NCBI RefSeq assembly: GCF_020886695.1
Contig: NZ_AP024485.1
Location: forward strand, 1,683,001 to 1,747,000
Direction: 5' to 3'
DNA from: Pseudodesulfovibrio sediminis
GTDB lineage: Bacteria; Desulfobacterota; Desulfovibrionia; Desulfovibrionales; Desulfovibrionaceae
DNA: 64,000 nt
Of the stretch, positions 1-64,000 are shown piece by piece (positions within the stretch are counted from its first letter, which is position 1; every line of letters starts with the position of its first letter). The position numbers and the translations under genes are program-made. The notes under the pieces were generated by a model. That model saw only the letters and a list, made by a program, of their open reading frames with translations, did no database searches and was not told where the DNA came from.

Positions 1-305
1 CCGGTTTCAAGAACATGATCGCGGCAGGCGTTGTGCTCACCGGTGGTACGGTCATGATTGACGGCATGCAGGAGCTGGCCGAGCAGATTTTCGATCTGCC
101 TGTCCGCATCGGCATTCCCGAAGAAGGCATCGGCGGACTGGCCGCAGAGGTCAGAAGCCCCAAATACGCAACCGCTGTCGGCCTGCTGCTCCACGGAGCT
201 GAGGAAGAAGGCCTGCAGCACGTTCGTCCCTTCAAAATCCGCGACGATTCCGGCTTCGACCGCATCGTCACGCGCATGAAGAAGTGGTTCACGGACATCG
301 CCTAG
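1..305 (+). CDS. ftsA: Cell division protein FtsA, C-terminal part (5' end outside window)
   Basis: The reading frame is open from the first base and ends at 305. The residues are the C-terminal actin-like subdomain of FtsA: a GVVLTGG nucleotide-binding stretch, then the [11 protein letters not shown] segment and a [11 protein letters not shown] helix typical of the family. The protein ends in a short basic and aromatic helix (MKKWFTDIA), which fits the amphipathic membrane-targeting tail of FtsA. FtsA tethers FtsZ filaments to the inner membrane at the division site. ftsZ follows 62 bases downstream on the same strand, the usual bacterial order. Identification is firm; only about 100 residues are visible. 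Confidence 0.93.
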
Positions 306-367
306 GAATGAGTTTCGAGGATACAGGGAAACCAATAAACAGGGAAAAAACTGAGGAGAAAGACACA

Positions 368-1624
368 ATGGAATACTTTGAAATCGAACATGAAAATAAC
401 GCCAAGATCAAGGTCGTAGGCTGCGGTGGTGGCGGCGGTAATGCTGTCAACAACATGATCCAATCCGCGCTCAAGGGCGTAAAGTTCATCGTTGCAAATA
501 CGGATAACCAGGACATCCACAAGTCCCTGGCCGAACACAAGATCCAGATCGGCGAGAAGCTGACCAAGGGGCTGGGCGCAGGCGCCAACCCTGAGATCGG
601 CCGCTCTGCCGCCATGGAATCCGTGGACCAGATTCGCGAGGCACTCGAAGGTGCGGACATGGTCTTCATCACCGCCGGCATGGGCGGCGGCACCGGCACC
701 GGTTCCGCTCCTGTCGTGGCCGAGGTTGCCAAGGAAATGGGCGCACTCACCGTCGGCGTTGTCACCAAACCTTTCTACTTTGAAGGCAAGCGTCGTTTGC
801 AGCAGGCTGACGAAGGCGCCCGCGCGCTCGGCGAAGTGGTCGACTCCATGATCACCATCCCCAACGACCGTCTTCTCCAGTTGGCCGCAAAAAAGGCCTC
901 CTTCTCCGACATGCTCAAAAAGGCCGACGAAGTGCTCTACTACGCGGTCAAGGGTATTGCCGACCTGATCACGGTCCACGGCCTGATCAACCTTGACTTC
1001 GCAGACGTCAAGGCCGCCATGTCCAGCTCCGGCATGGCCCTCATGGGCACCGGCATCGCCTCGGGCGAGTCCCGCGCCAAGGAAGCCGCCATGAAGGCGA
1101 TCACCTCCCCGCTGCTGGAGGACGTCTCCATCGAGGGAGCCAAGGGCGTGCTCATCAACATCACCTGCGGCCCGGACATGCTCATCGACGAGGTCTCCGA
1201 AGCCGCTGACATCATTTACAAGGAAGCGCACGACGACGCCGAGATCTTCTTCGGTACCGTGTTCGACCCCGACGCTGGCGACGAGATGCGCATCACCGTC
1301 ATCGCCACCGGCATTGAGAACTCCGTGGAAGAGGCCGAGCCGGTCCTGAGCAAGGCGGAACAGCAGAAGATGCTGCTGCTCAAACGCCCCCAGGGCATGT
1401 CTGCACCGCAGGCACAGCCCAAACGCGCAGGGCACCAGCAAGTCATCAACACCGACCGCAACATTCCGGCATACCTGCGCAAGCAGGGCGGCGAACTGAA
1501 CACGACCGAGACTCCGGCCATGCAGCGCAGCCAGCGCGCCGTTGCCGGTCCGGGCGAAGACGACTTCATCTTTGATGAAGGCGACCTCGAAGTCCCGGCG
1601 TTCATTCGCAGAAATGTCGACTAG
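368..1624 (+). CDS. ftsZ: Cell division protein FtsZ
   Basis: This is the tubulin-like GTPase that polymerises into the cytoplasmic division ring. The start at 368 follows a GAGGAG SD and gives 418 residues, beginning just before the first Rossmann strand. Visible landmarks are the [11 protein letters not shown] nucleotide-binding loop near residue 19, the tubulin signature [10 protein letters not shown], and the T7-loop region NLDFADVK. After a Gln/Pro-rich linker the protein ends in [10 protein letters not shown], the conserved C-terminal peptide that binds FtsA and other partners. An upstream in-frame start at 284 would run into ftsA and is unlikely. It is probably co-transcribed with ftsA. 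Confidence 0.98.
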
Positions 1625-1831
1625 TTCACGAGATGAAGCGCGAGACTGAATCAGCTTCATCCCTGATCCGTGGAGACGAGACATGACCGGCACGCAGCCG
1701 CTTCATATCTCCGACAAGCATGACGTGCGTCCGACGCACGCCAGAAACTGACCTGAATAAAGAGAGTCATGCATTGAAAATAGAGCGCGTAAGAGGATGC
1801 TGCCATCGGTAAGCGAACCCTGTATCATGGC

Positions 1832-3463
1832 GTGTCGGAGCCAACAGCTCCCGACTTCGGTGGACGGTTGCCTGTGGCACTGACCGTCCCCGGAGGTGAC
1901 AAGGCCGCCATATCCGCCCTTGGTTGGCAAGCCGTCTTTCGGACGCTTACCGAGGAACCCGGCCTGGCCGTTGAACGTGTCTTCCCGGACAAGCTGGGAT
2001 TAACCGATGGCACCGACCCTAGAACGCGCGAATCAAATAGCCCATTATCCTCATTCCCTGTAATCGCCTGGAGCATCACGTTCGAGGAGGACTTCCTCAG
2101 CCTTCCTCGAACGCTCCAGGCAGCGGGCGTTCCGCTACTTGCGGCGGAACGCCCTTCTCTTCCCCTTGTCATGGTAGGCGGCCCTATCGCCTTTCTGAAC
2201 CCGGCTCCCATCGCGCCCTTTGTGGACATGTTCTGGGTTGGCGAGGCGGACGACAATTTTCTCCGGCTGTTCGAAACCCTGAAGCAGCTCGTCTTTGACG
2301 GCAAAGACAAGGAAACAATCCTCGACGCCATCAAGGACATGCCCGGCGTCTATGTCCCGGGCCGCTCGAAAACACCTGTCAAACGGGTGGTCTCCGGCAG
2401 AACCGGCCCACTCAACGACCCCGCATTTTCCTGCTTCATTTCCGGGCGCGCCGCCTTTCGCGACACCCTGCTCCTCGAAGTCAACCGCGGCTGTCCCTAT
2501 GGTTGCCGATTCTGCGCTGCCGGGTATATCTATCGCCCTCCCCGCCACGCAAAACTGGATGAACTCAAACGCATCGTCGAAATCGCTGACCCGCCCAAGG
2601 TGGGGCTGGTCGGCACCGCCCTCACGGACTGGCCCGAGCTGCTCCCCTTCCTCAAATGGCTGCATGGCAAAAAAAAGAAATTTTCGCTGTCCTCCATGCG
2701 CGCAGACGGGATCACCGAAGAGCTGCTGGTCTATCTGCGCGAACGCGGCATTCGCACCGTGACCCTCGCCCTTGAAGGAGCCAGCGAGCGACTCCGACGC
2801 ATGATGAGCAAGAAGCTGGACCCCAAGGATTTCCTGAACGCGGTCAGGCTCTGTGCCCGCTACGGCGTCAACCACCTCAAGCTCTACCTCATTGCGGGCT
2901 GGCCCGGCGAAACAGATGAAGACTATGAGGAACTGACTGAATTTCTGGCCGAAATCGTGCGCATCCGCAGCAAAGAACCCGGCGGCAAGAAGAAACAATT
3001 CATGCGCATCACCATCGGGATCAGCTCGCTGGTGCCCAAGCCGTTCACTCCCTTTCAGTGGGCACCCATGATGGACGAACGATCCCTGACCGCGCGCATG
3101 AAGCAGCTCACCAACATGGTCAAGCCGTACAAGGGCGTGACCCTGCAACATGATTCCCCGTTTCAGGCCCGGCTCCAGGGGTTGCTGGCACGAGGCGGCG
3201 AAGAGTTGGCCGAGTTCATTCTGTTGGCAGCGGAACATGGCGGCTGGAAAAAGGCACTCAAACGATGGGACGGCGACCCGGCAGCGTTTCTTGACCACGA
3301 ACGCGGCGAAGACGAAGTCTTTCCGTGGGAAGTGGTGGACATTGGCGTCAAACGCGATTTTCTCTGGAAGGAATGGCTCAAGGCCAAAGAAGCGCAAGTC
3401 ACCCCCGGCTGCCCGGGCATCGAGTGCAGTAAATGCCGCAAATGCGGCATGGAAAACGTCTAA
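1832..3463 (+). CDS. Radical SAM protein with N-terminal B12-binding-like region
   Basis: A 543-residue radical SAM enzyme. The CX3CX2C iron-sulfur motif is at Cys221, Cys225 and Cys228 in NRGCPYGCRFCAAG. Before it, residues 1-200 look like the divergent cobalamin-binding-like domain of the large radical SAM family with a VMVGGP segment. The tail carries a compact cysteine cluster (CPGIECSKCRKCG) that could hold a further metal or cluster. The substrate is unknown. The GTG start at 1832 has no good SD. The frame is open upstream to 1793 and an AAGAGG at 1791-1796 suggests the real start may lie a few codons earlier. The gene lies 207 bases after ftsZ and overlaps the next, convergent gene by 4 bases. 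Confidence 0.8.
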   Translation: MSEPTAPDFGGRLPVALTVPGGDKAAISALGWQAVFRTLTEEPGLAVERVFPDKLGLTDGTDPRTRESNSPLSSFPVIAWSITFEEDFLSLPRTLQAAGVPLLAAERPSLPLVMVGGPIAFLNPAPIAPFVDMFWVGEADDNFLRLFETLKQLVFDGKDKETILDAIKDMPGVYVPGRSKTPVKRVVSGRTGPLNDPAFSCFISGRAAFRDTLLLEVNRGCPYGCRFCAAGYIYRPPRHAKLDELKRIVEIADPPKVGLVGTALTDWPELLPFLKWLHGKKKKFSLSSMRADGITEELLVYLRERGIRTVTLALEGASERLRRMMSKKLDPKDFLNAVRLCARYGVNHLKLYLIAGWPGETDEDYEELTEFLAEIVRIRSKEPGGKKKQFMRITIGISSLVPKPFTPFQWAPMMDERSLTARMKQLTNMVKPYKGVTLQHDSPFQARLQGLLARGGEELAEFILLAAEHGGWKKALKRWDGDPAAFLDHERGEDEVFPWEVVDIGVKRDFLWKEWLKAKEAQVTPGCPGIECSKCRKCGMENV

Positions 3464-4374
3464 TTTTTATCCGACAGTGTGCGCCGCTTTTTTCTGGAAC
3501 GGCCCGTGGTCAGGAGCAGGACTATCAGGCCTCCCACCAGGCTCGCTCCACCCAACACAACATGGCCCTGCCACCACCCTGTCTGTATTTCCTGATCAAT
3601 GAACCACTTGTTGACAATGGCTCGTCGTTCACTCGCGGATACCCGCGCCATTCCCAGCTTGACCAACTCCATCAGGTCGGTCCGTTCCTTCTGCACTCCA
3701 CCCAACAGATCGCCGACATACACTGTTTCGCAGATATTAAACGCGTTTTCGACACCAAGGTCCCGACCGATCAGTACGACTGCTGACATGTCATCAATCG
3801 CCGCCTGTATGGTTCCGGCATCAAGCGCCTTGAGCAGGCTTGTACTGCATGAAAACGGGGTCACTTCTCCGGCAACAGAATAATTCCGTGCGTAGTCAAT
3901 ATCGACGGTCCCGGTAACGCCTCCCCAACGGAGAGAGGGCAGGTCTGATTCGCAGGAGACACCACTCCGTACCACTATGACACTCGACCCCTGATATACA
4001 GGGCCGGTGAAAGCGAATATCTTGGCGCGTTCATCCGTAGCGTACAGCCCGCAGTGGAGATCACATTCTCCATTGATGACCAGCCTGAGTGAATCGTTCC
4101 ACTCAGCCAGCTTGAAGCTGACAGGAACACCGGTTTTCTCTGACCATTTTTCCCAATAATCAACGAGGAAGCCAGCCGGACGCCCGTCACTTCCTTTAAA
4201 TGAGTAAGGTCTCCAGTTTGCAGTAGCCGCAATGGTGATGCCTGTTTCCGTGTAATCCGCACCAGCGAAGACGTACTCTGCCAACAGCAGAATTACGAAG
4301 AAACTCGCTCCTATTGCACAGAAGAAACGACAGCAGGATCCAGGCATATGCATACTTCTTGTTTTCACCATCAC
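3460..4374 (-). CDS. Solute-binding-like (SBP_bac_3) periplasmic protein with C-terminal membrane segment
   Basis: A protein of about 300 residues with an N-terminal hydrophobic segment (FFVILLLAEYVFAGA), likely a signal peptide or anchor. A family-3 solute-binding domain follows: ITIAATANWRPYSFKGSDG, GFLVDYW, and an IQAAIDDMSAVVL segment. A second hydrophobic helix (VVLGGASLVGGLIVLLLT) and a basic tail close it. The membrane-tethered layout without transporter genes nearby suggests a sensor-type binding domain, resembling the periplasmic part of signalling proteins, rather than an ABC importer component. There is no kinase or cyclase domain. Starts at 4374 (GTG), 4371, 4353 and 4347 are all possible and none has a strong SD. 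It converges on the radical SAM gene. Confidence 0.7.
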   Translation of the reverse strand: MMVKTRSMHMPGSCCRFFCAIGASFFVILLLAEYVFAGADYTETGITIAATANWRPYSFKGSDGRPAGFLVDYWEKWSEKTGVPVSFKLAEWNDSLRLVINGECDLHCGLYATDERAKIFAFTGPVYQGSSVIVVRSGVSCESDLPSLRWGGVTGTVDIDYARNYSVAGEVTPFSCSTSLLKALDAGTIQAAIDDMSAVVLIGRDLGVENAFNICETVYVGDLLGGVQKERTDLMELVKLGMARVSASERRAIVNKWFIDQEIQTGWWQGHVVLGGASLVGGLIVLLLTTGRSRKKRRTLSDKN

Positions 4375-4677
4375 GGTTGCCAGCGCACAGAGGAATATCT
4401 GTTAACAAATATTTTATCACATGACTACATATCATTCGTACAACAACACCATTTTTGTTCAATTATTTCCATAAACAAACCAAGAGGTTACACGTTGGGA
4501 AAAAAACACTGGACTTTTTTGTATCCGGCACCCTAACAATCCAAGCGCACTCCCCTGGCGGACTGCACTGTCTCGTCATTCTTCTCTTTAATATGGCTGC
4601 CGCTCCCACCTGCTACTCTGGGCCTGACGGCGTGCCGCACTACAGACCACGCCTCTGTAAAGGATTGATACATATTC
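4375..4677. other. Divergent intergenic region, no gene seen
   Basis: These 303 bases separate two divergently transcribed genes and must hold both promoters. The part near 4400-4520 is clearly AT-rich, and an AAAGGA about 15 bases before the permease start can serve as its SD. I see no convincing sigma-54 site, riboswitch or conserved small gene. Confidence 0.5.
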
Positions 4678-6030
4678 ATGGAAAACCTGCAAAAAAAGTA
4701 CGGATTCTGGACCGCGACCGCCATGGTCATCGGTATCACCATCGGTTCGGGCGTATTCTTCAAGGCCGACAACGTGCTCAAGGCCTCGGGTGGAAGCCTG
4801 CCAACCGCCCTGACAGCCTGGCTCATCGGTGCCGCGATCATGATCGTCACAGCCTATGTTTTTTCACTGATAGCCACGCGCATCGAACGCGTGAACGGCG
4901 TGGTCGATTATTTCGAGCAGGCCTATGGTCCCAAGGCCGGCTATATGGTCGCCTGGTTCATGACCTTTATCTACCTGACCACCCTTGTCGCGGTGCTGGC
5001 CTGGGTCTCGGCAAACTACACCGTCGGGCTGCTCGGCCTGGAAAGCGGCGTCTGGCCCATCGCGTTCATCTACATGACCGGTTTGTTTCTGCTCAACTAC
5101 TTCTCCCCGATTCTGGCGGGCAAATGGCAGGTCACATCAACAGTGATCAAGCTTATCCCGCTGGCCCTTGTGGCGGTCGTCGGCTCCATTGCAGGACTGA
5201 AAAGCGGCATGACCATACAGAACTTCACACAGACGGCGCAGACCGTAGCCACGGAAGGCGGAGGACTGGCCGTAGCCACACTGGCGACAGCCTTTGCCTA
5301 TGAGGGCTGGATTATCGCCACGGTCATCAACGCGGAACTGAAAGACGCCAAACGGACGCTGCCCAAGGCGCTGGTGACCGGCACAATGGCGATCGCAGTC
5401 ATCTACATGCTGTACTATCTCGGCATTTCGGGCGTCCTGACCAACGAAGACGTCATCAAGGCCGGGGATGCCGCCCCGGTCCAGGTTATCTCCCTGATCT
5501 TCAACAACCTGGGCGGCACGCTGTTGACGCTGTTTGTCATCATCTCCTGCCTCGGCACCCTCAACGGCCTGATCATGGGTTCGGCTCGCGGCATGTACTC
5601 CATCGCCTCACGCGGCATGGGCCCCCGACCGGAAATATTCAGCAAGGTCAATCCGCGAACCAACGCCACAACCAACTCCGCGCTGATCGGCTATGTGATC
5701 TCCTGCATCTGGCTGGTGGTCTGGTACGGCAACTTCCACGGTTGGTGGGGGCAATTCATGGATATCTCGGAGCTGCCCATAGCATTCCTCTATGTCATAT
5801 ACATCTCCATCTACTTCTGGGTCATGAAGACCTTTACGGACCTGTCTCCGGTCAATCGTTTCCTGTGCCCTTTTCTAGCCGGTTGCGGCTCCCTCTACAT
5901 CATATGGGGCGCAGTCCAGAAAGACATGTTCATCCATTTTCTGCTCATTTCGGCTCTTATTCTGGCCGCCGGACGGGCACTGATGAATAACTCGAAACGA
6001 GAACTCACACAGGACCATTCACCAAACTGA
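4678..6030 (+). CDS. APC-superfamily amino-acid permease
   Basis: A 450-residue inner-membrane protein with about 12 hydrophobic segments. The first helix carries the glycine-rich IGITIGSGVFFKADN motif that forms the substrate-backbone binding site of APC transporters. The order of segments and the TAFAYEGWI stretch in helix 6 match the LAT/SteT-like group of amino-acid exchangers. The substrate cannot be told from sequence alone. The start at 4678 begins just before helix 1. The gene stands alone on the plus strand and ends before a bidirectional hairpin at 6111-6144 shared with the convergent glyA. Confidence 0.85.
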   Translation: MENLQKKYGFWTATAMVIGITIGSGVFFKADNVLKASGGSLPTALTAWLIGAAIMIVTAYVFSLIATRIERVNGVVDYFEQAYGPKAGYMVAWFMTFIYLTTLVAVLAWVSANYTVGLLGLESGVWPIAFIYMTGLFLLNYFSPILAGKWQVTSTVIKLIPLALVAVVGSIAGLKSGMTIQNFTQTAQTVATEGGGLAVATLATAFAYEGWIIATVINAELKDAKRTLPKALVTGTMAIAVIYMLYYLGISGVLTNEDVIKAGDAAPVQVISLIFNNLGGTLLTLFVIISCLGTLNGLIMGSARGMYSIASRGMGPRPEIFSKVNPRTNATTNSALIGYVISCIWLVVWYGNFHGWWGQFMDISELPIAFLYVIYISIYFWVMKTFTDLSPVNRFLCPFLAGCGSLYIIWGAVQKDMFIHFLLISALILAAGRALMNNSKRELTQDHSPN

Positions 6031-6110
6031 TCCGGCCCTGAAATGGAGCCGCACTCTTTTACCTCTCCCTCCTCGGAGGAGGAGCATTCTCTGTACGGCT
6101 GACATAAGAA

Positions 6111-6144
6111 AAGGCCCGCGCCAGCTTGAGCTGACGCGGGCCTT
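6111..6144. terminator. Bidirectional intrinsic terminator between permease gene and glyA
   Basis: Stem arms AAGGCCCGCGCCAGC and GCTGACGCGGGCCTT flank a TTGA loop with one mismatch. The stem is very GC-rich but the T tract is short on the plus side. It lies between convergent genes and probably serves both, chiefly glyA, whose stop is 20 bases away. Confidence 0.7.
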
Positions 6145-6164
6145 CATATGTACTCTATAGTGCG

Positions 6165-7403
6165 CTACCAGGCGAAGATCGGGAATTCGCGGGCGAACTC
6201 TTCGACTTCTTCGGAGATAGCCTTGAGTGTCTTGTCATCGTTCATGTTGTTGAGTGCGGCGACAATGGCTTCTGCGACCACGATCATGTCTTCTTCGATC
6301 ATGCCTCGGGTAGTCAGCGCCGGAGTGCCGAGACGCACGCCAGAGGTCTGGAACGGGGACTTGGTCTCGAACGGGATGGTGTTCTTGTTGGCAGTGATGC
6401 CGGCCTTGTCCAGAGCGATCTGGGCGTCCTTGCCGGTGTAGTCCTTGTCAGACAGATCCATGAGCATCATGTGGTTGTCGGTGCCACCGGACACGAGCTT
6501 GTACCCAGCCTCGATCAGGGAAGTGGACAGCACCTTGGCGTTCTTGACGACCTGCTGCTGGTACTCGACGAAGCCGGGCGACAGCGCTTCGCCAAAGGCC
6601 ACGGCCTTGGAGGCGATGACGTGCATGAGCGGTCCGCCCTGAATGCCGGGGAAGATGTTGGAGTTCAGCTCCTGGCCCAGATCCTCGGAAGCGAGGATCA
6701 TGCCGCCACGAGGACCGCGCAGAGTCTTGTGCGTGGTGGTCGTGGTGTAGTGGGCGTGCTCGATGCAGGACGGATGCTCACCAGCGGCGATGAGACCGGC
6801 GATGTGCGCCATGTCGACCATGAGCTTGGCACCGACTTCATCGGCAATGGCGCGGAAGCGGGCAAAGTCGATGACACGCGGATAGGCGGAAGCGCCGGCA
6901 ATGATCATGGTCGGCTTGTGCTCTTTGGCAAGGGCTTCAACTTCATCGTAATCGATGGTCTGGGTTTCCTTGGACACACCATAGTGGACCATGTTGAACA
7001 ACTTGCCGGAGAAGTTCACCGGGGAGCCGTGGGTCAGGTGCCCACCGTGGGAAAGGTCCATGCCGAGCACGGTGTCACCGGGCTGGCAGGCGGCGAAATA
7101 GACAGCCATGTTTGCCTGGGATCCGGAGTGCGGCTGCACGTTGGCATAGGCAGCGCCAAACAGTTCCATGGCGCGATCACGGGCGAGGTCTTCGACCACA
7201 TCCACATGTTCGCAGCCACCGTACCACCGTTTGCCGGGGTACCCTTCCGCGTACTTGTGGGTCATGACCGACCCCTGTGCCTGGCGCACGGCCGTGGACA
7301 CGAAATTTTCACTGGCGATCAGTTCCAGTTTGGAGACCTGACGGTCTACTTCTTCAATAATAGCCTTGGCTACATCCGGGTCTTGGATAAGCAGTTCTTC
7401 CAT
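6165..7403 (-). CDS. glyA: Serine hydroxymethyltransferase
   Basis: This PLP enzyme interconverts serine and glycine while loading one-carbon units on tetrahydrofolate in the cytoplasm. The 412-residue length is normal. The N-terminal [12 protein letters not shown] block, the HGGHLTHG segment and the PLP-lysine motif [14 protein letters not shown] are all intact. The ATG at 7403 follows a GAGGATATCACC SD. The gene lies downstream of fabF but is separated from it by an intrinsic terminator at 7561-7588 and 157 more bases, so it probably has its own promoter. I could not pick that promoter out with confidence. Confidence 0.97.
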
Positions 7404-7560
7404 GGTGATATCCTCATGGTAAAAAGGTGGATTCGAATGGCTTCCCAGCCCCTACAGGCACCCAGCGGGTTGTAACGTGCCCGACAGAAATCAACTTTTT
7501 CATCGATCCCGGCCAGGTACTTCCACCGATACGTGTGGGGTGGAGATCCGTCCATATATC

Positions 7561-7588
7561 AAAAAAGGGAGACCGTTCGGCCTCCCTT
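7561..7588 (-). terminator. Intrinsic terminator after fabF
   Basis: Read on the minus strand, AAGGGAG pairs with CTCCCTT around a GGCCGAACGGT core and runs into six T. It starts 12 bases beyond the fabF stop, closing the fatty-acid cluster and separating it from glyA. Confidence 0.85.
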
Positions 7589-7599
7589 GTTAACGCTAC

Positions 7600-8838
7600 T
7601 TAACCGGAGAACCGCTTGAACAGGACACAGGCATTGGTTCCGCCGAAGCCGAATGAGTTGCTGAGCGCATATTCGGCCTGCTTTTCTCGCGGCCCGTCTG
7701 CGCACACATCCAGGTCACATTCCGGGTCCGGGTTATCCCGGTTGACCGTGCCGGGGATCACACCCTCGGATAGAGTCTTGACCGCGAACACGGATTCAAC
7801 ACCACCCGCTGCGCCGAGCAGATGCCCGATCTGGGATTTGTTGGCGCAGATGTCGATGTTGTAGGCATGGTCGCCAAAGACCTTCTTGATGGCCCGCGTC
7901 TCACACAAATCATTGAGATAGGTGGAAGTACCGTGAGCATTGATGTGATCAACCGCACTCGGGTCGATCTTCGCTTCGCGCAGGGCAGCCATCATGGCGT
8001 AGGCCATGCCGGAGCCGTCCTCGGGCGGAGCAGTCATGTGATAGGCATCTCCGGACGCACCGTAACCGACCACTTCGGCCAGGATTTCGGCACCACGCGC
8101 CTTGGCGTGTTCCAGAGATTCCAGGAGCAGGAGACCACACCCCTCACCCATGATGAACCCGGTGCGGTCCTTGTCAAATGGGCGGGACGCGAGTTCCGGC
8201 TCATCGTTGCGCACGGACAACGCCTTCATGGCATTGAACCCGGCAACCGCAAGTTTGGAAATAGTGGACTCCGCACCGCCACAAATCATGGCGTCCACGC
8301 GGCCCATGGCAATATCGGTATAGGCCGTGCCTACGCCGTGCGTACCAGAGGCACAAGCCGTGGTTGTGCAAACGTTCGGCCCCATGGCACCCGCTTCAAT
8401 GGACACCTGACCGGCAGCCATGTTGGCGATGAGAATGGGTATGAAGAACGGAGAAATACGACTGGGGCCTTTTTTCAGCAGCTTGGTATGGCAGTCCTCA
8501 ATGGTCTGCAGGCCACCAAGTCCGACGCCGATAACGGTGCCGACCCTGTCGCGTTCGGATTCGGGAATAGTCCATCCGGCTTGATCAAAGAGCATCCTGG
8601 TCGCGGCCACTGCATACTGAGTGAACGTTTCCATGCGACGCGCTTCTTTCTTGCCGATGTAGACGGTGGGATCAAAATCCTTGACCTCACCGGCAATCTT
8701 CGTCTGAAAGTCCGTGGTGTCGAACTTGGTAATGTGTCCTATGCCGGACTTTCCGGCCAGGAGGTTCTGCCAGCTGGTTTCCACGTCATTTCCAAGAGGA
8801 GTGACTGCGGCTACGCTGGTAACAACGACCCTGTTCAT
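7600..8838 (-). CDS. fabF: 3-oxoacyl-ACP synthase II (KAS II)
   Basis: Elongating condensing enzyme of type II fatty-acid synthesis; it joins malonyl-ACP to a growing acyl-ACP. The 412-residue length is typical. The catalytic cysteine lies in TTACASGTHGVG, and the two active-site histidines in INAHGTST and SQIGHLLGAAGG. The C-terminal SFGFGGTNACV loop is also present. It is preceded by acpP on the same strand, the usual pairing. A hairpin with a U tract lies 27 bases upstream, so part of the transcripts from acpP may stop before fabF. Confidence 0.97.
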   Translation of the reverse strand: MNRVVVTSVAAVTPLGNDVETSWQNLLAGKSGIGHITKFDTTDFQTKIAGEVKDFDPTVYIGKKEARRMETFTQYAVAATRMLFDQAGWTIPESERDRVGTVIGVGLGGLQTIEDCHTKLLKKGPSRISPFFIPILIANMAAGQVSIEAGAMGPNVCTTTACASGTHGVGTAYTDIAMGRVDAMICGGAESTISKLAVAGFNAMKALSVRNDEPELASRPFDKDRTGFIMGEGCGLLLLESLEHAKARGAEILAEVVGYGASGDAYHMTAPPEDGSGMAYAMMAALREAKIDPSAVDHINAHGTSTYLNDLCETRAIKKVFGDHAYNIDICANKSQIGHLLGAAGGVESVFAVKTLSEGVIPGTVNRDNPDPECDLDVCADGPREKQAEYALSNSFGFGGTNACVLFKRFSG

Positions 8839-8864
8839 AATACCTGCCGTGTCTTGATGTAATG

Positions 8865-8904
8865 AAAAAGGAGCGTCTTACACCCAACAATGCATAAGAC
8901 GCTC
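8865..8904 (-). terminator. Hairpin with U tract between acpP and fabF (partial terminator or attenuator)
   Basis: On the minus strand GAGCGTCTTA (8904-8895) pairs perfectly with TAAGACGCTC (8880-8871) around a 14-base loop. It is followed by C and five T. This is a good intrinsic terminator placed inside an operon, directly after acpP and 27 bases before the fabF start. It may let AcpP be made in excess of FabF; it could also mark a 3' end from processing. Confidence 0.75.
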
Positions 8905-8932
8905 ACATATATACTTTTTCAAAAAAGTCGAA

Positions 8933-9166
8933 CTAAACAGCCTTCTCGATGTGAGAGATGGCATCGCCGACTTTGAGAATTTTCTGCGCCTGTTCATCGT
9001 CGATTTCCAGGTCGAACTCTTCTTCCATGGCCATGATCAGTTCGGTCAGGTCCAAGGAATCTGCGCCCAGATCTTCAACAAATGCTGCGCCTTCAACGAC
9101 TTCGTCTTCGGATACACCCAGCTGATCGACAATAATTGCTTTAACTTGTGCTGCTACGTCGGACAT
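8933..9166 (-). CDS. acpP: Acyl carrier protein
   Basis: A small acidic 77-residue carrier of acyl chains in fatty-acid and lipid synthesis. The phosphopantetheine attachment site is Ser37 in [10 protein letters not shown]. The start at 9166 (MSDVAAQ) follows GGAGG with a 5-base gap; the longer frame from 9184 merely translates that SD region. The gene sits between fabG and fabF as in many bacteria and is followed by a terminator-like hairpin. Length and motif match the family exactly. Confidence 0.98.
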
Positions 9167-9198
9167 GATTTCCTCCACTATCAAATTGTTTTCTTGAC

Positions 9199-9942
9199 TT
9201 ACATGTACATGCCGCCGTTCACTCCCAGAACCTGGCCGGTAATATACCCGGCTCCGGGTCCAGCCAGGAAGGAGACAGCGGCTGCGATATCCTCGGACTG
9301 CCCGAGGGATTTTAACGGAATTTGTGCGAGCATGGCTTCAACGACTTTTTCAGACAGTTCGTCGGTCATGTCGGTTTCAATGAAGCCGGGTGCCACGGCA
9401 TTGACCGTGATCCCGCGTCCGGCCAGTTCTCGGGCGGCTGACTTGGTCAGACCGATGAGACCGGCCTTGGCCGAACAATAGTTGGCCTGGCCTGCGTTCC
9501 CCATCTGTCCGACAATGGACGTGATGTTGATGATACGGCCGGAACGCTGCCTGCCCATGATCTTGGAAGCTTCCTTGAGGAAGGTGAAACAGCCGGTCAG
9601 GTTGATGGAAATGACCTTGTCCCAGTCGTCGTCCTTCATGCGCATCATCAGGCCGTCACGGGTGATCCCCGCGTTGTTGACGAGAACATCCAGGGAAACC
9701 TTGCCCTTGATCTCTTCCTTGAAGAAGGTGGCCACGGCTGCACGGTCACCGGAATCAAGCTGAAAGGCCCTGGCTTTACCGCCCGCACCCTGAATGGTTT
9801 TCACCACTTCCTCGGCAGCCTCGGGACGGCTGACGTAGGTCAGGCAAATTTCAAAACCATCTGCTGCCAATGTCTCGGCAATGGTGCGACCGATGCCACG
9901 GGAACCGCCCGTGACCAGTGCGACTTTTGAAAGATCGCTCAT
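9199..9942 (-). CDS. fabG: 3-oxoacyl-ACP reductase
   Basis: NADPH-dependent short-chain dehydrogenase for the first reduction of the fatty-acid cycle. It has 247 residues. The N-terminal dinucleotide-binding motif is [15 protein letters not shown] follows in mid-protein, and the catalytic Tyr and Lys are in NYCSAKAG. The C-terminal [12 protein letters not shown] ending is typical of FabG. It lies 32 bases upstream of acpP on the same strand, in the fabH-fabG-acpP-fabF order. Confidence 0.95.
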
Positions 9943-10081
9943 GGAGTAACCTCGTTGTATTCTCGTTGATCAGGGTCCAATATACCAATTGGTCCCGGAC
10001 TGCAAATTCATGGATGCATTGTCACCAAAAAATCTATTCCCCATCTGCCCGAAAAAAGCAAACAAACAAACGTTTTAATAT

Positions 10082-11068
10082 CTAGAACTGAATGAGGGCC
10101 GAACCCCAGGTAAACCCGCCGCCGAAAGTGGGGATGAGCACAAGGTCGCCCTTGTTGACAAACCCTGTTTCCAGCGCTTCTGACAAGGCCACCGGGACCG
10201 ATGCCGCAGAGGTGTTTCCGTAGCGGGCTATGTTGGTGAAAATTCGTTCTTCAGGAATATCGAAACGGCGACCAACCGCGTCGATGATACGAAGATTTGC
10301 CTGATGCGGAATGAGTACATTGACGTCGGCCTTGGTGAGACCGTTACGCTCAAGGATGCTCTCGCACATGTCGGTCATGTTGCGCACGGCGTGCTTGAAC
10401 ACTTCACGCCCTTTGAACTCGACAAAATATTCAGGACCGATCGCTTCACCCAGCTTGTAGGAATATGCGGACCCGCCACCGTTGACCGTGAGCAGGTCGC
10501 CCAGTGAACCATCGGCAGCCAGCATGACGTCAACAACATGAGGACCGTCGGCGGTATCGCCAGAGGTCATCACGGTCGCACCCGCAGCATCGCCGAAAAG
10601 CACACAGGTAGCCCGGTCTTCCCAGTTCATGCGCCGGGAAACGACCTCACTGGTAACCACCAGGATCTTGGAATCCGGCTCCAGGCACAGGTAACCGCGG
10701 GCAGACTGCAAGGCATACAGGTACCCGGAACAGGCAGCCTGTACATCAAGACACATCTGCCCCTTGATGCCGAGTTTTTCCTGAATGCGACACGCTGTTG
10801 AAGGAATCATTGAGTCAGGAGTGAATGTACCACAGATGATATGGGTGAGTTCTTCAGGCTTGATGCCTGCCTGAGCCAGCGCTTTTTGAGCTGCTTCATA
10901 CCCCATGTCAGAGGTACACTCGTCATCAGCGGCAATATGCCGTTCCTTGATACCTGTTCGAGAGGTAATCCACTCGTCCGAAGTATCGACAATTTTTTCG
11001 AGATCGGCATTGGTCAAGACCTTTTCAGGCGCATAGTGACCGAAACCGCGGAGGATGAAATTCATCAT
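10082..11068 (-). CDS. fabH: 3-oxoacyl-ACP synthase III (KAS III)
   Basis: Starts fatty-acid synthesis by condensing an acyl-CoA with malonyl-ACP. The Cys-His-Asn triad is visible as VQAACSGYLYAL, PHQANLRI and YGNTSAAS. I chose the ATGATG at 11068/11065, where family alignment begins (MNFILRGFGHYAPE, 328-329 residues). A TTG at 11125 would add 19 unrelated residues. There is no clear SD before either start, so translation may depend on upstream plsX. A 139-base gap separates it from fabG, with no obvious terminator. Confidence 0.95.
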   Translation of the reverse strand: MMNFILRGFGHYAPEKVLTNADLEKIVDTSDEWITSRTGIKERHIAADDECTSDMGYEAAQKALAQAGIKPEELTHIICGTFTPDSMIPSTACRIQEKLGIKGQMCLDVQAACSGYLYALQSARGYLCLEPDSKILVVTSEVVSRRMNWEDRATCVLFGDAAGATVMTSGDTADGPHVVDVMLAADGSLGDLLTVNGGGSAYSYKLGEAIGPEYFVEFKGREVFKHAVRNMTDMCESILERNGLTKADVNVLIPHQANLRIIDAVGRRFDIPEERIFTNIARYGNTSAASVPVALSEALETGFVNKGDLVLIPTFGGGFTWGSALIQF

Positions 11069-11149
11069 GGGTGGGTGTGTATGCCAATGGGCTGGTGTGG
11101 TCAAGCCGTGCACGAATTTGCACAACCTGGGTTTATGAACGGAAAGAGT

Positions 11150-12199
11150 CTACGCTGCTGATTTTGTGTCCTTGTTTGTCAGCCCTTTATGAGCGGCCAG
11201 ACCTTCAGCCAGATGTGCAGTCGCGTTATTTCGATAGGAGGTTGCAGCCATGCGGATGCAGTTGGTCACGGCCAGCTCATTGGATTTGCCATGCGTTACA
11301 ATGACAATATCCTTGAGTCCCAGCAATGGCGCCCCGCCGTATTCGGCGTAATCCGTCACTTTCTTGAACCGCTTGAACGCGCGGATGGAAAGCAACGTGC
11401 CCAATTTGGAAATCCAGCTCGATTTCAGCTCTTCCTTGAGAATGCGACCAAGTGACGTGGCCAATCCTTCGGACAATTTGAGAGCCACATTGCCCACAAA
11501 CCCGTCACAGACGACGATATCCACTTCACCAGTAAAGATATCGCGGCCTTCGACGTTGCCGATAAAACGAAGCTGGGAGGCCTTGAGCAGGTCAAACGCA
11601 TCGCGCACGGTAGCGTTGCCCTTACCCTCTTCCTCGCCGATGGACAAAATGCCCACGGACGGGTCCTTGACGCCCAGAACATACCGGGCAAGGACGTCGG
11701 CCATGAGGCCGAACTGAAAGAGATGCTGGGGCTTGGAGTCCACATTGGCGCCCACGTCAATGAGCACCACGGGATTCTTCTCCGTGGGCAAAATGCCAGC
11801 CAGCGCCGGACGCTGCACGCCACGGATACGGCCAATGGTGAACATGCCACAGGCAACGGTTGCGCCGGAGTTACCCGCCGAAACCACGCCATGGGCTTCA
11901 CCCTGCTTTACCATGCGGCAAGCAACCTGGATGGACGAATCCTTCTTGCGCCTCAGTGCGTCCGCCGGCTTGTCATCCATCTCCACAACCTGTGAAGCGT
12001 GGACGACCTGGATATCCAGTCCGTCGGCATCGCACTTGGCAAGTTCCGCGTTGACACGCTCTTCGTCACCGACAAGGGCAATAGCAATCCCCTCGCGTGC
12101 GGCATCAACCGCAGCGGGAACAACCACACTGGGGCCGAAATCGCCCCCCATAGCATCCACGGCAATGCGTGGAGCCGAAGTTGTGTCGATGCTATGCAT
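11150..12199 (-). CDS. plsX: Phosphate acyltransferase PlsX
   Basis: Makes acyl-phosphate from acyl-ACP, the first step of phospholipid synthesis via PlsY. It has 349 residues. Family landmarks are IAVDAMGGDFGPS at the N terminus, VSAGNSGATVA, the acidic DVGANVD stretch and VCDGFVGNVALK. Its start overlaps the last codons of rpmF by 8 bases, implying translational coupling to L32. The rpmF-plsX-fabH order is widely conserved. Confidence 0.96.
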   Translation of the reverse strand: MHSIDTTSAPRIAVDAMGGDFGPSVVVPAAVDAAREGIAIALVGDEERVNAELAKCDADGLDIQVVHASQVVEMDDKPADALRRKKDSSIQVACRMVKQGEAHGVVSAGNSGATVACGMFTIGRIRGVQRPALAGILPTEKNPVVLIDVGANVDSKPQHLFQFGLMADVLARYVLGVKDPSVGILSIGEEEGKGNATVRDAFDLLKASQLRFIGNVEGRDIFTGEVDIVVCDGFVGNVALKLSEGLATSLGRILKEELKSSWISKLGTLLSIRAFKRFKKVTDYAEYGGAPLLGLKDIVIVTHGKSNELAVTNCIRMAATSYRNNATAHLAEGLAAHKGLTNKDTKSAA

Positions 12200-12371
12200 C
12201 GTCGCTGCTGACTACCTGGCGTCCCTTGTAGGAACCACAGACGGCACAAGCGCGATGAGGAAGATTGGGCTCACCGCATTCGCAGTAAACGATATTGGGA
12301 ACTGCCACATGATCGTGGGAACGACGCATACCCTTACGGGACCGGGAAGTCTTTTTCTTGGGGACTGCCAT
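12192..12371 (-). CDS. rpmF: 50S ribosomal protein L32
   Basis: A 59-residue gene read by hand. It begins MAVPKKKTSRSRKGMRR, the L32 signature. A zinc-ribbon-like part follows, with Cys30 and Cys32 in YCECG and Cys42 and Cys45 in CAVCG. The first pair is spaced CxC here rather than CxxC. The start at 12371 fits the family. The 3' end overlaps plsX by 8 bases. Upstream lies the DUF177 gene, the common DUF177-rpmF arrangement linked to ribosome assembly and lipid synthesis. Confidence 0.96.
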   Translation of the reverse strand: MAVPKKKTSRSRKGMRRSHDHVAVPNIVYCECGEPNLPHRACAVCGSYKGRQVVSSDDA

Positions 12372-12442
12372 GATGTATACCTCTTATTATTAAAGTCGTT
12401 AATTCAACCCGCCGGATGATCAAGTCACCCAGGCAAGGGGCG

Positions 12443-12961
12443 TTACTTTATCTTCAAGTTGCGGAAAACCGCAAGCCTTTCGTCGCCCTCTTCCTGCTCA
12501 CATTCGCATTTTTGCGTATTAAGGTCCTTGCCGCACCCCGCGCAAATCCCCTTGCATCCCTCGGAACACAACGGTTTGAACGGCAATGTCAATGCAAATT
12601 CCTCCCACAGGATGGCACCTATATTCAGCTGAAGCTGCCCGTTCTCCTCACGGATACGGGGCTCTTCGTCGTCGCCCTCTTCAGGAAGCTGCTCATAGGT
12701 GTCAAAGGTGACATCGATATCATATTCAAACAGACCGGTACACCGATCACACGCCATGGACACGCTCCCTTTCAGGGAACCCTGCACAAGCGCACCATTG
12801 TCAGACTGGGGCAGAATGGTATATTCCGCAACCAGATCTTTTGCAGGACGAAGCTTCAGCTTGAACTCGTTCCACCCCTTCTTCCAGAAAGCCTGGTCGT
12901 CAAAGGTGAAGGCGCGTCCTTCTGTAGCAATATCACTGATCGGTAACCATAATTCAAACAT
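12443..12961 (-). CDS. DUF177 (YceD-family) protein
   Basis: A 172-residue cytoplasmic protein of the DUF177/YceD family, which almost always precedes rpmF and has been linked to 23S rRNA and large-subunit maturation. The paired cysteine motif MACDRCTG and the second set CSEGCKGICAGCGK suggest metal binding. The C-terminal KCECEQEEGDERLAVFRNLKI matches family endings. I start it at 12961, which has a GGGAG SD; the frame open to 13030 adds residues with no family resemblance. It is the first gene of the minus-strand lipid/ribosome cluster. Confidence 0.9.
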   Translation of the reverse strand: MFELWLPISDIATEGRAFTFDDQAFWKKGWNEFKLKLRPAKDLVAEYTILPQSDNGALVQGSLKGSVSMACDRCTGLFEYDIDVTFDTYEQLPEEGDDEEPRIREENGQLQLNIGAILWEEFALTLPFKPLCSEGCKGICAGCGKDLNTQKCECEQEEGDERLAVFRNLKIK

Positions 12962-13170
12962 AATATTCTCCCGTGCCAGGGGGCATGCCCCTTGCGGCAA
13001 CCGAAGCTTCCTATATGGGAACAATTTCATCTGTCAAGGAAAAAAACTCTTGCCATTTGCATGAAGGCTCGGTAATGAATCACTCCCGCTGCCTGGGGAA
13101 GCTACCAATCACAGGCAACAAGCAATAAAGAAAGTTTAACAATTTCATTTGAATACATTAGGAGGTCGCA

Positions 13171-13383
13171 ATGTCTCAGGTTTGCGATATTTGTGGAAAG
13201 GGCCCTCAGAGCGGCAACAATGTCAGCCACTCCCACATCAAGACCAAGCGTCGTTTCATGCCCAACCTGCAGAAGGTGCGCCATCAGCTCGAATCCGGTC
13301 AGGTTGTCAGCATCAAGGCCTGCACCCGCTGCATCCGTAACGGTGCTGTTACCAAGCCCGTTGCGCAGAAAAAAGCAGACTAA
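13171..13383 (+). CDS. rpmB: 50S ribosomal protein L28
   Basis: A 70-residue ribosomal protein with the typical [20 protein letters not shown] start and a second CxxC (ACTRC) near the end, giving a four-cysteine L28. AGGAGG stands 7 bases before the ATG. A strong terminator (13416-13450) follows, so it is monocistronic. It is divergent from the DUF177-rpmF cluster. Confidence 0.97.
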
Positions 13384-13415
13384 GTCCGCTTAGACATTTC
13401 AGCTACAAAAGCTAT

Positions 13416-13450
13416 GCTGCCATCGACCATATGTCGGTGGCAGCTTTTTT
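13416..13450 (+). terminator. Intrinsic terminator of rpmB
   Basis: GCTGCCATCGAC pairs with GTCGGTGGCAGC with one wobble position, followed by six T. It lies 33 bases after the rpmB stop. Confidence 0.9.
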
Positions 13451-13714
13451 GCGTCATGAGAACAGGGCACCCCGTCCCGCTCCGCACACGCTCTTCCTCC
13501 CTTCTGCCGCCCGAAGTACTGTCCCTCTTTATATGGTATACAACCGCTTTTTTTTGACGACAGCCTCAGACTGCACACATTTTCCCCGCCACCACAGATT
13601 CTGTGCAGATTTCGTGCAAATCATTTCATGAGCATTATGCAAACCTATGCACAATTGCACATGTTTAAATTCGTCAAAAAAAGTCAACACACCGGAATCA
13701 TTACAAAATACTTC

Positions 13715-13730
13715 TGGCACGGTCTATGCT
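13715..13730 (+). promoter_or_regulatory. Putative sigma-54 promoter upstream of an orphan transcript
   Basis: TGGCACGGTCTATGCT fits the sigma-54 pattern TGGCAC-N5-TTGCW with one change (ATGCT). The invariant GG (13716-13717) and GC (13728-13729) are exactly 10 bases apart. The predicted transcription start is near 13741. No recognisable gene follows directly, but a strong plus-strand terminator closes the region at 14069-14112. Confidence 0.6.
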
Positions 13731-13740
13731 CTATCTTCAA

Positions 13741-14105
13741 TCAACAGCGTGGAGATAGAGAATGGATATCGTCGGCACAGTTGGGAATTGGTGCATCGGC
13801 ACAGGTTCTTTCCATGGCGGCGGACATGGAGTCTGGCAAATTTAGATGCCATTTCAATTCGGCGGCATATTCCAACCGCTCATCATCAGGCTGATTATAT
13901 ATTTTACGGTACGCATGTTCCGAAAAAACCGCCACTGTCACGGGAGCGGAGTCACCAGCCGATATCCTCCGGCGTCGATACGCAGCCGGAGCGATTGACA
14001 AAAAACCTACCGGCCGCATGAAAAGCGAGATTCATGAGGCCACAAAAGTAGGAACGCTCCCCTCCAGAACAGCCCCCGCCCGAGTCCCGGCGGGGGCTGT
14101 CTTAT
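13741..14105 (+). ncRNA. Candidate noncoding RNA or short-peptide transcript
   Basis: This stretch is bounded by a predicted sigma-54 start and a perfect 12-bp terminator stem, and no known protein is encoded. It contains a 27-codon ORF (13762-13845, beginning MDIVGTVGNWC) with a GGAGATAGAG SD-like sequence, and a hairpin CTCCGGC/GCCGGAG at 13967-13991. I counted nine GGA triplets between 13741 and 14068, which could be CsrA/RsmA-type sites but could also be chance. A 92-codon minus-strand frame (13741-14019) has no family resemblance and no good start. The call rests on boundary signals, not on homology. Confidence 0.4.
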
Positions 14106-14112
14106 TTTGTAT
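14069..14112 (+). terminator. Strong intrinsic terminator with no annotated gene upstream
   Basis: ACAGCCCCCGCC pairs perfectly with GGCGGGGGCTGT around a short loop, followed by CTTATTTTGTATT. The T-rich side is on the plus strand only, so it terminates plus-strand transcription, although rpmB already has its own terminator 620 bases earlier. Confidence 0.75.
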
Positions 14113-14578
14113 TCCTTTTATTGAGAGGGCGGATTCGCTTTGCGAATCCGTAATTCATTGGTGCGTTGCCCTATGGGGCACCTACCGCGAGAGGTCTTTC
14201 CCAATTCAATGAAACTGTTTTTTACGATGTGCGCGCTACGCGGTGAGAATGCTATCCCAAATTATTCATACGTTTTTCGCCTTTACGGCGACCTGCTTTT
14301 TGCGAAGCGGCAAAAAGGAGGCAAAAAGCGCTTTGTTGTCTGTGAGCGAGGAAGCGCACCCAAGAGCCTGTAGGCGACTTCACTGCCCGACAGGATGTCT
14401 ATGATGATCAGACTCGGTCGGGCTGCGCTGCGTCGCCCGCGACAGGCTCTAAGGTTCGCTTCCGATTGCCCGTCGTTAAGGGAGATGCTCTTTTGATGTG
14501 GACGGCGTGGATTTCAGGCTGTCGGCAACTTAGTGGGCATCCTTTGATCTCGCCTGCAATCAGCTCAGATCGCCCTAG
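14113..14578. repeat. Gene-free stretch with structured repeat-like sequence
   Basis: No gene is seen. At about 14288-14325 a CTTTTTGC/GCAAAAAG hairpin resembles the A/T-run hairpins in the dispersed modules further along. From 14350 to 14463 there is a nested imperfect palindrome with four successive arm pairs: GGAAGCG/CGCTTCC, AGAGCCTGT/ACAGGCTCT, GGCGAC/GTCGCC and GCCCGAC/GTCGGGC. It could be a structured RNA or an extragenic palindromic repeat. Confidence 0.55.
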
Positions 14579-14870
14579 CTTAGCCCTGTTTGCAAGGCCT
14601 AGAAGCTGACAACGAAAGGACGGCGGCTCCGGTCAGGCAATACGAATGCAGCCACTCGCCCCGGCAAGTCACGGAAAGGGAGGTCCTCTACTTTTCCCGG
14701 CATGGAGCCGTCCCGAGTTGATCAGCTTCTCGCCGACAAACCTCGGGCGGGTACGCTAGTGCAAGGAGCTTTTTGCGTCTCTTTTTGCTCCTCAAAAAGA
14801 GACCGCCGCCCGCGAAGGGCATGGAAGGCCTTTGGGGCGCATGCCCCAAAAAACTGGCTCTCGCTCCAAA
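14579..14870 (+). repeat. Dispersed repeat module, copy A
   Basis: The first 181 bases (14579-14759) closely match 19504-19683 in the same orientation. Both begin cttagccctgtttgcaagg and end in cctcgggcgg plus gctag. Inside, AGAAGCTGACAAC near the left end is complementary to GTTGATCAGCTTCT near the right end, so the unit can fold back on itself. A separate hairpin, GTCTCTTTTTG/CAAAAAGAGAC, follows at about 14778-14804. No protein gene is supported. Confidence 0.7.
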
Positions 14871-14951
14871 GGAGCGTGCCTTTCATTCTTCAAAACACAA
14901 GCATGAACTTACAACCATCGACTACCAACTGAACAGCATTGAAAATCGCAT

Positions 14952-14985
14952 AAAAAAAAGCCGCTCATAAGAGCGGCTTTTTCAT
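14952..14985 (-). terminator. Intrinsic terminator of lepB
   Basis: AAAAGCCGCTC and GAGCGGCTTTT pair around ATAA, with a long A run on the left that reads as a T tract on the minus strand. It starts 19 bases beyond the lepB stop. Confidence 0.85.
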
Positions 14986-15003
14986 CTATCACAAAGAGAT
15001 GGT

Positions 15004-15624
15004 CTAGTTGAACGTGGTTCCGATGCGTCCAAGACGAATATCCGTCAACGACCCCCAGGACCAGTAAATGACCAGAGCCTTGCCCACGATCTTCGAACGC
15101 TTGACCGTGCCCCAGAAACGGGAATCATGGGAACCTTCGCGGTTGTCGCCCATGCAGAAGTATTCGCCCTCGGGAATCTTGACCGGACCGAAATCGTCGC
15201 GCACCGGGCGTCTGTCCGCCTTGGTGTGACGGGTATACGGTTCCTCAATGGGCTGGCCGTTGATGTAGACCACCTTATTACGGATTTCCAGGGTCTCGCC
15301 GGGCAGACCGATGACGCGTTTGATGAAGTCAACGCTCTCATCATTGGGGTACTTGAACACGATAATATCGCCGCGTTCGGGATCGCCGACCTTGGCCAGC
15401 ACCTTGCCGTCAGTGGTGTCGAGCCAGATGGTGGATGGCAGACGCACGTCATAGGCAAACTTGGTCACCAGCAGGTGATCGCCGATCTGGAGGGTCTCCA
15501 GCATGGAGCCGGAGGGAATCTTGAAGGCCTGGACGATAAAGGCACGAATGATAAAGGCGAGTATCAATGCGACCACGACTGCCTCAACAGTGTCGCGGAA
15601 GGATTTCATGGAACTATGAGTCAT
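15004..15624 (-). CDS. lepB: Signal peptidase I
   Basis: Inner-membrane serine protease that removes signal peptides from exported proteins. It has 206 residues. One N-terminal membrane helix (about residues 14-34) precedes the catalytic serine, Ser40 in IPSGSML. The general-base lysine is Lys102 in FIKRVIGLPGE. The conserved GDNR..S.DSR box is seen as MGDNREGSHDSRFWG. The ATG at 15624 has a weak GGA-type SD. lepA ends 28 bases upstream, the familiar lepA-lepB pair. Confidence 0.96.
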   Translation of the reverse strand: MTHSSMKSFRDTVEAVVVALILAFIIRAFIVQAFKIPSGSMLETLQIGDHLLVTKFAYDVRLPSTIWLDTTDGKVLAKVGDPERGDIIVFKYPNDESVDFIKRVIGLPGETLEIRNKVVYINGQPIEEPYTRHTKADRRPVRDDFGPVKIPEGEYFCMGDNREGSHDSRFWGTVKRSKIVGKALVIYWSWGSLTDIRLGRIGTTFN

Positions 15625-15652
15625 TAGGATGTCCTAGAGTATATGCAGGCGA

Positions 15653-17458
15653 TTAGTCTTCGTCGGCTTTGAGTACAGACAGGAAAGCTTCCTGCGGAAT
15701 TTCAACGTTGCCCATGCGGCGCATACGTTTCTTACCCTCTTTCTGCTTTTCCAACAATTTACGTTTACGCGTGATATCGCCGCCGTAACATTTGGCGGTG
15801 ACGTCCTTGCGGAACGGCGCATTGCGTTCCTTTGCCACAATCTTGTTGCCGATGGCGGCCTGAATGACCACCTCGAACATCTGACGTGGGATGCTTCGCT
15901 TGAGCTTGAGCGCCAGTGAGCGGCCTATGCGGGCGGCGTTCTCGCGATGCACGATGCAGGAGAATGCGTCCACAGGGTCGCCGTTGATCAGGATATCAAG
16001 GCGGACAAGATCAGCTTCGCGGTAGTCGATGACTTCGTAATCAAGGCTCGCATACCCCTTGGTGGAGGACTTGAGCTTGTCGAAGAAGTCATACATGACC
16101 TCGGCAAACGGAATCTCATAGGTGATGACCACCCGTTTCTCGGTCAGGTAGGCCATGTCCTTCTGAATGCCGCGTTTCTCCTCGCACAAGGCGAGCACCG
16201 CGCCGACGAATTCATTGGGAACATGCACTTCCAGCCGCACGAACGGCTCACGGATGCTGCCGATATTTGACGGGTCCGGCAACTTGCTCGGATTGTCGAT
16301 GGTCAGGATCTCGCCCTTGATATCCGACACCTCATAGATGACGGACGGGGCCGTGGTGATGAGCTTGGCCTCAAACTCACGCTCCAGCCGCTCCTGAATG
16401 ATCTCGATGTGCAGCAGGCCGAGAAAACCGCAACGGAAGCCGAAGCCCAAAGCCTGAGACGTTTCCGGCTCGTAGCTGAATGCCGCGTCGTTGAGCTGGA
16501 GTTTTTCCAGCGCGGCCTTGAGGGTTTCGTATTCCGACGGCTCCACGGGATAGAGACCCGAGAAGACCATGGGCTTGACCGGCTTGAAGCCGGGATACGG
16601 CTCTGTGACCGGGTTCGCGGCCAGAGTGATGGTGTCACCCACGGGCGCATCGCCCAGTTCCTTCATGGACGCACACAGAAATCCGACCTCGCCCGGCCCC
16701 ATGGCCTTGATATCCACGGCCTCGGGCATGAACGCACCCACGCGGGTGACTTCGAATTCCTTGCCCGTGGAGAATATCTTGATGCGATTGCCCTTCTTGA
16801 GCGTACCGTCAAGAATGCGGAACAGCACCACAACGCCCTGATACGAGTCGTACCAGGAATCGAAGATCAGCGCTTTGAGCGGTGCATCCGGGTCGCCCTC
16901 GGGCGGCGGCAGCAGATTGATGACCGCGTCGAGGACTTCCTGCACGTTCTTGCCGGTCTTGGCCGAAACCATGATCGGGTTGGAGCAGTCCAGGCCAATG
17001 ACCTCTTCGATCTCTCTGGAGATCATGTCCGGGTCGGCGCTGGGCAGGTCGATCTTGTTCAGGACAGGCACGACCTCAAGGTCGTTATCCATGGCCAGAT
17101 AGACGTTTGCCAACGTCTGGGCCTCGACACCCTGGGTGGAGTCAACCACCAGCAGCGCGCCCTCGCAGGCGGACAGCGACCGCGAAACTTCATAGCTGAA
17201 GTCCACATGGCCGGGTGTATCAATGAGGTTCAAAATATATTTCTGGCCGTCGGTATCGGTGTATGGAATGCGCACGGTCTGCGCCTTGATGGTGATACCG
17301 CGCTCCCGCTCCAGATCCATTTTATCCAGATACTGTTCTTTTCTCTCACGATCGCCGACCATGCCGGTGATTTCGAGAATGCGGTCCGCCAACGTCGACT
17401 TGCCGTGGTCGATGTGGGCGATGATGCTGAAATTGCGTATTTTATCGATCTTGCTCAT
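15653..17458 (-). CDS. lepA: Elongation factor 4 (LepA)
   Basis: A ribosome-associated translational GTPase of 601 residues, the usual length. GTP-binding motifs are [12 protein letters not shown] near residue 14, DTPGHVDF and NKIDLP. The EF-G-like domains and the unique C-terminal domain ([19 protein letters not shown]) are complete. It is co-directional with lepB. Its upstream region is taken up by an inverted repeat module and about 100 bases that must hold the promoter. Confidence 0.97.
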
Positions 17459-17693
17459 ATTTTCTTTTTGCTAGCGGCTATTACAGCCGGACACAGGATA
17501 AGACCCCCGCAATCGGGCGTTTCGGAACAGTCTTCTACGGCATTTGGAGTTGGTTGTCTAATATAGTTATAGGTGGCGGCTTGCGATAGCGGCCTAGGCG
17601 CTTCGAGCAGCGCGGCCTCGAAGAGTTGAGGGAGAAGAGTGAGATGGAAGCCGCCTTTGGCGGCGGGATTGTCTGGGATGCGGCTTCGCCGAG

Positions 17694-17917
17694 ATTCGTC
17701 GCTGGCGCGACTCCGGCTTTTTTTCTTGCCCTCCCGGCGGGGTCCGTTTTTTTGTTGGGGCAAAAAAAGGGACAAAAAAAAACCCCTTTCCGAGCGCCGC
17801 CGCCTCACTCCCAAAAGCAAGAATCTGATCGATTTCGCCTCCGCTCCACGAAACAGTCGCCAAAGAGGCTCCCGGTTTCGAAGAACCGCTCCGACAAAAT
17901 CGTCAGCTTCTAAGCTT
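17694..17917 (-). repeat. Dispersed repeat module, copy C (inverted, diverged)
   Basis: Read on the minus strand this block keeps the same order of parts as 19504-19790. The stretch 17694-17750 (ATTCGTCGCTGGCGCGACTC, then the T run and CCCTCCCGGCGGGG) is nearly the reverse complement of 19735-19788. The parts at 17817-17851 and 17901-17915 match the inner parts of that copy more loosely. A hairpin GTCC-T-run/A-run-GGAC lies at about 17750-17783. It occupies most of the 497 bases between lepA and the AT-rich gene. Confidence 0.65.
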
Positions 17918-17955
17918 TGGGGGGGATGGCTAGCAATTTACACAGTTAAGCATTA

Positions 17956-19243
17956 TCACCCAATTTTATAAATCAACTCCTCGTGATAATAGACAGAAAT
18001 GGGCCCATCTTCAGACACTTTTAAAGCGTTACCAAAAACAGATCCTGCGCATACTGCTGTAGACCGACCTCCACCGCCAGCATTTTTGCATCCAGCAGAC
18101 TTTGAGGCCAAAGAAGTGTCAACGATTACTGAAAAATCTATAATCCCCTCGAAATCATTTGTAAAAATCGTCATACCATCCGTCGTGAGTATTCTAAACA
18201 ATTCACCTGTCTCGCATAAACGATCAATAGAGGCCACAACGATACCACTTTCAACGGCCTGTAACATCTCCTTATCCTTCGAAACATGCCCAACCAGCAT
18301 TTCTTTAAAGCCTGGCTCATCATCATTCTCAGCAAATAATGCTGCAGTACCTTTCCTTATTTTTGATAATGAATAGAAAATACGCCATGGATCAACAACG
18401 CCCTTATCTAATCTTTCAATTATTGACCTGTTGACTGATTCAGTATCAATAAAATACCAACGTCCTTTTCTAAACAAAATTCTAAATTTATCATCGTAAA
18501 ATATCTCAATATCTGAAGAGCTTGTTATACCAATGTAAAAGTGAACATCATCAAGCTCTTTAATAAGAAACTCAATTCTTGCTCCAGACAATCTCTCAAA
18601 CACATTAAATTCATCATGTAATATATTTACATACCCGTGAATGTTAAGGCCTGCATCACAACAATAAAACGATTCTACACCATCAACATATCTGAAAAAA
18701 GCTGTATCACTTAATATTTTTTGAGTAAGGTGAACACTACTATCAAATGCAACTTTTTCGTACCTCATTTTATTAATTTGGGAATCTCCGGCGTTAAAGC
18801 ACTTACCTTTCCTAACAACCATTCCTGTTTTGACTTGTTCTCCTTCATATCTCTCAAAACTCAATCTTTTAAAATGCTGAATCAATGTATGAATATTAAG
18901 GAACTGACTCCTTGATATTGCAATATAACGAGAAATTGCTATATCGAACACAGAGGCCATAATAGATGTTTGTAAATATTGGTGTGCAACACCTCTTGAG
19001 CCAATTTTTTTATCTAAACTTACAAAGCTATCGAGAACTATCTTTGCAAATTTTTTTTCGTCTCTAGTAAAGTCTATCCCCCTTTCAAATAGAAGAACCT
19101 CTCCATTCCATTTTATTGCCCACTGCCCATCACTTCTAGGAAGAGGTTTATCCCATTTTTTATGTACTGAAATTTTTTTTGCAACCAAGAGCTATTTTCA
19201 ATTCGTCTAGAATATACAAGAACGCAGTTGTAGACATTGACAT
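17956..19243 (-). CDS. AT-rich gene for a DisA_N-like (diadenylate cyclase fold) protein, frameshifted at an A8 tract
   Basis: The long frame (17956-19188) has no good start: a stop lies two codons before its TTG. Reading from 19243 instead, an ATG with an AAGGA SD gives MSMSTTAFLYILDELKIALGC and meets eight A (19180-19173). Dropping one A joins it to the long frame, giving about 428 residues. The C-terminal part (long-frame residues 278-410) resembles DisA_N/diadenylate cyclase domains: RKGTAAL, a DGM in place of DGA, then GGGGRSTA and VSEDGPISVYYHEEL. The usual GTRHR catalytic loop is changed, so it may bind rather than make a nucleotide. The N-terminal half is not recognised. Line 18721-18780 has 18 G+C in 60, far below the neighbours, suggesting transfer. 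Similarity was judged by eye. Confidence 0.55.
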
Positions 19244-19356
19244 TTCCTTTTCGACAATATTGCTGAATAAATATTCACTTCTTAATATCATCAAAAAAGC
19301 TATTGATCAATGACTTAGCCTTCCCCACCCATTTAAGAAGTTCCAGAGGAGGTAAA

Positions 19357-19527
19357 ATGATCTTCAACGCAGAAAACCGATTCGACAACCGACTTTTTGC
19401 GAAGCAACAAACCCTCTTGATGTATCACGCGGGAATTTTCACCATAGAAACGCCTCATGGACAGCGTATGCTGCCGTATGTAATTTCGCTCAAATCGTAC
19501 AAACTTAGCCCTGTTTGCAAGGCTTAG
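19357..19527 (+). CDS. Small hypothetical ORF running into repeat copy B
   Basis: A 56-codon frame beginning MIFNAENRFDNRLFAKQQ with an excellent AGAGGAGG SD. It faces away from the AT-rich gene and its last eight or so codons lie in the dispersed repeat, so it may be the 5' remnant of a longer gene cut off by the repeat. I recognise no family. Apart from this ORF and the repeat copy that follows it, 19244-19882 holds nothing I can identify. Confidence 0.3.
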   Translation: MIFNAENRFDNRLFAKQQTLLMYHAGIFTIETPHGQRMLPYVISLKSYKLSPVCKA

Positions 19528-19790
19528 AAGCTGACAACGAGAGGGCGGCGGCTCCGGTCAGATGATACGGATGCTTTTTCTCAACCCGGCGGGTTGCGGA
19601 GAGAGAGGCCTCTACTTTTCCCGGCGTGGAGCCGTCCCGAGTTGATCAGCTTCTTGCCGTCAAACCTCGGGCGGTCGCGCTAGAAAGCCGCATTTTTTTG
19701 GTTCTTTTTTGGGGCGGCTCAGCCAAAAAAGAACCCCGCCGGGAGGGCAAAAAAAAAGCTGGAGTCGCGCCAGCGACGAATCTTGCCTTT
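19504..19790 (+). repeat. Dispersed repeat module, copy B
   Basis: The left 180 bases (19504-19683) match copy A in direct orientation. Next is a perfect 13-bp hairpin, GGTTCTTTTTTGG/CCAAAAAAGAACC, at about 19699-19735. The right end (about 19735-19788) is nearly the reverse complement of 17694-17750. Copies B and C thus face each other across the AT-rich gene. Confidence 0.7.
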
Positions 19791-19882
19791 ATTCTTCATT
19801 CTTCATTCTTCCTTTTCTCTTCCCCTCTTCAAAAAAACAGATAAACTAGACTCCCCCCTCCCTTATGCCTTAGTGACTTGAA

Positions 19883-20248
19883 ATGTTCAGACAAAAAGAA
19901 TGGCCCTTCATAGGCTCCTCCGGCACAACCTACACCTTCACCATATACCCCAAGAGTGCTGAACTGCCCGACGCAGGCGGCATCATCCTGCTCGCCTACA
20001 CCCACCCGCGCGGGCACCGCGCCGGATATCAGGCCAACATCCTGCATATCGGGCATGGCGTGGACCTGAGCGCGCCCCTCGACCAGCAGGCGAACCTTGA
20101 ATGCGCGGCCTCCGAATGCTGGAACTGCACATATGCGCTCATCGAACCTGACGAAAAAGCGCGCGTGGCGTGTGTCCACGATCTCCTGCAAAACCATATG
20201 CCTCCCTGCCAATCCAAGGGCGGACGCCTCGATCAACCCCCTGATTGA
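19883..20248 (+). CDS. Conserved-looking hypothetical protein
   Basis: A 121-residue cytoplasmic protein with no signal peptide or membrane segment. It has a compact beta-rich look (GTTYTFTIYPKSAELPDAGGIILLAYTHPRGHRAGY) and a cysteine cluster CAASECWNCTYAL, with further cysteines at ACVHDLL and PPCQ. The base composition is normal for the genome, unlike the island just before it. The SD before 19883 is weak. I do not recognise the family; I believe similar proteins occur in other Desulfovibrionales but cannot verify this here. Confidence 0.6.
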   Translation: MFRQKEWPFIGSSGTTYTFTIYPKSAELPDAGGIILLAYTHPRGHRAGYQANILHIGHGVDLSAPLDQQANLECAASECWNCTYALIEPDEKARVACVHDLLQNHMPPCQSKGGRLDQPPD

Positions 20249-20334
20249 AGCGGACGTTTCCACGCCACATAATTGACATCTTTGTCATTCGTTTTTTGGT
20301 TTTCCTTGGCCGCAAAACCCGATAGAAAGGGTAA

Positions 20335-21213
20335 ATGACCTCATACGATTTCAAAATGAAAACCCGCGCACTGACATTCGGCGTTCCCTGGAATGTCGCG
20401 CTGCTCACCTGCGGCTCGTTTCTCATCGCCTTTGCCATCAAGGCCGTGGCCGTGCCGCACGGCCTGCTTACCGGGGGAATGTCCGGTATCGCCCTGCTCT
20501 GCTATTACGCATTCGGCGGGCTGACCACGGGCCAGTGGTATCTGGTGCTCAACCTGCCCGTGTTCGTGCTCGGCTGGGTCTTTGTGAGCAAGCGATTCTT
20601 TTTCTACTCGCTCTACGGCATGTTCATCACCTCGGTCTTTATCGACATCATCCCGTGGACGGTGCCGATCAAGGATATCTGGCTGGCGGTGATCACCGGC
20701 GGCGGGCTGATGGGCGCGGGCGTGGGCATGGCCCTGCGATCGCTCGGCTCCACGGGCGGGTCGGACATACTGGCCGTCATCCTCAAAGAAAAATTCAACA
20801 TGTCGCTGGGGGCCTTCGAGTTCTGGTTCAACATGATCGGATTCGTGGCCGGTTTCATCTATCTGGACATGAACATCGTGCTGTACTCCATTGCCATGAC
20901 CTTTATCATCGCCATCGGCATCGAGTACGTGCTCGGCATGTTCTCGGAGCGAAAGATGGTCATGATCATCTCGGATCATCAGGCTGCCATCAACGCGGCC
21001 ATCCTCACGGACCTGGACCGGGGCGTGACCATCCTTGATGCGACCGGCGGATACACCGGCGACCCCAAAAAGGTCATCATGACCATGATCTCTTCCATGC
21101 AGCTCAAGGAGTTGGAGGAGTTGGTCTACACCATCGACCCAGAGGCGTTTTTCATCATGGGCTCGGGCTTCCACGTTCAGGGCCAGGGATTCTCCAACAG
21201 GAAGGTCTACTAG
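20335..21213 (+). CDS. YitT family membrane protein (DUF161 plus DUF2179)
   Basis: A 292-residue inner-membrane protein with about five to six hydrophobic helices in the first 200 residues, including GLLTGGMSGIALLCYY and LRSLGSTGGSDILAVIL, the hallmark loops of the YitT/DUF161 family. The soluble C terminus, from about residue 205, is a DUF2179-like domain (RGVTILDATGGYTGDPKKVIMTMIS). The function of the family is not settled. The stop is directly followed by the ATG of the SAM hydrolase gene, so the two are translationally linked, and cobS follows in turn. Confidence 0.85.
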   Translation: MTSYDFKMKTRALTFGVPWNVALLTCGSFLIAFAIKAVAVPHGLLTGGMSGIALLCYYAFGGLTTGQWYLVLNLPVFVLGWVFVSKRFFFYSLYGMFITSVFIDIIPWTVPIKDIWLAVITGGGLMGAGVGMALRSLGSTGGSDILAVILKEKFNMSLGAFEFWFNMIGFVAGFIYLDMNIVLYSIAMTFIIAIGIEYVLGMFSERKMVMIISDHQAAINAAILTDLDRGVTILDATGGYTGDPKKVIMTMISSMQLKELEELVYTIDPEAFFIMGSGFHVQGQGFSNRKVY

Positions 21214-22035
21214 ATGCTCTCCGCTTTCAAGAAAGAGACGCCAGCATCCCGCACCATCGGACTCATCACTGATTTCGGCCTCCACGACCCCTATGTGGGC
21301 CAGATGAAAGGCGTCTTTGCCAAGAAGGCCCCTGTCTGCAATGTCATAGACATCTCCCACGACGTGGAGCCCTACAACGTGGCGCAGGCCGGATTCTTTT
21401 TGGCCGCCAGCTACGAACATTTTCCCAAGGACGCGGTCATTCTGGCCGTGGTCGACCCCGGCGTGGGCACGGACCGCAAGATCGCCTGCCTCGAAGTCGG
21501 CGACCGCCTGCTGGTGGCCCCGGACAACGGCCTCCTTGCCCTGGCGCTCAAGTATGCCTGGGACAATGTCCGCTGCTTTGATCTCTCCCGCGCCATGGAC
21601 GCGCCAAAGAAGATCTCCCACACCTTTCATGGCCGGGACGTGTTTGCGCCTCTGGCCGCATGGCTCGCTCTGGGCGGCAAGCCGGAGTCTCTGGGCGAGG
21701 AAATGCCGGCGGAGGAGCTGGTATCCCTGCCCTGGGCCCATCCGAACGTGACCCCCAATCGGGCGCGCGGCCATGTGCTGCACATCGACCGGTTCGGCAA
21801 CTGCGTGCTCAACCTCGAAGGGGGCTGCCTGGGCAATCACGAGACCATCCGCATGGTGTCCCCGGCCGGTGGCATCCTTGCCTATGTCAAATCCTACGCG
21901 GCCATGCCCGAAGGCGAACCCGGTCTGCTCGAAGGCAGTCAGGGATTCCTTGAAATCGCCGTCAACCAACGCTCTGCGGCCAAACGCTTCGGCCTGTCCA
22001 TGGGCGACGCAATAGAACTCTCCTGGGAGGGGTGA
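21214..22035 (+). CDS. SAM hydrolase / SAM-dependent halogenase family protein (DUF62)
   Basis: A 273-residue protein of the DUF62 family, whose characterised members hydrolyse S-adenosylmethionine to adenosine and methionine; a minority are halogenases. Landmarks are LITDFGLHDPYVGQMKG at the N terminus, VIDISHDVEPYNV, VVDPGVGTDRK, and the FHGRDVFAPLAAWLALG segment carrying the conserved His. The absence of any biosynthetic cluster favours hydrolase over halogenase. It abuts the YitT gene and overlaps cobS by one base. Confidence 0.88.
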   Translation: MLSAFKKETPASRTIGLITDFGLHDPYVGQMKGVFAKKAPVCNVIDISHDVEPYNVAQAGFFLAASYEHFPKDAVILAVVDPGVGTDRKIACLEVGDRLLVAPDNGLLALALKYAWDNVRCFDLSRAMDAPKKISHTFHGRDVFAPLAAWLALGGKPESLGEEMPAEELVSLPWAHPNVTPNRARGHVLHIDRFGNCVLNLEGGCLGNHETIRMVSPAGGILAYVKSYAAMPEGEPGLLEGSQGFLEIAVNQRSAAKRFGLSMGDAIELSWEG

Positions 22036-22760
22036 TGCTTTTTTTCGACACACTCGGCTTTCTGACCCGTCTGGCCCCGGCCCGAGTCATCTCTGAGGAA
22101 GACATGAACAAGTGCATGCGCTACATGGCCCCGGTCGGAGCGCTGCTCGGCGCGGTGGTGGTGCTCCCCTTTGCCCTCGGCCTGCTCAATACCGCACCGT
22201 GGGTGCAGGCATGGCTCATGGTCGGCCTGTCCATCATCCTGACGCGGGGGCTGCATCTGGACGGTCTGGCCGACATCTGTGACGCGGTCACCACCCACAC
22301 CGATCCGACCCTGTTCTGGAAGGTGGTCAAGGACAGCCGGTCCGGCGCGTTCGGCGTCATCGGCCTGATCATGGCTCTGGGCGGCGAGGTCATTCTGTTT
22401 CACGAAATGGCGCGGGTGGAAGCGTATCCGGCCATCATCTGGGCGTTCATTCTCGGACGCAGCGGCGCGGTCTGGCTCGGCTATCATGTGCGCCATCTGG
22501 TGCGCTCCGGCCTGGGCAAACTCTACATCGACGGCGCCACTCTGGGCGTGGCACTGGCCACCGCGCTATTCTCTTTTGTTGCAGGCATCGTGCTGGTCGG
22601 GCTGACCGGCGCCATAGCCGGAACCATCGTTGTGTCGCTGGCGTTGCTTGCCCTGTACAGATTGGCCGTCAAGGTCGAGGGAGCCAACGGCGATTTCCTG
22701 GGCTGCGCGGTCATAGTCGGCGAGATCGCCGCCGGTATCGGTTTTGTCCTCACCATGTAG
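22035..22760 (+). CDS. cobS: Adenosylcobinamide-GDP ribazoletransferase (cobalamin synthase)
   Basis: An inner-membrane enzyme joining alpha-ribazole to adenosylcobinamide-GDP, the last assembly step of the cobalamin lower-loop pathway. It has 241 residues, with several membrane helices. The CobS signature is RGLHLDGLADICDA, followed by VKDSRSGAFGVIGLI and LGRSGAVWLGY. The ATG at 22035 shares its A with the TGA of the preceding gene. No other cobalamin genes are nearby and I see no B12 riboswitch, so this gene is detached from the main pathway. Confidence 0.92.
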   Translation: MLFFDTLGFLTRLAPARVISEEDMNKCMRYMAPVGALLGAVVVLPFALGLLNTAPWVQAWLMVGLSIILTRGLHLDGLADICDAVTTHTDPTLFWKVVKDSRSGAFGVIGLIMALGGEVILFHEMARVEAYPAIIWAFILGRSGAVWLGYHVRHLVRSGLGKLYIDGATLGVALATALFSFVAGIVLVGLTGAIAGTIVVSLALLALYRLAVKVEGANGDFLGCAVIVGEIAAGIGFVLTM

Positions 22761-22825
22761 TTGGCGGAAACGTCGAACAAAACGCATGGCGTAGAGACAG
22801 GTAGTCCGTCTGTACAGACATCAGG

Positions 22826-23401
22826 TTATTCGGATTCGTGCATTGTCTTGCGACGGGTTCTATACGCGTCCACAACAAACACAAGCGACACGAGCTGCTG
22901 CACCATGAGAATGTAATACTGCTGGATTCCCATCAGGGTCGAACAGCTGACATTCCCCAGCATCAGCCAGAAATATCCCTGGATATTGTCCTTTGCCATG
23001 AGGTAGGTGCCCAGCAGGAATCCGGCCGCGATGCACAGTTCAAGGACTTGCTTGAACGTACTGATGCCCCCGAATTCAAAAAAGCTCAGCCCTAATCCGA
23101 TAACGACAGAAAAGCGGGCGAGATGATCAAGCCACTTGGGCTCATGCCCATGTCCACGCAAGGCGATGATCAAACCGATGATCATGGCCGGAGCGCCGCC
23201 TGACTCCACTGCCGCGGCAATCCAGTTGTGTTCGGTAACAAAGACGGTGACCCAGGCAGGAAGCCCGATCAGATAAACACCCCACGACCATAGACGCCAG
23301 TGACGATTTCCCCGGGAAGTCGTGCTGCGCTCGGCCTGAGAAAAGCACACCTTGTTAAGGAGATAGGATATGCCACCCCATATCTGGAGGAATAATTCCA
23401 T
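22826..23401 (-). CDS. Polytopic membrane protein, possibly PnuC-like
   Basis: A 191-residue protein with about six hydrophobic segments. The order of short helices and the C-terminal block FWLMLGNVSCSTLMGIQQYYILMVQQLVSLVF, followed by a basic cytosolic tail, recall nicotinamide-riboside transporters of the PnuC group, but the match is loose. It lies 21 bases downstream of lgt on the same strand and may share its transcript. The substrate is unknown. Confidence 0.6.
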   Translation of the reverse strand: MELFLQIWGGISYLLNKVCFSQAERSTTSRGNRHWRLWSWGVYLIGLPAWVTVFVTEHNWIAAAVESGGAPAMIIGLIIALRGHGHEPKWLDHLARFSVVIGLGLSFFEFGGISTFKQVLELCIAAGFLLGTYLMAKDNIQGYFWLMLGNVSCSTLMGIQQYYILMVQQLVSLVFVVDAYRTRRKTMHESE

Positions 23402-23422
23402 CTGGAAATCCTTGCATCGTGT

Positions 23423-24217
23423 TTACCGCCCTGCCGCTGAAGATGAGCGATACGCCCACCAGATGTAACCGGCGCCAAACACGATCATGGGCACGCACAG
23501 GATCTGCCCCATGGACATCCAGTTCAGCGCAACGAAACCAAGCTGGGCGTCCGGCTCGCGGGCGAACTCCACCAGAAAACGGAAAACACCGTACCCGAGC
23601 AGGAACAACGCGCCGACACATCCCTTGGGACGCGGCTTGGCCGAATACCACCACACGATGATGAACAGGGCGAGGCCCTCCAGAGCGGCTTCATAGAGCT
23701 GGGACGGGTGACGAGGCAATCCTCCGGCGCCGGGGAACGGCATGGCCCAGGGAAGATCGGTGTAGCGCCCCCAGAGTTCGGCATTGATGAAGTTGCCGAT
23801 ACGACCGAAGAAGAGGCCGGGCGGCACCAGTGGGGAGATGAAATCACCGACTTCGGGGAAACTCATGTTGTTGGCACGGCCAAAGAGCCAGATGGCGAAC
23901 AGCACACCGAGACAGCCTCCATGAAAGGACATGCCGCCTTCCCAGACCGCGAATATTTTCATGGGGTTGGCGAAATAAAAACTCGTATTGTAGAACAGGC
24001 AGTACCCGAGGCGTCCACCCAGCACCACGCCGAGGATGGCCCAGGTGATGAAGTCATCCATGAGCTTGGGGGTGAACTTGTTCCACGGCTTGGAGGCACG
24101 GTATCTGCCCAGCAGCCAGCCCGAAACAATGCCGAAAACATACATCATGCCGTACCATCGCAGATGGAGCGGGCCGATGGAAAAGATAACCGGATTAAAT
24201 TGAGGATATGCAAGCAT
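23423..24217 (-). CDS. lgt: Prolipoprotein diacylglyceryl transferase
   Basis: Inner-membrane enzyme that attaches diacylglycerol from phosphatidylglycerol to the lipobox cysteine of prelipoproteins. It has 264 residues with about seven membrane helices. Family motifs are MSFHGGCLG and the signature GRIGNFINAELWGR with its essential arginine, and the C-terminal RFLVEFAREPDAQLG is typical. The start at 24217 begins in the normal N-terminal helix. It probably forms a two-gene unit with the membrane protein downstream. Confidence 0.96.
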   Translation of the reverse strand: MLAYPQFNPVIFSIGPLHLRWYGMMYVFGIVSGWLLGRYRASKPWNKFTPKLMDDFITWAILGVVLGGRLGYCLFYNTSFYFANPMKIFAVWEGGMSFHGGCLGVLFAIWLFGRANNMSFPEVGDFISPLVPPGLFFGRIGNFINAELWGRYTDLPWAMPFPGAGGLPRHPSQLYEAALEGLALFIIVWWYSAKPRPKGCVGALFLLGYGVFRFLVEFAREPDAQLGFVALNWMSMGQILCVPMIVFGAGYIWWAYRSSSAAGR

Positions 24218-24334
24218 GCAGTCGATCTCCGTGAGTGCAGTGCGTTCTTTGTTTTCTTGAAAAATTCTGGTAGAGTGCGCAGTGCATAACGTGTCTTTTT
24301 TTACACTTCCTCGTCAACCATAAAGCGCAGTGCC

Positions 24335-25081
24335 ATGGAAAAGTTACAGGAACTCGATATTCTGGAAATGCCCCTGGAGGGGCTGGCCGCCTATTGGCTG
24401 TCCATCAAGAAGATTACGGACGCCAAAAAAAGTCGCGCCATTCTTGACGAAGAGATCGCCAACACCATGGAGCCGTATATCCTGCATCTGCTGGAAACGG
24501 TTTTCTCGCCGCTAGACGTGCCGCTGGTCAGAAGGCTCACCGAGGCCAAACGCGACCTTATTCTTGATGAATATCGAACCAAGATCGACCTGATGCGGCT
24601 GGCCATTTATGCCATCGCCTCTGGCGAGAATCCGCGTATCACGCTGGTGCGCATGGACTCCAAGTTCGCCCACCCGCTCATGACCGAGGACCGCGCCTTT
24701 GACATGGCCACCGCCATGTTCGACGCCATCAAGCCCAAAGGCGTGGACAGGGACACCCTGCTTTCGGTCGACCACAAGCTGCAAACGGACCGCCTGCTGG
24801 TCAAACTGCTCTTTTTCGTCATGTTTGCGCGCCGCGAAGGCAAGGAAAATCTCCAGACATTTATTCCACATATGGGTTCCCGCTTCTTTTCCGAAGGCAT
24901 CTCTTTGGCCATCGACAAATTCGATGCGGACTTCGTGACCTACCATCTGGAAGGAATCCGGGACCGCGTCCTGATCGATACCGGACGCAAAATGGATATG
25001 GCCATGGAAATGGCGCTGGGCATCAGAAACAAATTGGCGTATGATGATATTTTCCGAATTGCCAGGGCATACATGCCCTGA
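24335..25081 (+). CDS. Hypothetical helical protein
   Basis: A 248-residue, apparently soluble, almost wholly alpha-helical protein without signal peptide. It is rich in charged residues and has long amphipathic stretches (for example residues 1-60 and 195-248). I recognise no catalytic motif. It lies 14 bases upstream of a secreted repeat-type protein on the same strand, so the two are probably co-transcribed. The SD before 24335 is weak. Confidence 0.65.
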   Translation: MEKLQELDILEMPLEGLAAYWLSIKKITDAKKSRAILDEEIANTMEPYILHLLETVFSPLDVPLVRRLTEAKRDLILDEYRTKIDLMRLAIYAIASGENPRITLVRMDSKFAHPLMTEDRAFDMATAMFDAIKPKGVDRDTLLSVDHKLQTDRLLVKLLFFVMFARREGKENLQTFIPHMGSRFFSEGISLAIDKFDADFVTYHLEGIRDRVLIDTGRKMDMAMEMALGIRNKLAYDDIFRIARAYMP

Positions 25082-25095
25082 AAACGAGGGTACAA

Positions 25096-25761
25096 ATGAA
25101 GAAAACCATAATTTGCACACTGACCGTCATCCTCCTTCTGGTCGCTGCCGGGGGAGCCATGGCCGGGGCGAACACCCGGGTCGGAGACAAGAACTTCGAA
25201 CGCGCCTGGCGCCTCTTCACGTCCAAACAGGGGGACAAGGCCAACGATTTTTTCAAAAAAGCCGCTGACAGCTATGGGCTGGCTTTGCAGGCTGATCCGC
25301 CCAACCGAACCGCGCTTTTCCCCTCCTCCCTGCTCAAGGCCGGTATCTCTTTCTATTATGCAGGGCGGTACAAGGAATGCCTCGACGCCATGGAAATGGC
25401 CCACCGCAAGGAAGAAAAGAAGGCATGGGAAGCGAGCCTGTACATGGCGCTGTCCTACGCGCGGCTGGACAACCGGGAAAAGACCATTGAGACCCTGGAG
25501 CAATTCAATGAAACGATGTCGTCCCAACGCCGGATCACTGCCGCGACCATTGCCCAACTGCAGAAGCTTGACAAAAACGAGACGACTCTTGAAGAAACCG
25601 CCGCAGTTCTTGAACACGCAACCATGCGCCAATTCGTAGAGAACACGACTCGAAACACGTCGCCTCGAAACATTTTTCCGGCCAAAGAACAATGTGGCGG
25701 GGGATACTGGTGGCGTCAGAACGCGTCTCCATGCTCCTCACTGCACTTTCGTTGGGATTAA
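25096..25761 (+). CDS. Secreted TPR-like hypothetical protein
   Basis: A 221-residue protein with a clear Sec signal peptide (MKKTIICTLTVILLLVAAGGAMA). The mature part has helix-pair repeats of tetratricopeptide type: FFKKAADSYGLALQADPPN, LLKAGISFYYAGRYKECLDAM and EASLYMALSYARLDNREKTIETL. It is probably a periplasmic scaffold; the partner is unknown. GAGGG precedes the ATG. The C-terminal 30 residues (from TRNTSPRNIFP) look unstructured and may be a recently acquired tail. Confidence 0.7.
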   Translation: MKKTIICTLTVILLLVAAGGAMAGANTRVGDKNFERAWRLFTSKQGDKANDFFKKAADSYGLALQADPPNRTALFPSSLLKAGISFYYAGRYKECLDAMEMAHRKEEKKAWEASLYMALSYARLDNREKTIETLEQFNETMSSQRRITAATIAQLQKLDKNETTLEETAAVLEHATMRQFVENTTRNTSPRNIFPAKEQCGGGYWWRQNASPCSSLHFRWD

Positions 25762-25857
25762 CCTGGTGTCAAAACGCGCCCTCTCCACCTAAGGCTTGAC
25801 GAATCCGCATCAATATACCACGATCGCGCAACTTTTAACGAAAATGACACCGCATTA

Positions 25858-26478
25858 ATGACCACGGACACGTTAGACATACCAGCAGAGCACCTAAGGG
25901 CCTTCTCCAAAGACGAGATCAACGCCATGCCTCTTCGTCGCTACGAGGGGAATATCAAGCTAATTCGCAACCAGAAAGAGTTGGAAGCGGCTCTGCCTGA
26001 TCTGACGGACGAATCCTTGCTCGGTTTCGACACCGAGACCCGCCCCGTCTTCAAGAAGGGAAAGAAGCCCGGCCCCCCAGCCATCCTGCAGCTCGCCACC
26101 GCAACCTGTGTCTACGTCTGTCAGATCTATGCCGTGGGCCTCAAAGAAGGCCTGTGCAACATCCTGGCCGACAAACAAACCACTAAAACCGGCGTAGCCG
26201 TGCGTGATGACATCCTTGGCCTGCAACGCCATGCCAAATTCAAACCCAGCGGTTTCATTGATCTTTCCACCATCACTGCCCAGGCCAAAATGCAGACCCA
26301 TGGTCTCCGCAACATGGCCGCCAACCTGCTCGGATTCCGCATTTCCAAATCAGCCCAATGTTCTAACTGGGCCAAGGAAAAACTCACCACCCAGCAGATC
26401 AACTACGCCGCCACCGACGCCTGGGTCAGCCGCGAGTTATATATGGCCCTGGACAAACTGGGTCTGATTTCCTACTAA
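25858..26478 (+). CDS. 3'-5' exonuclease, RNase D-like DEDDy family
   Basis: A 206-residue single-domain nuclease of the DnaQ-like superfamily. The first acidic pair is in GFDTETRP (exo I). The middle aspartate is in VAVRDDI, and the third motif is YAATDAWVSRELY, with the Tyr-Asp spacing of the DEDDy subgroup. It lacks the HRDC domains of full-length RNase D, resembling instead the short 3'-5' exonuclease-domain proteins found across bacteria. The nucleic acid substrate is not evident. It stands alone on the plus strand. Confidence 0.88.
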   Translation: MTTDTLDIPAEHLRAFSKDEINAMPLRRYEGNIKLIRNQKELEAALPDLTDESLLGFDTETRPVFKKGKKPGPPAILQLATATCVYVCQIYAVGLKEGLCNILADKQTTKTGVAVRDDILGLQRHAKFKPSGFIDLSTITAQAKMQTHGLRNMAANLLGFRISKSAQCSNWAKEKLTTQQINYAATDAWVSRELYMALDKLGLISY

Positions 26479-26614
26479 CTTCTGCCGCCACGCCCCTCCT
26501 CTCGCGTCACTTTGTTGACGTTTTTTTCTGTATGTCTTCGGCGACTCGAATACTCTTCTCCTATGATTTCTGAGACTTGTCTCTCGACTCAGCACCCGCA
26601 TCAGAACAGCGCTT

Positions 26615-26630
26615 CGGCATGACTATTGCT
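26615..26630 (+). promoter_or_regulatory. Putative sigma-54 promoter of the radical SAM pair
   Basis: CGGCATGACTATTGCT has the invariant GG (26616-26617) and GC (26628-26629) exactly 10 bases apart and a perfect TTGCT -12 box. The -24 box is CGGCAT against TGGCAC. The predicted start near 26641 lies 40 bases before the GTG of the first radical SAM gene. No enhancer site was identified. Confidence 0.6.
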
Positions 26631-26680
26631 AGAGTGTGGATTGGAATTTTATTCCGTACTTCACTGATATGGAGGTTAGG

Positions 26681-27808
26681 GTGAAATACTTACAAAATAT
26701 CAAACAACTCAATGGATTGGCTAACCAAGTGTACGCATCTGCCAACGTCGGACAGGTGGACTCGTTTCCGGAAAATATCACAGTAGCCGTCTCTAATCGC
26801 TGCAACTATCGCTGTATAATGTGTATGGAGTGGCGGCGCGAGACAGACAACGATCTGCCACCCGAAACCATTGAAAAGCTGGGCGATATTCTGCCTTTCG
26901 TAAAAACGCTTTACGTGACCGGTGGCGAGCCTCTCATGTACCCCCATCTCGACATGCTCTTCGAAACCGCACTCAAAGCCGGTTGTAGCCTAACCATGGT
27001 GACAAACGGAGTTTTGCTCACTGACAAGAATATTGCAAAAATTCTGAATTTCGGACTCTTCAGGGTCAAGTTCAGCCTGGATGCAGCGACCCAGAAGACC
27101 TATGCCAAAATCAGGGGCGGCAACCTGCAAAAAGTCCTCATGAACATCAAGAAACTGGCTCAGGCCAAAATCGCCCATGGTATAAATTGGCCCATGCTTG
27201 AGGTCGGCTTTGTAGCCATGCGTTCCAATATCATGGAACTGCCCAAGTTCGTATCCATGGCCGCAGGTGTGGGCATCAATCACATCAACGTGTCATACGG
27301 TGTAGCCCATGTAGAAGAAATGATCCCCGAATCTTTGTATTTCATGCAAGACGAAGCAGACCAAATCATGCTCGCCGCCAAGGATATGGCCGACCACATC
27401 GGCATAAGCCTGACCCTGCCCAATCAGTTGTTTAAAGATGCCAAACACGCTGTCACCCCGGTGGACCAAGCGCCCCCTGCAATCTGCGAAGACCCATGGC
27501 GCTCGACATTCATCTGGCCTGACGGCCGCATGTCCATGTGTTGCGGCGGTGGCGGCAACACCGGCAACCTGAACAACGGCGAATTCATGGACGAGTGGAA
27601 CAACAAGGCGCGTGTGGGGGCCAGGAAACTCATCAACACCCCCCATCCCCCTGCCCAGTGCAAGTCCTGCCGTACCACCCGCCAAAACCCGAACCTGACC
27701 TCATCGCTGTTCTCCGGAAAGGTCATGGACGCAGCACAAAATTTTATTGATTCCGGAGAAATACCGACCCCATGCTTGGACGCGAGCCCAGCCATTCACG
27801 TGGATTAG
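26681..27808 (+). CDS. Radical SAM/SPASM protein 1
   Basis: A 375-residue radical SAM enzyme. The CX3CX2C motif is in VSNRCNYRCIMCMEW, and a GGEPLMYPH segment marks the SAM-binding strand. A C-terminal SPASM-type domain begins at CEDPW, continues with CCGGGG and GNLNNGEFMDEWN, and ends with CKSC, giving cysteines for auxiliary Fe-S binding. The start at 26681 (GTG) follows GGAGG and aligns with its paralogue downstream; the open frame from 26636 is spurious. It is paired with the next gene after a 9-base gap. The substrate is unknown and no precursor peptide gene is seen nearby. Confidence 0.85.
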   Translation: MKYLQNIKQLNGLANQVYASANVGQVDSFPENITVAVSNRCNYRCIMCMEWRRETDNDLPPETIEKLGDILPFVKTLYVTGGEPLMYPHLDMLFETALKAGCSLTMVTNGVLLTDKNIAKILNFGLFRVKFSLDAATQKTYAKIRGGNLQKVLMNIKKLAQAKIAHGINWPMLEVGFVAMRSNIMELPKFVSMAAGVGINHINVSYGVAHVEEMIPESLYFMQDEADQIMLAAKDMADHIGISLTLPNQLFKDAKHAVTPVDQAPPAICEDPWRSTFIWPDGRMSMCCGGGGNTGNLNNGEFMDEWNNKARVGARKLINTPHPPAQCKSCRTTRQNPNLTSSLFSGKVMDAAQNFIDSGEIPTPCLDASPAIHVD

Positions 27809-27817
27809 GAGTATATT

Positions 27818-28906
27818 ATGGACGCCAGATACTACCCAAACATCAAGCAAATGAATTCTATCTTCAATGAAGAGTTGGCCAAAGGCAATGTCCCCACCTC
27901 CATCTGCTTCCCCGAGGAAGTGACTATCACCACGACCCTGCGGTGTAATTATCGATGCACAATGTGCTACCAGAAACACTTCGACAAGGATATAGACCCA
28001 AAGGTTTACGAACAACTGGAGCCGATTCTTCCCTTTGTGGACCGGTTGCAGATTTTCGGTGGCGAACCTCTCATGTACTCGCACATCACAGATATCTACG
28101 AACAAGCCCACCGCAATCAATGTAAAATCACCATGATTTCCAATGGCTCACTGCTCACGGATTCCATGTGCGAGGCCATTGTAAAAAACAGTGTCTTCCA
28201 CATCAAATTCAGTATTGATGGAGGCAGTCAGGAGACGTATAAAAAAATTCGGGGCGGCAATTTCTTCAAGGTCATGAAAGGTATCGCCAACATCACCCAA
28301 AACAAAATCAAATACGATTCCCCTTTCCCGGACATGCATTTCAACTTCCTCCAGATGCGTTCGAACATGGCAGAACTGCCTCAACTCATCTCCATGGCCA
28401 GCGACATCGGCGTCTCATCCATCAACGTCTTCTACCCATCCTGCCACACTAAAGAACTGATTGAGGAGTCTGTTTTCTTCTGCCAGGAAGAGAGCGACAG
28501 ATGGTTGCGTCGATCCCGGACCATTGCCGCTCAACTCGGCGTTAACCTGCGCCTGCCACCGCTTTTCTCCGAAGGCCCGACCGACCAGAGCGGAACAAAT
28601 AACCGGTTCTGTTCGGACCCATGGACCAAGCTGTTGATCGACCTGGACGGCACTGCCAATCTATGCTGCGGAGGACCGACCAACATCGGTAATCTGCTTG
28701 ATCAGAGCTTTGATGAACTGTGGAATTGTGAAAAGGCTCAGAAAATCCGAGCCACGGTGAACACTCCCAACGAACCTGCATACTGCCGCAATTGCAGAGT
28801 ACGCAAACCAATTCCCACGGAAATAGATCTGCACATCAGGAACAAGCAATTACAAGAATACGCCTTGAAGCGATTCGGCATGAGGGCAACTTCTGCCGCC
28901 GAATAA
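27818..28906 (+). CDS. Radical SAM/SPASM protein 2
   Basis: A 362-residue paralogue of the preceding gene, with the same layout: a short NIKQMN leader, LRCNYRCTMCYQK, FGGEPLMYSH, then the SPASM part with CSDPW, LCCGGPTNIGNL, FDELWN and YCRNCRV. The start has a GGAG SD overlapping the upstream stop codon, so the two proteins should be made together. The two are diverged well beyond a recent duplication, which suggests distinct steps or a heteromeric enzyme rather than redundancy. Glycosyltransferase and methyltransferase genes follow on the opposite strand. Confidence 0.85.
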   Translation: MDARYYPNIKQMNSIFNEELAKGNVPTSICFPEEVTITTTLRCNYRCTMCYQKHFDKDIDPKVYEQLEPILPFVDRLQIFGGEPLMYSHITDIYEQAHRNQCKITMISNGSLLTDSMCEAIVKNSVFHIKFSIDGGSQETYKKIRGGNFFKVMKGIANITQNKIKYDSPFPDMHFNFLQMRSNMAELPQLISMASDIGVSSINVFYPSCHTKELIEESVFFCQEESDRWLRRSRTIAAQLGVNLRLPPLFSEGPTDQSGTNNRFCSDPWTKLLIDLDGTANLCCGGPTNIGNLLDQSFDELWNCEKAQKIRATVNTPNEPAYCRNCRVRKPIPTEIDLHIRNKQLQEYALKRFGMRATSAAE

Positions 28907-28928
28907 CGCCGATCAAAACAGAAAGGTA

Positions 28929-30329
28929 TCAATCTCGACCGCTCGCGCCAAACTCCTTGAGAAGCGCGAGTGTTTCTTTTGCCAGTTGATTGATGACGGA
29001 AGGGGTGGCCTTACATTGCTCAAAATTCTGCACCAATCCGGTGAGCATGTCCGGTGAAAAATTGTCCGGGTACTCCGAAAGCACAGTACGCATTATTTTT
29101 ACCCACCGTTCTGGATCTGCCGACTGTGAAGCAATAAAGGCATGCTCATACAACCGAGCACATTCTTTCGGCCCGCACACGGCTTCGCCCAGAGGTTTGG
29201 AATCAAAGAGCACGGCCAACGTTTCATCTACAGCCCATGGATTGGCATACAGCCTCGTTTTCATGCCTACACCAGGAATCATTTTTCCATTGAGATATGG
29301 CAGGATAAAACAATACGCCTGAGACATCATGTATGACAGCCGGGGGAGATTCTGATGAAAACGCCCGGATTCAAGTTCAATGATAACCGGCTTGTTTGAG
29401 AACATGACGTTGCAAAAAGCCGAGCCTTCTTCCCCGGCAATGACTTCAGCACCCGCAACCATGGCCACCTGCTCGCCAAAGGAATGCTCCTGTGGATGGA
29501 TGATCTCAAAGCCATGACCTGCAAACAGAGCCTCTATTTGGGCGGCGTTGATCAGGTTGCGTCCTTTGAACCGACTTCGGCTCAAGAAAATTCGTTTGGG
29601 CGTCTGAGCAGACGTATCAATAAAAGCGTCCCTGATCCGGTCGGCGATTGCAACGTATTCGGGGTGATACCCTTGCGTGTACCAGTTGAGTGCCGTAGGG
29701 CAGATGACATCGTCAAAAACCGTATCTTCAGTAATAAAATGAATCTGGGACCGATCAATGCCGAACAGGTTCATTATGGACTCCACAAACCGAGTGGAAC
29801 GGGTGTCAGTGTCCCATGCTGCGATGGAAGCAGGGGTAGCATGAAAGACGTATTTCACATCCCTGCCGCGCAGTTCATCACTCAACCAGAAACGGGAAAC
29901 AACCTCTGAAAGGAAATGACCGAAATACGGCATGAGCATGCCGAGATACACGCAGGCCCCGCCCATCCTGACCGGATTGACGTATTCGTAGGGAAGCCGG
30001 GAGGAATCCTCCGAACGCTGAAGCAGATCGTGGAGTAGCCGCCCTTCACTGGAATGAATATACATAATTTCAGGCCAACGTCCGGGGCGACGTACCAGCG
30101 GAGACATGACAGCGTTGTAAAGCCGGTACACCCGTCGAGGCGGGGAGAAGAATTTGCCTCTGGTATTCTTGCAGACGGTGCTAGCAAAAAGACTTGTAGG
30201 AACATTGGAAAAAAAACGGTCGGAATCAATGGGAACGTATTTCCCTTTTTCCAGCTCCACCACTACACCTTCCCCGGTGCGGTCAACGCGGTTCAGCAGG
30301 CTCTGAATATCCGGCAAGTTTTCGATCAT
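28929..30329 (-). CDS. Glycosyltransferase family 61-like protein (DUF563)
   Basis: A 466-residue cytoplasmic protein. The region from about residue 110 resembles DUF563/GT61 transferases: YFGHFLSEVVSRFWL, RIFLSRSRFKGRNLINAAQIE and the signature AGEEGSAFCNVMFS. The start at 30329 (MIENLPDIQ) is chosen because the upstream frame overlaps the methyltransferase gene; GTG 30341 is an alternative and the SD is poor. It lies 25 bases downstream of the methyltransferase gene. It probably acts on a surface polysaccharide or a glycosylated protein; the acceptor is unknown. Confidence 0.75.
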   Translation of the reverse strand: MIENLPDIQSLLNRVDRTGEGVVVELEKGKYVPIDSDRFFSNVPTSLFASTVCKNTRGKFFSPPRRVYRLYNAVMSPLVRRPGRWPEIMYIHSSEGRLLHDLLQRSEDSSRLPYEYVNPVRMGGACVYLGMLMPYFGHFLSEVVSRFWLSDELRGRDVKYVFHATPASIAAWDTDTRSTRFVESIMNLFGIDRSQIHFITEDTVFDDVICPTALNWYTQGYHPEYVAIADRIRDAFIDTSAQTPKRIFLSRSRFKGRNLINAAQIEALFAGHGFEIIHPQEHSFGEQVAMVAGAEVIAGEEGSAFCNVMFSNKPVIIELESGRFHQNLPRLSYMMSQAYCFILPYLNGKMIPGVGMKTRLYANPWAVDETLAVLFDSKPLGEAVCGPKECARLYEHAFIASQSADPERWVKIMRTVLSEYPDNFSPDMLTGLVQNFEQCKATPSVINQLAKETLALLKEFGASGRD

Positions 30330-30354
30330 GTCTATTAGCACCGCTCGAAGCAGG

Positions 30355-31023
30355 TTAGGCAACAGCCTTGAGAGCGGCCTTGCGTGCCATAAGTCTGCGG
30401 ATAATCTCGTGCTCGTCCGGCTCAACGATGTCCATAAAGGTCTGCTTGCCAGAATCGTACACGGAAAAGTCCGCTTCAAGAATTTCCTGATGGAAGACCG
30501 GATCGAACCGTTGTTCAGGATCAGACGGCCACAGCACACCCATGCCACAATCAGAATTAACCACAAACTTCTCTACGCCGGGGTGATATGTATTGAGGTC
30601 GAGCATGATCTTCCAGACATCGCCGTTCCAAATGTAACTATCACGATCTCGGGCTGCCTCCTCCTCCTTTTCGGGAAGGAGGTCGTGCGCAATGACGAAC
30701 CCGCCGGGGTTGAGGATATTGAAGGCGTTCAGAACATCCTTGATGGCTTGCTCATAAAGATGCAAGCCATCTACGAAAATGACGTCAAAAGTCTCCGTAT
30801 TATCAGCAAAAAACGGATCGCTCTCCAAAGTGAACATCCTCACGCCATTCATTCCGGCACGGTACCGGTCCTCCAGCTCTGCCAGCCGCGGAGCCGGATC
30901 AACACCGGTTCTATTGGACGCAATAACACTGCTGAGGGTCTGGCCTTTGGAAATGCCAATCTCCAGATAGTCCTTGGCCCTGACGTGGGCGCAAATAAGG
31001 TTAATCAATTCGGCGCGAGTCAT
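30355..31023 (-). CDS. Class I SAM-dependent methyltransferase
   Basis: A 222-residue protein of the Methyltransf_24 type. Motif I is YLEIGISKGQTLSSV near residue 20. VDGLHLYEQAIKDVLNAFNIL covers motifs around the acidic strand, followed by NPGGFVIAHDLLP. The ATG at 31023 has a GGAG SD 6 bases upstream; GTG 31035 is less likely. The leader has a TATAAT box at about 31045. Such enzymes often methylate sugars, which fits the transferases on both sides. Confidence 0.82.
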   Translation of the reverse strand: MTRAELINLICAHVRAKDYLEIGISKGQTLSSVIASNRTGVDPAPRLAELEDRYRAGMNGVRMFTLESDPFFADNTETFDVIFVDGLHLYEQAIKDVLNAFNILNPGGFVIAHDLLPEKEEEAARDRDSYIWNGDVWKIMLDLNTYHPGVEKFVVNSDCGMGVLWPSDPEQRFDPVFHQEILEADFSVYDSGKQTFMDIVEPDEHEIIRRLMARKAALKAVA

Positions 31024-31117
31024 GGGATTCTCCACATTAAAGTTATATTATATCAAATAATTATTTACGCATTAAACCCCACTTACACACAAGCGAGCCG
31101 TCAAGCGCACAAGAAAA

Positions 31118-31145
31118 TTGACACCGATGGAGCATTAGATACAAT
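31118..31145 (+). promoter_or_regulatory. Sigma-70 type promoter of the CgeB-like gene
   Basis: TTGACA (31118-31123) and TACAAT (31140-31145) are separated by 16 bases. The expected start is near 31152, about 90 bases before the GTG at 31243. It is divergent from the methyltransferase promoter. Confidence 0.65.
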
Positions 31146-31242
31146 TTATGTACCATTTCCACTATGCTACACCGCAAGGAGACGGCATGTTCGGCCCGAA
31201 CCCCACCCTTGACGCGCCCTACACAGTCCAAAGGAGCTAACC

Positions 31243-32241
31243 GTGTCACCACAACGCATTGCCTGGATAGGCGGCTATTACTTCAAACAGCACTATGCCC
31301 GCGATCTCGGCTATGACGTGATCAACATGCCCATCACCGAACCGGTGACTATTACCTGGGACGACATCGTCGCCCGCTGTGATGGCGAGCCGGACATGGT
31401 ACTTTATGCCGACCGCAGTGTTCCACCACCGCTCATCGGCGTGGAATCATACCCCTGCCCCACGCTCTTCTATGCCATCGATTCCCACATCCACTCGTGG
31501 TACCCCATGTACGCCCAGGGATTCGACCGGGTAGCCGTCAGTCTGCGTGACCATATGCCCCGCTTCCGCCAGCGTCTTCAGGGCGATCAGGTCTTCTGGC
31601 TGCCGCCGTATCCCCTCCGCGAGGAGACACCGCCCGCCACCCCTCCGGCAAAAATATGGGACGTGCTCTTCGTGGGCAATGTGGACCGGGAAACCACCCC
31701 CATACGCTACGGATTTCTCAAGGAGCTCAAGGCGCGCCTCCCCAATCTCGAAGTCCGCAAGGGCGCATTCTCCGAGTTGTTCCCGCAGGCCAGGATCGTG
31801 CTCAACTTTGCCGAACGGGGCGACCTCAATTTCCGAGTCTTCGAAGCGCTGGCCACAGGCGCGTGTCTGCTCACCCCGGAGGTCAAGCACGGCCAATCCC
31901 TGCTGTTCGAGGATGGCAGGCATCTGGTCACCTACCCTCAGGACGACATGGACGCCTTGGTGGACATTGCCTGTGCCTTGCTGGCCGATGACGCCCGCCG
32001 TGAAGCCATCGCGCAAGCCGGCCACGCCGAGATCAATGCCAGGCATCGCTCGCGCCACCGCATCTCCACCATTCTGGACGCACTGGACTCCGTCACCGAG
32101 GACGAAGTCGCGGCACGACTCAAGCATGCCGCGGCAATCCACGCTCAGTATCTGAAAGTGATCTACCTGCATCTGGCCGAAGCCCATCCCGGAACCCGGT
32201 TGGGCGAAAGGTATCTGAAAGCGGCCCTGAATAAGGGCTAA
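31243..32241 (+). CDS. CgeB-like glycosyltransferase
   Basis: A 332-residue GT-B type protein of the CgeB/DUF3880 kind. The N-terminal half has [10 protein letters not shown] and the [21 protein letters not shown] block. The C-terminal half has [42 protein letters not shown] and [12 protein letters not shown], typical of the nucleotide-sugar binding domain. GGAG stands before the GTG start. It overlaps the 3' end of convergent arfB by 4 bases. With the GT61-like and methyltransferase genes it probably builds or decorates a surface or flagellar glycan, which is inference from context. Confidence 0.8.
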
Positions 32242-32666
32242 TACTCGCCAGAGAAATCCGGCAGTTTCCGATTCTTCTTGCGATCGCTGACCTTCTTTTT
32301 CCGATCCAACCGTTTGCGCTTGGCCGATTTGGGGACCTTGGTGGCCTTACGGGGAATAACCGGTTCCACCGCCCACCGCATAAGCTCGATGAAGCGCTCT
32401 ATGGCAGCGTCCTTGTTGGATTTCTGACTACGGAATTTCTGACTGGTCACCTGAAACACGCCGCGGGAATTGATGCGACGCCGCAATTTTCCTTTGATCG
32501 CGACCTTTTGTAACTCCGTGAGGCTGGGGGACGTATCCACATTGAAAAGCAGGGTCACCCGTGTGTCAGCCGTATTCACATGCTGACCGCCCGGCCCGGA
32601 GCTGCGGCTGGTGATGAAGCGTATCTCGTCATACGGAATGCATATTTTGTCTGTAATGCGCAACAT
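32238..32666 (-). CDS. arfB: Alternative ribosome-rescue hydrolase ArfB (YaeJ)
   Basis: A 142-residue peptidyl-tRNA hydrolase that frees stalled ribosomes without a stop codon. The release-factor GGQ motif is in [12 protein letters not shown], and the long basic C-terminal tail ([19 protein letters not shown]) enters the mRNA channel in characterised ArfB. The start at 32666 (MLRITDK) matches ArfB length; in-frame starts at 32714 and 32750 would add residues not seen in the family. None has a clear SD. It overlaps the convergent glycosyltransferase gene by 4 bases. Confidence 0.92.
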
Positions 32667-32770
32667 GGGAGCTGGTATGCCACGTCTGAAAAGCGCTTGC
32701 AACGTCTTACTCATTGACACACGGCCCGTTTTCTCTACAATCCGCCTCACTAAAACACGAGGTACCCACT

Positions 32771-33259
32771 ATGAGTAATGAATGTCCCTGCGGGTCTGGA
32801 CTGGACCACACCCAGTGCTGCACCCCATATATTTCCGGTGAAAAACCGGCCCCCACAGCCGAAGCGCTCATGCGTTCCCGCTACTCCGCCTATGTCTTTC
32901 AGGAGCTTGATTATCTGAAGGCAACCCTGGCCCCCGAAGCAATGGACGGCCACGACGACCAGTCCGTGCGCGAATGGAGCGAGTCTGCCGAATGGCTGGG
33001 CCTGACCATCCACGACACCTGGGCCGGGCAGGAAGGCGACGAAGCCGGTATCGTGGAATTCTCCGCTTCCTATGCCATTGACGGCGAAGCGCAGACTCAC
33101 CGCGAACGGAGCGAATTCAAGAACGACAACGGCAAATGGCTGTACGTTGACGGGCATATGGTCTCCGGCCCGCCCATCAAAAAGGAAAAGAAGATCGGCC
33201 GCAACGAGCCCTGCCCCTGCGGGTCCGGCAAAAAATACAAGAAGTGCTGCGGAAGATAG
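32771..33259 (+). CDS. YchJ-family protein with two SEC-C motifs
   Basis: A 162-residue protein with zinc-binding SEC-C motifs at both ends: [13 protein letters not shown] near residue 5 and [13 protein letters not shown] at the C terminus. Between them is an NTF2-like UPF0225 domain ([19 protein letters not shown]). Its role is uncharacterised; SEC-C motifs are also found at the end of SecA. The ATG at 32771 is the natural start. The gene is divergent from arfB and ends before a bidirectional terminator. Confidence 0.88.
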
Positions 33260-33310
33260 AAAGTTCCGACGGCTTTCTTTCCACAACATTTGCCCCGAAC
33301 CTGATTCAAG

Positions 33311-33345
33311 AAAAAGCGCACCGTGCTGATGCATGGCGCGCTTTT
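33311..33345. terminator. Bidirectional terminator between the YchJ-type gene and dxs
   Basis: AAAAGCGC-A-CC-G-TGC pairs with GCA-T-GG-C-GCGCTTTT around TGAT. T runs exist on both strands, and it lies between convergent genes. Confidence 0.7.
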
Positions 33346-33394
33346 GTATGAGCAGTCTCTCCCTCTCTGCACCAAAATGGTGCGCGGGGAAGCC

Positions 33395-35293
33395 TTATTT
33401 ACAGAGATTTTTGACCGTTTTTTTGATCCCGGTCACATCTATACCGAGCATGCTCCGCAATTCCTTCTGCGTGCCGTGCTCGATAAACTCGTCCGGGATA
33501 CCGAGGTGTTGAACCTTTTTGCCCTGGAGCGCATCGGCGTCGTTCAACAGTTCCAGGATAGCGGAACCGAAGCCGCCCATGCGAGCGTTTTCTTCCACCA
33601 GTACGATCCTGTCAAACCTGCCAGCCAGTTCCAGCAACTGCTTTTTGGGCAGCGGTTTGACGAACCGGGTATTGAAGACAGCCACTTCAAGCCCGGATTC
33701 CTCCAGCTCCATGGCCGCTTCCAGAGCGGGATACACGCGGGAGCCGAGAGTAATGACAACGGCATCCTTACCGTCACGGATCAGCTCGCCCTTACCGATG
33801 GCGATCTTGCGGGGGGAAGCGGAAACAGAGGCTCCCACGCCGGTACCACGCGGATACCGCATGGCGCACGGCCCGTCATAGGCAAAGGCCGTGACCATCA
33901 TCTGCGCCAGCTCAGCTTCGTCCTTGGGGGCCATGATGACCAAGTTCGGGATATGCCGGAGATAACTCAGGTCATACACGCCATGATGCGTGGCCCCGTC
34001 CTCGCCCACCAGCCCACCGCGGTCCAGAAATAAATTCACGTTGAGATTCTGCAGACAGACATCATGCACAATCTGATCATAGGCCCGCTGCATGAAGGTC
34101 GAATAAATGGCCACCGCGGGTTTGAACCCCTGAGTCGCCAGCCCCGCCGCAAAGGTGACGGCGTGTTGCTCGCAAATCCCCACGTCCACGAAACGGTCAG
34201 AATGATTCTGACGAAAACATTCGGTCCCGGTGCCCTCAGGCATGGCCGCGGTGATGGCCATGATGGTCTCGTCCTTGTCCGCGAGGGAACACAGGGTGGC
34301 CCCGAAGACCTCGGTATAGGACGGCAGACCGTTCCCGGTATATTTCCGCGCCAGCCCGGTTTCGGGCGTAAACTTGCCCACTCCGTGAAAATGGGACGGA
34401 TCGCTTTCCGCGGGTTCGTAGCCCTTGCCCTTTGTGGTCATGACATGCACGAGCACAGGTTTATCGAGTTTCTTCACTTCCTCGAAAACCTTGACCAAGG
34501 TGGCGGTGTCATGTCCGTCAATGGGACCTACATAGGTGAAATGAAACGCCTCGAACAGAATGCCCGGCGTAAAAAACGACTTCACGGAATCGCCGTATCG
34601 CTTGGCATATCCGGCCAGATCGTCACCGATCTTGGGAATGGTGCCCAGCAGCCCTTCCACGTCTGACTTGAGGCGCTGCAAAAACGGCGAGGTCATCTTG
34701 CGCGAAAGAAACTGGGAGAGTGCGCCCACGTTTCGGGAGATGGACATCTCATTATCATTGAGGACCACAACCATTTTGCGACCCAGATCGCCTGCCTGGT
34801 TCAGGCCCTCGAAAGCGAGCCCTGCCGTGAGCGATCCGTCGCCGATAACGGCCACCACTTCATGATCTTCGCCCTTGAGGTCTCGGGCCATGGCCATGCC
34901 GAGCGCGGCGGAAATGGAGGTGGAGGAATGACCCACGCCAAAATGATCATAGGAGGACTCGGCCATGCGCGGGAACCCGCTCATTCCGCCCTTCTGACGC
35001 AATGTCGAAAAATCGTCCAGCCGCCCGGTGAGCAACTTGTGGGCATAGGCCTGATGGCCCACATCCCAAACAAGCTTGTCCTTTTCCAGATCAAAGGATC
35101 GAAACAGGGCGAGGGTCAGCTCGACGACACCAAGAGAGGGCGCGAGGTGGCCGCCCCGGTTGGAGACCTGGCTGATGATGATATCGCGCAACTCCTGGGC
35201 AAGGACGTCCAGTTGGTCGCCTTCCAGGTCACGCACATCGCCGGGCTTATGTATTTGAGACAGCACGACTGTCTTCTTTGGATCTTTAATCAT
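33395..35293 (-). CDS. dxs: 1-deoxy-D-xylulose-5-phosphate synthase
   Basis: The thiamine-diphosphate enzyme that opens the MEP isoprenoid pathway from pyruvate and glyceraldehyde-3-phosphate. It has 632 residues. Landmarks are NRGGHLAPSLGVVELT near residue 44, the ThDP motif GDGSLTAGLAFEGLNQAG...NDNEMSIS, DGHDTATLVKVFEE, and EQHAVTFAAGLATQG with the catalytic Glu. It lies 21 bases downstream of ispA and ends the xseA to dxs operon. Confidence 0.97.
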   Translation of the reverse strand: MIKDPKKTVVLSQIHKPGDVRDLEGDQLDVLAQELRDIIISQVSNRGGHLAPSLGVVELTLALFRSFDLEKDKLVWDVGHQAYAHKLLTGRLDDFSTLRQKGGMSGFPRMAESSYDHFGVGHSSTSISAALGMAMARDLKGEDHEVVAVIGDGSLTAGLAFEGLNQAGDLGRKMVVVLNDNEMSISRNVGALSQFLSRKMTSPFLQRLKSDVEGLLGTIPKIGDDLAGYAKRYGDSVKSFFTPGILFEAFHFTYVGPIDGHDTATLVKVFEEVKKLDKPVLVHVMTTKGKGYEPAESDPSHFHGVGKFTPETGLARKYTGNGLPSYTEVFGATLCSLADKDETIMAITAAMPEGTGTECFRQNHSDRFVDVGICEQHAVTFAAGLATQGFKPAVAIYSTFMQRAYDQIVHDVCLQNLNVNLFLDRGGLVGEDGATHHGVYDLSYLRHIPNLVIMAPKDEAELAQMMVTAFAYDGPCAMRYPRGTGVGASVSASPRKIAIGKGELIRDGKDAVVITLGSRVYPALEAAMELEESGLEVAVFNTRFVKPLPKKQLLELAGRFDRIVLVEENARMGGFGSAILELLNDADALQGKKVQHLGIPDEFIEHGTQKELRSMLGIDVTGIKKTVKNLCK

Positions 35294-35314
35294 AGGCCGA
35301 AAATTCTATGCCAA

Positions 35315-36220
35315 TCAGTAGACCCTGTCCACTATGTATCGCGACAACTGCCACAAGAATTCCTGCTCGCTCCCGTAATAGCCGGAAAGGTACTGAAGGG
35401 CTGTGTCTATATACTCTGCGGCCAGCTTTTTGCTCTTCTCCAACCCCATGAGCGACGGGTAGGTGGATTTGCCCATGGCCTCGTCACTTCCGGCAGGCTT
35501 GCCCAGCGTTTCAGTGTCACTGATCACGTCGAGAACATCGTCCACGATCTGGAAGGCCACGCCGATGGATTTGCCGAACTCGCGGGCATGCTCGATGTCC
35601 TCGTCTCCGGCACCGGCCAGGATCGCCCCGCATTCACAGGCGGCGGTAATGAGTGCGCCGGTCTTCATGGCATGCATCTCGCGCAGCTCCTCCAGCGGCA
35701 CGTCGTCCCGCCCCGTGAACTCCATGTCCACGGCCTGACCGCCGACCATGCCCCCGGCTCCGGCAGCGGTGGCCAGCACATATATGGCGCGTAGTACGCG
35801 ATCGGCGGGCAATCCCTTGACGATGGAGGCGGCGCTCATGAGGCCGAACGCCTCGGTGAGCAGCCCGTCGCCAGCCAGGATGGCCGTGGCCTCGTCAAAC
35901 TGCTTGTGATTGGAGGGTTTGCCGCGGCGCAGATCATCGTCATCCATGGCAGGCAGATCGTCATGAACGAGCGAGTATGTGTGGATGCACTCCAGTGACG
36001 CCGCAAAAGGCATGACCTTGTCCGTTATATCCGTATCCTGCGGATGCAGCAGAGACGCCCAGGACAGGACCAGCACGGGCCGCAACCGTTTGCCGCCGGC
36101 CAGCAATGAATATTCCATGGACTGCTGCAATCGTGCGGGTATTCCCCGATCATGCAGACAGTGTGTCAGGTACGCTTCCACGTCCTGAGCGCGCTTGGCG
36201 AGTTGTTCCTTGATGGTCAT
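35315..36220 (-). CDS. ispA: Farnesyl diphosphate synthase (polyprenyl synthetase)
   Basis: Condenses isopentenyl and dimethylallyl diphosphates to C15 prenyl diphosphate. It has 301 residues. The first aspartate-rich motif is DDLPAMDDDDLRRG and the second DDVLDVISD; GGKRLRPVLVL precedes the first. The start overlaps the xseB stop by 4 bases. The xseB-ispA-dxs order is common in proteobacteria. Product length could differ slightly within the family. Confidence 0.95.
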   Translation of the reverse strand: MTIKEQLAKRAQDVEAYLTHCLHDRGIPARLQQSMEYSLLAGGKRLRPVLVLSWASLLHPQDTDITDKVMPFAASLECIHTYSLVHDDLPAMDDDDLRRGKPSNHKQFDEATAILAGDGLLTEAFGLMSAASIVKGLPADRVLRAIYVLATAAGAGGMVGGQAVDMEFTGRDDVPLEELREMHAMKTGALITAACECGAILAGAGDEDIEHAREFGKSIGVAFQIVDDVLDVISDTETLGKPAGSDEAMGKSTYPSLMGLEKSKKLAAEYIDTALQYLSGYYGSEQEFLWQLSRYIVDRVY

Positions 36221-36456
36221 GCAGACTCCGATTCATCGGCAAGGGCGTCCAGCGCGTCGAACTCTTTGACAAGCCCGTCAGACACTATCTTGACCTCATG
36301 TCGGGCGTTCTCCAGCTGTTTGCCGCACGACTTAACCAGCTCCAGCCCCTCTTTATACAGGGCCACGCCGTCTTCCAGGGGAAGGTCTCCGCTTTCCAGC
36401 TTCTCGACCACATCCTTGAGCCGCTCCAACCTACTTTCAAATGTATCTTTCGCCAC
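36217..36456 (-). CDS. xseB: Exodeoxyribonuclease VII small subunit
   Basis: A 79-residue helical hairpin protein, partner of XseA. It matches the family pattern FESRLERLKDVVEKLESGDLPLEDGV ALYKEGLEL with a helix-loop-helix layout. It overlaps ispA by 4 bases. Unusually, xseA is not adjacent: two M23 peptidase genes lie between them in the same run of minus-strand genes. Confidence 0.94.
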   Translation of the reverse strand: MAKDTFESRLERLKDVVEKLESGDLPLEDGVALYKEGLELVKSCGKQLENARHEVKIVSDGLVKEFDALDALADESESA

Positions 36457-36491
36457 AGGGACCTCCGGCAGCTAAATTAATCAATAACGTA

Positions 36492-37391
36492 TTATTTAAA
36501 TATGTTGTCAACAGAGCTTTCGAATAAAACCTCTGGATCAACCACCCCGCCAAGGACAAAGACGGCCAGGTGCAGATGGGCACCGGTCACACGGCCCGTG
36601 GCCCCGGAAAGACCGACCCGCTGTCCGGGTTGCACCACGTCCCCTTTACCGACCAGAATTCTGGACAGATGGTCGTACATGGAAAACAGCCCGTTCCCGT
36701 GATCGATCAGGACAGCGTTGCCAGCATAGTAGAAGTGGTCTGTAAGAACAACTCTCCCTGCGGCAATGGAATGCAGGGGTGTCCCTTTCCAGGCCCGAAA
36801 GTCCAGCCCGGTATGACGACTCTTGGTGTGCCCGTTGAAAACACGGTACAAACCGAAACGGCTGAGCATCTTGCCTTTGGTCGGAAGCACAAAAGGCAGA
36901 TCCCAAAACCGTTCAGGCGTGACCTGATTCAGAGCTGCAAGGATCTGCGCGCGCTCCGCCTTGATGCGATCCAGCACCTCTGCTGGCGGGTCAACCATCT
37001 TGGGCGCAACCCGCAGCGTCTCCTTCCCCCAGACAGACTCGACCACCTTGATGTTCCGCGAGAAGTGATAGGTATGCCCCCAGATATCGACGGTAACCTT
37101 GAGCGGATACGTCCCCAGATCCTTGCGCAGGCCGATACCGAGCATGAGGAGGGCTTCCGACTTTTCGCCAGGCCGTGTCACCGTCGGGCGGACGGTCTTC
37201 TCATTCCACTCCACCTGCACGTTTTCCAGCGGATACCAGGAGACGATGCGCAACAGAAACGGTTTGCCCACCCCGACCTGTTCCGGGACGAGCAACTCCA
37301 CCCGATCCCCGGCAAGGGCAGAACCTGCCATCAGCAGACACAGCATGACCCCGAGCAGGTGTACACGCAACACGTTGTTCATTATCTTCAT
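36492..37391 (-). CDS. M23 family metallopeptidase (LytM domain), first copy
   Basis: A 299-residue exported peptidase. The signal peptide covers about residues 5-27 (ending SALAG). A beta-rich middle region of about 110 residues follows, then a helix and the LytM domain. Zinc ligands are in SRHTGLDFR (HxxxD) and AHLHLAVF (HxH). All ligands are present, so it is probably active as a peptidoglycan endopeptidase. It begins directly after the stop of the second M23 gene. They share architecture (a TPERFW/SPVRMW helix, then the LytM domain), so they arose by duplication. Confidence 0.9.
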   Translation of the reverse strand: MKIMNNVLRVHLLGVMLCLLMAGSALAGDRVELLVPEQVGVGKPFLLRIVSWYPLENVQVEWNEKTVRPTVTRPGEKSEALLMLGIGLRKDLGTYPLKVTVDIWGHTYHFSRNIKVVESVWGKETLRVAPKMVDPPAEVLDRIKAERAQILAALNQVTPERFWDLPFVLPTKGKMLSRFGLYRVFNGHTKSRHTGLDFRAWKGTPLHSIAAGRVVLTDHFYYAGNAVLIDHGNGLFSMYDHLSRILVGKGDVVQPGQRVGLSGATGRVTGAHLHLAVFVLGGVVDPEVLFESSVDNIFK

Positions 37392-38402
37392 TTATTTGAG
37401 CAACGCGTCTGTGTCAGCGGCAAAAAGGGGTGCAGGATCAACCAGCTCGCCCAGCACCGACACCGAGAAATGCAAGTGCGGACCGGTGGCACGCCCGGAC
37501 ATGCCGGACAGGCCGATGGTCTGCCCGCGCTGCACCTTGTCCCCCTCTTTGACGGTGGGCTTTGACAGGTGGAAATACAAGGTCACCACACCGTTGCCGT
37601 GATCGATATAGACCGAATTACCGGCATAGTAGTGGTCACCCACCAGAATGACGATGCCATCGGCAGCCGCCTTGACCGGATTGCCCATGGGGGATCGCAG
37701 GTCGTTGCCACGATGCGGATTCTTGGGCTTGCCGTTGAGGATGCGCTGCAAGCCGTACTCGCTACTGACATCGCCATCAACCGGACGCAACAGGGGCAAC
37801 CGCCACATACGCACGGGCGACACCGTGTTCTTGGCCGCCGTGGTCTGTTCGCGCTCGGCCTTGATACGGTCATAGAAATCTTCGGACGGGGTCACCATGT
37901 CCTCGGGCAACGTCAGCTCCTGCTTGGGATACTTCTTTGAGGTCAGCTGGATGTCTCGACGAAATGTACTGTCCTTGCCGTCAATGGTGGCAATAACCGC
38001 CAGCTCCTTTTTGCCCGGCTTGACGTCAAGGACATCACTGCCGAGCATGACCAGAGCCACGTGCCGATTATTCCAGACTGAAATGGACGGCACCACTTCC
38101 TTGCCCATCCAATGGACGGACACGGACTCAAGAGGCTGATCAGAGGTCAATCGGACAAGAAACGGCTGCCCCACACCCGCACGGCTCGGTGCGGCCAGAA
38201 TAAGCGCGGACCCGGCATTGGCGGCCGGTTTGTCCTCGGCCTCGACGGCTGTCTCGGCATTGGCGGCATTGGCATCCTTGGGCAGGATCAGCCCGATGCC
38301 GTCGCCCTCTTCCAGCCCGAAATCCTGGGCAGTCACGGAAACGGGAACCAGCGGCAGGGTCAGTGTGATCATCATGAACAGGAACAGAAAAAACCGTTTC
38401 AT
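37392..38402 (-). CDS. M23 family metallopeptidase (LytM domain), second copy
   Basis: A 336-residue paralogue of the neighbouring gene. It has a signal peptide (MKRFFLFLFMMITLTLPLVPVSVTA), then an alanine-rich low-complexity linker (about residues 40-65) absent from the other copy. The beta-rich domain and LytM domain carry zinc ligands in NPHRGNDLR and GPHLHFSV. It lies 8 bases after xseA and directly before the first M23 gene. It probably cleaves or regulates peptidoglycan cross-links in the periplasm. Confidence 0.9.
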   Translation of the reverse strand: MKRFFLFLFMMITLTLPLVPVSVTAQDFGLEEGDGIGLILPKDANAANAETAVEAEDKPAANAGSALILAAPSRAGVGQPFLVRLTSDQPLESVSVHWMGKEVVPSISVWNNRHVALVMLGSDVLDVKPGKKELAVIATIDGKDSTFRRDIQLTSKKYPKQELTLPEDMVTPSEDFYDRIKAEREQTTAAKNTVSPVRMWRLPLLRPVDGDVSSEYGLQRILNGKPKNPHRGNDLRSPMGNPVKAAADGIVILVGDHYYAGNSVYIDHGNGVVTLYFHLSKPTVKEGDKVQRGQTIGLSGMSGRATGPHLHFSVSVLGELVDPAPLFAADTDALLK

Positions 38403-38410
38403 CTCAACCT

Positions 38411-39901
38411 CTATGCGTCATGTTTGCGTTCTTTGGAAACCGTGGCAGCAACATGCCCGTGTTTCACTCTGATATCAAGGGCATCCCCTTCCGCCACCTG
38501 CTTCGGGTCGCGCAAAAAGGAACCGTCCCCTTTGAGTTGTACCAATGCGTAGCCACGCTCAAGCGGGCCTTCTGGATCAAGCCCTTTGAGAGCGGCCTGC
38601 GCAAGTTCAAACGCCCGCACCTTGTCTGCGTGCGTGCGCTCCATCCCCTGCTCCAACCGCCTCGCCATGATCCCAAGATCGCTGACCGCGTCCTCCAGCT
38701 CATCCGGCCCGAACGCCCTTTCCATGCGATGCATCAGAGTGGACAGAGTCCTGCCCTCCACATCCACCCGCCCCACACCAAAGGCTCTGTTCAAGCGCTT
38801 GGACGTGCGGACCGTTTCGCCGACAGCCTCGTAATAATGGTCAAGCCCCGCGCCCTGCAATCGGGACATGAGCGAGGAGAACATATCTTCCATCCGTTCC
38901 AGCCGACGCTCGGGCGACAGCCACACAAGCGCCTTGCGCAAATGCTCGAAATGCGTGTTCTTGCCCTGCAGCCAGTTGGCATATGCCCGGCCAAGGTGCA
39001 TATCAAGGACATCCAGTCCCTGAGCCAGAACCTCACGTCGGGGCCATATCTCCTGTGCCGTATGGCTCGGCGTGGCCGCCCGTTTATCCGCCACGAAATC
39101 CGCGATGGACATGTCCGGCTCATGTCCCACGCCCGTGATCACAGGCAGACGCGCCCGAAAAATGGCATCGGCCACCGGCTCGGTATTGAAGGCCCACAGG
39201 TCCTCCAGCGAACCGCCGCCACGGATGAGCACGATGACCTCGGCCCAGTCGTCCGCGTCCACCTGATCGAGCGCCGCCGCGATCTGCTCCGATGCGCGGT
39301 CACCCTGCACCAGTGTCGGATAAATACGGATTTCCGATCCGGTTCCGCGGGTGTCGGCAATACGCAGAAAATCCCGGATGGCCGCTCCTGAACGGGACGT
39401 GACCACTGCCACCCGCTTTGGGTCGCGGGGCAGCGCGATCTTGCGGTCCTCATCAAAATAGCCCTTCTCTGCCAGCTTCTTCTTGAGCGCCTCAAAGGCC
39501 ACGGCAAGGTCGCCCACGCCCTGATCCTGCACCAACTCGGCCACCAGTTGATACTGGCCACGCGGTTCATACACATTCAGCCGTCCGGCGCAGAGCACTT
39601 CCATGCCGTCCTCGATGCCGCTGCCGGTCAACGCGGTGGCTCCGTGCTCTTCCTCGATTTCGCCGGTGAGCGGGTTGACCCGTTCCCCGCCCTGATCAAC
39701 GGGCCGTGCAGACTTCTGCGATGATTTGAACCAGACCACGGACAAGGCCGCGTCCCCGTCAGTGAGCGTGAAATACACATGCCCACTGGCCGGACGAGCC
39801 AGGTTGGACACCTCGCCACGCACCCAGACAAACGGAAATTCCGCTTCCAGCAGATTTTTGACCGAACGAGTCAGTTCACTGACAGTAAGAATATTGGACA
39901 A
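38411..39901 (-). CDS. xseA: Exodeoxyribonuclease VII large subunit
   Basis: Catalytic subunit of the single-strand exonuclease acting in mismatch repair and DNA clean-up. It has 496 residues. The N-terminal OB-fold has WVRGEVSNLARPASGHVYFTL. The core has VVTSRSGAAIRDFLRI and the conserved IRGGGSLEDLWAFN and TGVGHEPD segments. The start is a TTG at 39901 with GAAGG 6 bases upstream. Residues about 55-75 carry a short insertion (RPVDQGGERVNPLTGEIEEE) relative to the usual OB-fold. It is the first gene of the operon. Confidence 0.94.
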   Translation of the reverse strand: MSNILTVSELTRSVKNLLEAEFPFVWVRGEVSNLARPASGHVYFTLTDGDAALSVVWFKSSQKSARPVDQGGERVNPLTGEIEEEHGATALTGSGIEDGMEVLCAGRLNVYEPRGQYQLVAELVQDQGVGDLAVAFEALKKKLAEKGYFDEDRKIALPRDPKRVAVVTSRSGAAIRDFLRIADTRGTGSEIRIYPTLVQGDRASEQIAAALDQVDADDWAEVIVLIRGGGSLEDLWAFNTEPVADAIFRARLPVITGVGHEPDMSIADFVADKRAATPSHTAQEIWPRREVLAQGLDVLDMHLGRAYANWLQGKNTHFEHLRKALVWLSPERRLERMEDMFSSLMSRLQGAGLDHYYEAVGETVRTSKRLNRAFGVGRVDVEGRTLSTLMHRMERAFGPDELEDAVSDLGIMARRLEQGMERTHADKVRAFELAQAALKGLDPEGPLERGYALVQLKGDGSFLRDPKQVAEGDALDIRVKHGHVAATVSKERKHDA

Positions 39902-40026
39902 CTATTGCCTTCCCCAGCCCCATCCCTCTCCTGTGCTCAACGGCTTGTCAGGCCGTCCGCGCCAGCAAAAAAAAAGAGAGAGAGGCGAGCTATATTAATT
40001 CATACGTATTGAAGCTGGTCAAACAG

Positions 40027-40641
40027 CTACTTTGTCGCCACAGCCGCACCAGCGCCAATCATGATAGAGCCTGCGGTTCGGTTGAGGACCTTCCACATTC
40101 TGGTGGAGCGGACAGCGTTGCGACCTCTGGCGGCCAGCCATGCATAGCCTATGGGAACCGAAACGATGATCGGCACGATAATGGAAATCACCAACAGGAT
40201 ATCCGTGCCGGTCAACGCGGACATGTCCACGAAACCGGGCAGGAATCCGCAATAAAATGCGATGGCCTTGGGATTCCCCAGGGTCACGCAGAAACCGGCC
40301 AGATAGCTGCGACCGGCTCTGGCCGGGGCCTGACAGTCTCCGGCCTGCTGAACAGGCGGTTTGGCCAGCCAGCACTTCACGCCCAGGTAGATGAGATAGG
40401 CAGCGCCGGCCCATTTGAGAATGACAAAATACGAACCTATCTGCGAAGCCACCCAGCCCATGCCGAACAGGGCCGTGAGCAGGTAGATGACATCACCCGA
40501 GGCCAGGCCGCAGGAAAAAGCGGCACCAGCCTTGAAGCCACGAGCCAGGGACTGGGCCACCACCGCGGAAATGCCCGGTCCGGGGATCAGGGCAAAAATA
40601 AATGTGGCCAGTGCCAGTGCAATTCCACTTTCAAGCGTCAT
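40027..40641 (-). CDS. LysE/RhtB family exporter, first copy
   Basis: A 204-residue inner-membrane exporter with six hydrophobic segments. The family start is FALIPGPGISAVVAQSLARG, with GLASGDVIYLL and the TLGNPKAIAFYCGFLP loop typical of LysE/RhtB proteins that expel amino acids or derivatives. AGGAG precedes the ATG. It is divergent from the AraC gene. The substrate is unknown. Confidence 0.88.
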   Translation of the reverse strand: MTLESGIALALATFIFALIPGPGISAVVAQSLARGFKAGAAFSCGLASGDVIYLLTALFGMGWVASQIGSYFVILKWAGAAYLIYLGVKCWLAKPPVQQAGDCQAPARAGRSYLAGFCVTLGNPKAIAFYCGFLPGFVDMSALTGTDILLVISIIVPIIVSVPIGYAWLAARGRNAVRSTRMWKVLNRTAGSIMIGAGAAVATK

Positions 40642-40884
40642 CGTTCATCTCCTGTTCTTTGCTATACAACGGGCAACGTACCACCCCCCTCTTCGAGGTT
40701 CAACCGGAAAGCCCACATGGGACGGACCAGCAGGGGATCACTGTTTGACTGACCATCCGCAGTGACTACATTAGCAAAAGCCCGAAGAACCATCCCCCGT
40801 GACAAAAAGACGAATTCAGCAATTTTGTCCAAGTTTTCCCCTGAAGATTCGACTATCTTCAACAGACAGGACAGCGAGAGAAGT

Positions 40885-41718
40885 ATGACAACAGCACAGC
40901 AGAACACCTTTCAATTTGCGAAGGCAGAGAGTGATGTCGATATCACGGTTCTCAATGCTGTCATGGCAGATTTCTCCTACGCCAACCATGCGCATGAAGA
41001 CTTTGCGCTGGGAGTGACGCGTGAGGGTATTCAGGAGTTTTCCTGCAACGGCAGCCAGTTCCGCAGTGCTCCCGGCAACATCATTCTGTTCAACCCCGGC
41101 GACGTGCACAACGGCCACCCCGGAAATGAGGACGCACTGAAATACACAATGCTCTACCTTGATCCGAACCACCTCCTGTCGCTTGTCGGCTGCGCCTCTG
41201 AAACGGGAAGGAAACCATTTCGGATCGGGGAAAATCATTTTGAGGACAGGATGCTCCGACCCCTGATCATGGACATGGCCCAACTGGTGGCCGGAACAGC
41301 GCACACGCTCCTTGAATATGATCACCTCCTCTACGAAATAGCCAAACGACTGGCGCAGAGAATGGGCGTCTTCGCCCCTGATGCCTGGAAAGACACAAAA
41401 GACACCCTGTTGCTGAAGGTACGGGATCACATCCATGACCACATCAGCGAGGACATCTCGATTGACGACCTCAGTCAGGTGGCCAGCATCTCGAAATACC
41501 ACTTCATTCGTCTCTTCCGCAGCCAATTCGGGTTGACCCCGCACAGGTATATTCTCATCCACAGGATCAACCGGGCCAGAGAGGCCCTCGACTCGGGAAT
41601 AGCCCCCTCCACCCTGGCACAGGAACTGGGGTTCTTTGACGCGAGCCACATGAACCGTCACTTCAAAAGGGCATACGGCGTCACGCCCAAACAGTATCAA
41701 CGGCAGTTGACAAAATAA
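40885..41718 (+). CDS. AraC family transcriptional regulator
   Basis: A 277-residue regulator. The N-terminal cupin-like effector domain has HAHEDFALGVTREG and LFNPGDVHNGHPG. The C-terminal part has two helix-turn-helix motifs: ISIDDLSQVASISKYHFIRLFRSQFG and LAQELGFFDASHMNRHFKRAYGVTPKQY. The start at 40885 follows GAGAG; residues from the open frame before it do not resemble the family. A LysE exporter follows after 9 bases and another is divergent, so it probably controls both in response to a small molecule. Confidence 0.9.
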   Translation: MTTAQQNTFQFAKAESDVDITVLNAVMADFSYANHAHEDFALGVTREGIQEFSCNGSQFRSAPGNIILFNPGDVHNGHPGNEDALKYTMLYLDPNHLLSLVGCASETGRKPFRIGENHFEDRMLRPLIMDMAQLVAGTAHTLLEYDHLLYEIAKRLAQRMGVFAPDAWKDTKDTLLLKVRDHIHDHISEDISIDDLSQVASISKYHFIRLFRSQFGLTPHRYILIHRINRAREALDSGIAPSTLAQELGFFDASHMNRHFKRAYGVTPKQYQRQLTK

Positions 41719-41727
41719 GGACACCAC

Positions 41728-42327
41728 ATGCTCGGCATACTGCTCTATTGTGTAGGCGTAATGTATACGCCCGGCCCTGTGAACATTCTCAGTCTCAACA
41801 GCGGGATGCAACACAGACTGTCCGCACATTTCCCGTTCTGTCTGGGCGTAGGCGCTGCCCTCTGTTTCTGGTTTCTCCTTATCGGCTATGCTGGCGGCGC
41901 GATCATCAGCGAACAGGTGATGCCTTTCATCACGGCTTTCGGCGTCATGTTCATCCTGTACCTCGCCTACAAGATCATCTCGGCGGATGTCGACACGAAC
42001 CAGAGCGAAAACAGCGCGTGCCACTTCACTTTCAAGGACGGCCTGCTCATGCAGTTGCTGAATCCGAAATCATTTCTGGTCGTCCTGCCTGTGACAACAG
42101 TGCAGTTTCCGGCTGCGAACATTGAGGGGAGCGGCATTGCGATCTGGTCCATGGGGTTGGGCCTTCTCGGTTTCGGCGCGCCGCTCGCGTACGCGGCCTT
42201 CGGCGCGACCGTCACCAGCCGCATGAGCAGCACTGCCTGCTTCAAATACTTCAATATAATCATGGGGGTGATGCTGGTGGCTGTTGCCATGGACATGGTC
42301 TATCATCACATCTATCTCGCCATATGA
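41728..42327 (+). CDS. LysE family exporter, second copy
   Basis: A 199-residue membrane protein with six hydrophobic segments. It has MYTPGPVNILSLNSGMQHR, the LysE-family N-terminal loop, and LLMQLLNPKSFLVVLPVTT. It lies 9 bases after the AraC gene with an AAGGA SD, clearly in one operon. It differs strongly from the divergent LysE gene, so the two were not produced by local duplication. Confidence 0.87.
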   Translation: MLGILLYCVGVMYTPGPVNILSLNSGMQHRLSAHFPFCLGVGAALCFWFLLIGYAGGAIISEQVMPFITAFGVMFILYLAYKIISADVDTNQSENSACHFTFKDGLLMQLLNPKSFLVVLPVTTVQFPAANIEGSGIAIWSMGLGLLGFGAPLAYAAFGATVTSRMSSTACFKYFNIIMGVMLVAVAMDMVYHHIYLAI

Positions 42328-42347
42328 TCGTTCTCGGATATTGCTGC

Positions 42348-42387
42348 AAAAAAAGCCCGGCGCAGTGACTGCGCCGGGCTTTTTTTA
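42348..42387. terminator. Bidirectional terminator between lysE copy 2 and proS
   Basis: AAAAAAAGCCCGGCGCAG and CTGCGCCGGGCTTTTTTT form a perfect 11-bp GC stem around TGA with A and T runs on both sides. It serves both convergent genes. Confidence 0.92.
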
Positions 42388-42405
42388 TGAATATGAATAC
42401 TGAGC

Positions 42406-44151
42406 CTAGGCTATTTCAAGACCCCAGTTGTTCCAGATTTCCTTGCGCCATGCGGTAAAGGCTTCGGCAAAACCGTCCAGCGGCAGCTCGATCTTTTCGC
42501 CGGTCTTGCGATCCTTGGCCTCGATGATGCCGTTTTTGAGTCCCTTGCCGCCCAAGACCAACTGCATGGGGTAGCCGATGAGGTCGGCCTCGGCGAATTT
42601 GACGCCAGGACGTTCCTTGCGGTCGTCATAGGCCGCGTCAACACCGAGCTTCATGATCTCGCCATACAGCTCTTCAGCCTTGTCAGCCACATCCTGATCC
42701 TTGCCGCCCAGGGAGATCAGACAGACCTCGAAGGGAGCGATGGAGGGCGGGAAACAGCAGCCGTTCTCATCATTGTTCTGTTCGATGGCAGAGGCCACGA
42801 TACGGGACACGCCGATACCGTAGCAACCCATGACCATAGGCTTGGACTTGCCGTTCTCGTCAAGGAACGTGGCTTCCATCTTCTCGGAATACTTGAGGCC
42901 GAGTTTGAACACATGGCCCACTTCGATGCCTCTGGTGAACTCGATCTTGCCACCGCACTCGGGGCAGGGATCGGTTTCCTCGATGACACGCAGATCAGCG
43001 TAGCGTTCGATGGTGCAGTCGCGCTCCAGGGCCAGATGCAGCACATGGGTGTCGCTCTTGTTGGCACCGGCCACCCAGTCGGTGGACATGGTCAGCTCGC
43101 GATCGGCATAGATGGGCACGTTCGTGTCCAACCCGGCGGGACCGGCAAAACCGACAGGCGCGTTGGTCAGCTCCCTGACCAGTGCTTCGTCTGCCATTTC
43201 GATCTCGTTGCCGCCCACGATGTTGCGCAGCTTGATGTCATTGAGTTCGCGGTCACCGCGCACCAGAGCGGCCACAGGCTCGCCGTCCACCACGAGGAGC
43301 AGCGTCTTGACCAGCTTGTCAGCGGTGATGTCGAGGAAGGAACAGACCTCCTCCACGGTATGCACGCCGGGAGTGGCCACTTCTTCCATGGCGGGCACAG
43401 CGGATTCGTCGACCTCGGGCTTGGCCTCGGGCAACTTGACCCGCGCCTTCTCAAGGTTTGCGCCGAACTCGCAGGAGAGACAGGAGGCAATGGTGTCCTC
43501 GCCGGTATCGGCCAGGACCATGAACTCGTGGGAGAAATCGCCACCGATGGCACCGGAGTCCGCCTGCACAGGCTTGAAACGGAGACCGATGCGGGAGAAC
43601 GCGGCCCTGTAGGCTTCGAACATCTCCCAGTAGGATTTCTCTGCGCCGTCCTCGTCCTTGTCAAAGGAGTAGGCGTCTTTCATGATAAATTCACGTCCGC
43701 GCATGAGGCCGAAACGGGGCCGGATTTCATCACGGAACTTGGTCTGAATCTGATAAAGATTCACGGGCAACTGCTTGTAGGACTTGATCTCGCCACGAAC
43801 CAGATCGGTAATGACCTCTTCGTGGGTGGGGCCGAGGCAGTAGTCGCGGCCATGACGGTCCTTCACGCGCAGCAGTTCCTTGCCGTAGTAATCCCAGCGT
43901 CCGGTTTCCACCCACAGATCAGCGGGCTGGACCATGGGCAGAAGCACTTCCATTGCCCCGGCGCGGTCCATCTCCTCGCGAACGATGGCGGCCACCTTGT
44001 TGATGGAGCGGAGGCCGAGCGGGAGATAATTGTAGATGCCGCTTGTCAGCTTGCGGATCATGCCCGCACGCATCAGCAATTTATGGGAGACCACATCGGC
44101 GTCAGCCGGATCTTCTTTCAGGGTCGGAATGTAGTAACGGGAAAGACGCAT
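42406..44151 (-). CDS. proS: Prolyl-tRNA synthetase
   Basis: A class II aminoacyl-tRNA synthetase of the bacterial type, 581 residues, with the insertion (editing) domain between motifs 2 and 3. Visible are [18 protein letters not shown], the catalytic core with [28 protein letters not shown], the editing region around residues 220-380, and motif 3 with GCYGIGVSR. The C-terminal anticodon-binding domain is complete. It lies 3 bases after ispG and is translated with it. Confidence 0.97.
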
Positions 44152-44154
44152 GTA

Positions 44155-45225
44155 TCACTGTCTCCTTTCTTCGAGGAATCGATTAATTTCTTGCATGAAT
44201 TCGGGCAGAAGATTGTCGTTGCCCTTGACCTTGCGAACGACTTCGCCCTTGCGGAAGATGATGCCCAGATCGCGGCCACCGGCGATGCCGATATCTGCTT
44301 CCTTTGCTTCGCCGGGCCCATTGACCACACAGCCCATGACAGCCACGGTAAAGACCTCTTCCACGCCTCTCAGCGCCTCTTCCACCTTCTCTGCCAGCTC
44401 GATGAGCGCGATCTCGGTACGTCCACAGGTTGGGCAGGATATAATCTCCGGGCCGCGTTCGCGCAAGCCCAAAGATCGGAGGATTTCATATGCCACGCCG
44501 ATTTCAGCCACCGGGTCGTGGGTCAGGGAGACGCGCAGAGTGTCGCCGATCCCTTCGTACAGCAAAATGCCGAGTCCCACGGCAGACTTGACCGCGCCGC
44601 GCACCAGTGTCCCGGCTTCGGTGATGCCGATGTGCAGCGGATAGTCCACCTTCTCGCTCATGAGCCGGTAGGCCTTGATCGTGTTCAGGACAGACGAGGT
44701 CTTGAGTGAAATCTTGATATCGTGGAAGCCGCGCTTTTCCAGCATGGCGATATGCCGCAACCCGGACTCGACCATGGCCTCGGGCGTGGGACCGCCAAAC
44801 TGACGGAGCAAATCCTTTTCCAATGAGCCGCCGTTGACGCCGATGCGAATGGGCGTCCCGTACCCCATGGCCGCCCGGACCACGGTGTCCACCTTCTGCT
44901 CGTCACCTATATTGCCGGGGTTGATGCGCAGCCCCTCAAACCCGGCCTCCAGCGCGGCCAGTGCGAGCCGGTAGTCGAAATGGATATCCGCAATGAGCGG
45001 CACCGAGGACTGTTCCCTGATGTCGGCAAGGACGGCTGCGGCCTTTTCATCGGGCACCGCCAGGCGCACCATCTCGCACCCGGCGTCAGCCAGACGGTTG
45101 ATCTGCGAGACGGTCTCGAAGACGTCACGGGTGTCGGTGTTGCACATGGACTGAACGCGAACAGGGTTGTCCCCGCCCACGCCGACATCGCCAAGATTCA
45201 CTGTGCTGGTTTGCTTGCGTTCCAT
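44155..45225 (-). CDS. ispG: 4-hydroxy-3-methylbut-2-enyl-diphosphate synthase
   Basis: The iron-sulfur enzyme of the MEP pathway that makes HMBPP. I start it at 45225 (MERKQTSTVNLGDVGVGG), giving 356 residues; the frame is open to 45273 and no start has a clear SD. Landmarks are VQSMCNTDTRDV, IRIGVNGGSLEKDLL, and the cluster-binding cysteines in ISCPTCGRTE and MGCVVNGPGEA. It forms a two-gene unit with proS. Confidence 0.95.
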   Translation of the reverse strand: MERKQTSTVNLGDVGVGGDNPVRVQSMCNTDTRDVFETVSQINRLADAGCEMVRLAVPDEKAAAVLADIREQSSVPLIADIHFDYRLALAALEAGFEGLRINPGNIGDEQKVDTVVRAAMGYGTPIRIGVNGGSLEKDLLRQFGGPTPEAMVESGLRHIAMLEKRGFHDIKISLKTSSVLNTIKAYRLMSEKVDYPLHIGITEAGTLVRGAVKSAVGLGILLYEGIGDTLRVSLTHDPVAEIGVAYEILRSLGLRERGPEIISCPTCGRTEIALIELAEKVEEALRGVEEVFTVAVMGCVVNGPGEAKEADIGIAGGRDLGIIFRKGEVVRKVKGNDNLLPEFMQEINRFLEERRQ

Positions 45226-45542
45226 AAGGAGTGGCACGTTACGCAATTTCCCGGGGCAAGCCAAGCGTGCCATGCTTCCGGCAAAAAATGTGCTGCATGA
45301 CGCAGCCGGGACTTCACCGCCGGGACGAATTTGAAAAGCATGAAGAATACAAAATCATGAGGAGCTGCGGTGTTGACAGATTGTATCGAGACAACCATTT
45401 GTATTTGGTGTATAAATTTCAATTGCCCATCTTAAAGTCATGGTATGGGCCAAGTGGTCACCCATCTCGCTTTAAATAATAATGGTGAACCATAAGTCTT
45501 CTATTTATTATTCAATAAATAATTAACAACGGAGCTTGAACC
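45226..45542. other. Intergenic region upstream of the chemoreceptor gene, no gene seen
   Basis: These 317 bases hold the divergent promoters of ispG and the chemoreceptor gene. A TTGACA at about 45372 and a very AT-rich stretch at 45475-45530 suggest regulatory DNA, but I cannot assign a good -10 box, nor a sigma-28 or sigma-54 site. Confidence 0.4.
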
Positions 45543-47543
45543 ATGAAACTCAATGTTCGCACAAAGATTCTCCTTTCATTTGCTGGCTCCCTGTTACTGT
45601 TATGTGCAGCGATCCTATCTGTCAGCCTGACCTCAATCTACAGAGACTCGGTCAATTACAGTATGACGTCTGCCGCAGGGCAGTTGAAGCATATTGACGG
45701 CACAATCTCCATGTATATGCAGGAAACGCTGAACAACACGGTCATGATGGCAGATGATCCACGCGTCAGAAGAGTCGATGAGATCCTGACCAACTATCTC
45801 GATCCCAACGGGAGCTACACGACCACGGACCCTGTACCGGGAGATGATCTCGGACGGGAAATACGCGGATTCTACCAGATGATTCTGGCCTCCCACCCAA
45901 GCTACAAGGATTGCTACATCGGCACCAGCAACGGTGGATTCATCATCGGCGGCGATGACCCGCTCCCGGCAGGCTACGACCCGCGCAAACGCCCCTGGTA
46001 CAAGACCGCCGCGGCCGCCCCTGACAGGCCGACCATTTCCAAGGCGTACATTTCCACCACCAACGAACCCATGGTCAGTACTGGCAAGGCAGTAAAGGGA
46101 AGCACAGGCATCCTTGGCGTTGCGGCCATGGATCTTTCACTGTCACAGCTGACCAAACTCATCGAGCAGGTCAAACTGGGCGAAACCGGCTACGTCATCA
46201 TGGTTCAGGACGACGGCGTCATCATCGCTGACCCCCGTCATCCTGACAATAACTTCAAGAATGTCAGCGAGCTGCCCGACAAGCTCTATGCCAAGGCCTT
46301 TGCCATGCAGAAAGGAGCGATAGAAGGTCCCATCAACGACATCGACGTCATGGCCGTTGTGCACACCTCGCCGGTCCTCAAGTGGAAATTCATCGCCTTT
46401 ACCCATGTTTCCGAAATCATGGCCCCGGTGTGGTCCAACGCCATAAGCGCGACACTGCTTTCGCTTCTGGCGCTCCTCATCATCGCCGTGATCATGTGGT
46501 TCTACATGAACGGATTGCTCATCAAGCCTCTCAGTGAAATCGTCGGCGTCCTGCAACTGGCATCCGGCGGTGATTATACCGCTCGTGTCAAAGCGGATCG
46601 CAAGGATGATATCGGTGAGATATTCACCGCCCTCAACACCATGTCCGAAAAACTGTCAGCCGTAGTCGGTCAGGTCGTGGACGGCAGCTCCCATGTGGCC
46701 TCAGGTAGCGAGGAGCTGTCCGGCACCTCGCAGTCCCTGTCTCAGGGAGCGACACAACAGGCTTCCGCCCTCGAAGAGGTCTCGTCCTCCATGGAAGAAA
46801 TGGCCGCGAACATCCGCGCCAACGCCGAAAACGCCAAGCAGACGGAAACCATCGCCGCCCATGCGTCGGAAAACGCCCATATCGGCGGCACCGCGGTCAA
46901 GGAAACAGTCAAGGCCATGCAGGAGATCGCCGAAAAGATCTCCATTATCGAAGAAATTGCACGCCAGACCAACCTGCTCGCCCTGAACGCAGCCATTGAG
47001 GCCGCACGGGCTGGTGAACACGGCAAGGGGTTTGCCGTGGTTGCCGCAGAAGTTCGCAAGCTGGCAGAGCGAAGCGGACAGTCCGCAGCAGAGATCAGCG
47101 AGCTTTCATCCAACAGTGTGGAAGTAGCCGTCAAGGCGGGCGACCTCCTGGGCGCGATGGTCCCGGATATTGAGAAGACCGCAGAACTCATTCAGGAAAT
47201 ATCGGTGGCAAGCAACGAACAGAACACCGGTGCCGAACAGATCAACTCGGCCCTGCAACAGCTTGACCATGTGGTTCAGCAAAACGCCGCCGCATCTGAA
47301 GAAATGGCTTCGACATCGACCGATCTGGCCAACCAGGCTCACGGACTGCAGCAGATCATCTCCTTCTTCAAGGTCAACAACAGCGGCTCGCGCATGCCGA
47401 CAATGCCCACCAAAACCACCCGGGTGGCCCCGGCGCAACCCGCAAAACCGTTGCCACAGGCAAAGCCGACCCCTGCGCCTGACGCAGACGGCGTGGCCCT
47501 CTCTCTGGATGACGGAGACGATGGAGACTTCGAACGCTTCTAG
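45543..47543 (+). CDS. Methyl-accepting chemotaxis protein with dCache-type sensor
   Basis: A 666-residue chemoreceptor. It has an N-terminal membrane helix (about residues 8-28), a periplasmic double-Cache sensor of about 270 residues (including [10 protein letters not shown] and GVAAMDLSL), a second helix at about 300-325, HAMP, then the long coiled-coil signalling domain. The CheA/CheW-binding hairpin tip has [22 protein letters not shown] proline/alanine-rich tail ends in DGDFERF, which resembles a C-terminal tether for adaptation enzymes, an inference. Cache domains sense small metabolites; the ligand is unknown. It stands alone and ends in a strong terminator. Confidence 0.94.
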
Positions 47544-47568
47544 ACAGAACGACACTGTACGCACTTCT

Positions 47569-47609
47569 GGTGACGGCGGCTCCATTGAGGGCGGCCGTCA
47601 CCTTTTTTT
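47569..47609 (+). terminator. Intrinsic terminator of the chemoreceptor gene
   Basis: GGTGACGGC pairs with GCCGTCACC, followed directly by seven T. Confidence 0.88.
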
Positions 47610-47672
47610 GCCCACCGAAACCACACCGACTCAGGGCGAGCAATGCCGGAAAATCGGCACGTGGAAGACGGC

Positions 47673-48539
47673 CTACTGAGCCAGATAGGTCAGGGAGGCT
47701 CCCACAGTGATCAGGATCACCCCGACCAGCCGGGGCAGCGTGATGGCTTCCCGCAGGACCACCCAGCCCAGCCCGACACCCACCACGAGGCTGACCTGAC
47801 GCAACGCCCCCACATAGGTCACCTTGGTCAGGTTGAGCGCCATGAGCATGAGCACATACGACAACGTGTTCAACACGGACACGGAGAGAATGCTCCATCT
47901 GTTTTTGGCCCACTCCCGTTGCACCTCTGCCCTATCAAGTCGCCGCAGTGATGGCAGGAAATAGACGCAGGAGGCCAGCGTATAGCAGTACATGTAAATA
48001 AATGGGTGAATATGCCGAACGGCCTCCTTGCCCCACAGGGTGTACAACGCCACCGTAAAGGCGGCCACGACCGCAAAGAGCAGGCCGAGGTTCAGCTTAA
48101 CCCCGCTGCCGAACAGCGCTGACCGGCTAAAGCTCTTCAGTTGAACGACCAGCACACCAGCGGTCACGGTGATGACCGAGGCCCAGCCGACGACATCTAT
48201 GCGCTCCCCAAAGAACAGGAACGCCAAAAATGGCAGGAACAAGGTGCTGGAACGCGAAATGGGGTAGGCGATGGAGAGATCCAGCCGCTTGTAGCTGTTG
48301 GCAAGGCAGAAATAATTCAGGACAGAAAGCAGGGTACCGACACCGGCGAACCACAGGGAGACCGGATCAAGTCCCCATTTGAATACGGCCACGCCAAAAG
48401 GAAGTGCGTAGATGACCGGTTCGGCCAACTTGCTCAACCCGAGAAAGGCGTCCTTGTTGTCCGCTCGCTTGAACAGAAAATTCCAATAGCCATGCGCTGT
48501 GGCTGACAACAGGACGAGGATGAAGGGAAGTTCCTGCAT
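47673..48539 (-). CDS. EamA/DMT family transporter
   Basis: A 288-residue inner-membrane protein of the drug/metabolite transporter superfamily, with ten hydrophobic helices as two five-helix EamA repeats. Repeat ends are LSIAYPISRSSTLFLPFLAFLFFGER and VTYVGALRQVSLVVGVGLGWVVLRE, the classic pre-terminal motifs of each half. The substrate is unknown. It is 5 bases downstream of the CysH-like gene and may be co-transcribed. Confidence 0.87.
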   Translation of the reverse strand: MQELPFILVLLSATAHGYWNFLFKRADNKDAFLGLSKLAEPVIYALPFGVAVFKWGLDPVSLWFAGVGTLLSVLNYFCLANSYKRLDLSIAYPISRSSTLFLPFLAFLFFGERIDVVGWASVITVTAGVLVVQLKSFSRSALFGSGVKLNLGLLFAVVAAFTVALYTLWGKEAVRHIHPFIYMYCYTLASCVYFLPSLRRLDRAEVQREWAKNRWSILSVSVLNTLSYVLMLMALNLTKVTYVGALRQVSLVVGVGLGWVVLREAITLPRLVGVILITVGASLTYLAQ

Positions 48540-48544
48540 GGCGT

Positions 48545-49222
48545 TTAAAAGTAACCAAGGCTGGTCAATGTATCGAGCATCGCTTCCTTGGATTGACTGC
48601 GTCCCTCCCGCTCAGAAGCACCCTCGCCGGGCTTCCGGGTGCACGGCTGGCACCCCAACGACCGGTATCCCTGATCATACAACATGCAATGCGGCAGGTC
48701 GAACCGGGCATGAAAGGCCCAGATATCGCTCTCGGTCCAGTCCAGAATGGGGTTGACCATGGTATGCGGCGGTTCCTCCCGCACCTCGAAAGGCATACGC
48801 CCTGCCCTGTCCGGGTGCTCATCCCGACGAATGCCGGTCAGCAAATGAGAGGCACCGGTTGCGCTGATCGCCGCCTTGAGAGGCTCCACCTTCAGCTCAC
48901 GGCAGCATGTCAGCGGATTCCGAGCCAAAGGGTACCCATCCAGGTCCACGGCCGGACAGGCGATGTGCAGATCAATGCTCCACTCCTCTTTGAGTCGATC
49001 ACGAAAGGTCAGAATCTCCGGAAATTTGCACCCTGTGTCCAGATTAATGGCGCGAACAGGGCCAAGACCATGGTGATCGAGGAGCGCCTTCCAGATGAAC
49101 AGGACCACGGTGGAATCCTTGCCGCCGGTCCAGGCGACACGCACCCCCTTCGGATCAACCTCGTCAAGCAGTTCTTGCAGCGCGCCTTCGGTATGGCGTA
49201 TACACTCTTCCAGCGTCTTCAT
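48545..49222 (-). CDS. CysH-like (APS/PAPS reductase family) protein lacking the C-terminal catalytic cysteine
   Basis: A 225-residue adenine-nucleotide alpha-hydrolase-fold protein. The PP-loop-like motif is WTGGKDSTVV near residue 31. It carries the [4Fe-4S] APS reductase cysteines: the pair Cys106-Cys107 in LTCCRELKVEPL, and Cys191 and Cys194 in GYRSLGCQPCTR. Known reductases end with a mobile ECGIH-type cysteine; this protein ends in TSLGYF without it. It could therefore use APS/PAPS differently or do another reaction. MWID residues from 49234 are an alternative start. Confidence 0.75.
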   Translation of the reverse strand: MKTLEECIRHTEGALQELLDEVDPKGVRVAWTGGKDSTVVLFIWKALLDHHGLGPVRAINLDTGCKFPEILTFRDRLKEEWSIDLHIACPAVDLDGYPLARNPLTCCRELKVEPLKAAISATGASHLLTGIRRDEHPDRAGRMPFEVREEPPHTMVNPILDWTESDIWAFHARFDLPHCMLYDQGYRSLGCQPCTRKPGEGASEREGRSQSKEAMLDTLTSLGYF

Positions 49223-49284
49223 ATCAATCCACATCCACGTCTTTATAATTGCCCAAAACCCCGCAACCTGCGATAGGACATTTC

Positions 49285-49716
49285 ATGAGCAAGGAAAAAA
49301 TGCAAATAATCGACCAGTTGATTTTGGCCAAGGACACCTGTGTCCTTGCAACATCCGATGGCATCAAGCCACATACGTCGCTGATGATCTATTTTGTTGA
49401 TCACGCCACCATGAAGTTCTATTTCCTGTCGGGCAAGGATTCCCGAAAACACAAGAATCTCAAAAAATGTCCGCACGTAAGCCTTCTCATCGACCGTCGG
49501 GACGAAGACGTGGCCTTGACCATTGAAGGAGTGTATTCACCCATCAAGCGCAAACAGACTGTTGAGGCCATCACCAAGCTCTACCTCATGAAGCATCCTG
49601 ACATGAAGGAATTCGCCGACCATCCTGAAACGGAACTTATCCGTATCGAAGGAAAACACGCAATGCTCGTCCAGGGTCATTCGGATATTTTTTCAACAAA
49701 ATTAAAAAATTCCTAA
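49285..49716 (+). CDS. Pyridoxamine 5'-phosphate oxidase-like (FMN-binding split barrel) protein
   Basis: A 143-residue protein. It has the small FMN-binding split-barrel pattern: CVLATSDGIKPHTSLMIYFVD, KFYFLSGKDSRKHKNLKKCPHVSLLID and a C-terminal ELIRIEGKHAMLV strand. Members bind FMN, F420 or heme and reduce diverse substrates. I start it at 49285 (MSKEKMQ) with an AGGA SD; the 12-residue extension from 49249 is doubtful. It is followed by a tRNA gene. Confidence 0.8.
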   Translation: MSKEKMQIIDQLILAKDTCVLATSDGIKPHTSLMIYFVDHATMKFYFLSGKDSRKHKNLKKCPHVSLLIDRRDEDVALTIEGVYSPIKRKQTVEAITKLYLMKHPDMKEFADHPETELIRIEGKHAMLVQGHSDIFSTKLKNS

Positions 49717-49768
49717 AAAATTGCTTGACGGATCACGCCCCCGGGCATAAACAGACTCTTCACTTTGC

Positions 49769-49845
49769 GCGCCCGTGGCTCAGCTGGATAGAGCATTCGG
49801 CTACGAACCGAAAGGTCGCACGTTCGAATCGTGCCGGGCGCACCA
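49769..49845 (+). tRNA. tRNA-Arg (anticodon ACG)
   Basis: A 77-base tRNA with the CCA end encoded. The acceptor arms are GCGCCCG and CGGGCGC. The D arm is GCTC..GAGC, the anticodon stem TTCGG/CCGAA encloses the loop CTACGAA (ACG), and the T arm GTTCGAATC lies in a GCACG/CGTGC stem. ACG is normally edited to ICG to read CGU, CGC and CGA. A strong terminator follows after 8 bases. Confidence 0.96.
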
Positions 49846-49853
49846 CGCAGGTT

Positions 49854-49889
49854 AAGCCCCGATCAGAAATTTCTGATCGGGGCTTTTTC
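49854..49889 (+). terminator. Intrinsic terminator of the tRNA-Arg gene
   Basis: AAGCCCCGATCAGAAA and TTTCTGATCGGGGCTT form a perfect palindrome, followed by more T. Confidence 0.92.
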
Positions 49890-50005
49890 TTTAGTATGGC
49901 TGTGATTCCAGCGGGTTGACTGCAAACAAAAACCGCGCCTCATGCGCTGACAACACCGCTGAAGTTCCTTTGAGTAGAGACTAAAGTGTGCTACCTGTCT
50001 AAATC

Positions 50006-50257
50006 ATGAAATGCCCGAAATGCAGCAAATCAGTTTCGAATCTGGCAAAACACTGCCCACAGTGCGGAACCCGGTTCATTCGTCAAAGTGACAAACTGGC
50101 CAGCAAGATGGCTCTGTCCGGCAGACTGACCACCCTCTGCGGTGGCGGACTGATTTTTCTGGGCGTCCTGGCCTTCCTGTATGGCAGCGGCCTTGGCGGC
50201 ACCATCCTGCTCGGCATCGGCGTGCTGCTCGCGCTCACAGGCCTGATCAAGCGGTAA
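50006..50257 (+). CDS. Small zinc-ribbon membrane protein
   Basis: An 83-residue protein: a zinc ribbon at the N terminus (MKCPKCSKSV, then HCPQCGTRF), a basic linker and one or two hydrophobic helices (LCGGGLIFLGVLAFLYGSG and TILLGIGVLLALTGLI). Such zinc-ribbon-plus-membrane proteins are widespread and uncharacterised. It has no partner on its strand. Confidence 0.7.
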   Translation: MKCPKCSKSVSNLAKHCPQCGTRFIRQSDKLASKMALSGRLTTLCGGGLIFLGVLAFLYGSGLGGTILLGIGVLLALTGLIKR

Positions 50258-50312
50258 CACACCACAACCCCCTCTCAGATCACGCAGAACGGCCCGAGAA
50301 GCGTCCGAAGGG

Positions 50313-50498
50313 CTATTCCCCGACGAACTTGCGCAGAACGATTTCGGCCGGGCACCAGCCCGTTATGGACGATTGGAAAAGATTCAGTCCGACGAACGCG
50401 GTCAACCAGTACCAGTTGGGTGAATGGAAATGTGCCAGCCCAAGGCTGACGAGAATGAAGGAACCGGCCATACCGCGAATGATGCGCTCTATCTTCAT
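50313..50498 (-). CDS. DUF2892 (YgaP-type membrane domain) protein
   Basis: A 61-residue protein with two hydrophobic helices (GMAGSFILVSLGLAHF and NWYWLTAFVGLNLFQSSITGWCPAEIVLRKF). The G.CP motif at the end of helix 2 is the hallmark of DUF2892 domains, which also form the membrane part of YgaP-type rhodaneses. TGGAGGT precedes the ATG at 50498. It occurs here without a rhodanese. Confidence 0.82.
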   Translation of the reverse strand: MKIERIIRGMAGSFILVSLGLAHFHSPNWYWLTAFVGLNLFQSSITGWCPAEIVLRKFVGE

Positions 50499-50541
50499 AC
50501 AGACCTCCACCGGATAAACCGGCATCGCAGAAGTGCGTTAT

Positions 50542-52308
50542 TCAGTTCAGAGACGGTACAGAAGCACGTGCAAGACTGCCGGCGGTAAAGGTCATGGACC
50601 CAAGCTCGCCGAACGTCGTGGCCTGCCGTACTGTCAGCTCCAGAGGAGCTTCAAAATCCACGGAAAAAGGCTGTCCCGCTTCCAGGGGCATGTTTCCGGC
50701 CGTGGCCACCAGCTTGTCAGCCGGGCCATTGGACCAAGCTGCCTCGAACACATACCGGCCCTTGGGCAGACGATAACTGCCACCGGATGTCCACGGAATC
50801 AACAGGGACTGTCCCCGCTCGTCAGCCAACCGCAGGGCGTGCACGGTACGCGGGGCAATATCCACATAAAATGTTGCGGCAGGGATGCCCGGCGTTTCGC
50901 GAACGACCCGAAATCGAGTGGCGCCCGAACGATCGGAGTCGAGAGAATATTTGCTGATGAAGTTGCCGGGATCGAGGATGATCTCCCACCCGAGGTCCTG
51001 GCCGTTGTTGGCCCACGGGATCGCCACGAACCCCTTGAAATTCACAATCTCTTCGCCCTTGCTGCCCCATATTCCTTCAAGGATGAGCTGGTCACCCAGC
51101 ACCGTGTTCAACACTTCTCCTTCGCGTACGAACACCGGGTTGCCATTGAGCCAGCAGACGAAAACAGGCTTGCCGTCACCGGGCGATTCAGGCTGTGCGC
51201 CTGTCCAGTGGACCCCGGTCTTGGCGACACGTTTTCCGTCGGAGCGAAGTTCCAGCTCCGCAAAGGGCGTCAGGGCCATACGACGGGCCTGAATCAGATT
51301 GACACCCTTGCGATCCGAAGCGAACAGCGCCAACTCGGGCGCAAACTCGCGCGGACCAGTGGACACCTGTTCCACGGCCAATGTGGCTCCGGGCGCGAGA
51401 TTGATGATGCTGGAATCGGTCAGCAGACGACCGTTGACCCGCACCTTGACCCCTCTGTGGGCGTACAGACGCACATCCTCATCCGTGAACTCGGGCGGCG
51501 TCACCGACACACCCAGCCGTTGCAGGAGCATGATGGTGGCCGCGAGCTGTTGGTGTACCTTCCAGCCTATCTGTCGGATGGACTTGCTGACCTCCACGGC
51601 CATGGCCGGAATGCCATGTTCGGACAGGGCATAGCAGGTCAGGGATTTGCGCATCTCAGGGTAGTCGGTGCCCTGATCAAAGGTCTTGGTATTGAAAAGC
51701 TTGAACTGGTAATCCCGAGAGTGAATCTTGCCGTTGAGCTCATTCAGCACGGAGTTGACGGTATGGGCCAGATCGATTTTGTCGAAAACCAGGGTGTCCA
51801 CGATGATGGACTGCCCGTACCGATTGGGGTTGCGCAGATTGTCCACATAGGTCGGGTTGTAGAAACCGCTTCCCTCATGGAGATGAATAAAGGCGTCGGA
51901 CTGGGCCAGCAGAAACCGAATGACCCGCGCCACGCGGTCTTCGTAAAACCGATTGTAGTTCTGGTCGAAGCGGCGATTCATATCCACATTGATCTGCCGT
52001 TTGCGCAGATTGATGGACGGAACATTGGCACGGGGCAGTATGATGATGTTGCCACGGGTAACCTTGGCCTGGGTCAACAGCTGGGCCGTAATGAAACCGG
52101 AAGTCTCATCGCCCTGAATACCGCCCTGCACCATGATGGTCGGCCCGGGCAGCTCGCCCTGAAGATAGACGACCTTCAGCGGATACTGGGTACCGGAAAA
52201 GAAGGAATGCTCCCACGACCCGGCAAGGGCCGGAGAGGCACAGAAAAGAAGACTCAGGCTAAGAGCTGAAAATATGATAAAAAGGGTATGTTTCCGCAAA
52301 GATGACAT
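50542..52308 (-). CDS. M99-family (Csd4/Pgp1-like) D,L-carboxypeptidase
   Basis: A 588-residue exported zinc peptidase. The signal peptide (about residues 8-29) has a good cleavage site, and AAGGA precedes the ATG at 52308. The catalytic domain shows the M99 variant of the carboxypeptidase fold: zinc ligands Gln65 and Glu68 in QGDE (His replaced by Gln as in Helicobacter Csd4) and the histidine in FIHLHEGSGFY, with NVDMNRRFD between. C-terminal beta-rich domains follow (about residues 290-588). Csd4 and Pgp1 trim peptidoglycan tripeptides to dipeptides and are needed for helical shape. It overlaps the coiled-coil gene by 50 bases. Confidence 0.85.
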   Translation of the reverse strand: MSSLRKHTLFIIFSALSLSLLFCASPALAGSWEHSFFSGTQYPLKVVYLQGELPGPTIMVQGGIQGDETSGFITAQLLTQAKVTRGNIIILPRANVPSINLRKRQINVDMNRRFDQNYNRFYEDRVARVIRFLLAQSDAFIHLHEGSGFYNPTYVDNLRNPNRYGQSIIVDTLVFDKIDLAHTVNSVLNELNGKIHSRDYQFKLFNTKTFDQGTDYPEMRKSLTCYALSEHGIPAMAVEVSKSIRQIGWKVHQQLAATIMLLQRLGVSVTPPEFTDEDVRLYAHRGVKVRVNGRLLTDSSIINLAPGATLAVEQVSTGPREFAPELALFASDRKGVNLIQARRMALTPFAELELRSDGKRVAKTGVHWTGAQPESPGDGKPVFVCWLNGNPVFVREGEVLNTVLGDQLILEGIWGSKGEEIVNFKGFVAIPWANNGQDLGWEIILDPGNFISKYSLDSDRSGATRFRVVRETPGIPAATFYVDIAPRTVHALRLADERGQSLLIPWTSGGSYRLPKGRYVFEAAWSNGPADKLVATAGNMPLEAGQPFSVDFEAPLELTVRQATTFGELGSMTFTAGSLARASVPSLN

Positions 52309-52966
52309 TGCCGTCCTTCCCCTTAATCTCCAACCGCAACCCGAAAAAATCCTTTTTCCCCATGCCGTCAGGGAGAAGGAAGGAGGTCTGGATGCGTTTG
52401 AAGCGTTGAATTTGGAATGACAGATCGTTCTTATCGGCACTGATCTCCATGGCCTTTCCTTCCTTTGTCACAAAGGAAAGGTCGGCCTGCCCGCCCATGG
52501 GCTTGGTCGCCTGGAGATTGTTGAGCTCGAAAGACAGGGTAAACTTGCGGTTGACGAGTTTGGCCTGGAGATTTTCCACTCCCACCTGACGGGTGTCCAC
52601 ACGCACGAAAACCTTGTTCAAATCGATTTCTACCGGAACGTCCTGCTGTTCCACCTCGGTTGAAGCCGCCGAAAGCAACGATTGCAATTCAGTGGGGTCG
52701 TAGGATTCGAGAATTTTCTCCATATTACCCAACCGTTCCAACCGGACCTCGGCATCCACAAGACGCTGTTCCAAGTCTTTGTTCTCTGTCTGAAGCGTCG
52801 TGTTCACGTTGAACCCGCGCACACCCATGTAGATGCCGCCGGCAGCACACAGAAAGAGAAAAACCTGAGTAAAAACAAAGACGCGAAGCCAAAACGGGCT
52901 GACACGATATCGGGTCACATCCCGATCATCACGCATGAATAGAACGCTATATTTTGAATCGCTCAT
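52259..52966 (-). CDS. Membrane-anchored coiled-coil protein of unknown function
   Basis: A 235-residue protein with a short cytosolic N terminus rich in charge, one membrane helix (about residues 28-50), then a coiled coil (NTTLQTENKDLEQRLVDAEVRLERLGNMEKIL). A periplasmic beta-rich domain of about 130 residues ends in GKDGNVIFAETYPFYHIF. No enzyme motif is seen. It lies between the L,D-transpeptidase-fold and M99 genes, overlapping both (4 and 50 bases), so it is probably a scaffold for the two enzymes. Confidence 0.75.
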   Translation of the reverse strand: MSDSKYSVLFMRDDRDVTRYRVSPFWLRVFVFTQVFLFLCAAGGIYMGVRGFNVNTTLQTENKDLEQRLVDAEVRLERLGNMEKILESYDPTELQSLLSAASTEVEQQDVPVEIDLNKVFVRVDTRQVGVENLQAKLVNRKFTLSFELNNLQATKPMGGQADLSFVTKEGKAMEISADKNDLSFQIQRFKRIQTSFLLPDGMGKKDFFGLRLEIKGKDGNVIFAETYPFYHIFSS

Positions 52967-54222
52967 CTACCCCGTCTCCACTGCTCACTGCCGATTTTCC
53001 ACTTGTCACCATCTGGAGTCAGAACCATGGTTTTTCGTCCCACATCGCTATATCCACCAGCATTTTCAAACACCTGAACAAACGCTACCCGGAGCCCCTG
53101 AGGATGCAGAGTCACCTGCAAGTCATCAATCTCAACCGTAACAGGTGCAGTCTTAGCCCACAATGTCTTTTTGTAATTAGCAATGCTAGTTAGCCCCTTC
53201 CTGTTCCCCTGTACAGCCTGGGAGTCATAAAAGGCGGTGTAGCTGTCCAGGTCGGTAGCCAGCCATGCGGCCCGCCATTCATCAACCAGCGCTCTGGCCT
53301 CTTTCGATTTGATGGCCAGATATTTCTCTTCCATGGTTTCGGTGGCCGGGGCGAATTCACGGCCAACGATACGCCACTGGCCGGATGCATCCTGTTGCCA
53401 GTAGAACCGTTTACCTGTCGTGGAGACATGCCCCAGAGTGCGGTAGAACTGATCGAACCAGGTCACCCAGTAACCAGGGCCGGGAATGGCGCGGAAGTTA
53501 TCCACCATGACATGAATCCATGGTTTGGAGGCAAAGAGTCCCTGTTTGTGTGCCACGAAACCGGCGAAGCTCCGCCCCTCGGACACGGTCATCATCTCCG
53601 CATTGTAGTGACTGAAGAATTTTTCGTCCCGGTGCTCCCAGTCGGAAGCCCACGCCGCAAGCTCTTTGGACAGGACCTGGGCGGTCACTTCGCTTTCCCC
53701 CGGCTCCTTGGACCAGGCCAGGTCCGAGGCGATGACCACGGGCGTGCCGTAGGTCAGGTCGGTGACCATGTCCTGCATGTCCGGCACCTTGAGCGCCACG
53801 CAGCCGAGCGTATCGCGGGGCACGAACTTCTTGCCCCGACCATGCAACCAGATACCGCCGCCGGTCTTGCCGTGAATGCGGTCAATAGGGTTGGGGTAAT
53901 TCAGGGAATACGCAATGTTGCCGTAGAGATCCCAGTCGAGCGTCCGATCAATACGGTGCCCCACGAAATAGATTCCCTCCGGGGTGCGCAGGTCACCTTC
54001 GATGGACTTGTCGCCCACCATCTGCCCCGTGGTGCAGGGGAATCGCCGAACCTCACGCAACGGGGATTTATGCTCCAGCATGATGATCTGCTGAGAAGCC
54101 TTGTCCACGGCAATGATCCGGTCGGGACCATAGGTATGCGATGAGAGTGTCGGCGCCCAGCCGTCAGCCAAGGCCGCACCTGCGGTCATCAAGAGTATCA
54201 GAACTAAAAAGACTATACGCAT
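52963..54222 (-). CDS. L,D-transpeptidase-fold (YkuD) protein with C-terminal NTF2-like domain, Csd6/Pgp2-like
   Basis: A 419-residue exported protein with a signal peptide (MRIVFLVLILLMTAGAALA). The YkuD domain spans about residues 32-165, with catalytic His127 in WLHGRGKKF and Cys141 in TLGCVALK. The C-terminal part, about residues 290-419, looks NTF2-like (ALVDEWRAAWLATDLDSYTAFYDSQAVQGNRK). This two-domain layout matches Csd6/Pgp2, which act as L,D-carboxypeptidases on tetrapeptides and control helical shape. It is first in the three-gene overlapping operon ending in the M99 carboxypeptidase. Confidence 0.82.
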   Translation of the reverse strand: MRIVFLVLILLMTAGAALADGWAPTLSSHTYGPDRIIAVDKASQQIIMLEHKSPLREVRRFPCTTGQMVGDKSIEGDLRTPEGIYFVGHRIDRTLDWDLYGNIAYSLNYPNPIDRIHGKTGGGIWLHGRGKKFVPRDTLGCVALKVPDMQDMVTDLTYGTPVVIASDLAWSKEPGESEVTAQVLSKELAAWASDWEHRDEKFFSHYNAEMMTVSEGRSFAGFVAHKQGLFASKPWIHVMVDNFRAIPGPGYWVTWFDQFYRTLGHVSTTGKRFYWQQDASGQWRIVGREFAPATETMEEKYLAIKSKEARALVDEWRAAWLATDLDSYTAFYDSQAVQGNRKGLTSIANYKKTLWAKTAPVTVEIDDLQVTLHPQGLRVAFVQVFENAGGYSDVGRKTMVLTPDGDKWKIGSEQWRRGR

Positions 54223-54290
54223 GACAGAGCTGTATCCACTCCTCGCTTGACGAACCCTGAACCCGACACGCCCCCCCCCGGCGAGCCTAC

Positions 54291-54848
54291 CTATTTGCCT
54301 GCGGCCAAAAGCTCCTGACGGGTGAAAATGGAACTGAGCTCAAGCCCGGCTTCCTTCAACTTTTCACGTCCGCCCTCTTCTCGATCCAGCACAGCCAGTA
54401 CGCCCACGATCTCCAGGCCTGCATCCCGCACGCGCTGGGCTGCCGTGATCAGCGTACCACCTGTTGTGCACACGTCCTCAAGCAGAACGACCTTGTCCCC
54501 ATCACTGAAGTTGGCCAACCCTTCAAGATACTGATCGGTTCCGTGTCCCTTGGACTTCTTGCGAATGATGAATCCCGGCAAAGGCCGCCCTTCCAGGTGG
54601 GACACAACGGTCACCGCCGTGATCAGGGGGTCTGCGCCAAGGGTCATACCGCCCACGCCGTGCACATCAAATTCCTTGAGCATCTCGAAGAAAAGACGCC
54701 CGATGAGGTAGCCGCCTTCGGCATGCAAAGCGGTCTGCTTGCAGTCGAAGTAATATTCACTTTTCTTGCCGGAAGTCAGTGTAAAATCTCCCTCTTTGTA
54801 CGAGAGGTTCAGGAGAAGTCTGGCAAGTTTTGTTTTCAATTCCATCAT
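54291..54848 (-). CDS. pyrE: Orotate phosphoribosyltransferase
   Basis: Converts orotate and PRPP to OMP in pyrimidine synthesis. It has 185 residues. The PRPP-binding motif is VVLLEDVCTTGGTL, preceded by FTLTSGKKSEYYFDCKQ and GMTLGADPLITAV. It lies 2 bases after purB, so pyrimidine and purine genes are coupled here. Confidence 0.94.
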   Translation of the reverse strand: MMELKTKLARLLLNLSYKEGDFTLTSGKKSEYYFDCKQTALHAEGGYLIGRLFFEMLKEFDVHGVGGMTLGADPLITAVTVVSHLEGRPLPGFIIRKKSKGHGTDQYLEGLANFSDGDKVVLLEDVCTTGGTLITAAQRVRDAGLEIVGVLAVLDREEGGREKLKEAGLELSSIFTRQELLAAGK

Positions 54849-54850
54849 GT

Positions 54851-56149
54851 CTATTTATCCTCGAAGACCCGGCTGAAGACAACTTCCTCGTATCGTGTGT
54901 AATACGAGGGGTCGAAAGCTTCGTCAAGGTCGTTATTTTTAACGTGTTTGTTTACTTCGGCATCCACACGGATTTCGTCCTCGAACTGGATGCGCTCCTT
55001 CCAGCATTTCATGGCGACTTTCTGCACCATCTCATAGGCTTCCTGGCGCTTGAGGCCGGTGTTGATGAGTTTGTTCAACACCCGCTGAGAGTAGAAAAGC
55101 CCAAAAGAACTCAGGAGGTTACGCTGAATGACATCTTCCTTGACCACCAGCCGTTCCAGCACGCCGGACAAGCGGCTGAGCATGTAGTCGATCAGAGCAG
55201 TGGTGTCGGGCATGATCACGCGTTCCACGGAAGAATGCGAAATATCACGCTCGTGCCACAGGGCCTGATTCTCCATGGCGGCCAGGGAATTTCCGCGGAT
55301 GACGCGGGACAGGCCGCACAGATTTTCTGCGGAAATGGGGTTCTTCTTGTGCGGCATGGCCGAAGAGCCTTTCTGCCCCTTGGTGAAGCCTTCTTCCACT
55401 TCGGAAACTTCGGTCCGCTGCAGATGCCTGAGTTCGAGAGCGATACGCTCGACACCACCGGCCAGAATGGCCAGGGCCGAGAAGAACTGGGCATAGCGGT
55501 CGCGCTGGACGATCTGGGTGGAGTGGGGATCGGCTTTCAGACCGAGGATGGCACAGGTGCGCTCTTCCAGCTCCGGAGAAAGGTGGGCAAAGGTGCCGAC
55601 CGCGCCGGAGAGTTTGCCCACGCGAATGGCTTCGCGAGCCGCGTCGAACCGTTCCTTATGACGCAGGAACTCGGCGTAGAAGCCGGTAAATTTGAGACCA
55701 TAGGTGGTCGGCTCGGCGTGAATGCCATGGGTCCGCCCCATGCAGAGAAGCCCTTTGTGCTTGAAGGCCAGATCCTTGAGCACACCGAGGATGCGGTCAA
55801 TACCCTGGGCCACGATATCGGCGGCTCGGGTCAATAACACGCCGTTGGCAGTGTCCACGATATCGGAAGAAGTACACCCGAGGTGAATGTAACGGGAACT
55901 GGGACCGACTTTTTCTTCCACTGCGGAAAGAAAGGCGATGACGTCGTGCTTGGTGGTCTCCTCGATTTCGAGGATGCGGTCCAGTTCGAAGTCCGCTTTT
56001 TCGTGGATTTCGTCACAGGCGTCCTGAGGCACTTCGCCCAGTTCGGTCCATGCTTTGGTCACGGCCAGTTCGACTTCCAGCCAAACCCGGAACTTGTTTT
56101 CCAGGGTCCACAACTCTCTCATCTCGGGACGGGAATACCGTTCAAGCAT
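54851..56149 (-). CDS. purB: Adenylosuccinate lyase
   Basis: Fumarase-superfamily enzyme acting twice in purine synthesis. The start at 56149 (MLERYSRPEM) with a GAGAGA SD gives 432 residues; GTG at 56161 is an alternative. The superfamily signature is GSSAMPHKKNPISAENL. The catalytic regions MGRTHGIHAEPTTYG and HLGCTSSDIVDTANG are also intact. It is the first gene of a two-gene unit with pyrE. Confidence 0.96.
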   Translation of the reverse strand: MLERYSRPEMRELWTLENKFRVWLEVELAVTKAWTELGEVPQDACDEIHEKADFELDRILEIEETTKHDVIAFLSAVEEKVGPSSRYIHLGCTSSDIVDTANGVLLTRAADIVAQGIDRILGVLKDLAFKHKGLLCMGRTHGIHAEPTTYGLKFTGFYAEFLRHKERFDAAREAIRVGKLSGAVGTFAHLSPELEERTCAILGLKADPHSTQIVQRDRYAQFFSALAILAGGVERIALELRHLQRTEVSEVEEGFTKGQKGSSAMPHKKNPISAENLCGLSRVIRGNSLAAMENQALWHERDISHSSVERVIMPDTTALIDYMLSRLSGVLERLVVKEDVIQRNLLSSFGLFYSQRVLNKLINTGLKRQEAYEMVQKVAMKCWKERIQFEDEIRVDAEVNKHVKNNDLDEAFDPSYYTRYEEVVFSRVFEDK

Positions 56150-56236
56150 TATCTCTCTCACTTATGTTAATGTGCTGCATGGGGTATGGGCATAGTAGGG
56201 CAATGCGCCATGAAAACTCAAGGGGGGATATATCAC

Positions 56237-56266
56237 AAAAAAAGGCAGCCGGTTGCTGCCTTTTTT
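56237..56266 (-). terminator. Intrinsic terminator after the fmdB-type gene
   Basis: AAAAAAAGGCAGC pairs with GCTGCCTTTTTT around CGGTT. It lies 11 bases beyond the stop of the zinc-ribbon gene on the minus strand. Confidence 0.88.
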
Positions 56267-56277
56267 CGCGTACTTTC

Positions 56278-56592
56278 TTAAGACGCGGAGCCTGCGCTTG
56301 AGGTGTCCGACTGTGCAGGACACTTGGATGCAGGAGCCGAGTCGGCCTTGGCCGAACTCTCACCGCCGCTTTCAGCAGGCTTTTGCGCTTCGCCGGGAGT
56401 ACTCCCGCTCTTTGCTCCACCATATCCGTCGGCATACCAGCCCCCCCCCTTCAAATGAAAGGAAGAATGGGAGATGAGCCGTTTGGACTCACTCCCGCAC
56501 TCGGGACATTCCATACTCTGTTCTTCAAAACCGGACTGCCATTCCTCGAAAATGGTCTGACAGGCCTGACATTGATACTCGTAAATGGGCAT
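56278..56592 (-). CDS. FmdB-family zinc-ribbon protein
   Basis: A 104-residue protein. The FmdB/CxxC_CxxC zinc ribbon is at the start (MPIYEYQCQACQTIFEEWQ, then MECPECGSES), followed by a glycine-rich stretch and a low-complexity Ser/Ala/Glu tail ending in CPAQSDTSSAGSAS. The family is widespread and regulatory in some cases, but the function is unknown here. I start at 56592; the open frame to 56685 lacks resemblance. The promoter lies between this gene and the small basic ORF. Confidence 0.85.
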   Translation of the reverse strand: MPIYEYQCQACQTIFEEWQSGFEEQSMECPECGSESKRLISHSSFHLKGGGWYADGYGGAKSGSTPGEAQKPAESGGESSAKADSAPASKCPAQSDTSSAGSAS

Positions 56593-56738
56593 GACGGGAA
56601 ACTCTCTTGATGCAAAGGAAAAACTGTTCAAAGTCGTCAACTGCAAGGCGCAAGAAAAATCCAAGGCCGACGCGTGTAATGCCACACGAGGATTTGGATT
56701 TCTTGCATCGCCACAGAAGGCGTGCTCAGGACAATGTG

Positions 56739-56849
56739 CTAAGCCTTGGCGGCTTTGGCTTCCTTGATTGCAGCCTTGATAGCTTTTTTGCGACGATGAC
56801 GCTTGCGGTCGAGTTCTTTCATACGCTCATGTTTCTTGTGACGTGCCAT
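56739..56849 (-). CDS. Tiny highly basic protein
   Basis: A 36-codon gene read by hand: MARHKKHERMKELDRKRHRR, then KKAIKAAIKEAKAAKA. An AAGGAGA SD stands 6 bases before the ATG. Lysine, arginine and histidine make up about half the residues, and a single helix is likely, suggesting RNA or ribosome binding. I believe similar short proteins occur in other Desulfovibrio genomes but cannot confirm it. It has no membrane segment. It is shorter than most gene-finders accept. Confidence 0.7.
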   Translation of the reverse strand: MARHKKHERMKELDRKRHRRKKAIKAAIKEAKAAKA

Positions 56850-57026
56850 ATTGGTCTCCTTGATATTTCAGCCCGGTAAGGGCTTTTCTTTCTTGCGAGC
56901 CGCACTTCATATACCAATAGCGACCCACTTGTAAAGCGCAAAGGAGGCGGTTTTTCCTTGACTCAACCCGGCTTCATGTCCATATTCCCACCTCACCAAG
57001 ACACTCACCAGACAAGGAAATGCATA

Positions 57027-57530
57027 ATGATCAGAAGCGTCAGTATCAAGAATGCGGTCAAGGATGCCCTGGAAATCTTCCAGTTCGATCAGTGGATCAG
57101 ATTTTATTTCGTTCAGGAAAAAGACAATGAACTGTTCGTCGATATCCCGAACGAAGTCATGGACACTATCAAGGAAAAAACGCCTGGACTGCACCCCTTT
57201 GCCGATCTGGTGAACAACGCGGTCACCGATTACAAACGCTCCCAGGACAATGTCTGCTCCTTCATCGCCGCCCGGCTGGACGGCCAGAAGTACGAAGCGA
57301 CCATCCTGCCCCAGGTGTTCGACAACGCCACCTTCAAGGTGGAAATGTACATCTTCAACGTCTGGCTCAAGATGCACGAACAGCATCTGGACGAAGAATC
57401 CATGACCTTTGATGATTGGATGGAAATGTACGAAGGCTGGAACTCTCTGGAAGAAGTGGCCGAATACCGTTCCAAGCTGCTCGAAAGCGGAACCGATCCG
57501 CAGGTCCCGACCTGCAACACCGCTCAGTAG
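57027..57530 (+). CDS. Conserved-looking hypothetical protein
   Basis: A 167-residue acidic soluble protein (MIRSVSIKNAVKDALEIFQF start). It has a helical N-terminal third, a middle segment with PNEVMDTIKEKTPGLHPFADLVN, and a C terminus rich in aromatic and acidic residues (FDDWMEMYEGWNSLEEVAEY). AAGGAAA precedes the ATG at 57027; an in-frame start at 56958 is unlikely. I recognise no family or motif. It ends in a strong terminator and stands alone. Confidence 0.7.
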   Translation: MIRSVSIKNAVKDALEIFQFDQWIRFYFVQEKDNELFVDIPNEVMDTIKEKTPGLHPFADLVNNAVTDYKRSQDNVCSFIAARLDGQKYEATILPQVFDNATFKVEMYIFNVWLKMHEQHLDEESMTFDDWMEMYEGWNSLEEVAEYRSKLLESGTDPQVPTCNTAQ

Positions 57531-57547
57531 TTCTGCACAACGCACGC

Positions 57548-57586
57548 AAAAAGCCCCCGCGACCACTCAGGTTGCGGGGGCTTTTT
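57548..57586. terminator. Bidirectional terminator
   Basis: AAAAAGCCCCCGCGACC pairs with GGTTGCGGGGGCTTTTT around ACTCA, with A and T runs on both sides. It lies between convergent small genes. Confidence 0.92.
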
Positions 57587-57611
57587 GCGTTGGCCGGACA
57601 AGCCGACACGC

Positions 57612-57806
57612 TTACTTCTTCTTTTTCTTCTTTTTCTTGACGTCCTTCACCTTGCCGCCCTCACCCTTGATGACGATGATACGCTTTGACCCTTTGTCCG
57701 GGCTGGAGGCCACGAGCAAAGTCCCGCCCGGGCTGTGGTGCTCCACGGCCTGGGCCGGTGTCAGAATCAAGAGTGTGAGGACTATCGCCAATGCCAGTAT
57801 CTTCAC
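57612..57806 (-). CDS. Small secreted protein with an eight-lysine tail
   Basis: A 64-residue protein with a Sec-type signal peptide (MKILALAIVLTLLILTPAQA). A short mature part follows (VEHHSPGGTLLVASSPDKGS, then KRIIVIKGEGGKVKDV), ending in eight lysines directly before the stop. I start it at the GTG at 57806, which has GGAGG 6 bases upstream; the frame from 57833 is less likely. The polylysine is coded by AAG and AAA codons. It probably binds anionic surfaces such as lipopolysaccharide, peptidoglycan or nucleic acid; this is inference. Confidence 0.6.
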   Translation of the reverse strand: MKILALAIVLTLLILTPAQAVEHHSPGGTLLVASSPDKGSKRIIVIKGEGGKVKDVKKKKKKKK

Positions 57807-57977
57807 TCGGGGCCTCCGCTTCTGCTGAAGCAAGGGACGTGCCTAAAGCCAACCCACTGTCCCGCCTCATTATCCGTTTACCGCATGGGACAGTGTGCAC
57901 CAAAAAATGCGCACCGAAACAAAAGTTTCCCATACGGTTCAAACATATCCGCGCCCTGCGCCACGTGTCAACGTGCA

Positions 57978-58568
57978 TCAATACCGGATACGATCATCCA
58001 GATACAGGGTGAGCACCGCCTCATCGATGGCCTGCCGGGCGTGTTCGTCCGCCGGTTTCACATAACCCACGAACGTCAGCATGCCTTTGCGCGTGTAGAC
58101 GACATAGGTCAGACACCGCAGCAGCTCCCCGTTTCGGATCACTTCGGTCTCAAGACGCAGCGTCTTTTTTTCCTCGAAATACCGGGCGCTCTTCAAGGTT
58201 GTGCGGGTGGAATCTGCAGGATCGTGTTTGGCAACCATTCTGTGCAGCGACCGGACCAGAAAGCTGTTGAAATTGGAGATGTCCGCGGCCTGCATCTTGC
58301 GGCCGTCCTTGACCTCCACAAGCAGGCTGCACCGCTGGTCTTCGGCAGCGCTGACATACCCGGCTTCCCACGAAGTGTCGTCTCCCTGAACAGGCATCGT
58401 ACAGGTGTGCTTGGCCCAGTCCAGATACTTCGACGAAGCCTCCGCCCAACTCGGCGGCAACCAGATCGTATACCCTATGTCTTCGTTATAATAAAATGAA
58501 GAAGCCCACGAAGAGGTGAACAACACCAAAGACCCCAAAAGGGTGACAAGGAAAAAAAGCGGACGCAT
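57978..58568 (-). CDS. Secreted hypothetical protein
   Basis: A 196-residue exported protein with a signal peptide (MRPLFFLVTLLGSLVLFTSSWAS). The mature part starts with YNEDIGYTIWLPPSW, a pattern seen in periplasmic proteins of the PsbP/MOG1-like fold, with paired cysteines (CTMP, CSLL, CLTY). No enzyme motif. It is divergent from the acylphosphatase-like gene and separated from it by 313 bases. Confidence 0.65.
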   Translation of the reverse strand: MRPLFFLVTLLGSLVLFTSSWASSFYYNEDIGYTIWLPPSWAEASSKYLDWAKHTCTMPVQGDDTSWEAGYVSAAEDQRCSLLVEVKDGRKMQAADISNFNSFLVRSLHRMVAKHDPADSTRTTLKSARYFEEKKTLRLETEVIRNGELLRCLTYVVYTRKGMLTFVGYVKPADEHARQAIDEAVLTLYLDDRIRY

Positions 58569-58881
58569 GAAAACCTCGACTTCACGGCTGTGAAGCGGTC
58601 AGAGCAGATTTCCCTCATACCTCGGGCGAGCAAAAATGGCAACCGCCAACAAGTTGCCGCACACACCTTTCTCTCACTTCCCCCAAAGCTGCGCGGCCTT
58701 TTTTGATCAAACGGCGCCGCCACCGCAGACACCCACACGAGTACAAAAAAACCCCGCATTGAAACGCGCCTTTTCCCCACTTGTGACATACGACCGATCA
58801 AAGTGTTTTATCCTCTTCCCACAAGCTCTTTTTTGTCATATATTATATACAACCGGAGAAAAAAAGAGACGGAGGTCTACA
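58569..58881. other. Intergenic region, no gene seen
   Basis: These 313 bases lie between divergent genes. The right end has an AT-rich stretch (TATATTATATAC at about 58837-58850) likely to be part of the promoter of the acylphosphatase-like gene, followed by its GGAGGT SD. I see no structured RNA or conserved ORF. Confidence 0.4.
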
Positions 58882-59154
58882 ATGAAGAGTTTCACCTGCA
58901 TCATCGAAGGAAAGGTCACCGGCGGCAACTTCCAATCATGGGTTCTCGATGCAGCGACCCAACTCGAGCTCAAGGGATGGGTACGCAACATCGCCAACAA
59001 CAAGGCTGAAATACTGGTACAGGGGACTGAGGAGGCATTCGGCACGCTTCAGGCCCGGCTTGAAGCAGAAGCTCCCGTACCGGACATGCGGCCCGTGAAG
59101 GCTTCGGTCATAGACTATGACAAGGAACATGATCACTTTGAAATCCGGGGCTAA
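58882..59154 (+). CDS. Acylphosphatase-like protein with altered catalytic loop
   Basis: A 90-residue protein of the acylphosphatase fold: a CIIEGKVTGGNFQSWVL strand-loop-helix, GWVRNIANNKAEILVQG, and EAFGTLQARLEAEAP. Active enzymes carry an arginine at the end of the loop (GVGFR); here the loop reads GGNFQ, so the phosphate-binding arginine is replaced by glutamine. The catalytic asparagine in GWVRN is kept. It may bind but not hydrolyse acyl-phosphates. GGAGGT precedes the ATG. It is upstream of a two-component system but separated from it by 122 bases. Confidence 0.75.
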   Translation: MKSFTCIIEGKVTGGNFQSWVLDAATQLELKGWVRNIANNKAEILVQGTEEAFGTLQARLEAEAPVPDMRPVKASVIDYDKEHDHFEIRG

Positions 59155-59276
59155 TATTCGCCCGAGCACTTTCCGTTGCCTGGCTGCCTGTTCACCAGAA
59201 TAGGCGGTCAGGCAACACTTGCGTCGGGCCATGCACAACATTGCTCTGTTTCACCGAATGAATTATGAGGAGTGTC

Positions 59277-60703
59277 ATGCCCAAGGTCCGCCAACTCACC
59301 ATCGCCACCAAACTCATGATCTGGGCGAGCGCGTTGATCATTGTCTTTTTCGCCACCTCAACCTACCTCTTCAAGCAGGTCCGCCAGGACGCCGAAATCT
59401 CGAACCGTCTGGTCAATGTCCACCATGACCTGGATTCCGCCATTCAGCGCATGCTGGAGCGGCTGTATTCGGTACAGGACAATATCCGCCGCTACCGCCT
59501 GCTGGGCGGGGATGAACAGGCCGTGGATTTCATTGTCGAGGACCTGACCCGCTTCGGTGAAATTCTGAATGAAACATTGAAAAAACACCCGGACCACACT
59601 GAAGAGTGGAAGACGCTGACCGCGGAATACGAAATCACTCTGGACCCCGGCGAAACCACGGACGACAACCTGACCCCCAACGCCACGGTTCGGGAGTGGA
59701 CGGATATTCTGGAACAATCCCTGTTCGACAATGTTGCTGACACCGAAATGGTGTTGACCGAACTCCATATGGCCGGGAAGCGGGCTTCGGATATCGGCCT
59801 GTACGGGCTGATTTTCTGCCTGCTCATAGGCATACTGGGCAGCCTGGGGCTTGCCTGGTCCCTCAACCGATCCCTCTCGGAAGTACAAAAAGGTATCCGT
59901 GAGCTCGGCACCGGAGCGCCTCCACGCGATGTCCGCATCCTCTCCAAGGATGAACTGGGCGAACTCGCCCTGGCCTTCAACGCCATGGCCGCCCGACTCC
60001 GACGCGAGGAGCGCATGCGTGCCGATTTCATCGCCATGCTCTCGCATGAAATCCGCACCCCGCTGACATCTGTTCGGGAATCCGTGGACCTTATCGAATC
60101 CGGCGCATTCGGCGAGGTCAATGAAAAGCAACGCAAGTTCCTGCGCATCGCGGAAAAGGAATCCGCCCGGCTCTCGAACCTGCTGACCCGCCTGCTCACG
60201 GTTTCCCGCATGGAATCACAGGAACTGGTGCTCTCCATGCAACCGCTGGACGGGCAGCACCTTGTCGCCTCAACCCTGGAACGGCTGACCCCGGCGGCAC
60301 AGGCCAAGGACATCACCCTGACCTCCGAACTGAGCACGCCCTTCACCCTTGAGGCAGACCAGGAGCACATTCGTCAGGTACTCATCAACCTGGTGGGCAA
60401 TGCCATCAAGTTTTCCCCGGAAAACACGACTGTCACCGTCACCGGAGCGACGACCCCGGACAACGCGACCTTCTGCGTTCGGGACAACGGTCCCGGCATC
60501 GCCGAAGACGAGCAGAAGCGTGTGTTCCACAAATACTACCGAGAGCCGGAGGTACGGGACAGCGTGGACGGCGCGGGCCTCGGCCTGGCCATCTCCAAAC
60601 GCATCGTCCTCGCCCATGGCGGCCGCATCTGGGTCGACAGCGTCCCCGGCAACGGCGCGACGTTCTGTTTTACCCTGCCCATCAAGCCTTCAAAGGATAC
60701 CGC

Positions 60704-60707
<4 letters not shown>
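59277..60707 (+). CDS. Sensor histidine kinase (HAMP, HisKA, HATPase)
   Basis: A 476-residue inner-membrane kinase. Membrane helices at about residues 13-30 and 174-193 flank a periplasmic helical sensor. HAMP follows, then the phosphoacceptor His257 in FIAMLSHEIRTPLTS. The ATPase part has LINLVGNAIKFSPE (N box), RDNGPGIAE (G1) and GAGLGLAISKRI (G2). The start at 59277 follows GAGGAG. It overlaps the response regulator gene by 4 bases, so they are a cognate pair. The layout recalls the QseE/GlrK group. Confidence 0.92.
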
Positions 60708-62098
<1,391 letters not shown>

Positions 62099-62205
62099 CC
62101 CTTTATTATTTTATTTTGCCGCTATCACAGGCTTGCGCCATCCAAATGTATTGGTATATATAAACAGATCCACAAAGCCAAACAATGTGATGATTCTGGA
62201 GAGAC

Positions 62206-63168
62206 ATGAGCGACACAAATATTCTGCTTGAATCCGGCACCAACGAGCTGGAAATCGTCGAGTTTTATCTTGACGAATCCCGACCAAGCGGCAACTACCG
62301 GGGCTACTACGGGATCAACGTGGCCAAGGTGCTGGAAATTATCCAGATGCCCAGCCTGACCGAGATGCCGGAAGCGGCACACCCGGCCGTACTCGGCGCC
62401 TTCAATCTGCGCAACGAAATCATTCCGCTCATTGATCTGGCCATGTGGCTGAACAAGGACCGGGCCGACAGTGAAGCACCCAAGGTCATCGTCACCGAGT
62501 TCAATCGCACCAAATCCGCCTTTCTGGTCTCCGGCGTCACCCGCATCCACCGTATCGGCTGGCAGGAAGTGGAAGCACCCACCAAATATGTCTCTTCCCT
62601 GACGGTCAATTCCATCACTGGTGTGGTCAAGTTCACCGATCGCATCATCTTCATTCTCGACATGGAAAAAATCTGCATGGAGCTGAACCCCAACGCTGTG
62701 CAGCTGGAAGAACCCGACATCACGACCCCGGACGGGATCGCCCAAAAGGAATATCGCATCCTTCTGGCCGACGACTCCTCCATGGCCCGCAACATGATTG
62801 CCGGCATCCTGACCAAGGCGGGATTCATTGTTCACGCCGAAGAAAACGGACAATTCGCGTGGAACCACCTCATGCGGCTCAAACGGAAGGCCGAAGAATC
62901 GGGGCAACCACTGTCCCGTTTCATAAACCTGATCGTCTCCGATATTGAGATGCCGTCCATGGACGGCCACTCCCTGACCAGACAGATCAAGGAAGACCCG
63001 GAATTGCGTCATTTGCCGATAATCCTCTGCTCCTCCATCATCACCGAGACCCTGCACCACAAGGGTATCGCCGTGGGTGCCGACGACCAGATTTCCAAGG
63101 CTGAGCTCAGCGAATTGGTCAACCGCGCCTGCAAGCTCCTGGGAGACAGTGCATGCGAAACCGCATGA
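62206..63168 (+). CDS. cheV: Chemotaxis adaptor CheV
   Basis: A 320-residue cytoplasmic protein: a CheW-like coupling domain (residues 12-165, with YGINVAKVLEIIQMP and GAFNLRNEIIPLIDL) joined to a receiver domain (residues 183-315). The phospho-acceptor is Asp246 in IVSDIEMPSMDGHS. CheV couples receptors to CheA and is tuned by phosphorylation. GGAGAG precedes the ATG. It is not in the two-component operon; a 107-base gap with an AT-rich stretch separates them. Confidence 0.94.
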   Translation: MSDTNILLESGTNELEIVEFYLDESRPSGNYRGYYGINVAKVLEIIQMPSLTEMPEAAHPAVLGAFNLRNEIIPLIDLAMWLNKDRADSEAPKVIVTEFNRTKSAFLVSGVTRIHRIGWQEVEAPTKYVSSLTVNSITGVVKFTDRIIFILDMEKICMELNPNAVQLEEPDITTPDGIAQKEYRILLADDSSMARNMIAGILTKAGFIVHAEENGQFAWNHLMRLKRKAEESGQPLSRFINLIVSDIEMPSMDGHSLTRQIKEDPELRHLPIILCSSIITETLHHKGIAVGADDQISKAELSELVNRACKLLGDSACETA

Positions 63169-63178
63169 GAACCAACCC

Positions 63179-64000
63179 ATGAGCCTTAAAATCGCTAAAA
63201 AATATTTTGCGTATGTGGCAAAGCAATTCCCGGTCATGTGCGCATCCGGTGCTTTTCCCATGCTGCCGCCCGTAACGGACTCCTCCAAGTGGATGGACAG
63301 ATTGGATGATCTCTCGCAAAAAGGGATCGCCAAACACGTTGCCACACTGACTCAATACAAAGAGAGCTTCCTGAATTCTGCGGCCAAGGCCGCCTCTCCC
63401 GAGGCCGAAGCACAGGCGCAAGCGCTAGCCCTGAGCGCCGGCGGCGCCATCGCGGAGCTTGATCAGATCCGCGCTTGGGAAAAGATGCCCGAGCTTTACC
63501 TGAGTGTGGCTTTCACCGGCCTTGAACAGGCTGCGGACCTCCCTGCCAAAAACGACAAGGTTCTTCAGAAACGCTTCATGAAACGCCTCAGGGAGATTCC
63601 CGGCCTGCTGGAACAGGGTACCAACAATGTTGAAGCCATCAGTTCGTCCAGTCGAGCCACGTCCCAGACCATGATCCGGGATTGCGCCCGCTACCTGACC
63701 AACCTTGGCAACAGTGACCTCGGACAGGTGGGCAAAACCCCCAGATTTCTTGCCGACGCACTGGCCGCGCTCAAGGAGTACGACCGCTTCGTCACGACCA
63801 GACCTGAAGTCATGGATAATCAGGGGCCGTCTTTTGCCTATCTGGCAGAGCACGTCTACGGCACGGACAAATCTCCCGAACAGATTCTGGCCATTGCCGA
63901 AGAAGAGTGGGACTGCCGTCTGGCTTCGCTCGCCTGGTTTGAATCCGAAATCGGACAAGGCAAAGGCTGGCGTGAGCTGTACGACGAATATGCAGGGCCG
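63179..64000 (+). CDS. DUF885-like protein, 3' end outside window
   Basis: An open frame of 274 codons from an ATG 11 bases after cheV to the window edge, beginning MSLKIAKKYFAYVAKQFPVM. The style (a conserved N-terminal helix, then MLPPVTDSSKWMDRLDDL, GLEQAADLP and DFLADAL-type segments) resembles helical DUF885 proteins, which share a gluzincin-like fold. No zinc motif is visible in the part seen; it would lie further downstream. No SD of note, so it may be translated after cheV. Confidence 0.6.
   Translation, partial: MSLKIAKKYFAYVAKQFPVMCASGAFPMLPPVTDSSKWMDRLDDLSQKGIAKHVATLTQYKESFLNSAAKAASPEAEAQAQALALSAGGAIAELDQIRAWEKMPELYLSVAFTGLEQAADLPAKNDKVLQKRFMKRLREIPGLLEQGTNNVEAISSSSRATSQTMIRDCARYLTNLGNSDLGQVGKTPRFLADALAALKEYDRFVTTRPEVMDNQGPSFAYLAEHVYGTDKSPEQILAIAEEEWDCRLASLAWFESEIGQGKGWRELYDEYAGP

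Follow-up and report, generated by a model that had tools for sequence, protein, structure and literature searches.

The window, a stretch of 64,000 nucleotides (positions 1683001-1747000 of a single-contig 3.76-Mb genome; assembly completeness 100), carries a gene whose product is best explained as a defence-associated, probably nucleotide-sensing protein with a diadenylate cyclase (DAC) fold, and which would belong, as a transferred single-gene unit, to the accessory (defence) gene pool. Our confidence in this reading is evenly balanced. The gene is split for real, its frame being broken relative to a conserved protein. The long open frame (17956..19188, minus strand) runs for 410 codons from a TTG with no internal stops, and holds the whole protein except about the first 20 residues.

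The C-terminal DAC fold and its family

The window protein alone found no matches in PADLOC (0 families at E <= 1), NCBIfam, Pfam or the PDB, and nothing in genome contigs, in plasmids and phages (by tblastn) or in viral contigs; a PHROG search gave one weak match (E 0.12). A profile built from the window protein and three relatives (A1) was searched across 395 genomes of the phylum, giving matches at E <= 0.001 in 40 of them; among the 41 rows obtained, 19 are strong, with E values no higher than 3.3e-16. Twenty of the 22 weak rows are restricted to about the last 70 columns, and one of the two others, L056, presumably comes from a TrkA-type protein, by its look. Eight of those 20 weak rows were placed in A3, a set of 14 canonical diadenylate cyclases, and all eight carry DGA and GxRH, as true cyclases do.

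When the 20-row family alignment (A2) was compared with A3 by hhalign, the two matched with a probability of 95.2 and E 2.7e-8, and the C-terminal half alone matched canonical DACs with E 3.8e-8 over 122 columns. Of the 20 members, 12 match the DAC family PF02457 at E <= 1 (best 8.2e-5), and the window protein itself has 0 matches to it; the family profile found nothing in the PDB. The AF2 model of the window protein (mean pLDDT 79.5, pTM 0.78) returned DisA, CdaA or CdaM in the first 35 rows of a Foldseek search, five of them at E <= 0.001 and the lower rows being noise. In VIA, model residues 250-409 align with 9y9y_H with Z 13.5 and rmsd 2.8 over 128 aligned residues. Of the 41 VIA rows shown, 39 are, by title or by our assignment, DisA, CdaA, DacA, DacM, CdaM or other diadenylate cyclases, and one is unrelated (Z 3.4); 2fb5, whose row is titled hypothetical membrane protein, we take to be a DAC. 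By profile comparison and predicted structure, residues 250-410 (17959..18441, minus strand) are thus assigned a DAC (DisA_N) fold. The original prediction had proposed a DisA_N-like C-terminus with a changed RHR loop, to be checked by structure prediction, and both parts of it are upheld by the family-level comparison, the modelled fold and the motifs described below, the window protein alone having no Pfam match.

In the long frame, about residues 18-249 (18442..19137, minus strand) make up the N-terminal module, which, as delimited by the AF2 model and a Pfam scan, is predicted to contain strands, helices within residues 42-110 and, after these, a mixed alpha/beta region; in none of 20 members did a Pfam family besides DAC reach E < 0.01. 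Within residues 105-257 (18418-18876), the strand order suggests a degenerate second DAC half, and the likeness of FYIGITSSSDIEIFYDDKFRI and ALKVSEDGPISVYYHEELIY also suggests an internal duplication; hhalign of this putative second half gave only E 0.01 against the C-terminal half and E 0.012 against DACs.

The DAC motifs of the window protein are DG337-338, GGR373-375 and K390-V-S-x-D-G395. Active cyclases have DGA and GxRHR, and in the window protein DG is kept with M in the third position (DG[M/L/A/I/C] in the family), while RHR is replaced by R-S-T (R-x-x in the family). All 20 A2 rows, and likewise all 96 rows of a larger set, lack a His at the RHR position. The invariant columns of A2 are D337, G338, G373, K390, S392, D394 and G395, the Lys before V-S being present in 20 of 20 rows. 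Since 76 further rows were picked by the pattern Gx[VGT][IL]KVS[EQN]DG, so that their K, S, D and G are uninformative, this invariance is a property of the 20 A2 rows; a member found later, L220, has a variant ending in KISADG. In a study of Leptospira CdaA, activity was abolished when Ala replaced the Asp of DGA or an Arg of GxRHRxA (PMC12974146). Because these mutants are inactive, a loss of catalysis or an altered product is likely in the family, by analogy.

Acquisition and gene neighbourhoods

Counted from 19237, the gene has a GC content of 0.356, against 0.556 for the window. In the taxonomic family, members are found in 17 of 288 genomes (19 loci), one of these genomes belonging to the window's genus; no member was found in the other genomes of the genus (G001-G035). 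On this low GC and patchy spread, the window gene is judged to be foreign and horizontally acquired. The surroundings were read for 16 of the 19 family loci and for L006, L192 and L193, which lie outside the family, 19 in all; setting aside the four g40 loci (L187, L188, L189, L194) leaves 15 loci read in the window's branch. Eleven of these 15 have a gene whose GC is below that of its flanks by 0.10 or more, a drop seen in none of 69 mostly Geobacterales loci and in none of the four g40 loci. The 69 loci, which are those of the best 80 of 122 pattern-found relatives that have a full motif-bearing ORF after an overlap filter, have a mean gene GC of 0.562 and flanks of 0.548. A conserved operon partner among them was considered and rejected, as the best neighbour cluster covers only 14 of the 69. 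A transposase-like ORF, so named from the look of its sequence and presumably of that type, lies beside one homologue. The viral contig L195 (IMGVR_UViG_3300011666_000003) has a 511-residue open frame that is a relative over 297 columns (E 1.3e-14); the relationship extends through the DAC part into the greater part of the N-terminal module, and the frame adjoins an ORF that we take to be integrase-like.

Six of the 15 branch loci have a defence neighbour or a hotspot position: the window, L190, L214, L220, L006 and L216. In L190 and L214, which belong to two genera, the start of the gene overlaps the end of hsdM by 13 bp; hsdS and hsdR lie 1.5 kb further on in L190, and a second type I methyltransferase follows the gene directly in L214. 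The L006 locus holds JetC and JetD (Wadjet) together with HsdR, and in L216 the gene abuts a PDC-S20 gene. In L220 (9217-18108), an AT-rich member lies downstream of genes for Vsr, a cytosine methylase, MzaE and MzaC, and by its sequence context appears to stand at the edge of an Mza defence locus. In the other nine (L005, L007, L191, L192, L193, L215, L217, L218, L219), inspected mostly by eye, no defence neighbour was seen; L007 has an integrase-like ORF, in L191 an isolated cytosine methylase lies at a distance of about 6 kb, and the Fic/Doc-like ORF of L219 gave weak PADLOC matches only. In L219 (8613-11476), from another genus, the member adjoins genes that presumably are CobS-like and SAM-hydrolase-like, the two kinds of gene that also follow yitT in the window (21214-22760); this pairing may be due either to chance or to a common hotspot. 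The four g40 members, in turn, are located between a SpoIIE-type phosphatase (by Pfam in L188, by likeness in the three others) and a gene that we take to be rpoB-like.

The hotspot position of the window gene is the interval 17459-20334, bordered by lepA (15653..17458, minus strand) and a gene for a YitT-like membrane protein (20335..21213, plus strand), both names being our assignments, made from the protein sequence in the case of lepA. Both genes are present in all 36 searched genomes of the genus, and in 14 of the 36 they are at most 8 kb apart, with a spacing of 1.2 to 7.7 kb; the intervals of these 14 genomes were read, that is, 13 (L138-L150) besides the window. Cargo with a GC content of at most 0.37 is present in five of the 14 intervals, and the window gene is one such case. 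The AT-rich cargo of the other four is an OLD/GajA-type ATPase-TOPRIM gene in L143 (E 4.1e-56), a dGTPase gene in L144 (E 2.3e-63), a GmrSD_N/NsnA-type gene (NsnA/PD-T4-2, E 7.7e-60) with a HEPN gene in L145, and a SIR2-nSTAND gene in L149 (ThsA, E 1.4e-6). The remaining nine intervals have GC-rich genes or little content. A HipA-type protein is encoded in the L146 interval (Pfam; likeness by eye in two more) and a sensor kinase in that of L147 (Pfam; similar ORFs elsewhere by eye). A protein common in the relatives' interval, presumably of PocR type, was not found in the window genome, in a search without a positive control. The lepA-yitT interval is a variable site of the genus and a probable exchange site, with defence-type cargo in four genomes besides that of the window, and the defence-type context suggested by the original prediction is borne out both by these four intervals and by those relatives that lie beside defence genes.

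Repeats are also associated with the interval. At the AT-rich boundaries lie the two arms of an 18-bp inverted repeat (17902..17919, plus strand; 19518..19535, minus strand), which is part of a dispersed, GC-rich intergenic repeat of about 190 bp. A sequence search placed one copy of it at 19488..19683, with further window copies at 14563-14759 and 17691-17921. The 313-bp query 19488-19800 was found at 19 places in the genome, itself included, and the 18-bp motif, at two mismatches or fewer, at 17 places, against 0 for the reversed control. The AT-rich cargo lies between inverted repeat copies in the window, L143, L144 and L145; the L149 cargo has no flanking copies, and L146 has copies without AT-rich cargo.

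Proposed function and known systems

The proposed model is that of a protein of about 425 residues, in which an N-terminal module that carries the output would be followed by the C-terminal DAC (DisA_N) fold. The latter would work as a sensor, or else as an altered cyclase, with ATP or a nucleotide messenger as its ligand; when phages attack, it would set the state of the N-terminal module, either on its own or next to a system of the restriction type. Nucleotide binding is proposed because the protein retains the fold, DG, one Arg and the Ser, and sensing is preferred to c-di-AMP synthesis because the His and the second Arg are gone and the Lys is fixed; the defence role is suggested by the gene neighbourhoods.

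The main rival holds that this is a signalling protein of general physiology, a DAC-fold sensor of a messenger or of ATP that has merely been transferred and has no defence role, which we consider rather unlikely. It would account for the many intact members of ordinary GC, mostly Geobacterales, that have no conserved partners and look like ordinary signalling proteins, and for the g40 members that adjoin a SpoIIE/HATPase phosphatase. It fits less well with the window's branch, which is mostly AT-rich and patchy, and in which 6 of the 15 loci read are in restriction, Mza, Wadjet, PDC-S20 or hotspot contexts. Against the defence reading, in turn, PADLOC, NCBIfam and Pfam gave no match to the window protein itself, and the same count means that many relatives have no such context. 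A more specific form of the defence reading, which we regard as doubtful, is that of a new phage-defence component: a DAC-fold protein lacking the RHR His and having an invariant Lys, which would sense or make a nucleotide other than c-di-AMP, would be coupled to type I restriction (its start lying inside the end of hsdM), and would also move alone through defence hotspots and viruses.

The likeness to DisA and CdaA (PF02457) comprises the C-terminal 160-residue fold, the D and G of DGA, one Arg of GxRHR, and the Ser and Gly of the last motif. The family differs from them by the missing RHR His, the invariant Lys before V-S, DG[M/L/A/I/C] in place of DGA, and a distinct N-terminal module with no Pfam match. 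In DisA, the DAC domain is followed by a C-terminal helix-hairpin-helix DNA-binding part; the window protein, which has no Pfam match, ends with the DAC fold at residue 410 and has no domain after it. In a literature search, the names 'DACNG', 'DACNH' and 'DACNK' did not occur among the matches listed, and no paper was found for 'DACNV'.

A role of DAC-superfamily proteins in phage defence has been shown only recently, with DS-2 (PMC13092281). DS-2, found by DefensePredictor, is a CBASS with an accessory diadenylate cyclase that is needed for phage defence: protection was lost with either of two mutations at residues predicted to be catalytic, and 15 of 30 homologues lay beside CBASS (PMC13092281). 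Like DS-2, the present family would link a DAC-superfamily protein to phage defence; it differs from DS-2 in motif, N-terminus and partners. NF053872 (DS2_3_antiphage), which by inference is the DAC of DS-2, touches the DAC part weakly in 3 of 9 members (E 0.014, 0.15 and 0.21), the similarity being limited to a short stretch of it; against a cut-off of 630 bits, the window protein has 0 matches and the best of the nine members reaches 13.8 bits. Among the neighbours of the window gene, which were identified by eye, none was recognised as a phospholipase or CD-NTase gene. The PrrC/RloC type exemplifies accessory genes located within type I restriction operons, and the relatives in two genera resemble it by starting inside the end of hsdM, with the 13-bp overlap. 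The difference is that no Pfam domain of that type is found in 20 members, and that the window copy has, by eye, no adjoining hsd genes. If the more specific form of the defence reading were true, it would be a second, differently built route for DAC-superfamily proteins in phage defence besides DS-2. The family offers a directly testable protein, and the lepA-yitT site a short list of further defence candidates.

The displaced N-terminus and the frame break

TTG 19188, the first start codon of the long frame, has no evident Shine-Dalgarno sequence. Upstream, a displaced N-terminal peptide of 19 codons (19181..19237, minus strand) is read in another frame from ATG 19237, and stops shortly beyond a run of eight A (A8; 19173..19180, minus strand), which is the point where the two frames part. 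A Shine-Dalgarno-like AAGGA (19245..19249, minus strand) is inferred from the sequence 7 nt before ATG 19237, its spacing to ATG 19243 being 1 nt only, so that ATG 19237 is the likelier start. The original prediction had described the 410-codon frame without a good start, the splitting eight-A run at 19180-19173 and an upstream ATG with a Shine-Dalgarno sequence in another frame, and these points stand; the position that it gave for the ATG, 19243, does not, since the second ATG, 19237, is better placed from AAGGA.

The displaced peptide is homologous to the N-termini of relatives and in register with them. L002, an intact homologue of 427 aa, is identical to the window long frame at 185 of 396 positions (47%), and L215, another among the closest full-length relatives, at 180 of 396. 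Both carry, before the part that they have in common with the long frame, the segment that the window has out of frame. The score of the window peptide, YILDELKIALGC, against YTLDEISEALGC of L215 was reached by 1 of 20000 shuffles, and that against FVLNRLGTALGC of L002 by 4 of 20000; in both comparisons, none of 3458 window peptides reached it. More broadly, the 19-aa peptide aligns without gaps, residue 1 on residue 1, to the N-termini of 56 homologues, namely those among 77 collected rows whose predicted protein starts with MP and has 415-440 residues. The mean BLOSUM62 score is 10.8, a value attained in 16 of 5000 shuffles, whose mean is -12.2, and offset 0 is the sole positive one of 12. 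This comparison with homologues of intact N terminus, which had been proposed together with the split, also indicates that the homologues do not start at the TTG and extend to the out-of-frame segment. Given the in-register homology of the displaced peptide to intact N-termini, the split is a true one, and a misread start as the cause of the apparent break is ruled out. As the window copy is cut at A8 after its first 19 codons, little or no full-length protein would be expected from it.

The rest of the gene is well conserved. Compared with 80 homologues, mostly from Geobacterales, the window has a mean identity of 0.271 and the intact L002 one of 0.273, the window being lower in 52 of the 80 comparisons, a small deficit that could reflect early decay. 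Of 150 conserved columns, 62 are kept by both, 10 by the window alone, 15 by L002 alone and 63 by neither; 21 of 24 near-invariant family columns are kept in the window, and two of its three losses are common to L002. Because the long frame, judged by its sequence, has no clear sign of decay, the cut would be recent, tolerated or an assembly error.

A sequencing or assembly error, by which the tract would have another length in the living cell and the gene would be intact, is a possibility that we hold tentatively. Homopolymers are the usual place for such errors, the sequence 3' of the tract is well kept, and the other 19 rows of A2 all have open frames. Against an error, the eight-A/T runs at 2669 and 19051 are read in frame inside long ORFs of the window (likewise that at 30209, in an ORF of uncertain reality), and the assembly is a single contig with a completeness of 100; both points are weak either way. 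A true and recent loss-of-function mutation, which would make the gene a young pseudogene of a costly accessory gene, is held just as tentatively. A frame break amid good conservation elsewhere would be expected of it, as would an identity to homologues slightly below that of L002; against it stands the fact that in a single genome an error looks the same as a mutation.

The phase variability that the original prediction had proposed for the tract is reduced to a bare possibility, because A-tracts are neither in clear excess nor conserved in position among relatives. The gene has a second run of eight A, in frame (19051..19058, minus strand), and two such runs or more arose in 222 of 2000 trials when the long frame was shuffled synonymously and in 134 of 2000 when the gene was simulated by a first-order Markov model, so that the number of tracts is not clearly above chance expectation. 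In six AT-rich members, all four runs of eight or more lie within the first 200 bases; protein-preserving shuffles also place runs early, 76 of 1000 reaching four (pooled over the six), which means that the protein sequence itself favours the early position. The idea of a selected early A-tract was dropped on these grounds. Early tracts, A8-A9 in L033 and L034 and also present in L215 (outside the six-member set), are in frame, and L002 has no run of seven or more. A contingency switch, or transcriptional slippage at A8 yielding some full-length protein, is therefore improbable, the long A-tract near the gene start and the early tracts of AT-rich L033, L034 and L215 speaking for it and the shuffles, the in-frame reading of those tracts and the tract-free L002 against it.

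An Rfam search of the window gene region found nothing, and a promoter scan was near chance (6 found, 4.6 expected), with 0 terminators. Other long homopolymers occur in the window: a run of nine C lies at 56441, inside the short ORF 56278-56685, and another at 54271, just outside the ORF 54291-54848.
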